In this document: one piece after another, positions 1 through 38,038 of the stretch
Position numbering within the stretch: the stretch's first letter is position 1
Layout of the letters: every line of letters begins with the position of its first letter
Assembly (NCBI RefSeq): GCF_001562015.1
Contig: NZ_LASA01000059.1
Coordinates: 37,048-75,085, forward strand
Reading direction: 5' to 3'
Origin: Endozoicomonas arenosclerae
GTDB lineage: Bacteria > Pseudomonadota > Gammaproteobacteria > Pseudomonadales > Endozoicomonadaceae
DNA: 38,038 nt
Program-made: the position numbers and the translations under genes
Notes under the pieces: generated by a model
Told to the model about the DNA's origin: nothing
The model's input: the letters and a program-made list of their open reading frames with translations, nothing else
Databases searched by the model: none

Positions 1-1242
1 CCGCCAATGGCCATAACGCTTTATGACATTAAGTTTTTTACCATTGTCTTTTCTGGGTTGGGCAACGGCAATGATGGGTGAAGCATCATCAGCCGGGCTT
101 TGAATCTGAAAAGTCAGGTTAATCTGGGCGCCTCTCATGCCAAGATAGCTGTTGGCTGATTCATTGGGCTGGTAGGGGGCTTCTGAAATATCTTTGAATT
201 CCAGAGCTTTCGGAGCTTGGTATTCAGGCACTGTAACAGGCCATTGGGAGAGCATTCTGGCCTTTCTGTTCTCTTCCACTGCTTCTGCAAACTTGCCATC
301 TACAGGCTCCAGCACCAGACCTGATAGATACTGAGCCGTCTTGTCGCCCTCAAGGAACAGGTTGAGTTGTTCATCAGAGATCTTGATAGTGGTCTGTAGA
401 AAACCGCTTCTTCTTTCTCCAACCAAAGTCCAGAGATCACCATCAATAACCGCTTCTTTTTTCATCCCCGCAAGATAGCGATCACTGACCCACTGTTCGG
501 GTGAGAAGTTCTGGTCGATCAGTGTGCTGTTTTCAGCCATGACCTTCTTTTTCAAAGGATGGGGCAGATATTCCCACTCTCCCTGTTCCTGAGTCCAAAG
601 GCTGAGTTTCCAGGTGCCGTTGGGCCAGGGCAGAGTCACACTCTGGATGCCTTCGAAGCCGTCTTGAATGAGAGGATCTCCCGAAGGACGGTTGCGTGGG
701 CGTAAATCCCCTTTTATGCGTCGATCCTTGGGGAGGATTAATTCAAATCCGGGAAAGATTGGGCTGTCGATCAAGCCGAAATCCAAAGCCAGAACATTTT
801 CAACCTGTGCCGGGGGTTGTTTGAAAAGTGCTTTATGCAGGACAACACCGTCTGAATTGCCGGCAATAAACACAATCATTTTGGTATAAGGCTGTGGGAG
901 AGGCTTCTTGTCAGAGGCCTTGAGAGCAGTAACAGGGATTGAGAGGGAGAATGGTCCGGGCTGAATGCTGAACTCACGGTTGAAACGGGTTCTGTAACTG
1001 CTGGAGTCGTCATTATCGATTCGAATAATGAGTATCAGCGCAGAGTCAGACTGATTGGTGCCTTCTATATGAAGCTCTTGACCGGCTTCCAGAATCAGTT
1101 CATCAAATTCATATTTAAAAGACAACTCCGTGTCTTCATCAATCAGCGACTGATCTGAAAAAACAGAAGGATTAAATACGAGAAAAAGAAAAGCCAGAAA
1201 ACAGCGTGACAGGCTACTGCAGAATCGAGCATCCGGTGCCAT
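1..1242 (-). CDS. Secreted protein of unknown function, 3' end beyond window
   Basis: An uninterrupted reading frame runs leftwards from an ATG at 1242 to the window edge, giving 414 codons with no stop, so the C-terminus is missing. The N-terminus reads as a signal peptide: a short basic stretch, then a hydrophobic core around residues 15-27 (CFLAFLFLVF) and a likely cleavage near residue 29 (VFS-DQ). The remainder is mostly beta-like and polar, with a Trp-rich stretch around residues 213-235 (LPWPNGTWKLSLWTQEQGEW). I recognise no catalytic motif. The protein is probably periplasmic or extracellular. It is co-oriented with yggT, 61 bases away, but no functional link is visible. The frame and export signal are seen directly; function is unknown. 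Confidence 0.75.
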   Translation of the reverse strand, partial: MAPDARFCSSLSRCFLAFLFLVFNPSVFSDQSLIDEDTELSFKYEFDELILEAGQELHIEGTNQSDSALILIIRIDNDDSSSYRTRFNREFSIQPGPFSLSIPVTALKASDKKPLPQPYTKMIVFIAGNSDGVVLHKALFKQPPAQVENVLALDFGLIDSPIFPGFELILPKDRRIKGDLRPRNRPSGDPLIQDGFEGIQSVTLPWPNGTWKLSLWTQEQGEWEYLPHPLKKKVMAENSTLIDQNFSPEQWVSDRYLAGMKKEAVIDGDLWTLVGERRSGFLQTTIKISDEQLNLFLEGDKTAQYLSGLVLEPVDGKFAEAVEENRKARMLSQWPVTVPEYQAPKALEFKDISEAPYQPNESANSYLGMRGAQINLTFQIQSPADDASPIIAVAQPRKDNGKKLNVIKRYGHWR

Positions 1243-1303
1243 GGAGATTCCCTGAAAAACATTAGAGGTTATACAGGAAAACTATAGCACCGGAGTTGAG
1301 CAA

Positions 1304-1855
1304 TCAGAGAGCGGCAATAAAGTTCTTAAGGGTGATGATCACCAGAACCAGCACCATCAGGGAAAAATCAAGACCTCCCAGAGGGGGGATTACTTTTCTG
1401 ATACGGCTGCTTAAAGGCTCGGTCAGCTGGTGCAGAAGCATCAAGCCGGGGTTGTAACTGCCCGGTGCAACCCAGCTGGCAATAGCAATAATGATAAGGC
1501 TGAACATATAGATGTTCAGAACTTCATTCACCAGCTCCTTGAGGCTGACAATCAATACCTGGGGGAAAGGAATAGCCCCGGCAGAAAAACCTTGAACCAT
1601 GAAAAGGACATAGACCAGGGCTATTTGCAAGATCAGCGCCAATACCAGGGACGCTATGTCCAGACCACCCACGCCGGGAATCACCTTTCTGAGCGGATTC
1701 AATAATGGCGAGGTCACTTTTACTATGGCCTGGGAAATAGGGTTATAAAAGTCTGCCTTAACCAGCTGAAGCAGGAAACGCAGCAGTACCGCCATGATGT
1801 ACAAACCACCCAGGGTTTGAATCAGAAAGACGAGGCTGGAGGAGAGAGCTGACAT
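1304..1855 (-). CDS. yggT: YggT family integral membrane protein
   Basis: This 183-residue protein consists of two tandem YGGT units. Each has a hydrophobic helix followed by a conserved segment: NPLRKVIPGVGGLD at residues 53-66 and SRIRKVIPPLGGLD at 150-163. Four hydrophobic segments (about 5-30, 68-90, 108-128, 163-182) place it in the inner membrane. The family is linked to osmotic-shock tolerance and, in other bacteria, to cell division or respiratory-complex assembly, but its biochemical role is unsettled. It lies downstream of proC and yggS on the same strand, with a 105-base gap to proC, matching the yggS-proC-yggT order of many gammaproteobacteria. Confidence 0.9.
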   Translation of the reverse strand: MSALSSSLVFLIQTLGGLYIMAVLLRFLLQLVKADFYNPISQAIVKVTSPLLNPLRKVIPGVGGLDIASLVLALILQIALVYVLFMVQGFSAGAIPFPQVLIVSLKELVNEVLNIYMFSLIIIAIASWVAPGSYNPGLMLLHQLTEPLSSRIRKVIPPLGGLDFSLMVLVLVIITLKNFIAAL

Positions 1856-1960
1856 AGAAATCCTTCGTGTTTAAACAGCCATTAGCGTTAAATATAAGTT
1901 GTCCCGACCAGTTTACTATGAAACCTCCTGATGCGGGAAATACAGCCATCAGGCGTGCAG

Positions 1961-2785
1961 TCAGTCAGCCAGCTGCTCTGCCAGCTCAGCGCCCCGGTTT
2001 TTTGCTGCCTCCACTGCTTTATAAACGACTTCTTCAAAACCTTCCTGTCTGAAGGTTTTTAGCGCCTGCTCTGTAGTACCTCCGGGTGAGGTGACTCGTC
2101 TACGCAATTCGGCAGCATCAACATCACTCTGTACAGCCATATTTGCAGCTCCCAGAGCGGTTTGCAACGAAAAGCGCTCTGCGGTTTCAGGGTCCAGGCC
2201 CAGTTTTACACCGGCTTCTGCCATGGCTTCCATAAACAGGAAAAAGTAAGCGGGTCCAGAGCCTGAAATGGCGGTGATGGTATCGATCTGCTCTTCCCTC
2301 TCCAGCCACTGGAGAATGCCAATAGGTTCAAAGATTCCGTTAGCAATGGCTTTCAGTTCATCATTGACCCGATCGTTGGCATAGAGACCTGTTGCTCCGC
2401 AATGCAACAGTGATGGCGTGTTGGGCATGCTGCGGACAATAGGCAAGCCTCCACCACTCCAGGCATCCAGGCTTTCCAGGCGGATACCTGCAGCCACGGA
2501 AATAATGAAGGGCTGTTGCTTCTGAAGAACAGGAGCCAGCTCTGTCAAAACGGCTCTCATCATCTGAGGCTTTACCGCCAGTACCACAATATCAGCATTT
2601 TCTGCAGCTTCGAGATTGCTGGTGGAAGCGTGAATGCCCAGTTCATCCGTACGCGTTTTGGCGCTCTCTTGCGTTCGGCAGGAAGCAAAAATCCTGTCTG
2701 TTGGCCAGCCATGCTCAATCAGTCCTCCAATAATACTGGAGGCCATATTACCGGCACCAATGAAGGCAATATTTTTATCAGTCAT
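1961..2785 (-). CDS. proC: Pyrroline-5-carboxylate reductase
   Basis: The enzyme performs the last step of proline synthesis, NAD(P)H-dependent reduction of 1-pyrroline-5-carboxylate in the cytoplasm. The 274-residue length is normal for the family. The N-terminal Rossmann fold shows FIGAGNMA at residues 8-15, VKPQ at 71-74 and PNTP at 121-124. The C-terminal dimerisation and substrate-binding half has SGSGPAY at 174-180 and the family signature around RRRVTSPGGTTEQAL, residues 228-242. The start lies 2 bases from the end of yggS, so the two are almost certainly co-transcribed. That pairing is widely conserved. Confidence 0.96.
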   Translation of the reverse strand: MTDKNIAFIGAGNMASSIIGGLIEHGWPTDRIFASCRTQESAKTRTDELGIHASTSNLEAAENADIVVLAVKPQMMRAVLTELAPVLQKQQPFIISVAAGIRLESLDAWSGGGLPIVRSMPNTPSLLHCGATGLYANDRVNDELKAIANGIFEPIGILQWLEREEQIDTITAISGSGPAYFFLFMEAMAEAGVKLGLDPETAERFSLQTALGAANMAVQSDVDAAELRRRVTSPGGTTEQALKTFRQEGFEEVVYKAVEAAKNRGAELAEQLAD

Positions 2786-2787
2786 TC

Positions 2788-3489
2788 CTATTTCCTTGAT
2801 GAGTAATCACGAGCTCCAAACAAAGCCGTGCCAATACGAACCATAGTGGCGCCTTCGGCAACAGCTGCTTCCAGGTCTCCGGTCATACCCATGGACAATG
2901 TATCCATATCTAGATGGTGTTCACGGTTAAGGGATTCAAGGGTATCTGCCAGCTTTTTGAAGGGGGCGCGTTGTTTTTCAGGATCCGATTCTGGAGCAGG
3001 TATGGCCATCAGCCCACGAAGCTTCAGCTTTGGCAGTTGAGAGATGGCCACAACCAGTTCAGGTAGCTCTTTCAGGTTGGCTCCGGATTTGCTTTCTTCA
3101 TTACTGATGTTCGCTTGAATACAGATATTCAGTGGCGGCAAATCGTCAGGCCGTTGGTCATTCAGACGTTTGGCAATTTTGAACCTTTCGACACTGTGCA
3201 CCCATTGAAAGTGGCTGGCAATGTCACGGGTTTTGTTGGACTGGATGGGACCAATAAAATGCCAGACCAGTCCATCCAGCTTTTTCAGCTCGGTAATTTT
3301 ATCCGCAGCTTCCTGAAGATAATTCTCACCAAAGTCTCTCTGCCCCAGCTGCCATAGCTCGGAAATCATCGAGGCGGGTTTGGTTTTGCTGACCGCCAGA
3401 AGTTTAACCTGGCCTTCCCGGCCACTGGCTTGCTCAGCTTCATGAATTCTTTCAAAAACCTGATCAAATTGACTTTTTAATAAGGTCAT
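2788..3489 (-). CDS. yggS: YggS/PLPBP family pyridoxal-phosphate homeostasis protein
   Basis: A cytoplasmic single-domain PLP-binding protein of 233 residues, resembling the alanine-racemase N-terminal barrel. The PLP lysine is expected at Lys35 in LLAVSKTKPAS (residues 30-40), and the phosphate-binding end is SMGMTGDLEAAVAEGATMVR near residue 200. Family members keep free PLP and amino-acid pools in balance and have no known catalytic activity. It is the first gene of the yggS-proC-yggT cluster and is transcribed divergently from pilT across a 105-base spacer that must contain both promoters. Confidence 0.95.
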   Translation of the reverse strand: MTLLKSQFDQVFERIHEAEQASGREGQVKLLAVSKTKPASMISELWQLGQRDFGENYLQEAADKITELKKLDGLVWHFIGPIQSNKTRDIASHFQWVHSVERFKIAKRLNDQRPDDLPPLNICIQANISNEESKSGANLKELPELVVAISQLPKLKLRGLMAIPAPESDPEKQRAPFKKLADTLESLNREHHLDMDTLSMGMTGDLEAAVAEGATMVRIGTALFGARDYSSRK

Positions 3490-3594
3490 CAGCCTGTACA
3501 GTAGTGCGTTAATAAGTAGAAACCGATATTTCGGTCGAAAATAAGAAGATGTCCCGGTCTATTTTACCTGCGTCCGGGTTTCAGGGGGAAATTC

Positions 3595-4629
3595 ATGGAC
3601 ATAACCGAACTGCTGGCCTTCAGTTACAAGCAAGGCGCTTCGGATCTTCACATCTCTGCCGGTCTGCCACCCATGATACGTATCGACGGGGACATTCGCC
3701 GGATCAACCTGCCTCCCATGGATCACAAGCAAGTACACGGCTTGATCTATGACATCATGAACGACAAACAGCGCAAGGACTACGAAGAAAAGCTGGAAAC
3801 TGACTTTTCTTTTGAAGTGCCCGGGGTGGCTCGTTTTCGTGTTAACGCCTTCAATCAGAGCCGGGGGTCCGGTGCTGTCTTTCGTACCATTCCCAGCAAA
3901 GTGCTCTCTATGGAAGACCTTGGGATGGGGCAGGTGTTTAAGGACATTGCCATGAAGCCTCGTGGGCTGGTCCTGGTCACTGGGCCAACCGGTTCCGGTA
4001 AAAGTACCAGTTTGGCTGCCATGATGGATTTCATCAATGACACCAAGTATGAACATATCCTGACCATCGAGGATCCTATTGAATTTGTTCACACTTCGAA
4101 AAAGTGTCTGGTTAACCAGCGAGAAGTGCACAGGGATACCCATAGCTTCAGTGATGCGCTGCGTTCTGCGCTTCGTGAAGACCCCGACATTATCCTCGTA
4201 GGTGAGATGCGAGACCTTGAAACCATTCGTCTGGCTCTTACAGCTGCAGAAACGGGTCACCTTGTTTTCGGTACGCTGCACACTACCTCAGCGGCAAAGA
4301 CCATTGACCGTGTGGTGGATGTGTTCCCCGGAGCGGAGAAGGCCATGGTTCGTTCCATGCTTTCAGAGTCGCTGCAGGCAGTAATTTCACAGACTCTGCT
4401 TAAGAAAAATGGTGGGGGACGTGTGGCGGCTCATGAAATCATGATAGGCACATCCGCCATTCGTAACCTGATCCGCGAAGACAAGATCGCCCAGATGTAT
4501 TCTGCGATCCAGACGGGTGGTTCTTTGGGCATGCAGACGCTTGATCAATGCCTTCACGACCTGGTGAGAAAAGGTGTGGTTGCCAAGGAAGTAGCCCAGG
4601 AAAAAGCCAGGGATCCGGATAATTTCTAA
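3595..4629 (+). CDS. pilT: Type IV pilus retraction ATPase PilT
   Basis: A hexameric motor ATPase at the inner-membrane base of the type IV pilus that drives depolymerisation of pilin and twitching motility. The 344-residue protein has the usual N-terminal PAS-like domain, Walker A GPTGSGKS at residues 130-137, an Asp-box region around 158-170, a Walker B region DIILVGEMRD at 198-207 and a His box ending GTLHT at 226-230. AIRNLIRE at 288-295 is the PilT-specific C-terminal retraction motif. A G-rich ribosome-binding stretch (AGGGGG) sits just before the ATG. pilU follows after 26 bases in the same direction, as in Pseudomonas. Confidence 0.97.
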   Translation: MDITELLAFSYKQGASDLHISAGLPPMIRIDGDIRRINLPPMDHKQVHGLIYDIMNDKQRKDYEEKLETDFSFEVPGVARFRVNAFNQSRGSGAVFRTIPSKVLSMEDLGMGQVFKDIAMKPRGLVLVTGPTGSGKSTSLAAMMDFINDTKYEHILTIEDPIEFVHTSKKCLVNQREVHRDTHSFSDALRSALREDPDIILVGEMRDLETIRLALTAAETGHLVFGTLHTTSAAKTIDRVVDVFPGAEKAMVRSMLSESLQAVISQTLLKKNGGGRVAAHEIMIGTSAIRNLIREDKIAQMYSAIQTGGSLGMQTLDQCLHDLVRKGVVAKEVAQEKARDPDNF

Positions 4630-4655
4630 GGTCATGACAGAGCAGAGATAGAACT

Positions 4656-5783
4656 ATGGATATCAACCGCTTACTGAAAGTCATGGTCGACAAGAAGGCT
4701 TCTGACCTCTTTATTACCGCAGGCTTTCCTCCCAGCTTCAAGATCAATGGCAGAGTAGTTCCTGTCAGCAAAGAGCCTCTGACACCTGCTATGACCCGGG
4801 ACATCGTTTACGGGGTCATGGATGAAGATCAGAAGGCTGAGTTTGATCGTGAGCACGAATGCAACTTTGCGATTTCAGCTTCCCGAGTCGGTCGTTTCCG
4901 TGTCAGTGCTTTTTACCAGCGTAATCTGGCGGGCATGGTATTGCGACGGATCGAGACTGAGATTCCGACTCTGGATCAGCTTAAGCTGCCAAGGGTCATC
5001 AAAGACTTGTCCATGACTAAACGTGGGCTGGTTATTTTTGTGGGTGCCACCGGTGCAGGTAAGTCGACTTCTCTGGCTGCAATGATAGGTCATCGAAACG
5101 AGCATGCTTCTGGTCATATCATCAGTATTGAAGACCCCATTGAATTTATTCACCAGCATCGGAACTCAATCGTCACCCAGCGAGAAGTGGGTATCGATAC
5201 TGAGTCGTATGGTGTTGCCCTTAAGAATACTCTACGACAGGCTCCCGACGTTATTATGATCGGTGAGATTCGAACCCGGGAAACCATGGAATATGCCATG
5301 GCATTTGCTGAGACAGGTCACCTCTGTCTGGCAACACTGCATGCCAATAATGCCAACCAGGCTCTGGAGCGAATTATTCATTTCTTCCCGGCCGATCGTC
5401 ATGCCCAGATCTGGATGGATCTTTCCCTGAACCTGAAAGGCATTGTGGCCCAGCAGCTGGTCAGAACCCGTGAAGGGAAAGGTCGACGTGCTGCTGTTGA
5501 GATTTTGCTCACTACGCCTTTTATTCAGGATGTTATCCGCAATGGCGATGTTCACGAATTGAAGGAAATCATGAGAAAGTCCCGCGAACTGGGTATGCAA
5601 ACCTTCGATCAGGCATTGTTTGATTTATACAACAGTGGCGAAATAACTTATGAAGAAGCGCTGACCCATGCAGATTCTCCAAACGACCTTCGCTTGCTGA
5701 TCAAGCTGGGATCAGAAGCTGACGGTGAGCACCTGACCGAGATGGCAGACAAGCTGAGCCTTCAGCATGAGGAAGTTTACTAA
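4656..5783 (+). CDS. pilU: PilT-dependent accessory retraction ATPase PilU
   Basis: A PilT paralogue that works with PilT to increase retraction force. The 375-residue protein shows Walker A GATGAGKS at residues 130-137, an Asp-box segment with SIEDPIEF at 157-164, Walker B DVIMIGEIR at 198-206 and a His box ATLHA near 226. The C-terminal tail, rich in Glu, His and Leu after residue 340, is typical of PilU and longer than in PilT. The position directly downstream of pilT supports the assignment over a second pilT. A small lipoprotein gene starts 20 bases after its stop and may share the transcript. Confidence 0.95.
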   Translation: MDINRLLKVMVDKKASDLFITAGFPPSFKINGRVVPVSKEPLTPAMTRDIVYGVMDEDQKAEFDREHECNFAISASRVGRFRVSAFYQRNLAGMVLRRIETEIPTLDQLKLPRVIKDLSMTKRGLVIFVGATGAGKSTSLAAMIGHRNEHASGHIISIEDPIEFIHQHRNSIVTQREVGIDTESYGVALKNTLRQAPDVIMIGEIRTRETMEYAMAFAETGHLCLATLHANNANQALERIIHFFPADRHAQIWMDLSLNLKGIVAQQLVRTREGKGRRAAVEILLTTPFIQDVIRNGDVHELKEIMRKSRELGMQTFDQALFDLYNSGEITYEEALTHADSPNDLRLLIKLGSEADGEHLTEMADKLSLQHEEVY

Positions 5784-5803
5784 ATTGGTGTTATCGCAAA
5801 ATT

Positions 5804-6085
5804 ATGAACAAATTGATGGTTTTCATCATGCTTTTATCGACAATGCTGGTTGGTTGCGGAACTAGCGATAATGTTGTCATAACAGTATTGCCGGAAGGTA
5901 ACTTTATTGAAGATAAAGAGATGGCCAGTATTGCTGGCTATCTCAGAGGCACTCCTGAGCTAACCGAAAAAAAGGTGGTGATTCTGGCAGACCTTGATGC
6001 ACCAGCAACACAGATCATTGAGGTGATTAAGGAAATTAATGAACTGGGCATTAAGGATGTATCTATATCCACTCTTCATGAGTGA
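5804..6085 (+). CDS. Small lipoprotein with ExbD/TolR-like periplasmic tail
   Basis: A 93-residue protein with a clear lipoprotein signal: hydrophobic residues 5-16 followed by the lipobox LVGC with Cys18 at the modification site. The mature part is acidic. Its C-terminal half (KKVVILADLDAPATQIIEVI and the following KEINELGIKDVSIST, residues 55-89) has the strand-helix-strand pattern of the ExbD/TolR periplasmic domain, where a VxIxAD strand precedes a helix ending in a Gly-Ile turn. It lacks the transmembrane Asp helix of true ExbD. It follows pilU by 20 bases, so co-expression with the pilus motors is likely. The lipobox is seen directly; the ExbD-like fold is inference. Confidence 0.75.
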   Translation: MNKLMVFIMLLSTMLVGCGTSDNVVITVLPEGNFIEDKEMASIAGYLRGTPELTEKKVVILADLDAPATQIIEVIKEINELGIKDVSISTLHE

Positions 6086-6093
6086 AAATATCG

Positions 6094-6128
6094 AAGGCAG
6101 TCTTGCTCCATTTGAGTGAGACCGCCTT
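6094..6128. terminator. Imperfect hairpin between convergent genes
   Basis: Arms 6094-6108 and 6114-6128 pair over about 14 positions (AAGGC/GCCTT, GTCT/AGAC, CTC/GAG with a TG/TG wobble pair and one mismatch) around a CATTT loop. It sits 8 bases after the small lipoprotein stop and before the stop of the convergent Cys-rich gene. No strong T-tract follows on either strand, so termination is plausible but not textbook. Confidence 0.45.
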
Positions 6129-6161
6129 GCCTCAAACCGTACTTTCACACCTTTTTCTATC

Positions 6162-7046
6162 TCAGGGCTCTGATGATTCCTGCACTGAAGGGATAATATC
6201 CCCGAGGCACTGGTCAATATAATCCTGCTGAAGGGTTTTCAGGTTTTCTTTTGTGATGATATCAGTGTGGGTGTCCGCTTTGGTGAGGCGGTTCAGGCAG
6301 CGCTCCTGCTCTGTATCCGTTTCGCGCTTTTCCCTGGGGTACAGAAGGATGCTTACCAACTCTTTATTGCCTTTCGTGTCTACCTGCTCCACATAACTGC
6401 CTATACAGCAAAGAGCGCAATCAGAAAGACCTTTGGTCACCTTTTCGGCATAGCTGGCATCCATCCCGTAACCGATAAGAGCACTGGCTGTTATTTTGCG
6501 TCTGACTTCGAACTTTTGTGGAGAGATAATCGACAATTGCTCGATACTGCCAAAGCAGCGATCGCCGCCTTCCACAAACAGAGTCTGGGTTAGCTTGTTG
6601 TTATTGGGAACCTGCTTCTGAAGAGAGATGCCGTCTACCAGAAAGGCATGGCTGAATGTGCCACTGCCACCGTAACTGGCGACATAACTCATGAGAACCT
6701 GCTGATTTTCCATTTGCCCAATGAGTTTATAGCCTGCGTAGGTGGGTAAGCCTGTTTCACTGTTGTCTTTGGGTTGGTCGTTTTTCTTGAAAACGGCCTG
6801 CCAGGGGGCTGGTTCTTTAAAAGGGTACTTGATGTATTTATTCAGGCAGTCATCCAGATTGATGGTTTTCTGGTTGGATGACTGGGCCGATTTTCCCAGA
6901 CTGGCGAAAGGTTCAAAGCAGAGAGGGTGAATGATATCCCTCTCTTTTGCCTGCACTTCCGGGGAAAGAATGCCCAGAGCAGTAATGAGCAGCCATGAGC
7001 GGCAGAAACAATCTTGCATTACTTTAAGTGATGAAAGATTTTTCAT
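6162..7046 (-). CDS. Cys-rich exported protein of unknown function
   Basis: From the ATG at 7046 the product is 294 residues and begins with a signal peptide (hydrophobic SWLLITALGIL, likely cleavage after EVQA at about residue 33). The frame stays open to an upstream ATG at 7094, but that start would overlap ruvX by 23 bases and put 16 extra residues before the signal, so the later start is preferred; an ATG at 7019 is also possible. The mature chain carries at least eight cysteines, including a CALCC cluster and a GGDRCFGS segment, suggesting periplasmic disulphides. I recognise no family. It is downstream of ruvX on the same strand, with a 25-base gap. Confidence 0.75.
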   Translation of the reverse strand: MKNLSSLKVMQDCFCRSWLLITALGILSPEVQAKERDIIHPLCFEPFASLGKSAQSSNQKTINLDDCLNKYIKYPFKEPAPWQAVFKKNDQPKDNSETGLPTYAGYKLIGQMENQQVLMSYVASYGGSGTFSHAFLVDGISLQKQVPNNNKLTQTLFVEGGDRCFGSIEQLSIISPQKFEVRRKITASALIGYGMDASYAEKVTKGLSDCALCCIGSYVEQVDTKGNKELVSILLYPREKRETDTEQERCLNRLTKADTHTDIITKENLKTLQQDYIDQCLGDIIPSVQESSEP

Positions 7047-7071
7047 AGAAAGCAGAGTAGAAAAAGCGTAG

Positions 7072-7512
7072 CTAGAGTACCGGGTTGTTCTCATCGTTCA
7101 TCCAGCCTTCCAGTATGATTTGTGCTGCCATACCATCGACCGGATTGGAGCCATAGTGTCCACTATGTCCCAGTTTATTGGCCCAGTCTTTGGCTTCAAA
7201 AGAGCTTAGACGCTCATCAGCTTCATAGAAAGGCAAGTTGTAACGGCCATGGAGGCGTTTACCAAATTTGCGAGCCCTCATGGACATCTGGGATTCAGTA
7301 CCGTCCATATTCAGTGGAATGCCTACCACCACAGCATCGGGTTTCCATTCTTCTATAAGAGCCGAGACGTCATCCCAATTAGGAATACCATCCTTAGCCT
7401 TGAAAGAAGGCAAAGCGGTTGCAGTGCGGGTAATTGCCTGACCTACTGCCACACCAATATTACGAGTGCCAAAGTCAAAGCCCATTACCGTGTTCAGTTT
7501 TTTCTCAGTCAT
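7072..7512 (-). CDS. ruvX: RuvX/YqgF pre-16S rRNA nuclease (Holliday junction resolvase-like)
   Basis: A small RNase H-fold nuclease (146 residues) that in E. coli takes part in 5' processing of pre-16S rRNA. Characteristic motifs are present: GFDFGTRNIGVAVG at residues 11-24 with the metal Asp13, VVGIPLNMDGTE at 62-73, a DERLSS box at 99-104 and NPVDGMAAQIILE at 123-135 with Asp126. The algH gene lies 72 bases upstream on the same strand; the algH-ruvX pair is conserved across gammaproteobacteria. The pyr genes that follow in Pseudomonas are absent here. Confidence 0.95.
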   Translation of the reverse strand: MTEKKLNTVMGFDFGTRNIGVAVGQAITRTATALPSFKAKDGIPNWDDVSALIEEWKPDAVVVGIPLNMDGTESQMSMRARKFGKRLHGRYNLPFYEADERLSSFEAKDWANKLGHSGHYGSNPVDGMAAQIILEGWMNDENNPVL

Positions 7513-7584
7513 ACTTTCTTTCTGTCACCCGAAGTCCTGCAGGCAATATTCCTGGTCAGTCTTCAGATAGATATCTTTGCAGAG

Positions 7585-8157
7585 TTATGCGTGCCCAACC
7601 TGATCCGAGAGCATACGAAGATCTACACCCAATGATTCAGCGGCTGCATCCAGCCGACCTTGGAAAGGAGTCTCGAAGATGATTTGCTGGTTTGCCTGAC
7701 AGGTCAGCCAGGCATTGTCGGACAGCTCTTTTTCAAGCTGACCGCTGCCCCAGCCAGCATAGCCCAGCGCCACCAGAGAGTCATCCGGGCCTTCATCTCT
7801 GGCCATGGCCAGCAGTATATCTTTTGACGTGGTCAGTTGCAGACCCCGACCGATATTCAGGCTGGATTCCCATAAAGTGCTGCCAGAGTGCAATACGAAA
7901 CCTCTTTCAACCGCCACAGGCCCTCCAGCGTAAACCGCATCCGGGCTTAGAAAACATTCGTCAGCTTCTTCAATCCCGACCTGGCTGAAGATCTCTCCCA
8001 GCGTCAGATCGGTAGGGCGATTGACCACTATGCCCAGAGCGCCTCCTGGGCTGTGTTCGCACACCAGGGTCAGTGTTCCAGCAAAAGAGGGATCGGCCAT
8101 GCGGGGCATAGCAATCAGGAAATGATTCTTGAGGCTCTGGAAGGTTTCACTGCTCAT
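7585..8157 (-). CDS. algH: UPF0301 family protein AlgH/YqgE
   Basis: A 190-residue cytoplasmic protein of the UPF0301 (DUF179) family, recognisable from HFLIAMPRMADPSFAGTLTL near the N-terminus, ALGIVVNRP around residues 40-48, and YAGWGSGQLEKEL around 134-146. In Pseudomonas the gene was named from a genetic link to alginate, but no biochemical activity is firmly established. It lies between the TonB-family gene and ruvX. A strong hairpin (8166-8188) ends 8 bases before the start codon and no Shine-Dalgarno-like purine run is visible there, so initiation may depend on RNA structure. Confidence 0.94.
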   Translation of the reverse strand: MSSETFQSLKNHFLIAMPRMADPSFAGTLTLVCEHSPGGALGIVVNRPTDLTLGEIFSQVGIEEADECFLSPDAVYAGGPVAVERGFVLHSGSTLWESSLNIGRGLQLTTSKDILLAMARDEGPDDSLVALGYAGWGSGQLEKELSDNAWLTCQANQQIIFETPFQGRLDAAAESLGVDLRMLSDQVGHA

Positions 8158-8165
8158 AGAGGGAG

Positions 8166-8188
8166 TATCGGGGCAAACTGCCCCGATA
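8166..8188 (-). promoter_or_regulatory. Perfect 10-bp hairpin in the algH leader
   Basis: TATCGGGGCA (8166-8175) and TGCCCCGATA (8179-8188) form an uninterrupted GC-rich stem with a 3-base loop in the 62-base gap between the TonB-family gene and algH. Read on the minus strand, it starts 31 bases after the tonB stop and ends 8 bases before the algH ATG. There is no T-tract, so it may be an intercistronic processing or attenuation structure rather than a standard terminator. Confidence 0.55.
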
Positions 8189-8219
8189 GCAAACGAATAA
8201 CCGTATTTCGATGAGAGCT

Positions 8220-9086
8220 CTACTGGCTGAAGAGTCTGTCGCCTTTCTCAAAGCGCCAGGTACGAATGATTTCCACCATATCGTAATCTCTCAGATCATC
8301 TGTAAAGGGGGCATAGGGAGCTGCGAGTCTCACAATTCGGATGGCGGCATCATCCAGAACGTTATAACCAGAGGACTTCAAAATCTCTACATTAGAAAGG
8401 GTGCCGTCACGATTGATGGCCACCATCAGACGCAGCTCTCCATAAAGCTTTTGCTGGCGAGCCTGGGCAGGGTAGTTCAGGTTACCGATACGCTCGACTT
8501 TTTGTCGCCAGGCATTTTTATAAGCCGCACCGGGCTCAAGCATAGTGGACGCAGCGGTCAGTCTTTTGACGCGAGGACGCTTGGCATATTCCTGACGCTG
8601 ATCGCTGAGCTGAGCCTCAAGGCTGGCTATCTCCTGGCGCAGGTCAATGTGTTGGCGAGGTTCTGCTTTATTGGGTTGATCAGGAGTGGGCTGGTCAATC
8701 ACTTCACTGTCCTGAACTTTCTTGTCACTTTCTGCCCGGGTGACTACCTGAGGTGTCTTCTTCGCCTGGGTTTTAGGTGCAGCGGCTTCCTGGGGCTGAA
8801 GTTCAACCTCATTAATCTTGTTGTCCTGAATGTCGGCCTTACGATCAGTGGTAGGGGTGGCTTTCTTTTCCAGAGTACCACTGCCCTGCTGGTTGAGCTG
8901 GGCAAGAAAGTCAGCATCTTCAGGCTTTTTCTGACTTTTGTAGGTAGCCAGAGTCACTTCAAGTGTTTTGGGTGGTGGGGCCTTGTCTTCAAGTCCAAAA
9001 GACAGACCGAGCACAATCACGGCATGAACTGCAGCGGCCATGAACAGGGTAAAGCCTAAACGGTCGGCGGATGAAACGGTCGTCAT
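8220..9086 (-). CDS. tonB: TonB family energy-transducing protein (TonB3-like)
   Basis: This 288-residue protein has the TonB layout: a short cytoplasmic N-terminus, one membrane helix at about residues 9-31, a long Pro/Lys/Glu/Gln-rich periplasmic linker with a helical stretch near 148-170, and a C-terminal TonB domain (YPAQAR at 205-210, GELRLMVAINRDG at 216-228, final strand EIIRTWRFEKGD). In Pseudomonas the gene in this position, between gshB and algH, is tonB3, which is needed for twitching motility. No exbB/exbD partner lies nearby. Whether it energises transport or serves pili here is inferred from context only. Confidence 0.88.
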   Translation of the reverse strand: MTTVSSADRLGFTLFMAAAVHAVIVLGLSFGLEDKAPPPKTLEVTLATYKSQKKPEDADFLAQLNQQGSGTLEKKATPTTDRKADIQDNKINEVELQPQEAAAPKTQAKKTPQVVTRAESDKKVQDSEVIDQPTPDQPNKAEPRQHIDLRQEIASLEAQLSDQRQEYAKRPRVKRLTAASTMLEPGAAYKNAWRQKVERIGNLNYPAQARQQKLYGELRLMVAINRDGTLSNVEILKSSGYNVLDDAAIRIVRLAAPYAPFTDDLRDYDMVEIIRTWRFEKGDRLFSQ

Positions 9087-9327
9087 TGACGGAGCGGGCC
9101 TCTTGAATACTGCATCCTGGATCTTATTGTTGATCTCCCTGGAGGCTGGAAGGTCGATCTCGATACCATACCAGCTATCTGAGCATTGTCATCAATGAAC
9201 ATAGGGCACGCAAGTACTGCTTGCATGATTTGGGAACTTATTTCCAGTGTTAAACAGTCATGAGTTCAAAAATCATTCTGTTCTTCAGGAGGAAGTGATT
9301 TTCAACGTAACGGGACCATTTATTTTT

Positions 9328-9369
9328 ACAACAACCCCTCCCGTATTAACCGCTGGAAGGAGTTGTTGT
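9328..9369 (-). terminator. Hairpin downstream of gshB
   Basis: Arms 9328-9342 and 9355-9369 pair over about 15 positions with two wobble or mismatch sites (ACAACAAC against GTTGTTGT) around a 12-base loop. It begins 10 bases past the gshB stop on the minus strand. The following bases are A-rich, not T-rich, on that strand, so it is a weak candidate for intrinsic termination. The rest of the 292-base gap 9087-9378 shows nothing else I can support, but must hold the tonB promoter if termination occurs. Confidence 0.4.
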
Positions 9370-9378
9370 GATTGATCA

Positions 9379-10329
9379 TCAGATTGACAGTTTTTCTTCA
9401 ATCTTGTCCATCAACATCTCCCCAATGCTGATACCGAACTGGTCATCCAGCTGTCGTATACAGGTGGGAGAGGTGACATTGATCTCGGTAAGGTATTCAC
9501 CAATCACGTCGAGCCCTACAAACAGCAAACCTTTTTCTTTCAGGACAGGTGCTACCTGTTCGGCAATCCAGTAATCCTTTTCAGTCAGTTCCTGACCTAC
9601 ACCGCTTCCACCTGCGGCCAGGTTACCACGTAGCTCACCTTCAGCAGGGATTCGTGCCAGAGCGTAAGGCACAGGTTCACCATCAATCAGCAGAATGCGT
9701 TTGTCACCGGCTTTGATCTCGGGAATGTACTTCTGGATCATGGCTTGTTGCTGACCGTGCTGGGTCAGGGTTTCAACAATAACACTAAAGTTCTGGTCGC
9801 CCGGGTGGGTTCTGAAGATAGAAGAGCCGCCCATGCCATCAAGGGGCTTGAGTACAACATCGCCGTGCTTTTCAGCAAACGCTTTCAAATGTCTGGCGCT
9901 GCGAGCCACCATAACGGGAGGAGTACACTGCGGGAACAGCGTTGCAAACATTTTCTCGTTACAGTCACGAATACTCTTAGGCTTGTTCACCACCAGTGTT
10001 CCGGCTGCTTCTGCCTGCTCAAGAAGATAAGTGCTGTAAATGAATTCCATGTCAAAGGGCGGGTCTTTGCGCATCAGAATGACGTTCAGAGAGCTAAGAG
10101 GTTGCTCTTCCCGCTCGCCGAGGGAGTAAAAATCTTCCGGATTGTAGCGAGCCTGCAAAGGACGCATGCTGCCATAGGCGACACCTTCAGACTGATACAG
10201 GTCTTCCTGCAGCATGTAGAACAGCTCCCAGCCTTTTTTCTGGGCGGCTACCAGCATCGCCAGTGTACTGTCCTTTTTGTATTCAATGGACTCAATAGGG
10301 TCCATCACGACGCCAAGTTTAATAGTCAT
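9379..10329 (-). CDS. gshB: Glutathione synthetase
   Basis: A cytoplasmic ATP-grasp ligase that joins gamma-glutamylcysteine and glycine. The 316-residue length is standard. The N-terminal GVVMDPIESI (residues 6-15), the RMRPLQARYNPEDFY-like region near 55-70, the VVLKPLDGMGGSSIF segment around 157-172 and the C-terminal GLDVIGEYLTEINVTSPTC signature all match GshB. The Asn in EINVTSPT would coordinate metal. It is followed on the same strand by the TonB-family gene, as in Pseudomonas; the pilGHIJ genes found on its other side there are not present here. Confidence 0.97.
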   Translation of the reverse strand: MTIKLGVVMDPIESIEYKKDSTLAMLVAAQKKGWELFYMLQEDLYQSEGVAYGSMRPLQARYNPEDFYSLGEREEQPLSSLNVILMRKDPPFDMEFIYSTYLLEQAEAAGTLVVNKPKSIRDCNEKMFATLFPQCTPPVMVARSARHLKAFAEKHGDVVLKPLDGMGGSSIFRTHPGDQNFSVIVETLTQHGQQQAMIQKYIPEIKAGDKRILLIDGEPVPYALARIPAEGELRGNLAAGGSGVGQELTEKDYWIAEQVAPVLKEKGLLFVGLDVIGEYLTEINVTSPTCIRQLDDQFGISIGEMLMDKIEEKLSI

Positions 10330-10365
10330 TGCAAGTCCGGGTCGATCAAATGTCGCAGTGTATCC

Positions 10366-10932
10366 TTAATTGAGCCCTTCATCGACCCAGTATTTGGTTC
10401 CCTGCAACGTAGCCTGAGCCACAAGACCGCTTTCTGTCAGCTGATAGACAGTGATACCCAGATTGGCATTTGCCACACCGCCAATTAATTCACCACCCTT
10501 GTCGCCTGATTTGGCGGCAGCGTCTGCCTGACCGGTGAAGTCCCAGCCTTCCTTAATGAATTTTTTCAGCGAGTTATGGTTTTCAAAAATAATAACGGCT
10601 CTGAAATCCTTGATTCCCAAGCCGGGTCCAATACCTGCACTGGCCATTCTCATGTAGGTGTCGGAGTCATCTTCGTTGTCTCTAACCACGCCATAGCCAC
10701 TGCCAGCGCTGAGGAAAATAATGTTGCTGTTGATGTTGCTGAAGACTGCGTAACCGGCAGCATTTGCCAGTTGGGCTTCGGTGCTGGGTTTTGCCCTGAA
10801 CAGCATGGCCAGCGTCTCTGTGCGCATGGAATTGATGTAAGCTTGCTTGTCGCTTTTGGATTTACCCTGAATGCTTGAGCAGCCAGAGAGAATAAGAACA
10901 AGTATCAGGGGAAGAATACGGAGAGACTGCAT
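10366..10932 (-). CDS. SYLF/YSC84-domain lipoprotein
   Basis: The ATG at 10932 is preferred because AAGGAG lies 6 bases before it; a longer frame opens at 10974. The 188-residue product has a lipoprotein signal with lipobox LSGC (Cys18). The mature part carries the SYLF/YSC84 fold: ANAAGYAVFSNI, SAGSGYGVVRDN, a GIGPGLGIKDFRAVIIFEN segment and a final GTKYWVDEGLN. In eukaryotes SYLF domains bind phosphoinositides; bacterial copies are envelope lipoproteins of unclear role. It sits between gshB and psd on the same strand. The position next to a phospholipid enzyme is suggestive only. Confidence 0.87.
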   Translation of the reverse strand: MQSLRILPLILVLILSGCSSIQGKSKSDKQAYINSMRTETLAMLFRAKPSTEAQLANAAGYAVFSNINSNIIFLSAGSGYGVVRDNEDDSDTYMRMASAGIGPGLGIKDFRAVIIFENHNSLKKFIKEGWDFTGQADAAAKSGDKGGELIGGVANANLGITVYQLTESGLVAQATLQGTKYWVDEGLN

Positions 10933-10991
10933 GAATGGCTCCTTGGAAAGAAACTGCAGGCAGTGGGTTACCACCTGCAGAAGGAGCCGGT

Positions 10992-11010
10992 AGGAGCCCG
11001 ACAGGCTCCT
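10992..11010 (-). terminator. Hairpin downstream of psd
   Basis: AGGAGCC (10992-10998) and GGCTCCT (11004-11010) form a perfect 7-bp stem around CGACA, 6 bases past the psd stop codon. No T-tract follows on the minus strand, so it could be a Rho-aided terminator or an RNA-stability stem between psd and the SYLF lipoprotein gene. Confidence 0.45.
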
Positions 11011-11015
11011 CGTAC

Positions 11016-11876
11016 TTACTGTGCAGGTGAGGCCAATGCCTGACCCATCTTGATTTTAGACCCGGCTTCGTATTGCTCAAGCCAGTCAATCTGGTCTTTA
11101 CCAAACAGGACAATGGCTGTTGAGCCCATCTTGAAGCGGCCCATTTCATCGCCCCGCTTCAGGGAAACATGCTCCGCCGAATCGTCGCCGTACTCAAAGG
11201 TACGCACTTTCTTTCTTTGAGGCGTTACCAGTCCGGCCCAGACGGTTTCAATACTGGCAACGATCATGGCACCCACCATGATAACTGCCATGGGGCCACG
11301 TTCGGTGTCAAAGATAGCCACGACCCGTTCGTTACGGGCAAACAGGTTGGGAATGTTTTCAACGGTTCCCTGGTTGACCGAAAACAGACGGCCAGGGACG
11401 TGAATCATTTTGCGCAGGGTGCCACCAAAAGGTGTGTGAACACGATGATAGTCACGAGGAGAAAGATAGATGGTCGCAAACTTGCCACCCATGAATTCCT
11501 GTCCGAGATCGCTGTCCCCGCCCAGTAGCTCAATCAGGCTATAGTCGTGTCCTTTGGCCTGGAACACTCTGCCATCCCGAATATCTCCCAGCTGGCTGAC
11601 TTCGCCATCCGCAGGGCTAACAATCAGGCTCTCGTCTTCAGGCAGGGGGCGCATGCCTTCCTTCAGAGAGCGGGTAAAGAAATCATTAAAGTGAAGATAC
11701 TCTTCAGGGTTCTCACGCTCAGCTTCGCTCATATCAACGTCATATTGTTTGATGATGCGACGGATCAGAGCATTCTTGAACTTGGGGCATGTGCTTTCAA
11801 CAAAGCAGTAAACTGCTCTGGAAATAAGATGATGCGGCAAGAAGTATTGAATAAAAGCGAATAATCTTTCTTTCAC
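11016..11876 (-). CDS. psd: Phosphatidylserine decarboxylase proenzyme
   Basis: Converts phosphatidylserine to phosphatidylethanolamine at the inner membrane. The 286-residue proenzyme self-cleaves at a Gly-Ser bond to create a pyruvoyl group; here the site is MGST at residues 250-253 instead of the usual LGST, with Ser252 as the pyruvoyl precursor. The catalytic Asp90 (SPAD) and His147 (YHRVHTPFGG) needed for self-processing are present. An N-terminal amphipathic region anchors the protein. It is transcribed divergently from the small exported gene at 12021. Confidence 0.96.
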   Translation of the reverse strand: MKERLFAFIQYFLPHHLISRAVYCFVESTCPKFKNALIRRIIKQYDVDMSEAERENPEEYLHFNDFFTRSLKEGMRPLPEDESLIVSPADGEVSQLGDIRDGRVFQAKGHDYSLIELLGGDSDLGQEFMGGKFATIYLSPRDYHRVHTPFGGTLRKMIHVPGRLFSVNQGTVENIPNLFARNERVVAIFDTERGPMAVIMVGAMIVASIETVWAGLVTPQRKKVRTFEYGDDSAEHVSLKRGDEMGRFKMGSTAIVLFGKDQIDWLEQYEAGSKIKMGQALASPAQ

Positions 11877-12020
11877 AGTCAGGACTCATCCTGTTTTTGA
11901 GTGATGTTGGATTGTAATGATGCGGACAGGATCTCACAAGTAAGCACTGAATTAGACGGCAGGTACATTCGTCTATGATTAAACGGTGCAGTTCCGTTCA
12001 GGGTCGACAGGGAGAGTCTC

Positions 12021-12521
12021 ATGAAATCCGCAGCTGCCTGGATTATTTCTATATTATTTTTATCGATGGGGTCTGCCACAGCTTCCGGTGTGGACTATCG
12101 AATCATCGAACCTCAATCTGCAGTGCATGTCCTGAAAAGGGCGGAGGCCAGCCGGGAGAGAGTGTGGAACAAAAAGCGAAAGCTCTGGGTGGTTCAGAGC
12201 CTGGTGGACTGGTTTGAGCAGTTCCCGGCATACCCTGTGCCTGACCTGATCCAGTCCTATCTGGATAATGGCTATACGCTGGTGGCTGCAAGTGTTGATT
12301 TCACGACCACTTCTGGTGGTGCTTATGTCAGTGTCAAAGAAATCATTGATGAGGGTGACAGGTTGGTTGTCGTGCTGATTCGCCCAAGGTCGACGTGCCG
12401 GTTAGTCAACAAACAGTTTAAAAATGTTCCTTTTGCCATGTTGCTTCAGGCAGTAAACAAGCCTGTCAGCGTAGCCATAGAGTCGATCCCCATTACCTGT
12501 CAGGTGCAGCCGCAGTCCTGA
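12021..12521 (+). CDS. Small exported protein of unknown function
   Basis: A 166-residue protein with a signal peptide (hydrophobic AAAWIISILFLSMGSATA, likely cut near residue 22). The mature domain is basic near its N-terminus (RERVWNKKRKLW) and beta-rich towards the C-terminus, with two cysteines, Cys126 and Cys160, that could form a periplasmic disulphide. I do not recognise a family. It starts 144 bases from the divergent psd gene and ends against the convergent rhodanese gene. The export signal is directly visible; the role is unknown. Confidence 0.8.
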   Translation: MKSAAAWIISILFLSMGSATASGVDYRIIEPQSAVHVLKRAEASRERVWNKKRKLWVVQSLVDWFEQFPAYPVPDLIQSYLDNGYTLVAASVDFTTTSGGAYVSVKEIIDEGDRLVVVLIRPRSTCRLVNKQFKNVPFAMLLQAVNKPVSVAIESIPITCQVQPQS

Positions 12522-12525
12522 CAGG
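12496..12525 (+). terminator. Perfect 9-bp hairpin across the gene end
   Basis: CCTGTCAGG (12496-12504) and CCTGACAGG (12517-12525) form a perfect stem with a 12-base loop. The right arm includes the TGA stop of the small exported gene. It lies just before the convergent rhodanese stop and could end transcripts from both sides, although T-tracts are lacking. Confidence 0.45.
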
Positions 12526-12538
12526 CCTTCAAATGTTA

Positions 12539-13351
12539 TTAAACTTCGATAGGGGTGTCCGGCAGGTTGCCCCATTCAGACCATGAACCGTCGTAGGCCT
12601 TGATGGTGTAACCCAGGGATTTGCCTACCAGGTAGGTAAAGCCTGAACGGTGATGGCTCTGGCAGTGAGTGATAATCTTCTTCTCCTGAGTAATACCCAG
12701 CTGCTCAAGAATACTGGCAATATCACCGCGAATTCTCAGGTTGCGGTCGTGATCCATAGCCAGTGTCCATTCCAGATTCACTGCTCCCGGAATGTGCCCG
12801 CCTCTTTGGGCAAAGACTTTTTCACCCCGATATTCGGCAGCTGAGCGGGCATCCCAGATAACGGTGTCTGAATCTTCCAGCGAAGCGATAATGGCATCCT
12901 TGCTGATCAGCATGGCGTCATCAATCTGAGCATTGACCTGGGTAGGTTCTGGCCGGTTGATAGTGCTCTCGGTTGGATGACCTTCCTTCAACCAGACGTG
13001 TGCTCCACCGTTCAGGTAACTGTATTTTTTGTGGCCGATGACATCGAGTGTCCAGATAAAGCGACCGGCCCAGCCACCGCCTTCGTCGTCATAAACAACA
13101 ATGTGTTTGTCTTCGCTGTAGCCAATATTGGAGAGCATCTGGTTGATCTGCTCAATGGCTGGCAGTTTGCCCGCAGCGGGCTGGACTCCTGAAACCATGC
13201 TTTGTGGAGCCACGTTAACAGCACCCGGAACATGAGACTGGCTGTAAAGTCTGGGATTACACAGGTCTACTATCAGCAGGTCTTCCTGGCCCAGCAGGGG
13301 GACCAGTTGTTCAGCTTCAAGGATCAGTGGAAGGTCTTCTGTCGGATTCAT
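12539..13351 (-). CDS. rhdA: Tandem-rhodanese sulfurtransferase (RhdA type)
   Basis: A 270-residue thiosulfate/3-mercaptopyruvate sulfurtransferase made of two rhodanese domains. The N-terminal domain (about 1-125) is inactive; the C-terminal domain holds the catalytic Cys230 in the loop CQSHHRS (230-236). This loop matches the CQTHHRS type of Azotobacter RhdA, distinct from the usual CRKG or CGSGVTA loops. Other hallmarks are DARSAAEYRGE near 167-177, HIPGAVNLEW near 186-195 and a C-terminal YDGSWSEWGN. In Pseudomonas rhdA lies next to psd, and here only one small gene separates them. Confidence 0.93.
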   Translation of the reverse strand: MNPTEDLPLILEAEQLVPLLGQEDLLIVDLCNPRLYSQSHVPGAVNVAPQSMVSGVQPAAGKLPAIEQINQMLSNIGYSEDKHIVVYDDEGGGWAGRFIWTLDVIGHKKYSYLNGGAHVWLKEGHPTESTINRPEPTQVNAQIDDAMLISKDAIIASLEDSDTVIWDARSAAEYRGEKVFAQRGGHIPGAVNLEWTLAMDHDRNLRIRGDIASILEQLGITQEKKIITHCQSHHRSGFTYLVGKSLGYTIKAYDGSWSEWGNLPDTPIEV

Positions 13352-13398
13352 TTATTCTGTTCGTTCATGGCTCATTGGATGGGTTGAAGGATATGCCA

Positions 13399-14883
13399 TC
13401 ACAAAGGGGATGGATAGGGGAGGGCCGGGGTATCCTGCCATGGAAACTTGTTCAGGTCCGGTTGGGTGTAGGGGATTTCGGTAAAGTTCATATTCAGAGC
13501 GCCCGGAGGACTCATCAAAAGAATGGACTCGGCGACCGGAGCAAAGCCTGCATGGAAATGGAATATGGATTTCACCACCACAATGTTCAACGCTGCCAGT
13601 GAAAGACCAAACTTTGTGAAGACTTCAGGATGAAAAACCTGTGTTCTGGTACTGTTCACAATGATGTAAACGCCCTGACATTTCAGACAGACACTGTCGC
13701 CACAGGGAACAGGGATAGCCTCATCGCCGGATTGAGGAAAGCGTTGAATCATGCCGGGAATGCACTCAATGACTTCTACATCCAGATCCAGTGGCTGGCC
13801 TGAGTCATGGCAGGTTTTGCCGCCCAGCCTTACTTTCAGATGACTACCAATACCCGCTTTCATAGCAATTGCTGCAACCTGGGGATCGAAGATCATCCCT
13901 ACCGCCGCATTGGAAACCTGTTTGTTGAGCATGTACTCCAGAACATAGGTTGAGTCGCTGGGAGCCCCGCCACCGGCATTATCTGACATATCGGCAATGA
14001 CAATGGGCTTGCCTGTTGCAGGCTGTTGTTGTGCCTCGGCAAAGGCAGATTCCATGCTTAAAGGTTTGATCAACAGTTCATGACGTTGTTCGAAAACTAT
14101 TTCTGCCAGCTGTTTTGCTGTTTCAGAAGCCAGAGCCGGATCATTGTCTGCTATCACCAGAATGCGAGTTCCGCAGTCGGCAACATCGCCATAAGGAAAA
14201 CCATGGGCCATTTCTGCTGTGATGATTCCGGGTTGTTCACTGACTGTTTTGAAATGTTCAACCAGACTTCGCATGGGTTCGTTAGCTGTTGGGTAGAGAT
14301 TGATGATGCGGCAGTCATAAAGCGCCATGACCGGTTTGGTTTTGGCCAATACTGCATCAGCGCATAACATCAGCAGATCTCCTGCCCGTTCCAGAATGTC
14401 GGTATGAGGGTACTCTCGATAGATGGTGATCACAGAGGATTGATCAACAAGGTTTCGGCTCAGGTGGCAATGAAGATCGAGCTCAACTCCGATGACAATG
14501 TCGGGGCCGACAATTTCTCTTACCCGGGTGACAATGTCCCCTTCACAGTCATCGTAACCTTCGGCAACCATGGCGCCATGGAGTGGCAGTAAAACCATAT
14601 CCACTGGCAGAGCCTGCTTCAGGCTCTGCAGCAGTTCTTCTCGCAATTGTTCGTAAGCTTGTCGAGTTGTGGTGCCGTCGGGCTCAGCAACTGCGATAAA
14701 GGAAGGGATGAGGTGCCATTGATGTTGTTCTGCAATCTTTTGCAGATAACTCTCAATCAGACACTCATTGGGCAAATCATCCTGCTTAGAAGCGGACCGG
14801 GACGAAATAAAGTCATCGTAACCGGTCGGCACAGGAGAAAAGGTATTGGTTTCTGTAATGATGCCACCGGTAAAAATTCTCAT
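13399..14883 (-). CDS. M81 family metallopeptidase (MlrC-like)
   Basis: A 494-residue protein of the MlrC/M81 family, named for microcystin breakdown, though most members have other, unknown substrates. The N-terminal DUF1485 part begins GGIITETNTFSPVPTG; metal-binding candidates are in GVELDLHCHLS and the REYPHTDILERA segment, and the central DMSDNAGGGAPSDSTYVL is typical of the family. The C-terminal MlrC domain follows from about residue 300. No signal peptide is visible, so it is probably cytoplasmic. It lies between rhdA and rsgA on the same strand and is not part of the conserved psd-rsgA neighbourhood. Confidence 0.88.
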   Translation of the reverse strand: MRIFTGGIITETNTFSPVPTGYDDFISSRSASKQDDLPNECLIESYLQKIAEQHQWHLIPSFIAVAEPDGTTTRQAYEQLREELLQSLKQALPVDMVLLPLHGAMVAEGYDDCEGDIVTRVREIVGPDIVIGVELDLHCHLSRNLVDQSSVITIYREYPHTDILERAGDLLMLCADAVLAKTKPVMALYDCRIINLYPTANEPMRSLVEHFKTVSEQPGIITAEMAHGFPYGDVADCGTRILVIADNDPALASETAKQLAEIVFEQRHELLIKPLSMESAFAEAQQQPATGKPIVIADMSDNAGGGAPSDSTYVLEYMLNKQVSNAAVGMIFDPQVAAIAMKAGIGSHLKVRLGGKTCHDSGQPLDLDVEVIECIPGMIQRFPQSGDEAIPVPCGDSVCLKCQGVYIIVNSTRTQVFHPEVFTKFGLSLAALNIVVVKSIFHFHAGFAPVAESILLMSPPGALNMNFTEIPYTQPDLNKFPWQDTPALPYPSPL

Positions 14884-14928
14884 CGTTCGCTTCCTGAAGA
14901 TCCATTGGCGAAGATGAGAATAGACCAG

Positions 14929-15948
14929 TCAAGCCTCCAGTGAGTCCAGAATCTGTTTGTAACTAAACATTCGTTCTTCGAGAATTTCTCCGTCTTCCAG
15001 AGCCTGCTTCAGAGCACAACCGGGTTCTTTCTCATGCTTACAGTCACGGAAGCGGCAGTGGCCCAGGTAAGGTCTGAACTCTCTGAACCCTTCAAGTACC
15101 GATTGGGCATCTATATGCCAGAGACCGAATTCCCGAATTCCGGGGGAGTCGATCAACATACCTCCGGCCGGGAAGTGGAACAGTTTGGCAGCGGTTGTGG
15201 TGTGCATACCCTTGCCGGTAGCTTCTGAAAGATCCCCAACACGAGTGTCTACACCGGGTAACAGCACATTAACCAGGGAGGATTTACCAACACCGCTTTG
15301 TCCAACAAACACACTGACATGCTCATCAAGCAATGTTTGCAGGGGCGCGAGCCCGTCTTCAGAGCGGGTGGAAGCCCTCAGTACCTGATAACCAATGTCC
15401 TCATAAATGGACAGCATATCATCCAGCAATTCCATGCCTTCTTCATCGAGCAGGTCGATCTTGTTCAGCAGCAGAACAGGCTCAATACCCACTGTTTCAG
15501 CGGCAACCAGATAGCGGTCAATCAGGTTGGCATGGGGAATCGGAACCGGGGCAATTACCAGTACGATATAGTCAATATTGGCTGCAACAGGCTTGATTCG
15601 GCCATGATTGTCCGGACGGGTCAGCAGACTGGTGCGCTCTTCAAGAGCAACCACCACGCCGGTTTCGTCCTTCAAAGAAGGCTTCCATATGACTCTGTCA
15701 CCCGTTACCAGGGGAGGGAGGTTGGTCCGGAGGTGGCAACGACGGGCTTCACCCGGCTGGCCCAGAGGCTCAACATCCAGAGTGGCCCCGTAGTGGGCAA
15801 TGATCAGGCCCTGTTGCTCAGCACCCAGATTGTCATCCTTTATTTCCTGCTCAATGAGCTGTTCCCGCTTCTGGGCCCGGGCAATACGTTCCTGCTGAAC
15901 TTTTTCTATGCGCCACTTCTGTTTGCGCGTTAGTTTGCGCTTACTCAT
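14929..15948 (-). CDS. rsgA: Ribosome small-subunit-dependent GTPase RsgA
   Basis: A late 30S ribosome-assembly GTPase. The 339-residue protein has a basic N-terminal extension (residues 1-40), an OB fold (about 45-115), then a circularly permuted GTPase domain: NKID (G4) at 162-165 precedes the P-loop GQSGVGKS (G1) at 216-223 and DSPG (G3) at 267-270. The C-terminal zinc site is C298-x4-C303-x-H305-x5-C311, exactly the family pattern. It is divergent from orn, as in E. coli. Confidence 0.97.
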
Positions 15949-16355
15949 TGTCTACTCAAGGTTTTACCTGGTGTTCTGGAAGAGGGGGAAGCTTTTTTAT
16001 GGCAAACGGCCATTGAAAGCCTGGTACACACTCGTCTATCAGATTGTAATCGCAACTGGCTGAAATAATTAAAAAATTTCATGATTTATGCCCTGAATGG
16101 CAGAAAGTGCCAATCAGTACTGGGCTGCGAAGGAATCTGTTGGAAGCGAGTGTGGATTTCACGGAGAGATTATGATCGGTTAAACTTAATAAGTCAGCCA
16201 TGGCTTTCTTCATTTGCAAATATTTTTTCTATGAAAATGTCAAAGGATTGGGTTCAGGGTTATTTCTAGGGCAAATCACCGTAGAAATTCAGAGCTCCGG
16301 GACATATTCACTGCAGCCGGGCTGGCGCATCTCTCTATTGGAAATCGGGTGCTTG
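15949..16355. other. Divergent intergenic region rsgA/orn
   Basis: About 407 bases without a supported gene. It must contain the rsgA and orn promoters. An AT-rich stretch (around 16065-16090 and 16190-16235) is present. Short frames here lack coding features or ribosome-binding sites. I see no repeat or strong hairpin. Confidence 0.5.
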
Positions 16356-16898
16356 ATGGCTAAAGCGGATAATCTTGTCTGGATCGACCTGGAAATGACC
16401 GGCCTTGATCCTGAACATGACCAAATTCTGGAAATTGCGACCATTGTAACCGATGGTCAGCTGAACTTTATTGCTGAAGGTCCTGTGATTGCAGTGCATC
16501 AGAGTGACACAGTACTAGAGAATATGAATGAGTGGTGTATCAAAACTCATGGCGAAACCGGGCTGACCCAGAGAGTGCGTGAAAGCAAAATCGGTCAGGC
16601 TGAAGCCGAGCAGATGACGCTGGAGTTTCTGAAACAGTATTCTGACGTTGGTGCGTCTCCCATGTGTGGCAACAGTATTGGTCAGGATCGCCGTTTTCTG
16701 AACCGTTACATGCCAGAGCTACACAATTTTTTCCATTACCGTAATGTTGATGTCAGTACGTTAAAAGAACTGGCAAGAAGATGGAAACCGGAACTTCTTG
16801 ATCAATTTACCAAGAAGGGAACTCATCTGGCGCTGGAAGATATTCGTGAATCCATTGAAGAGCTGAAATTCTATCGCCAGCACTTTATTCAATCCTGA
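16356..16898 (+). CDS. orn: Oligoribonuclease
   Basis: A 3'-5' exoribonuclease that degrades di- and oligoribonucleotides, including pGpG from cyclic-di-GMP turnover. The frame is open upstream to 16200, but the ATG at 16356 gives [16 protein letters not shown] and the usual 180-residue length. The DEDDh catalytic residues are Asp11 and Glu13 (IDLEMTG), Asp111 (GQDRRFL), His157 and Asp162 ([15 protein letters not shown]). It is divergent from rsgA, which is the E. coli arrangement. In E. coli queG follows directly; here about 7 kb of other genes intervenes. Confidence 0.97.
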
Positions 16899-16922
16899 GC
16901 CGTTAATGCCTCAAATCATGAG

Positions 16923-16954
16923 AACAGCTGCTTTACAGGAGTGGCTGTTTTTCT
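16923..16954 (+). terminator. orn: Rho-independent terminator of orn
   Basis: AACAGCTGC (16923-16931) pairs with GTGGCTGTT (16941-16949) over 9 bp with two G-T wobbles, loop TTTACAGGA, followed by TTTCTAATT. It lies 25 bases after the orn stop. Confidence 0.7.
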
Positions 16955-17067
16955 AATTAATGATCACCTCACGCAAATAGACTTTATTCAAATCTCCCTA
17001 TAAGGTTTCTTTCAGTATTAAGCTGTTATCCACAGCAAGAACAATAAAAACTCCTGAAGGTCATACC

Positions 17068-19146
17068 ATGACAGTATCCCGTGACACATCAGAGCCTATT
17101 CTGGTTTATCCCAAGACCCGAAAAGACGACACTATTGATCAGTATTTTGGTGTTGAAGTCAGTGATTCGTACCGCTGGCTGGAAGATGACCTCAGTGATG
17201 AAACAGCAGAATGGGTCAGAACTCAGAATACCGCTACCCAGGCTTACCTGAAGCAGATTCCCTATCGCGACAAGATTCAGTCCACCCTGAAAGAGCTGAT
17301 GGACTTTGAGAAAGTGCTGACACCTTTTGTAGAAGGCGGTGTGACTTACTTCTTCAGAAATGAAGGACTGCAGAATCAATTTGTACTTTATCGCCAGAAA
17401 GACGGAACTGAGCCGGAAGTCTTTCTTGACCCCAATACGTTCAGTGAAGACGGTACCACTTCTCTGGCGGGCATCAGCTTTTCAAAGTCCGGGAAGCTGA
17501 CGGCTTTTCAGCAATCTGAAGCAGGCAGTGACTGGACCACGATTCACATTATGGATTGTGAATCCGGAGAGATGCTGGAGCCTCCTTTAAAGGACATCAA
17601 GTTCAGTGACGCCAGCTGGCTCGGGGATGAAGGCTTTTTCTACTCTTCCTACGACAAGCCGGATGGCAGTGAACTCTCTGCCAAGACAGATCAGCACAAG
17701 CTTTATTTCCACAAACTGGGTACTCCTCAGTCTGAAGACCGTGTTATTTACGGTGCCAGCGAGTCTGAAAAACATCGCTATGTAGGAGGGGATGTCACTG
17801 AAGATGATCGTTATCTCATGGTCAGTGCTCAGGAGTCCACTTCCGGAAACCGTCTTTATTTAAAAGATCTCTCGGACAAAGACTCAACCCTGGTCGCCAT
17901 CGTTGATCATCTGGACTCTGATACCCATCTGCTTGATAGCGATGAACAGTTTCTCTATCTCCAGTCAAACAGCAACAGCCCAAATCAGCGGGTGGTTAAA
18001 GTGGCTGTGGATAACCCCGGGGAAGAAAACTGGGTAGACCTGATACCCGAAACAGAGCACACGCTGGATGCATTCTCCGGGGCTGGGTTTATCTTTGCTC
18101 ATTACATGGTAGATGCTGTTTCAAAAGTCTTTCAGTATGACTTTGAAGGTAAGCAGATTCGTGAAATTACACTTCCGGATCTGGGTTCTGCTGATGGCTT
18201 CTCCGGTAAAAGCAAGCAGAAGACACTCTACTTCAGCTTCACCAATTTCAAGACTCCAGGCCGAGTCTATTCTCTCGATCCAGTCAGTGGTGAATCTTCG
18301 GTTTACAAGATACCTGATTGTGCTTTTGACAGTGATCAATACGTCAGCAGACAGGTGTTTTATACCTCTAAAGACGGCACAAAAGTGCCTATGACAATTA
18401 ATCACCACAAAGACCTTAAGCTTGATGGCAATACTCCTACCCTTTTATACGGCTATGGTGGTTTTGATGTCAGCCTGACGCCTTACTACAGCTCAGCCAT
18501 TGCGGCCTGGCTATCGTTAGGTGGTGTTTATGTTGTGGCAAACCTGCGAGGGGGTGGTGAATACGGTAAGAAGTGGCACCTGGCAGGCACCAAGCTCCAG
18601 AAACAGAATGTTTTTGACGACTTTATAGCGGCTGCTGAATACCTGATCGACGAGAAGTATACCTCCAGCAATCATCTGGCTATTTTCGGGGGCTCTAACG
18701 GTGGGCTGCTTGTGGGAGCCTGTATGACCCAGAGACCTGATTTGTTCAAGGTGGCATTACCTGCTGTGGGTGTCCTGGACATGCTGCGCTATCACAAGTT
18801 TACTTCTGGAGCGGGTTGGGCATACGACTACGGTACCTCAGAAGATAACGCTGAAATGTTTGAGTACCTTCATGGCTATTCGCCCCTGCATAATATCAGG
18901 GAGGGAGTAGAGTATCCGGCTACGATGGTTACCACCGGTGATCACGACGATCGGGTGGTACCGGCTCATTCCTTCAAGTTTGCAGCTGAGCTTCAATCAA
19001 AACAGTCTGGTAGTAATCCGGCTCTGATTCGTATTGAAACCAATGCTGGTCACGGTGCAGGTAAACCGACCAGTAAAATGATTGAAGAGTATGCAGATAT
19101 ATACGGCTTTGCGCTGTTTAATATGGGTGTCGAAACTCTGAACTGA
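17068..19146 (+). CDS. Prolyl oligopeptidase family serine peptidase (S9A)
   Basis: A 692-residue enzyme that cleaves after proline in short peptides. The first part (about 1-75) and residues 400-692 form the alpha/beta-hydrolase domain around a beta-propeller. The catalytic Ser543 is in [11 protein letters not shown], the Asp is in [12 protein letters not shown] (627/628) and the His662 in NAGHGAGKP. Also typical are [14 protein letters not shown] and [13 protein letters not shown], which shape the oxyanion region. There is no signal peptide, so the enzyme is likely cytoplasmic. AAGG lies about 8 bases before the ATG. It stands alone after the orn terminator. Confidence 0.93.
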
Positions 19147-19153
19147 GTTAAAG

Positions 19154-19181
19154 GAGGGCTTGGCCTTTGCGCCTGGCCCTC
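19154..19181 (+). terminator. Hairpin after the peptidase gene
   Basis: GAGGGC (19154-19159) pairs with GCCCTC (19176-19181), with a further GGC/GCC inner pair. It begins 8 bases after the stop codon. No T-tract follows, so intrinsic termination is uncertain. The gap 19147-19280 holds nothing else I can support. Confidence 0.4.
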
Positions 19182-19280
19182 AATCCAAATCTGCCAGAAA
19201 TTGTTTTATTTCTTGAGAGCTTCGCAGGTGAACAAAGCGGATATGAGAATAACGCTCATCTTTCATTAAGTTCTGGTATT

Positions 19281-19703
19281 TCACCCGGTTTTTTTATGAG
19301 TTGTCCAGGTCCACTTAAGGATCGATTCTTTACTGAAAAGCTTTCCCAGAGTTTCAACATTACCCGTGTCTTTCCAGAGTTCTTTGCCTGAAACAATTCT
19401 GCAAATAGCCCGTTTTAAAGCCTGGGCCATTGTTCTGGCCAGAGATAAATCTATCCAGGCCACCATTTCAGCTTTTTGAAACTTTAGCTCCTGAGTCTTC
19501 GTATAGTTGCCATCCAGAATCCAGGCAGGTTGATCTAAAACTGCTTTCAGTCGGTTCTGAAATACTTCAGGCTCTACCGGCGTCCAGTTTGCTCCCCAAA
19601 ACAGTTCATCCATCTCGATATGTGGAATGGAGAGTTTATTCGCTATTTTTTTAGCCAAGGTCGATTTGCCCGAGCCACTAGTGCCAACAATGTTTATTTT
19701 CAT
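19281..19703 (-). CDS. P-loop kinase-like protein (adenylate kinase/topology-modulation type)
   Basis: A compact 140-residue nucleotide-binding protein. Walker A is GTSGSGKS at residues 7-14, followed by MDELFWGANWTPVEPEVF (32-49) and ILDGNYTKTQELKF (62-75), the pattern of small AAA/adenylate-kinase-like proteins often annotated as topology modulation or FlaR proteins. The substrate is unknown. It is the last gene of a three-gene minus-strand cluster with the NUDIX and GNAT genes (20-base and 16-base gaps), which suggests co-transcription. Confidence 0.85.
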   Translation of the reverse strand: MKINIVGTSGSGKSTLAKKIANKLSIPHIEMDELFWGANWTPVEPEVFQNRLKAVLDQPAWILDGNYTKTQELKFQKAEMVAWIDLSLARTMAQALKRAICRIVSGKELWKDTGNVETLGKLFSKESILKWTWTTHKKTG

Positions 19704-19723
19704 TGATCAGGTTCTTAAATCAG

Positions 19724-20182
19724 TCAGAATGGCAGTTGGTTTTTCAGGTGCTTCAGTGCTGATGAATAAACAGAGTGCCATTGGCCATCCGGTTTATTTT
19801 CCAGAGAATGCCAGAAGAATCGGAAGTTATGCCCTCCATCATCTTCGCAATAGTGATGCCATGAATCTTTCAGGTTATTGGCGTTGCAGAGTATAAAGTG
19901 CCATTGCTGACTCTGAAATCCAGCTTTCCAGGCTCCGAGGTACTGCACTATTCTCGCATTCGCTATGCCTGATTCTTCTTGGAGTTCCCTCAGGGCTGCT
20001 TGCGGCAGTGTTTCCCCTTTTTCCAGAGTCCCCTTGGCCAGTTGAATACCAGCCAGAGGGTGTTTGAAAACGAGAATCTCTGATGTTCCTTCATTCTCTC
20101 TAATCACCACAGGACAGACTTTGATCTTACGGAGTAAAAGCAAGTCATGATCAATGGGAGCTTGAGCTGATGTTTCGTCCAT
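19724..20182 (-). CDS. NUDIX hydrolase
   Basis: A 152-residue protein with a complete NUDIX box at residues 51-73: G-x5-E-x7-REL-x-EE-x-GI, reading GTLEKGETLP then QAALRELQEESGI. Such enzymes hydrolyse nucleoside diphosphates linked to another moiety; the substrate cannot be read from the sequence. The N-terminus (DHDLLLLRKIKVCPVVI) leads into the first strand of the fold. It lies in the middle of the GNAT-NUDIX-kinase cluster. Confidence 0.9.
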   Translation of the reverse strand: MDETSAQAPIDHDLLLLRKIKVCPVVIRENEGTSEILVFKHPLAGIQLAKGTLEKGETLPQAALRELQEESGIANARIVQYLGAWKAGFQSQQWHFILCNANNLKDSWHHYCEDDGGHNFRFFWHSLENKPDGQWHSVYSSALKHLKNQLPF

Positions 20183-20198
20183 GAATGTTTTGCACTTA

Positions 20199-20642
20199 TC
20201 AGGTTATATTAATTTCAAGCAGAGTATCGCCGTCGTCCAGTTCGCCAATCTCGGTAAAGCCGAAGTTTTTATACACTTTTGAGGCTTCCAGATTGGAGGG
20301 TTTGTGCATGGTGCGTAACTGTTTACCACCTAAAGCTTTCACTTCTTCAAGCAGTTGTTTAAGAGCATTTGAACCAATGCCCTGACCCTGGCAGGATTTA
20401 TCCACCATGAACCGGAACAGCCAATAAAGTTCCAGATCTTCCGGCTCATCTTCATGACAATAGGAAAGCAAGCCAACCACTTTGTTATTGTTATAGATGG
20501 CTCTGACCCGGTGGTGTGATTCAAATTTGGATTGGGCGATGGTATCGCCGTTCGGAGCTAAAAAACCTTCCTGTTCAGGAAGCAGCCTGAGACGCAGGCA
20601 GTCGAGATAATTGTCTTTTGTAACTTCGCGAAGTTCGACCAT
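20199..20642 (-). CDS. GNAT family N-acetyltransferase
   Basis: A 147-residue acetyl-CoA-dependent N-acetyltransferase. The acetyl-CoA pyrophosphate-binding motif is Q-G-Q-G-I-G at residues 85-90, preceded by the YWLFRFMVDKSC strand and followed by SNALKQLLEE. The C-terminal KVYKNFGFTEIGE is the usual motif-B end. The acceptor is unknown; diamine or spermidine acetyltransferases look similar. It is the first gene of the minus-strand cluster and is divergent from the rhlE-type helicase with a 191-base spacer. Confidence 0.9.
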   Translation of the reverse strand: MVELREVTKDNYLDCLRLRLLPEQEGFLAPNGDTIAQSKFESHHRVRAIYNNNKVVGLLSYCHEDEPEDLELYWLFRFMVDKSCQGQGIGSNALKQLLEEVKALGGKQLRTMHKPSNLEASKVYKNFGFTEIGELDDGDTLLEINIT

Positions 20643-20833
20643 TCAGTATGGATTCTTTCTTATTATGAGACGACAACCTTAGCTTTTATTGAGATCTTAA
20701 TCCAGAGTCGTATGTTGCACTGTAGTTCAGTTTAATCGTACTTAATAGCTTCAACCCCGCAGATACTGTAAGCTGCCCCTCCCTCCATGTCTTCAGCTCC
20801 GTTCCGCTGAATGACGCCAACCGAGAATGTTTC

Positions 20834-22186
20834 ATGAGTTTTGACTCGCTGGGGTTATCAGCTCCCATCCTCCAAGCTGTTTCAGAGCAGGGATATGATA
20901 CCCCTTCGCCTATCCAGTCACAGGCTATCCCTGCTGTGCTCGAAGGCCAGGATGTTATGGCTGCTGCACAGACCGGAACCGGTAAAACCGCTGGTTTCAC
21001 TCTGCCATTGCTGGAAAAGCTCTCTCAAGGGCAACGTGTACAGCCAAATCAGGTTAGGGCTCTAATTTTGACGCCCACCCGTGAGCTGGCCGCACAGGTG
21101 GCAGAAAGTGTAGAAACTTACAGCAAACATTTGCCAATCCGTTCAACGGTGGTGTTTGGTGGCGTCAAAATCAATCCCCAGATGATGCGGTTGAGAAGAG
21201 GGGTTGATGTACTGGTCGCAACTCCGGGAAGGTTGCTCGATCTCTACAATCAGAACGCAGTGAAGTTTAAACAGTTGGAAGTGCTGGTGTTGGATGAAGC
21301 CGACCGCATGCTGGATATGGGCTTCATCCATGATATTCGTAAGATTCTGGCCATACTGCCTAAGAACCGCCAGAGCTTACTGTTTTCGGCGACCTTTTCG
21401 GATGAAATCCGCAGTCTGGCAAAAGGCCTTGTTAAGTCTCCTGTAGAGATCTCGGTAACACCCAGAAATGCCACGGCCAAAACGGTAGATCAGTGTGTTT
21501 GTCCTGTGGATAAAAACAAGAAAGCCGCTCTGCTGACCCAGTTGATTAAAGACAATGACTGGAGCCAGGTGCTGGTGTTCACTCGTACAAAGCACGGCGC
21601 AAACCGGCTGACAAAACATCTCGACAGTAAAGGCATCCAGGCTGCCGCTATTCACGGCAATAAAAGTCAGAATGCCCGGACTAAAGCCCTGGCTGAATTC
21701 AAAAGTGGCGAAATCCGTATTCTGGTAGCCACCGATATTGCGGCCAGAGGTCTGGATATTGATCAGTTGCCGCAAGTCGTGAACTTTGATCTGCCTAACG
21801 TAGCCGAAGACTATGTGCACCGTATTGGCCGAACAGGTCGTGCGGGAGCCAGTGGGCAAGCTGTTTCTCTGGTGAGTGCCGACGAATTCAAAGAGCTGGT
21901 GGCCATTGAAAGGCTGACCCGGCAGGTCATTGATCGGGAGATCATTCCAGGCTTTAAACCAGTTAATAGCTTGCCTGAGTCCAAACTGGATACTCGTCCA
22001 CCCAAGCGGAAGAAACCTAAAAAGCCCAAGAAACCCAAGGTTGAGCACCAGGATGGTCAGCGTTCCGGAGAGGTCTCAAGAGGCCATAAGCCAGCTGCAC
22101 AGGCAAAGCGAAAACAGGGTACAGAGAAGAAAGAAGTGACCAGAAAGCCAAGGCGAAGAAAGCCGAAGCCCAAGGCTTCAGAGTAA
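20834..22186 (+). CDS. rhlE: DEAD-box ATP-dependent RNA helicase (RhlE type)
   Basis: A 450-residue RNA helicase. The Q motif lies at residues 6-32 (PSPIQSQ), Walker [10 protein letters not shown] at 44-52, PTRELA at 81-86, TPGR at 130-133, DEAD at 154-157, SAT in LLFSATF, and ARGLD and [10 protein letters not shown] in the second RecA-like domain. The tail after about 375 is strongly basic and rich in Lys/Pro/Arg ([14 protein letters not shown]), typical of RhlE-group proteins, and likely binds RNA. The role is in RNA remodelling during ribosome assembly or decay. Exact subgroup (RhlE versus similar proteins) is likely but not certain. Confidence 0.9.
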
Positions 22187-22222
22187 TATAAAAACAGCCA
22201 GTCAACGGCTCTGACTGGCTGT
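22187..22222. terminator. Bidirectional terminator between convergent genes
   Basis: ACAGCCAGTC (22194-22203) and GACTGGCTGT (22213-22222) form a perfect 10-bp stem with a 9-base loop. On the minus strand it is followed by TTTTTATATT, a good intrinsic terminator for the NTF2-like gene; on the plus strand the tail is the weaker CATTTCT. It fills the 41-base gap between the helicase and the NTF2-like gene. Confidence 0.8.
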
Positions 22223-22227
22223 CATTT

Positions 22228-22614
22228 CTAGACCGGTGATTGAGAAATATGCTGGTGCCGAATCAGCCATTGGCCTGAATGGTTTTCCAGAAAAACACTG
22301 ACTCTGATTCGGGTATCTTCAGAACCTTTGACCTGCAAGATCATGCACAGGCAGGCGGCTTCACCAAACTGGTAAACAACAGGCTCTCCCATTTCTGCTT
22401 CAAAAGGTTCACTGGAGTTAAAATAATCCGTAAACCTTTGCCTTAGTGCTTCCCGATCATTCAGATTGATATGTAAACCAAAACTGTGGGGTTCATCGTC
22501 GGTAACAAACAACGACATGATGCCATGAACGTCCTTTGTCTGAATGTAATGATCATACTGCTTAACAATATGAAGAAAGGGGGTAAGCGACTCACCTGAA
22601 AGCTTCACAGCCAT
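22228..22614 (-). CDS. NTF2-like (SnoaL/DUF4440-type) small protein
   Basis: A 128-residue protein with the layout of an NTF2-like fold: N-terminal helices (TPFLHIVKQYDHYIQTKDVHGIMSLF, in two parts), then DREALRQRFTDYFN and C-terminal strands ending SGQWLIRHQHIS. Members include ketosteroid-isomerase-like enzymes and ligand-binding proteins; the ligand cannot be deduced here. There is no signal peptide. A strong terminator lies immediately downstream, and the MITE-like element starts 55 bases upstream of its start codon, so the element may lie in or near its promoter. Confidence 0.78.
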   Translation of the reverse strand: MAVKLSGESLTPFLHIVKQYDHYIQTKDVHGIMSLFVTDDEPHSFGLHINLNDREALRQRFTDYFNSSEPFEAEMGEPVVYQFGEAACLCMILQVKGSEDTRIRVSVFLENHSGQWLIRHQHISQSPV

Positions 22615-22668
22615 AACAGAAAACCTCTGGAATCTACGTCTCAGTAGCCACTAAGGGTAGTCTATGTG

Positions 22669-22694
22669 TAGGGCGCGTTCTCAATTATTCATGG
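22669..22694 (+). repeat. Left terminal inverted repeat
   Basis: 26 bases, perfect complement of 22911-22936. Confidence 0.85.
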
Positions 22695-22910
22695 GCTCAG
22701 TGCTGCCGTAAAGGGGTCAGATACAAGGAAGACTTGCGCTGGTGTAGTTCCTCTACATCAAGCAAGCTCTGAGGCAGTAGATGGCCCCTTTACGGAGCAT
22801 CCGAAGGACTCTTTCAGGAGCATCCATTGCAGCGTTCCAACAGATTGAAAGATGTTTATATTCCTGCACTGTTGCGCCTTGCACTGAATGCTCCTGAAAA
22901 GAGCTGAGCT

Positions 22911-22936
22911 CCATGAATAATTGAGAACGCGCCCTA
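22911..22936 (-). repeat. Right terminal inverted repeat
   Basis: 26 bases, perfect complement of 22669-22694. It ends 110 bases before the start of the TPR/DUF218 lipoprotein gene. Confidence 0.85.
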
Positions 22937-23046
22937 TTTGTGGATAACCGAAGCCTCCCGTTATTGTTTGATTTGTATCAATTCTGTCCATTCAGTCGCT
23001 GCTTATTATGGCATCAACTCCTTTTCTTATTTCTGGATTCTACTGA

Positions 23047-24126
23047 ATGCGCTCACTCCTGAAGCCCCTCGTTCTGGGAATGGCTCTCTCCACTGCTTTG
23101 GTTGGTTGTACTTCACTGACTGAGCAGCCTGCCTCTACGCCTTCTTTTGAACAGCAGAAACAGATCAATGATCTGGTTCAAACCGGGATGTACTACTACT
23201 GGAACGGTGGTGATCTCAAAAAGGTTGAACAGGAATTCTTCAAAGGCATCACCCTGAAGGGGAAGTTTGATGTTGTTGAAGCTTCTTTCGAACAGGCCAG
23301 TGAACTGGCGCCTAACCGTCTGGATCTGCGCTTTGGTATTGCTTCCACCCAGATCATCCAGAGCAAGGTCGACGACGCCATTAAAACCTATGAAAGTATT
23401 CTGGAGCTGGATCCGGAAAACTTTGATGCGGGTATTCTGGCAGCTGCCTACAAAAAAGTGTCTGGCGATATGGAAGGCTATAAGGCTGAAATGGCGGATC
23501 TGGGGCAACGTTACCCGGAACAGACAGCCGATTACCTGAGCACTTTTGAACGTACAGATACTTTCATGGCTACTGAGCTGAACACCAAGGCATCAACCAG
23601 TAAAGAGAAGAATCATACGATTGTGACTCTGGGCTATGCCCTGTCTCCTGAAGGCGAAATGCGTCAGCCTCTGATTGATCGTCTGGAGCAGACTCTGGCT
23701 GCAGCCACTAAAAATCCTGAAGCGACCGTCATCGTCAGTGGGGGTGTGCCCAATGGTGGTGTGACTGAATCTTTCCTGATGAAGCAGTGGCTGGTTGAGA
23801 AAGGTGTAGCGGCAGATCGTATCTACATGGACGACAAAGCCAAAGATACCGTGGGCAACGCGATCTACTCCACCGAGATTATGAAAGAGCTGGGTACAGA
23901 ACATGTCACTCTGATTTCTTCTGCCAGCCACATGCGTCGTGCTTTGAGTATTTTTGCTGAAGTGGCCGATCGTGAAAATGCAGAGATCAGCTTCGATAAC
24001 CTGGTCGCTATGGATTTCGATACTATGGAAGAAGCGATGACCGTTTCTGCAAATGAATCACTGGTTATCTACCGAGATATGCTTCGTGGATCTGGCATCT
24101 GGGCTTATCCGGGCCTGCAGATTTAA
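23047..24126 (+). CDS. TPR-containing DUF218/YdcF-like lipoprotein
   Basis: A 359-residue lipoprotein: the signal ends in lipobox LVGC with Cys21. Residues about 75-170 contain tetratricopeptide-like helices (DVVEASFEQASELAPNRLDL, DDAIKTYESILELDPENFDA). Residues about 190-350 form a DUF218 (ElyC/SanA/YdcF) domain: HTIVTLGYALSPEGEMRQPL, ATVIVSGGVPNGGVTESFLM, VAADRIYMDDKAKDTVGNAI, VTLISSASHMRRALSIFAEV. DUF218 proteins are linked to envelope integrity and peptidoglycan precursor metabolism; the reaction is not settled. Its stop overlaps the convergent queG stop by 4 bases. Confidence 0.87.
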   Translation: MRSLLKPLVLGMALSTALVGCTSLTEQPASTPSFEQQKQINDLVQTGMYYYWNGGDLKKVEQEFFKGITLKGKFDVVEASFEQASELAPNRLDLRFGIASTQIIQSKVDDAIKTYESILELDPENFDAGILAAAYKKVSGDMEGYKAEMADLGQRYPEQTADYLSTFERTDTFMATELNTKASTSKEKNHTIVTLGYALSPEGEMRQPLIDRLEQTLAAATKNPEATVIVSGGVPNGGVTESFLMKQWLVEKGVAADRIYMDDKAKDTVGNAIYSTEIMKELGTEHVTLISSASHMRRALSIFAEVADRENAEISFDNLVAMDFDTMEEAMTVSANESLVIYRDMLRGSGIWAYPGLQI

Positions 24127-25262
24127 TGTTGTGACTGTGGACTGTGTTGTTTAAGAGCCCAGTCCACATGCTCCTTCACCAGCTCTGACGGATAATCCTC
24201 ACGTTGGTGAAGAGCAGCTAACACTTTCTCAGTGGTTGGGGCATTGCCCAAGCCAACCGCCAGGTTCCTCAACCAGCACTCAAATCCAGCCCTGCGAATG
24301 GGTGAACCTGCAGTTCGGTCCAGAAACTCTTCTTCAGTCCACAGAAACAGGTCTGCCAGATCACTGTTATCCAGATGATGACGTGGCTTGAAGTCACTTT
24401 CCTGAGTGTGTTTTGCAAATCGATTCCAGGGGCAGGTGAGCTGGCAATCGTCACAGCCAAAAACCCGGTTTCCCATTTTGCTTCTCAGCTCTATCGGAAT
24501 AGGACCACTGTTTTCAATGGTCAGGTAAGAAATACATTTTCGGGCATCGATCTTGTAGGGCTCAACAATGGCTGCTGTCGGACAAATATCCATGCAGGCA
24601 CTGCAGCGACCGCAATGATTCTTTTCATACGGTTCATCAATAGGGAGTGGGAGATTGGTAAACAGCTCTCCCAGGAAGAAGAAAGAGCCCGCCTGACGAT
24701 TGATGATCAGTGAATGTTTACCCATCCAGCCAAGACCGGCCTGTTGAGCCAGTGGCCTTTCCATAACCGGTGCACTGTCAACAAAAGCTCGATAGCCATG
24801 CTCACCGGTAACCTCTTCTATTTTTTTACCCAGCTGGGTTAAACGCTTGCGTATCAGCTTGTGGTAATCGCGTCCCAAAGCATAACGGGATATGTAGGCT
24901 TTTTCCGGCTCATTCAGAATTTTAATGGTTTCTGTTTCTGCGGGGAGGTAATCCATCCTGACGGAGATGATCCGAATAACACCTTCGTGGAGTTTTTCAG
25001 GGTGGCATCGAAGGTCTTTATGCCGCTCCATATAGTCCAGATCACCGTGCAGACCCTGATCCAGCCATTCCTGAAAGTGTTTTTGGTCCGTTTCCGGAAT
25101 TTTAGCTTCCGTAATGCCAATGTCCTGAAAGCCCAGCTCTCTGGCCCATTGACGAATATTTTCAGTCAGTTCCTGATAATCGAGATCATTAGGGGAAGTG
25201 CTGGAAGTGGACACGTTAATAATGGCTGCCGGGAAAGAATCAAAGAATGTAAGAGTCACCAT
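24123..25262 (-). CDS. queG: Epoxyqueuosine reductase QueG
   Basis: Performs the last step of queuosine synthesis in tRNA, cobalamin-dependent reduction of epoxyqueuosine. Two [4Fe-4S] sites are seen: C217-x2-C220-x2-C223-x3-C227 with a later C277, and C243, C270, C273 completing the ferredoxin-like set. FVDSAPVMERPLA around 160-172 contains the catalytic Asp162. A HEAT-like tail follows. From the ATG at 25262 the product is 379 residues, but the first 16 residues are not typical and a GTG at 25214 would give a start more like E. coli QueG; neither has a clear ribosome-binding site. In E. coli it adjoins nnrD; here three extra genes intervene. Confidence 0.95.
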   Translation of the reverse strand: MVTLTFFDSFPAAIINVSTSSTSPNDLDYQELTENIRQWARELGFQDIGITEAKIPETDQKHFQEWLDQGLHGDLDYMERHKDLRCHPEKLHEGVIRIISVRMDYLPAETETIKILNEPEKAYISRYALGRDYHKLIRKRLTQLGKKIEEVTGEHGYRAFVDSAPVMERPLAQQAGLGWMGKHSLIINRQAGSFFFLGELFTNLPLPIDEPYEKNHCGRCSACMDICPTAAIVEPYKIDARKCISYLTIENSGPIPIELRSKMGNRVFGCDDCQLTCPWNRFAKHTQESDFKPRHHLDNSDLADLFLWTEEEFLDRTAGSPIRRAGFECWLRNLAVGLGNAPTTEKVLAALHQREDYPSELVKEHVDWALKQHSPQSQH

Positions 25263-25596
25263 TCTAGCACACCCGTTTATGAGATTAATGGGCAGAAGAC
25301 GCTGTTGAATGGTTTCAATGCCGGATACTGATTGATGAAAATACGGTTACAAAAATTACTGTTCGATTGGGTATGGGAAAAGCAAAGACGGGTGTATGAT
25401 CCTTAAGTCGAACGAATTATCTAAATATAAAAAAACGTTGTTAAATTGATTTCATTTCTGAACTGGGTTGTTAGCAAGATCAAGGAAGAGAGGCTATCGA
25501 GTCAGAGGCATCAGCATTACACACGATGGCGTTGTTAACTGGCTGTGGAATGCAACAGGGACGATGTAGACATTATAAAAACAGCAGGACAAGCGA
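25263..25596. other. Intergenic region upstream of queG and the SGC protein
   Basis: 334 bases, AT-rich around 25405-25450, with no supported gene. It must hold the divergent promoters. I find no convincing -35/-10 pair, repeat or RNA. AGGA lies 7 bases before the ATG at 25597. Confidence 0.5.
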
Positions 25597-26253
25597 ATGA
25601 TCAATATAAGCCAGTTTAAATCACTCTCGCCAACAAGCTGCCATTGGATTGATGGGGCTAAACAGCCCGTCGGAAGTCAGGCTAAACCTGACAAGGCACT
25701 ACCTGATTACGCTAAAGAATCCTTTTATTACGCTAATACCCATCAAAAGAATGGCGGCTTACAGATAAAACCAGCCAGTAAAGGGGATTATGAAGGCGTA
25801 TATATCCCCTACGAAAATGATAAAGCCACATTTTCAAAAAGTATTGTCAGTGGCTTTATTGCCAGTGGTGGTTTTTCAGGTTGTACTTTTCAGCTCTATA
25901 ACGATGGTAATGGTCGTGTAGTGGGTACTCATATTTATCAGGGCGGTGGTCAGCGCAGGGATCTGGAGTACGAAGCTGCAGTGGCTGGCTGGAAGTTGCT
26001 TTACACCTGGGAAAGTAATGGTTTGATGAATGACCCCACCATGACAAAAAGTGGTTTTGTAATGGCTATTGTTCAACCCAATGTTATTGATGTGGTCGCC
26101 GTGCGTTTGACGGGAGCGGGTCGGTCGGAAAAGATTCTGGCTCAAAACCGTATCGCAGACTGGAAAAATTATAATGGTGGTGCCTACGGTGGCTCGGTAG
26201 GTGGTGTGACGACTAAACCTGTTGGTCGTGGTCAAAGAGCTATGTCAATCTGA
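25597..26253 (+). CDS. Putative CNF/BLF1-like deamidase-type protein
   Basis: A 218-residue protein with no signal peptide and no family I can name with certainty. The segment GGFSGCTFQLYNDGNGRVVG then THIYQGG (residues 91-117) has a Cys96 in an S-G-C-T turn and His112 16 residues later. CNF1 (Cys866/His881) and Burkholderia lethal factor 1 (LSGC motif, Cys94/His106) use the same order and similar spacing to deamidate host glutamines, and CheD shares this fold. The C-terminus is Gly-rich (NGGAYGGSVGGVTTKPVGRG). The motif is seen directly; the toxin-like deamidase role is inference. AGGA lies 7 bases before the start. It lies in an insertion between queG and nnrD. Confidence 0.6.
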   Translation: MINISQFKSLSPTSCHWIDGAKQPVGSQAKPDKALPDYAKESFYYANTHQKNGGLQIKPASKGDYEGVYIPYENDKATFSKSIVSGFIASGGFSGCTFQLYNDGNGRVVGTHIYQGGGQRRDLEYEAAVAGWKLLYTWESNGLMNDPTMTKSGFVMAIVQPNVIDVVAVRLTGAGRSEKILAQNRIADWKNYNGGAYGGSVGGVTTKPVGRGQRAMSI

Positions 26254-26268
26254 TTAAAGACTTCTTTG

Positions 26269-26304
26269 AGGAGCACTTAAAAAAACGGTAAAGTAAGTGC
26301 TCCT
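26269..26304 (+). terminator. Perfect 11-bp hairpin after the SGC protein gene
   Basis: AGGAGCACTTA (26269-26279) pairs fully with TAAGTGCTCCT (26294-26304) around a 14-base A-rich loop, 16 bases after the stop. No T-tract follows, so it may be a Rho-type or stability hairpin. Confidence 0.5.
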
Positions 26305-26371
26305 GTACCTGTAAACCATGATTAAATTAACAAATTACAGGAATAATAAGAAAAAGCTTGAGAAGTAAGTC

Positions 26372-26419
26372 AAAAATCCGATTTTTAGGTCAGGAAAACC
26401 TGAATCAGATTATTATAAT
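26372..26419 (+). promoter_or_regulatory. Palindromes and TATAAT upstream of the 26461 gene
   Basis: AAAAATCCGATTTTT (26372-26386) and TCAGGAAAACCTGA (26390-26403) are back-to-back palindromes, followed by TATAAT at 26414-26419, 42 bases before the start at 26461. No good -35 box is at the right distance, so activator or repressor control is possible. Confidence 0.35.
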
Positions 26420-26460
26420 TCTCTTCGCTTTATGTAGGTATTTAGCTAGAGGCAGTGCAA

Positions 26461-27033
26461 ATGGAAAGTGCCAGTAGCGTAGTTTGGGATATTTCGCATT
26501 TTAACGAAAAGAAAAAAGCCGCAGACTTTTTTGATTCTTTGAGAACAGTGTTTGCGGTGTACAGTCCTGGAACTTCACAGATTTACACCAATTACGATGT
26601 GTTTTGGAGCACCTATAACAAGGAAAAGCTGGTGGTATTACCCAATCAGCATGCTCATCATGACACCTTCTTCGAAATAGAACAGGATGCTACCCGGGCT
26701 TCCGGGATATTTGTTATTCCTGGTGAAATTCTGGGTAAGGAAGAGCTGCATGTTGCTCTGCCCAAAAGCAAAGGGCGCAAAACCAAGCCCGTGCTGGCAG
26801 AAAGAGGCATTGAGCTGTTTTCTAAAGCCTATGAGGATCGGTACCCAGGCAAGTACTTTGTGCCTATTGTGACCACCGGTGATTTGCGCGAGTTCAACAA
26901 AAGAGCTCCACTGCTTCATCTTCATATGCTGGATGTAACCCGCCTTAAGGGGTTATCACCCTTCAAGCGTGAAGACCTCAAGCAGTCCATAGTATCCCGT
27001 TTGGAAAATATCCGGGACGTGCAGGTGGCCTGA
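26461..27033 (+). CDS. Hypothetical protein in the queG-nnrD insertion
   Basis: The ATG at 26461 has AGAGG 8 bases upstream; a GTG at 26455 is in frame but too close to it. The 190-residue product is soluble, without signal peptide or membrane helix. Visible features are a His-rich NQHAHHDTFFEIEQDATRA segment (about residues 61-79), a basic KSKGRKTKP stretch and a C-terminal helical region PFKREDLKQSIVSRLENI. I recognise no family or catalytic motif. It has its own upstream palindromes and is separated from the SGC protein gene by a hairpin, so the two are probably not one operon. Confidence 0.7.
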   Translation: MESASSVVWDISHFNEKKKAADFFDSLRTVFAVYSPGTSQIYTNYDVFWSTYNKEKLVVLPNQHAHHDTFFEIEQDATRASGIFVIPGEILGKEELHVALPKSKGRKTKPVLAERGIELFSKAYEDRYPGKYFVPIVTTGDLREFNKRAPLLHLHMLDVTRLKGLSPFKREDLKQSIVSRLENIRDVQVA

Positions 27034-27078
27034 CTCAATCTGATCAGGCCCTCCACACTTTAAGTAAACCCGTCAGTT

Positions 27079-28500
27079 TTACTCTGACAGGTATTCTGCG
27101 TCTTGAGTATTTGCTTGAGCGGTACGTCTCTTTTTGAAAATACCGATTCCCAAAAAGACCATGATGATTGCCAGCATAGGACTGAGCAGGTTGAACAGAG
27201 CCCATGGCGCAAATTCCAGTACACTCACGCCCAGTGTGGCCGAATAGAACAGCCCGGAAGTCGTCCAGGGGATCAGCCCGGTCGTCAGTGTCGCACCTTC
27301 TTCCAGTGATCTGGACAACATGGCAGAGTCCAGCTCCCTTTTTTCATACGCTTTCTTATACAGCTGACCACCCAGAATGATAGAAAGGTAGGCTTCACCC
27401 AGACACATATTGCTGAGAAATCCGGTACTGATGGTTGTGGCAATTAAAGAGCCTGTACTTTGTACACGACTGATTACACCTTTTAGCAAAGCGGTCAGTA
27501 TCCCCAGCTTGTTTAGAACACCTCCCAAAGCCAAAGCAATCAGGCAAAGTGACAATGTCCACATCATGCTTTGAATACCTCCCCGACTAAGAAGGTTGTT
27601 CAGGGTCTCTAATTCAGTGTTCGCCTTATAACCTCCCTGAAGACTGTTCAGAAACTGAGTAACATCAACCCCCTGAACGGCTATAGCAACAAAACCTGCG
27701 GTAAGAATACTGGCCAGCATGGCGATTTCCGGTGCCATTCGGCGTGCGCTGCAAATTACGAGAACTACCAGAGGAAGAACGGCTAACAGGGAAATGGAAA
27801 AACTGGATGACAATGCTGACTGCATCATCTGGATAGAATCTGGCAGATTAGGTTCGGATGTGTATGAGAAACCAATCAGTGTGAAAGTCAGTAAGGTCAG
27901 CGTGTAGGCGGGGGTTGAGGTCCAGGCCATGACTTTGATGTGTCTGAACAAGGGGGCACCGGCACTCATGGCTGACAGGTTGGTGGTGTCTGAGACCGGT
28001 GACATTTTGTCTCCACAACTGGCACCTGAAATAACTACACCGGCAATCAGTGGCAGAGGAATATTCATCGCAGAACCAATTTCCAGCAACACAACACCGG
28101 CCGTAGCCACGGTACCCCAGGCAGTACCAGTGGCCAGAGACATCAGAGTGCAGAGGATCAGACTGACAGGCAAAAACAATCCGGGGCTGAGATACTCCAG
28201 CCCGTAGTAAATGAGCCAGGCCACGGTTCCACTTTCAATGAAAGCCGCTACCAGCATCCCGATGATGATAAAGATGTAAATGGCTCCCAGACCTTTCTGG
28301 ATACCTTCACTCATACCTGAGCGCATGGACTGGAAAGAATGGCCCAGTCTGTGGCCATGGAGGCAGGCCCAAACCAGAGCAGTGATCAGCAGGAGGTGAA
28401 GATTGATGTCCAGCCAGAAAATACCCGTTGAGATCAGTAGAAAAATACCACCGAAGCAAAGAGCAGCCTGGCTAAAACCGGGCGTTTTAGTTGTTTCCAT
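27079..28500 (-). CDS. nhaC: NhaC family Na+/H+ antiporter
   Basis: A polytopic inner-membrane antiporter exchanging sodium and protons. The ATG at 28500 (METTKTPGF) is preferred because the first hydrophobic helix follows soon after; the frame is open to an ATG at 28563, and neither has a clear ribosome-binding site. From 28500 the product is 473 residues, with about eleven hydrophobic segments. The family signature is ISGASCGDKMSPVSDTTNLS, with further ATGTAWGTVATAGVV and FLSNMCLGEAYLSIILGG. Members can also exchange malate/lactate, so the substrate is not certain. It is divergent from nnrD and is not part of the conserved queG-nnrD neighbourhood. Confidence 0.9.
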   Translation of the reverse strand: METTKTPGFSQAALCFGGIFLLISTGIFWLDINLHLLLITALVWACLHGHRLGHSFQSMRSGMSEGIQKGLGAIYIFIIIGMLVAAFIESGTVAWLIYYGLEYLSPGLFLPVSLILCTLMSLATGTAWGTVATAGVVLLEIGSAMNIPLPLIAGVVISGASCGDKMSPVSDTTNLSAMSAGAPLFRHIKVMAWTSTPAYTLTLLTFTLIGFSYTSEPNLPDSIQMMQSALSSSFSISLLAVLPLVVLVICSARRMAPEIAMLASILTAGFVAIAVQGVDVTQFLNSLQGGYKANTELETLNNLLSRGGIQSMMWTLSLCLIALALGGVLNKLGILTALLKGVISRVQSTGSLIATTISTGFLSNMCLGEAYLSIILGGQLYKKAYEKRELDSAMLSRSLEEGATLTTGLIPWTTSGLFYSATLGVSVLEFAPWALFNLLSPMLAIIMVFLGIGIFKKRRTAQANTQDAEYLSE

Positions 28501-28632
28501 GAGAAGTGAGGGGCGTGTTTGGAGAATGGACAGACCCGACAGAAAAGCTGGGTGTCGGGCCACAACGTTGACAGACTCTGAGCTGTTTGCCCTTTAATAT
28601 TAAGGTAAGCTTTTGTATAGAGGCAAAGGTAA

Positions 28633-30168
28633 ATGCTTATGTACGATAGCACTTCAATCCGCACCTGTGATCGGCTTTATACTGCAGAACAAGTCCGTCA
28701 GCTGGATTATACGGCGATCCATGAGTTTCAGATCAATGGTTTTGAATTGATGAACCGGGCTGCTCGGGCAGCTTTCAGATCAATCATAAATCACTGGCCA
28801 GACCTGCTGCGGGGTAAAAGTCTTCAGGTTTTTTGTGGTGGCGGAAATAATGGTGGAGACGGCTATCTGGTTGCCATGCTCGCGGCAAAACGGGGGATTC
28901 CGGTTACTGTGTTGACCCTGTCTTCTCCTGACAAACTCTCTGGTGATGCCCGGCTAGCTTACGAAGCGTGTATTGTTGAAGAGGTTTCCGTTAACCCCTA
29001 TACACAGGGTGTGCCGCTATCCGGTGATGTGCTGGTTGATGCCATGCTGGGAACCGGGTTAGGCAGGGACGTATCGGGTGATTATCGAGATGCAGTGGTT
29101 CGCATCAATCAGTCCGACTCCCCAGTGATGGCTATTGATATCCCTTCCGGCCTCTGTGCGGATAAAGGGATAGAACTGGGTGTTGCAGTAAAAGCCGATG
29201 TGACAGTGACCTTTATTGGTATGAAGCTTGGCCTGCTATCAGGCAGGGGCAAAGAACTGTCAGGACAGGTTGAGTTTGCTGATCTGGGTGTGCCGAAAGA
29301 GATCTATGAATCAGTCTCTATTGAAGCTGTAAGGTTGTCAGAGGATATGTTGAGTGGCTGGGTTCAGCCCCGGGCCAGGGATTTACACAAAGGCGACAAT
29401 GGACATGTTATGGTGGTGGCAGGGAATCATGGTATGCCCGGAGCCGCCATAATGTCAGCGGAAGCCGCATTATTCTGTGGTGCAGGCAGAGTGACCGTAG
29501 CTACTCGTCAGGAACATCTGTTGGCTCTGGCTGCACGTAGACCTGAATTGATGGCATCCGGGGTTTCTTGTGCAGAGGATCTGCGCCCGCTAATAGCAGG
29601 AAAGAACCTGCTGGTAGTCGGGCCAGGGTTGGGCAAAGACAGCTGGGCACGGGAGCTACTCACTGAAGTTCTGAATGCCGAGTGTCCAGTGGTGGTGGAT
29701 GCTGATGGCCTCAATATTATCTCGGAAGATCCGGCGTTGCTTAAAGGTCGAAAGTACCCGATGATTCTCACACCTCATCCCGGTGAAGCGGCTCGATTAC
29801 TGAATACCAGCATTGCAACAATCAACGCTGACAGAGTGAAGGCGGCGAAAGAAATATTCAACAAGTACAAAGCTGTAGTCGTATTAAAGGGAGCAGGTAC
29901 TCTGGTATATGATGGCCAGAGTCTGAATCTATGCTCCGATGGTAATCCGGGAATGGCCGTTGCAGGTATGGGGGATGTACTCAGTGGAGTGATTGCTGCC
30001 CTTTCCGCGCAAGGGGTAGAAGCAAGTTGTGCAGCAGCCCTGGGGGTTTGGTTGCATGCAACCGGAGCGGATCAACTGGCTCAACTCCAGGGCGAAAGAG
30101 GTATGCTGGCACTGGAAACAGTCCCTCACATAAGAAGTCAGCTAAACAAAATAGCAAAGCAGCCTTGA
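28633..30168 (+). CDS. nnrD: Bifunctional NAD(P)HX epimerase/dehydratase
   Basis: Repairs hydrated NADH and NADPH. The 511-residue protein joins an N-terminal YjeF_N epimerase (about 10-225; GGGNNGGDGYLVA near 69-81, DAMLGTGLGRDVSG, DIPSGL) to a C-terminal ADP-dependent dehydratase (about 240-505; KGDNGHVMVVAGNHGMPGAA, VDADGLN, LTPHPGEAARLL, and GNPGMAVAGMGDVLSGVIAA). An alternative ATG lies two codons downstream. It starts the nnrD-tsaE-amiC cluster, in the same order as in E. coli. Confidence 0.96.
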   Translation: MLMYDSTSIRTCDRLYTAEQVRQLDYTAIHEFQINGFELMNRAARAAFRSIINHWPDLLRGKSLQVFCGGGNNGGDGYLVAMLAAKRGIPVTVLTLSSPDKLSGDARLAYEACIVEEVSVNPYTQGVPLSGDVLVDAMLGTGLGRDVSGDYRDAVVRINQSDSPVMAIDIPSGLCADKGIELGVAVKADVTVTFIGMKLGLLSGRGKELSGQVEFADLGVPKEIYESVSIEAVRLSEDMLSGWVQPRARDLHKGDNGHVMVVAGNHGMPGAAIMSAEAALFCGAGRVTVATRQEHLLALAARRPELMASGVSCAEDLRPLIAGKNLLVVGPGLGKDSWARELLTEVLNAECPVVVDADGLNIISEDPALLKGRKYPMILTPHPGEAARLLNTSIATINADRVKAAKEIFNKYKAVVVLKGAGTLVYDGQSLNLCSDGNPGMAVAGMGDVLSGVIAALSAQGVEASCAAALGVWLHATGADQLAQLQGERGMLALETVPHIRSQLNKIAKQP

Positions 30169-30232
30169 GCTATATAAACAATGAATACTGAGCCGGTTAT
30201 GTGTCGGCTCCAGTCAACGAAATAGAGTGTAT

Positions 30233-30724
30233 ATGGAAGGCAGGATTGAGCTGCTGATTGATAATGAGCAGGAAATGGTGCAGCTGGGTAAGGAGCTGGC
30301 TGAAGTAAGCGGTGGTCAGGCCGTGATTTATCTGGTTGGGAATCTTGGGGCCGGTAAAACCACCTTGTCCCGGGGGATTCTGCAAAGCCTGGGCCACCAG
30401 GGTGCGGTTAAGAGTCCAACTTATACCCTGGTGGAGCCTTATAATATTGATGGCCAACAGGTCTATCACTTTGACCTGTACCGACTGGCCGACCCTGAAG
30501 AACTCGAGTTTATCGGTGGAAGGGATTATTTTGAGGAAGATTGTCTGTGTCTGATCGAGTGGCCCTGTAAAGGTGAGGGCGCTCTGCCAGACGCTGATCT
30601 GGAAGTACAACTGGATTACAACCTGCCCGGACGTAAGGCTTTGATCAAAGCGGGAACCGAGCGTGGACAGGTTATGTTGAAGCAGCTGCAGGGACGGCAG
30701 GAGGGAGAATGTCGTCAGGGATAA
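30233..30724 (+). CDS. tsaE: tRNA threonylcarbamoyladenosine biosynthesis ATPase TsaE
   Basis: An essential ATPase that works with TsaB and TsaD in making t6A37 in tRNA. The ATG at 30233 gives 163 residues; a GTG at 30227 is in frame. The P-loop is GNLGAGKTT at residues 36-44, followed by SPTYTLVEPY and HFDLYRL, then an IEWP segment, all standard. A 6-bp GAGCCG/CGGCTC hairpin (30190-30210) sits between nnrD and this gene. Its end overlaps the amiC start by 16 bases, implying translational coupling. Confidence 0.95.
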   Translation: MEGRIELLIDNEQEMVQLGKELAEVSGGQAVIYLVGNLGAGKTTLSRGILQSLGHQGAVKSPTYTLVEPYNIDGQQVYHFDLYRLADPEELEFIGGRDYFEEDCLCLIEWPCKGEGALPDADLEVQLDYNLPGRKALIKAGTERGQVMLKQLQGRQEGECRQG

Positions 30725-32115
30725 GGAAGTTCTTAAGCAGGCTACAGATATTAAAAACAGCAAGAGCATCGAAGACTAAAAGTAGAGTCAGTCGTTGCAT
30801 CTTGCTGTTTGCAGCTGTCTTGCTGTTGCCTCTGCAATCGTTTGCCGCCCAGGTGAATGATATACGTCTCTGGCGCTCTCCGGATAAAACCCGTCTGGTA
30901 TTTGATGTTTCCAGTGAAGTCGCACACTCCCAGTTTTTTCTTGAAAACCCTCACAGGCTGGTCCTCGATATTCGGGGCACCAAAAAGCCAGCCACTGTTG
31001 CTACTCCAGGCCTCAGTACTACGCCAATCAGTAAAATTCGTTACGGAGTGCGTAACAAGAAAGATTTGCGCATCGTTCTGGATTTGCGAAACAAGGTGAC
31101 CAGCAAGAGTTTTCTTCTGAAGCCTAATGCAACATACGGCTATCGTCTTGTGGTTGACTTGTTTGACAGTCAGGGCACAAAGGCTGCTGTTCCTGAAAGA
31201 GTGCCCAGCAAACCTTCTTCCAGAAGAGACATTGTTGTAGCCATTGATGCGGGACATGGGGGAGAAGACCCTGGTGCCCTGGCTTATGGCGGCGGGCATG
31301 AGAAAGCGGTCACGTTGAACATTGCCAAAGACCTTGCTGCCCTGTTGAAGAAAGAACCAGGTTTTAAGCCCGTTCTGGTGCGAACAGGGGATTACTATAT
31401 TCCCTTGCGTGAGCGCTCAAGCATTGCCCGTAAATCAAGTGCCGATCTGTTCATCTCGATTCACGCTGACGCATTCACCGATCGCAGGGCAAATGGGGCT
31501 TCGGTATTTGCCCTGTCACGAGGTGGTGCGACCTCAGAGACGGCAAGGTGGTTGGCTCAAAGAGAAAACTCATCGGATCAGATTGGCGGTGAAGGCGGTA
31601 TTTCCCTGAGTGACAAGGATGATATTCTGGCGGGTGTTCTGCTGGATCTTTCTATGACGTCGACACTGTCTTCCAGCCTGGAAGTGGGTGATATGGTGTT
31701 GAAGAACATTGGAACCATTAACCGGTTGCATAAAAAGCAGGTTGAGCAGGCTGCTTTTGTGGTGTTGAAATCACCGGATATTCCTTCCATCCTGGTTGAG
31801 ACTGGTTTTATCTCCAACCCGAAAGAAGGCCGCAAGTTGAAAACTCGCAGTCATCAGCGTGCATTGGCCCGACAAATTCACAAGGGTGTGAAAAGCTACT
31901 TTGTGAAAAAACCTCCTCCAGGTACCCTGCTGAGCAAGCTGAAGGCTGAAGGTAAGGTGAGCACTCGTCCTGATCAATATGTGATTCAGGCTGGGGATAC
32001 CCTGTCCGAGATTGCCAGTCGTTTTGACATCAGCCTGAGCTCATTGAAAACAGCCAACAAAATCAGTCGCTCTGACCGAATCCGAACCGGGCAGGTGCTT
32101 GTGATTCCCAATTAA
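30709..32115 (+). CDS. amiC: N-acetylmuramoyl-L-alanine amidase with AMIN and LysM domains
   Basis: A periplasmic zinc amidase that splits septal peptidoglycan during daughter-cell separation. The 468-residue protein has a long basic N-terminus and hydrophobic helix (about 29-45, cut near SFAA), an AMIN domain (about 50-155), then an Amidase_3 domain with zinc ligands His183 (DAGHGGEDPG), Glu198 and His252 (SIHADA) and catalytic Glu364 (LVETGF). A LysM repeat (about 422-467; YVIQAGDTLSEIASRFDI) closes the protein. This AMIN-amidase-LysM layout matches the AmiB/AmiC found next to mutL in E. coli and Pseudomonas. GGAGGGAG lies before the ATG. Confidence 0.95.
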   Translation: MSSGIRKFLSRLQILKTARASKTKSRVSRCILLFAAVLLLPLQSFAAQVNDIRLWRSPDKTRLVFDVSSEVAHSQFFLENPHRLVLDIRGTKKPATVATPGLSTTPISKIRYGVRNKKDLRIVLDLRNKVTSKSFLLKPNATYGYRLVVDLFDSQGTKAAVPERVPSKPSSRRDIVVAIDAGHGGEDPGALAYGGGHEKAVTLNIAKDLAALLKKEPGFKPVLVRTGDYYIPLRERSSIARKSSADLFISIHADAFTDRRANGASVFALSRGGATSETARWLAQRENSSDQIGGEGGISLSDKDDILAGVLLDLSMTSTLSSSLEVGDMVLKNIGTINRLHKKQVEQAAFVVLKSPDIPSILVETGFISNPKEGRKLKTRSHQRALARQIHKGVKSYFVKKPPPGTLLSKLKAEGKVSTRPDQYVIQAGDTLSEIASRFDISLSSLKTANKISRSDRIRTGQVLVIPN

Positions 32116-32224
32116 AGAGAGCCTCCACAGAGATTGTCAGCACTACTGACAGGCTGGTCAGTCCTTCCCTGGCTTTTTTCCCATAAAGTGCCGTTATGTG
32201 AAAAATCCAAGGGGGGATCCAGCC

Positions 32225-33364
32225 ATGAATGTGGGGGCTTCAGTAAATTCATTACCTGTCCATACCAAGAGTTCATCCGTCGATGGGCTGTCCCCTCATG
32301 CGCCTTCTGAAAATGGCTTCAATCAGAATAATTCTGTTAACAGAGCTGGTAACAGGGTGTTCAGCGATAGCATTAAAAAGCTGGATAGCCGCTCAATCGC
32401 AGAGTTTGACAACCTGTCTGTTTCACCACCTGAGCTTGAAGCGCCAGCAACAGATGTCTCAGACTTGCTGGAAGAGTTTGAGGTAATCAATGAATACCCA
32501 GACCTTCCAGCCAATGACTCTTCTTCGGAAGGTGTTCTGGGTTGGTTGAAAGACGCGGCGTCTTTCCTTATTCACTACTCAACACTGGGGCATGTTCCTA
32601 AAAGAAAAAAGCAGACTGAAGCTCTGGTTCAATTGATACCTGAGGTTTGTGAGCAAATTGTTCGAAGAGATCAGTCAGCAGTGGCACCGCCTTCAGCGAG
32701 CCGTGCGGCCCTTCACAGACCCTCTCAAACGCCGGTGGGTCATCCTGTTCGAATCAGGCGGCAACTTCTGATGCCAGAGCAGGTCTGGAAGCAGAAAGAA
32801 ATTCAAAAAGAGCTGGCGCTTCAGGAAGAGCAGCGGAAGCTGGCAATAGAGCTTGAAGCACTGGCTAAAGAGTCCATGGAGGCAAAAGAGCCGATCGAGC
32901 CTCCCATGATTGATGTGATGACGGGGATGCCGGTCCCGGAGCTGGAAAGTAAAGTTTGGGAGTTTCTGGTCAAGTCCGCTGAAATCATGTCTCCGGCAGG
33001 GGGTAAGGTAAAAGGCGCGGCTACTCATGTGGTGTCAGAGGAGAAAGTGGATCAACTGCAGGCATTGCTTAAAAATGTCATGAAAGACCGGGTGCACTAC
33101 GAAATCAGCAAGAATCTGGGGCGACGAATTCTACAGGTAGCGGCCGTTTGCGGGTCAGCCAGCCCCTTATTACCGGCTCTGACATTATTGGGTTATACCA
33201 TCCCGGGCTGTCAGTTTATTCCGGCCATGCTGGCTTTGTGGCGACTCAAGGACTTTAAGGATGAAGTTTCAGCCCTATACTACGATCGGAATGCAGCTCC
33301 GGCATTGATTGATCTCACTATGAGCTGGGCGCCGACACTGGTATACAGTTTGTTAGGAATGTAG
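32225..33364 (+). CDS. Unrecognised protein inserted between amiC and mutL
   Basis: The ATG at 32225 is preferred because AAGGGGGG precedes it at suitable spacing; a GTG at 32198 is also in frame. The 379-residue product has a Ser/Asn-rich, probably disordered N-terminus ([20 protein letters not shown], and following), a Pro-rich basic middle (about 150-180), a strong coiled-coil ([20 protein letters not shown], about residues 188-220) and hydrophobic stretches in the last 90 residues (about 305-335 and 355-378). There is no signal peptide. I recognise no family. The layout is compatible with a secreted effector or a membrane-associated scaffold, but that is inference. Neighbours amiC and mutL are normally adjacent. 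Confidence 0.75.
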
Positions 33365-33447
33365 CACCTTGGCAAATATGGATGGACACTGATAGTCTTT
33401 CCTCACTTGCTCAATTCTTATATCACTGGACTGATTCGCCTGCCTTT

Positions 33448-35385
33448 ATGAAACCGATTCGTTTACTCGACACTCGCCTCGCTAACCAGATTGCCGCTGG
33501 TGAGGTGGTTGAACGCCCTGCTTCTGTGGTGAAAGAGCTGCTGGAAAACAGCCTGGATGCTGGTGCCAAACGAGTTAACGTTGAGGTCGAAAGTGGCGGC
33601 GTTAAATTGATCCGCATTCGTGATGATGGTCATGGCATTGCCAAAGATGATCTGGCGTTGGCTCTCTCCCGACATGCCACCAGTAAGATCTCCGAACTGG
33701 AAGATCTGGAAGGGGTTGGAACTCTGGGCTTTCGGGGTGAGGCATTGGCGTCAATCAGTTCTGTCTCCCGTCTGACACTGACTTCCCATGTTGAAGGGCA
33801 GGAATCGGGCTGGCAGGTGCGTACTGAAGGTCGCGATATGGACGCAGTGGTTAATCCTGCTCCGCATCCAGTAGGTACGACCATTGAAGTTAAAGATCTG
33901 TTTTTTAATACGCCTGCCCGTCGTAAATTCCTGCGAACTGAAAAAACAGAATTTTCACATCTTGAAGAAGTTGTTAAGCGATTGGCTCTGTCACGGTTTG
34001 ATGCTGGATTCAGTCTCAGGCATAACCAGCGCAGCATTCATCAGTTAAGACCCTGCACTACTCAGGCAGAAAAAGACCGACGGGTCGCATCGCTGTGTGG
34101 GCCGAAGTTTATTGAAAACTCGGTCATTATTGATGTTGAAGTATCAGGCCTGAAACTTTGGGGTTGGGTTGGTCTACCCACCTTTTCCCGCTCCAGCGCT
34201 GATCTTCAGTACTTCTTTGTAAATGGCCGGGTGATCAGGGATAAGCTGGTGGCTCATGCTGTCCGACAGGCCTATCGGGATGTTCTATACAGTGGAAGAC
34301 ATCCGACCTTTGTCTTGTATCTTGAGCTGGATCCTTCGCTGGTGGATGTCAACGTTCACCCGACCAAGCATGAAGTTCGATTCAGAGACGGCAGAACGGT
34401 GCACAACTTTCTGTTCAGCACCTTGCATCGTGCTCTGGGTGAGGTATCACCGGAAGATCACCTGCCATCGGCGGCTCTGTCTTCTCAGCCTCAAACCCGT
34501 GCTTCCGGTGTTGAAGGTGGAGAGTTCAAGAGTCAGGAAAGTATGCAGCTGGCGTCTGCTCCGGCCTCTAGTACTTTCTCCTATGGCGCTTCAACAGGAA
34601 GCTCTGCAAACACAGCGGCCAATTTTGTAAGGGAAACACCCGAGCCTGGTCAGGTTCAAAAACAGATTCAGGCCTACAGTGAACTTTATGCTTCTTCGGC
34701 TCCAGAGCGGAATGAAGTTCAGGAAGGTCAGCCGGTAGCCGTCAATGATCTGCCCGTACCCCAGGCAGCAGCCGTAAATCTTCCAGAACAGACTGCAGAT
34801 ATTCCACCACTGGGTTTTGCTATTGCTCAACTGAAAGGTATTTATATCCTCTCCGAGAATGAGCAAGGCATGATTCTGGTGGATATGCATGCTGCCCATG
34901 AACGAATCACTTATGAGCGGATGAAGATCTCCTGGCATGCTGATGGCATTAAAGCTCAGCCCTTGCTGGTGCCTAAATCTATAGCCGTCAGTGATCGCGA
35001 AGCTAACTGTGCGGAAGAAAATCTGGATTACTTCAAAAAGCTCGGTTTAACTCTTGAGCGTATGGGGCCAGAAACCCTGCTGGTTAGACAGGTTCCAGTG
35101 ATGCTTCACAATGCCGATGTCGAGAAGCTGGTTCGTGATGTGTTGTCAGATTTGATGCAGCACGGTGGCAGTGATCGAGTTGAAAGCAAGATCAATGAAG
35201 TACTGGCAACCATGGCCTGTCACGGTTCAGTAAGAGCGAATCGTCGTTTATCAATCGAAGAGATGAATGCTCTGCTGCGGGATATGGAACACACAGAACG
35301 CAGTGGTCAGTGCAATCACGGAAGACCTACCTGGACTTTATTGACGCTGGATCAACTCGATAGATTGTTCTTGAGAGGGCGTTGA
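33448..35385 (+). CDS. mutL: DNA mismatch repair protein MutL
   Basis: Couples MutS mismatch recognition to strand removal. The start at 33448 gives [20 protein letters not shown], the standard N-terminus; a longer frame opens at 33382. The 645-residue protein has GHKL ATPase motifs ([39 protein letters not shown]), a variable linker (about 340-440) and a C-terminal dimerisation domain. [12 protein letters not shown] at residues 479-490 fits the endonuclease motif DQHA-x2-E-x4-E with Met for Gln, and CNHGRPT near the end completes the metal site. So this MutL is probably a nicking endonuclease. Confidence 0.96.
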
Positions 35386-35399
35386 GGAAGGGGTGAACA

Positions 35400-35423
35400 G
35401 CAACTGCCGCGGATATCAGTTGC
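35400..35423. terminator. Hairpin between convergent mutL and sulfatase-like genes
   Basis: GCAACTG (35400-35406) and CAGTTGC (35417-35423) form a perfect 7-bp stem 14 bases after the mutL stop. On the minus strand it is 17 bases past the sulfatase-like stop. No strong T-tract on either side. Confidence 0.4.
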
Positions 35424-35440
35424 CGTTCGATGCTCTGGGG

Positions 35441-36838
35441 CTACAGAGCAGCTTTCGCTCGGGTGACAAGGTCGTTCAGGAACATGGTTTCATAGTGGTT
35501 AACTTCGTTAGCCCTTTCTTTCATGGCTACCAGAACTTCATACTTCAGCTTCTTGTTCTGGGCATTCTCGGGCTCAACCGCTGCTACCATATCAATGAAA
35601 TAAAGAGCTTTTTCCAGGTTTCCAGCATCAAGGTTGGATTGAGCTTTTTTAAGGACGGGCTCAGTACTGCCAACCAGCTCAATCAATTCAGGGTAGGTAG
35701 CCTGAACGGGTACGTTATACATCTCGTTAGCCGTTTCCATCTTGAACCAGCCGGTATAGGCTTCCCAGATACTTTTTACCCCCCAGGACAGTTTGCCGTG
35801 GGCTTCGAACAGGTAGAGTTCGTCCGGCAGTTTGATTTCTTCCATCAGGGTGTAGACGTCTTTGCCGGAATTCATGCCTTCAATGACAGCATCATCCACG
35901 TACTGAACAGCGTCTCTGGTTTTCCGGATGGTATCCGCAATGTACTGCTTGCCTTCAATGGGGTAGAAATGGCTTGGGATCAGCATTTCTGGTTCCAGTT
36001 CCAGCATCAGATTCAGTGAATCAACATAAGGGCGAGTGAAGCGGGCACGCTCTCCACGAATGGTGGTCAGGTTTGGCCACATACCAAACATGTGTCCAAA
36101 CACGTCACCGGTAAACAGAATTTTGCGCTCAGGCATCCAGACAGAGATGTTGTCATAACCTTCGGCCCCGGGCGTATGATAGACGACAAACTTTTGTCCT
36201 CCGGCAGTGAACTCATAAGGCGCACTGTCAATCACCACTTCGGGTTCAACAATCGGATAAGCCTTCTGAATCAGTTTGGTGGTCAGCCCGCCAAAGTCAG
36301 GCAGATCCGGAACATCATTGGGGAAGAACAGTTTGTTCTTGGGCATGACGTGAGGGATCAGGTCCTTCAGGTATTGCTGATTAAACAGGAATTCCCTGTG
36401 GACAATCACTTCAGTGTTGTCATCAGCAAACTCTTTAATGCCGGAGTAATGATCCGCATGGGCATGAGAAAGAATGATGTGTGAGAAAGGTTTGCCATTC
36501 ACCCGGTTCAGTTTGTCGGCCAGAGTGTTCTCTTGCAATGGTCGACCAGCCAGTCCTGTATCAATCAGGACATTGCCTTCGTCGGTTGCAACCATAACGG
36601 CATTTGCTGTGCCCCTGGCCTGGTAGATACCATCCGTTATTTTAATGGCATCGGTGTACTCTTTGCCAAACCCTTCCAGGTCTCTTGTTTTTGGTTGCCA
36701 GTCGTGAGGCTGGAAAATAGGTTCTTTTGTTTCCCCGGCTGGTGTTACCTGTGAGGTTGTAGTGGGTTCTTCGGAACCACAGCCTGCCAGTCCAACGGCA
36801 ACGCCCGCTGCCAGAACAGCGCGTAAAGCTTTTTTCAT
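35441..36838 (-). CDS. MBL-fold lipoprotein, alkylsulfatase (BDS1/SdsA1) type
   Basis: A 465-residue metallo-beta-lactamase-fold protein with a lipoprotein signal (lipobox LAGC, Cys20). The zinc motif H-A-H-A-D-H is at residues 125-130, with TPGAEG after His211, Asp225 in TGDVFGH and His270 in PSHFYP as further ligands. After the catalytic domain, GKLSWGVKSIWEAYTGWF (338-355) matches the dimerisation segment of alkylsulfatases, and a helical C-terminus (about 380-465) follows. Alkylsulfatases cleave long-chain sulfate esters; the exact substrate here is unknown and other MBL activities are possible. It is divergent from a TetR regulator that likely controls it. Confidence 0.85.
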   Translation of the reverse strand: MKKALRAVLAAGVAVGLAGCGSEEPTTTSQVTPAGETKEPIFQPHDWQPKTRDLEGFGKEYTDAIKITDGIYQARGTANAVMVATDEGNVLIDTGLAGRPLQENTLADKLNRVNGKPFSHIILSHAHADHYSGIKEFADDNTEVIVHREFLFNQQYLKDLIPHVMPKNKLFFPNDVPDLPDFGGLTTKLIQKAYPIVEPEVVIDSAPYEFTAGGQKFVVYHTPGAEGYDNISVWMPERKILFTGDVFGHMFGMWPNLTTIRGERARFTRPYVDSLNLMLELEPEMLIPSHFYPIEGKQYIADTIRKTRDAVQYVDDAVIEGMNSGKDVYTLMEEIKLPDELYLFEAHGKLSWGVKSIWEAYTGWFKMETANEMYNVPVQATYPELIELVGSTEPVLKKAQSNLDAGNLEKALYFIDMVAAVEPENAQNKKLKYEVLVAMKERANEVNHYETMFLNDLVTRAKAAL

Positions 36839-36929
36839 TATTCTTATCCACCTTGGCTAAAGGATTCTGGCATCCACCAGTCCTTGTGTCCTCAAGACCG
36901 CCCGGCATGTACAGCGTTTCCATGCTGGA

Positions 36930-36957
36930 ACTTAAGACTTAAGACTTAAGACTTAAG
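36930..36957. repeat. Four tandem copies of ACTTAAG
   Basis: Four exact 7-bp units, each containing the palindrome CTTAAG, in the intergenic region about 92 bases upstream of the sulfatase-like start and 213 bases upstream of the TetR start. It could be an operator array or a slippage-prone repeat. Confidence 0.9.
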
Positions 36958-37049
36958 TATTAGGTTGAACCATACAAAATGTGATGGTATTTGTAAACAT
37001 CTGCTGAGCCGTTGCCCGGGTCTTCGATGGGTTTTGTGACTTTATCGTT

Positions 37050-37094
37050 TTGACATATGGCGTCTGGATGTACACTGCGGCTTTCATAATGAAA
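37050..37094 (+). promoter_or_regulatory. Candidate promoter and operator of the TetR gene
   Basis: TTGACA (37050-37055) and TACACT (37071-37076) are separated by 15 bases. Directly downstream is the palindrome TTTCATAATGAAA (37082-37094), flanked by direct copies of TGCGGCT (37076-37082 and 37096-37102). The layout fits an autorepressor operator at the transcription start. Confidence 0.5.
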
Positions 37095-37170
37095 ATGCGG
37101 CTGTTATCGCTTTATTTTCAGTTCTGATGACCAGACAGTGGCTGTACTGTCTGAAGAAAAGGAGTTGCCC

Positions 37171-37821
37171 GTGCGTCAGGATACCGCTGCAACCAAGGCA
37201 AGAATTATTGCCATTTCCGAAAAGCTGTTTGCTACAAAAGGGGTTGAGAACGTTACCCTGGCTGAGATTAATCAGAAAGCCGGTCAGAGGAATCGATCCG
37301 CTCTGCAATACCATTTTGGTGGCAAAAAGGAACTGATTGAAGCCATTATTCATAAGCATCTGATTTGTATTGATGAGGATCGAAATCAGCTGCTGGATGA
37401 GTTTGAACAGCAGCAAACGGTGTCAGGAAAGGATATCGCCAGAGCCATAGTCATTCCTCTGGCTAACAGATTGGACGCAAAAGGGGGACTCAGTTACATC
37501 AGGATCACAGCACAGTTGTTTGGTGACAGGAATTTCCCCTATCTGCATCAGGACGATATTGCCAGTCACTTCTCCTCTGAACGACTGTGGAAGTTTATGA
37601 GGAAAGCAGGACTTGAGCTGCCAGAGCCCTTGTTGTTCACCAGAACTGTCGTGATTCTCTCAACGTTGTTTAATGGGCTGGCAAATTACGCCCAGATTTC
37701 AGCATTTGGCAAAAAGCTGCCTGAAGGTGTGAACAATCATCTGTTTATTCAGGATCTGGTAGAAAGTGTGGAGGCACTGCTGATGAAACAGCCATCAGCA
37801 GAGTTAAGCAAGCTCCTGTAG
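37171..37821 (+). CDS. TetR family transcriptional regulator
   Basis: The GTG at 37171 is chosen because AAGGAG lies 6 bases upstream; a GTG at 37138 is in frame but has no ribosome-binding site. The 216-residue product has the TetR N-terminal helix-turn-helix: ARIIAISEKLFATKGVENVT, LAEINQKAGQRNRSALQYHF, then GGKKELIEAIIHKHL. The C-terminal ligand domain is variable and the ligand cannot be read. It is divergent from the sulfatase-like gene across a 332-base region with a tandem repeat and a palindrome, so repression of both itself and that gene is likely (inference). Confidence 0.9.
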   Translation: MRQDTAATKARIIAISEKLFATKGVENVTLAEINQKAGQRNRSALQYHFGGKKELIEAIIHKHLICIDEDRNQLLDEFEQQQTVSGKDIARAIVIPLANRLDAKGGLSYIRITAQLFGDRNFPYLHQDDIASHFSSERLWKFMRKAGLELPEPLLFTRTVVILSTLFNGLANYAQISAFGKKLPEGVNNHLFIQDLVESVEALLMKQPSAELSKLL

Positions 37822-37853
37822 CTCTGGTCATCTACCAGCAGGAATATTCGGCA

Positions 37854-38038
37854 TTACAGTGACCAGGATAAACCTAACTGTATAGCCTGATAGTCTGTAT
37901 GGTAGTCATCGGCTCGGGTGAACTGATAACTGCCGTATATTTCAACATCGGGTGACAGAGTGTGGCCTACTCTTAGCTTCATTCGCCAGGCGTCGTTATT
38001 GCTGATATCGGCGGGCAGGTAAGCCATGCGCTGGATGG
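37854..38038 (-). CDS. C-terminal end of an outer-membrane beta-barrel protein, 5' end beyond window
   Basis: The frame enters at the right edge and ends at a TAA at 37854-37856, giving about 61 codons. The translated end is a run of alternating hydrophobic/polar strands (RMKLRVGHTL, VEIYGSYQFTRAD, YQAIQLGLSWSL) ending in an aromatic-rich final strand, the Bam-type signature of an outer-membrane barrel. The family is not identifiable from this fragment; decahaem-associated MtrB/PioB-type barrels and other large barrels end similarly. A weak CTGGT/ACCAG hairpin (37824-37838) separates it from the convergent TetR gene. Confidence 0.65.
   Translation of the reverse strand, partial: IQRMAYLPADISNNDAWRMKLRVGHTLSPDVEIYGSYQFTRADDYHTDYQAIQLGLSWSL

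Follow-up and report, generated by a model that had tools for sequence, protein, structure and literature searches.

Background

The usual picture of miniature inverted-repeat transposable elements (MITEs) is one of ends that stay constant and an interior that is free to vary. A non-coding unit of 268 bp in the genome of Endozoicomonas arenosclerae, whose ends match perfectly and whose interior is folded over most of its length, raises the question of whether it moves as a MITE, which enzyme could move it, and whether the folded interior takes part in its propagation. The unit lies in the window analyzed here, that is, the whole stretch of 38,038 nucleotides taken from contig NZ_LASA01000059.1, to which all coordinates refer. 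A first-pass annotation, made from the letters alone, described it as MITE-like and suspected that the structured interior matters beyond the ends. In this work we analyzed the unit and its relatives in its own genome (G000), in other genomes of the Endozoicomonadaceae and in more distant bacteria; genomes, loci and contigs of the own genome carry G, L and C numbers, respectively. From these analyses we conclude that the MITE family is real and widespread, and that it is unusual in having a near-constant hairpin apex and junction base together with ends and stems that change strongly and yet remain matched. The unit is probably a non-autonomous transposon mobilized in trans by an IS5-family transposase, with a duplication of 2 bp, mostly TA, at least in the Endozoicomonadaceae.

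Architecture and folding of the unit

The unit overlaps no open reading frame (ORF) of at least 100 amino acids, the length from which the ORFs of the window were listed. Since its flanking ORFs are 22228-22614 (minus strand, SnoaL-like) and 23047-24126 (plus strand, DUF218/TPR), it is placed in a divergent intergenic region, in agreement with the annotation, which had called it non-coding and located it between the promoters of two genes. Its features are listed in Table 1.

Table 1. Features of the unit, in window coordinates
Feature	Position	Strand	Basis or remark
Whole MITE copy	22669..22936	.	268 bp including TA at both outer edges
Left terminal inverted repeat, 26 nt	22669..22694	+	Arm match; TA at 22669-22670 is a probable target duplication, from the edge statistics of relatives
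Right terminal inverted repeat, 26 nt	22911..22936	-	Arm match; TA at 22935-22936
CTCAG, base of the hairpin junction, nearly invariant	22696..22700	+	A3 alignment, columns 29-33
CTGAG, partner of 22696-22700	22904..22908	+	A3 alignment, columns 272-276
Hairpin 1 (HP1)	22706..22795	+	Arm match, fold, A3 alignment
HP1 apex, GTGTAG(N5)CTACATCAAG	22742..22762	+	A3 alignment
Small hairpin TCC-GAA-GGA, 9 nt, between HP1 and HP2	22800..22808	+	Fold, A3 alignment
Hairpin 2 (HP2)	22812..22899	+	Arm match, fold, A3 alignment
HP2 apical motif, TTGAAAGA-X-N(4-5)-X'-TATTCCTGC, recurs across genera	22845..22867	+	Motif scans

The perfect 26-base ends, the TA boundaries and the two long internal hairpins that had been proposed were all recovered: the terminal arms, separated by 216 nt, are 100% complementary, the HP1 arms (22706-22724/22777-22795) 84%, and the HP2 arms (22812-22831/22880-22899) 90%. 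Within the window, two sites match an 18-mer of the terminal inverted repeat with no more than 3 mismatches; 100 shuffles gave no such site. The predicted RNA fold reaches -149.1 kcal/mol on the plus strand (z -14.6) and -143.4 kcal/mol on the minus strand (z -12.7), and the fold as single-stranded DNA -86.4 kcal/mol (z -14.9); in each case none of 200 dinucleotide shuffles was as low, and the folding that the annotation had suggested as a check therefore sets the unit far apart from shuffled sequences on either strand. The HP1 apex recurs with the same shape and other letters in a Lacimicrobium locus (L060).

Copies, modular forms and distribution

By blastn, the own genome contains five copies (on C58, C240, C31, C234 and C84), which were aligned by MAFFT, and two of nine other genomes of the genus contain one copy each. 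The own genome carries, besides these, two end-only forms (66 and 73 bp) and three lone ends. The genome-wide search recommended by the annotation thus identified a repeat with copies in relatives, and not a single copy with its terminal repeat occurring nowhere else, which was the outcome named as contrary to the MITE reading. The unit is short, carries no transposase gene, has terminal inverted repeats and exists in several copies, as expected of a MITE.

The pattern GAAAGA-N(4-9)-TATTCCTGC matched in 9 of 37 genomes of the family (reversed control, 1 of 37); 50 places were listed and part of them were read. Four places that were read turned out not to be elements (L024 in G014, L034 in G026, L042 in G006 and L043 in G032), and the number of genomes with elements is therefore given as eight. 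A stricter hairpin motif identified 56 stretches in the genome collection, distributed across the Gammaproteobacteria (Endozoicomonas, Parendozoicomonas, Sedimenticola, Cocleimonas, Lacimicrobium, Bowmanella, and bins of Chromatiaceae and other Gammaproteobacteria), as well as in one bin classified only as Pseudomonadota. Viral contigs (IMG/VR), plasmids and phages gave no match to the element. At gathering score, Rfam gave no match in the window and, in 12 further loci, only three tRNAs located outside the elements; the hits of a further Rfam scan were all far below gathering score.

The arms of the elements were located by a 13-mer arm search; local alignment with cheap gaps placed the edges in the flanks. 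Matched arms outside the HP2 apex were found by the arm script in 59 of 69 distinct core hits, and in several of the 59 (e.g. L040, L073, L075, L081, L084, L090, L093, L102, L105) they are not the outermost ends. Among the ten hits without arms, L053, L065, L067, L082, L083, L094, L100 and L108 are near the end of the available DNA, and in L026 and L068 no arm pair passed the 13-mer arm search. The family occurs in three forms: ends only (about 52-82 bp); ends with HP2 (about 155-195 bp, and up to 265 bp in Sedimenticola, with another insert); and ends with HP1, the small hairpin and HP2 (about 260-303 bp).

Terminal repeats, edges and empty sites

The terminal repeats are of several types, which include TAGGGGCTGTTGACGTTT, TAGGTTCTGTTGACATAAG and, in Sedimenticola, TAAGGGCTCGCGAAACAATAACT, with others in Lacimicrobium, Bowmanella and Cocleimonas; within the Endozoicomonadaceae the outer ends mostly retain AGG..CTGTTGA. 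Matches to the end pattern TAGGNNCTGTTGANNT on the two strands numbered 74 + 81 in G013, the genome richest in copies, 33 + 37 in G018, 10 + 11 in G032, 4 + 4 in G000, 3 + 2 in G004 and 1 + 2 in G006, and the reversed pattern, with both strands summed, gave 1, 2, 0, 0, 1 and 4 matches in the same order, so that the count in G006 is no better than its control.

Among 39 end-paired copies of the CTGTTG type, 32 have TA at both edges and the remaining seven comprise five CA/TA (both orientations counted), one TA/CA and one GA/TT; these counts are partly biased, as the loci of 14 of the 39 copies were retrieved with a pattern that itself contains TA, and among the 25 copies fetched otherwise 20 are TA/TA. 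An empty site was found for the E. cretensis copy L056 in E. elysicola (G018), in which the left flank (...GACC) and the right flank (AGTACTG...) are joined as GACCAGTATTG. Counted by eye, the net insert is 263 = 261 + 2 bp; over the whole interval between the two flank alignments E. elysicola is 267 bp shorter, and identity in the flanks is no more than 72% and 83%. At the edges stand CA and TA, one C/T change away from a perfect duplication. In a second comparison (L025 with G026) the interval is 269 bp shorter and the edges are not readable. For the copy of the window, G008 retains the flank through the TA at 22669-22670 and G009 to just before it; these genomes display only the left junction, given that they do not have the DUF218 gene and their flank runs into queG. 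The best reading of these data is that insertion probably duplicates 2 bp, mostly TA.

Compared with G008 and G009, in which queG directly follows the SnoaL-like gene, the MITE forms the left edge of a larger segment (22671-24120) that also carries the DUF218/TPR gene.

An IS5-family element with related ends

The genome G004 has, at two places, an 824-bp unit with the paired ends TAGGTTCTGTTGACGT and TAGGTTCTGTTGACAT. The one that was read (L124) encodes an IS5-family transposase of 251 amino acids, which matches NF033580 with 266 bits (cut-off 110), and it is an autonomous insertion sequence (IS) that shares its ends with family members of the AGGTTCTGTTGAC type. The NF033580 IS5-family elements found here presumably belong to an IS427-like subgroup. 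They resemble the MITE in the GGNNCTGTTGAC form of the ends (that of related copies), in the TA edges and in having an autonomous copy in the genus; in contrast, the unit has no transposase gene, its end differs from that of the IS that was found, and the IS has no branched hairpins. Two further loci point in the same direction: G018 has a transposase fragment enclosed by two end-like sequences, 407 bp apart and each at 3 mismatches (L140), and in G006 a broken IS5-type element has at one end AGGGGCTGTTCACAATTA, which is 4 of 18 letters off the end of the window's unit, and TTCACAATTAA at the other. Matches of the grade of AGGGGCTGTTCACAATTA arise by chance in the end-like scan, and the weight of this case comes from the position at the end of the element and from the matching TTCACAATTAA on the opposite side.

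In the own genome no IS was found with the end type of the unit. At up to 2 mismatches the end pattern matched there two ends on C58, two ends on C31 and one other site (control, 1 match), and the IS5-type loci of this genome have either unrelated ends or end-like matches at 3-4 mismatches (L147, L153, L155), which is chance level for the scan. Three of these loci, on C3, C244 and C240 (L141, L150, L151), contain frames of 327 amino acids with the unrelated inverted ends GGAACCTGCGAATA. Besides G004 and G006, the transposase search covered the own genome, G018 and G032, which yielded only fragments or distant matches of the NF033580 type, and five genomes from other lineages (two Sedimenticola metagenome-assembled genomes, one Lacimicrobium and two Bowmanella), which yielded no match. 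The terminal repeats of the other lineages were tied to no IS. A full-length IS with the same ends, for which the annotation had recommended a search, thus exists in the genus for the ends of related copies, in G004, and was not found in the own genome for the end type of the unit. Mobilization of the family by an IS5-type transposase in the Endozoicomonadaceae is supported for related end types, as judged from shared ends, and the initial reading of a TA-flanked MITE gains from the copies in the own genome, the empty site in a relative and this genus-level IS.

Matched change in stems and ends

To describe how the family varies we used an alignment (A3) of 28 full-length elements of the Endozoicomonadaceae; it does not contain the copies that are end-only, HP2-only, enlarged (L109, L112, L116, L117), unread (L122) or from other lineages. 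RNAalifold proposed 95 pairs, of which 67 have changed on both sides. Under this structure 96.3% of 2655 cells are paired, against 77.9% in shuffles, a figure that is favoured by the derivation of the structure from the same alignment; the covariation score is 0.530 against 0.185 in shuffles, and at most 0.110 when the partners are slid by 1-3 columns. Further pair types are scarcely more numerous than in shuffles (132 against 123.4; 15 of 500 shuffles reach this number).

With two pairs of more than 14 G-U cells excluded (columns 50/120 and 202/244), the ratio of G-U to A-C mismatches on the plus strand is 5:10 in the ends, 45:14 in HP1 (13 of the 45 from a single, mainly wobble pair, columns 70/97), 2:1 in the small hairpin and 10:24 in HP2; since the fold permits G-U and not A-C, predominantly A-C pairs are absent from this count by construction. 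There is no consistent G-U bias across the element. Of 71 cores, 69 have a Watson-Crick pair closing the HP2 apex (TA 37, CG 29, GC 3), and in none is the closing pair G-U. The loop of the small hairpin reads GNA in 23 of the 28 elements, TNC, its complement, in four and GGG in one, a pattern that occasional inversion of the loop would produce.

Among changed pairs, those with coordinated changes number 3 of 16 where identity is at least 95%, 35 of 121 at 90-95%, and 2539 of 3491 at 55-60%; non-coordinated changes increase from about 3 per comparison to a plateau of about 9-13, the comparisons being non-independent. In two pairs of orthologous copies, both without HP1, we found no coordinated change and 4 to 10 one-sided changes, depending on the pair and the fold, and only two positions differ in a third pair (L054/L096). 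Correction of the arms in place was considered, and the two pairs with one-sided changes only do not support it. As both decayed one-sidedly, we read the data as matching that is kept in the mobile lineage and fixed copies that decay; the matching of the arms seems to be kept in the lineage that moves. Homogenization of arms and inversion of the spacer are effects of template switching, according to the accessible text of PMC8604942 and PMC8794818.

In the A3 alignment the apex of HP2 and the junction base show 0.036 and 0.041 differences per site, respectively, and the ends and stems 0.339 to 0.451; the low variation of the apex is partly a selection of the sample, since most members were found via the HP2 apex motif. 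Eight full-size copies retrieved solely through their ends (L110, L112 twice, L114, L115, L116, L117 and L119), from 14 regions chosen among more than 150 end matches, all have TTGAAAG on one strand, some of them with enlarged or altered loops. In the three close copies of the own genome the differences per site are 0.188 in the ends, 0.074 in the HP1 stems and 0.015 in the outer stem of HP2, and the HP1 apex (0.196) and the small hairpin (0.222) are as variable as the ends. The HP2 apical motif is common to elements with unrelated terminal repeats in the Endozoicomonadaceae, Sedimenticola, Lacimicrobium and Cocleimonas. With internal stems that covary and an apical motif that recurs across genera, the early suspicion that the structured interior matters proves justified.

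Explanations for the folded interior

In the reading that we favour, a MITE moved in trans, an NF033580-type transposase would recognize the terminal inverted repeats, mobilize the element and duplicate 2 bp, mostly TA. While the element itself propagates, its nested hairpins may function at the DNA level, either as cruciforms or in a single strand, and only copies with matching arms would leave descendants. Template switching between the arms could generate both the two-sided changes and the flips of the small-hairpin loop, the HP2 apex would be a putative binding site for a protein needed in propagation, and the SnoaL-like and DUF218 genes may be affected as a by-product.

The very strong fold on either strand and the strong covariation also agree with a structured non-coding RNA, either a regulator or an mRNA-processing element, spread by transposition and with stems kept by selection on the transcript. 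The G-U excess of HP1, to which columns 70/97 contribute 13 of 45 cells, speaks for such an RNA, and the available parts of PMC2229807 and PMC10969869 describe Correia and ERIC RNAs that are processed in mRNAs. We nevertheless consider this explanation unlikely, given that the ends and HP2 have the opposite bias although the plus-strand fold admits G-U, that copies show no clear orientation relative to tandem genes (see below), that no Rfam family matches over the element at gathering score in the window or the 12 loci, and that the presence of the element is patchy, with the pattern in few genomes of the family and elements read in fewer.

It is also doubtful, at the level of the folded-RNA explanation, that the element is recognized by its structure, by an enzyme that would read the HP2 apex together with the CTCAG/CTGAG base, the ends needing only to pair with each other. 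One apical motif under quite different terminal repeats in four lineages, the absence of an NF033580 match in the five genomes outside the Endozoicomonadaceae, the closing pair of the apex, which is kept Watson-Crick with three pair types, and the close copies of the own genome, in which the ends differ more than the HP1 stems and the outer stem of HP2, are all in favour of it. On the other side, the ends of the Endozoicomonadaceae copies mostly follow the motif that matches the IS5-family IS, end-only copies without HP2 exist (these may be deletion products), and the HP1 apex and the small hairpin of the same close copies vary like the ends. A more general proposal, which we likewise hold to be improbable, is a class of mobile DNA whose recognition would depend on a folded core, made up of the HP2 apex and the junction, instead of on the ends, and in which the repeats would drift freely but in lockstep, one arm being repeatedly rewritten from the other during transposition; if true, folded-core recognition would explain why distant Gammaproteobacteria carry the same core within wholly different terminal repeats. 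Recognition by shape applies to integron attC sites, which act as a folded single strand of conserved structure and free sequence, and their likeness to the unit, in a structure that is kept while the sequence is free, is an analogy only. HP2 alone could be a hairpin parasite in its own right that invaded several MITE families of no common origin, as might be suggested by its presence both in elements with HP1 and in elements lacking it, and within terminal repeats of different types; this is very improbable, as 59 of 69 cores have further matched arms, even if these are not outermost in several cases (L040, L075, L084, L093, L102, L105).

Genomic context of the copies

At a score of 9/12, three promoter-like matches were found in 22550-23100, against a shuffle mean of 0.6. 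Two of them lie inside the unit and face outward (22684-22712, minus strand; 22894-22921, plus strand), and are partly built from the terminal repeats; as matches to a promoter pattern they give a weak hint of possible regulation of the neighbouring genes. By a crude ORF rule, 57 copies were classified as overlapping a long ORF (7), between tandem (25), divergent (14) or convergent (6) genes, or at edges (5), and the orientation relative to tandem genes was the same in 14 copies and opposite in 11. These counts suit a selfish element better than a strand-specific RNA.

Relation to known elements

Several known repeats share features with the unit. As described in the accessible parts of PMC2229807 and PMC10969869, the Correia or NEMIS elements of Neisseria are also small non-coding units with TA ends and a folded transcript, and they have long terminal repeats (24 bp, PMC2229807) and forms with and without an internal segment, as here; in contrast, and comparing by description only, the unit has two long hairpins and a small one, covarying stems and an apex motif that crosses genera. 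The ERIC/IRU and other enterobacterial repeats are alike in TA edges and high pairing, but ERIC/IRU, in the description available in PMC2229807, is 127 bp long, with a terminal repeat of 7 bp and one unbranched stem-loop. The CIR elements of Caulobacter and Brucella have two independent hairpin arms and a conserved loop motif, and in the same partial source are described without end-to-end pairing and with another motif. A Thiomargarita MITE paper (PMC4853749) is a candidate precedent whose available text contains no element sequence to compare. In the open-licence literature, and with no claim of absence from print, we found no mention of MITEs in Endozoicomonas, no mention of miniature inverted-repeat elements in Sedimenticola, and nothing evidently related to MITEs in combination with compensatory change, a cruciform and a transposase.

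In this family an apex of the interior recurs over genera, and the ends and stems change in matched fashion. The family is a good natural test case for what keeps long DNA hairpins perfect, be it selection at each transposition or template switching; PMC8794818 raises this question for RNA genes. It offers dozens of end matches per genome, flanks able to date insertions, and orthologous pairs.

Rearranged and enlarged copies

Some copies have been altered. In G013, one copy is split in HP1 by an IS1380-family element with a transposase of 480 amino acids (L109:444-2458), and the enlarged copies L112, L116 and L117 of the same genome have extra stretches in HP1 and/or the HP2 apex, seemingly partly palindromic. 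The copies L003, L004 and L050 share a similar addition of ~14 nt (GGCT..GCGCCCC) beside the small hairpin. In L057 and L114, two element ends stand back to back with one common TA, as if one element had inserted at the edge of the other.
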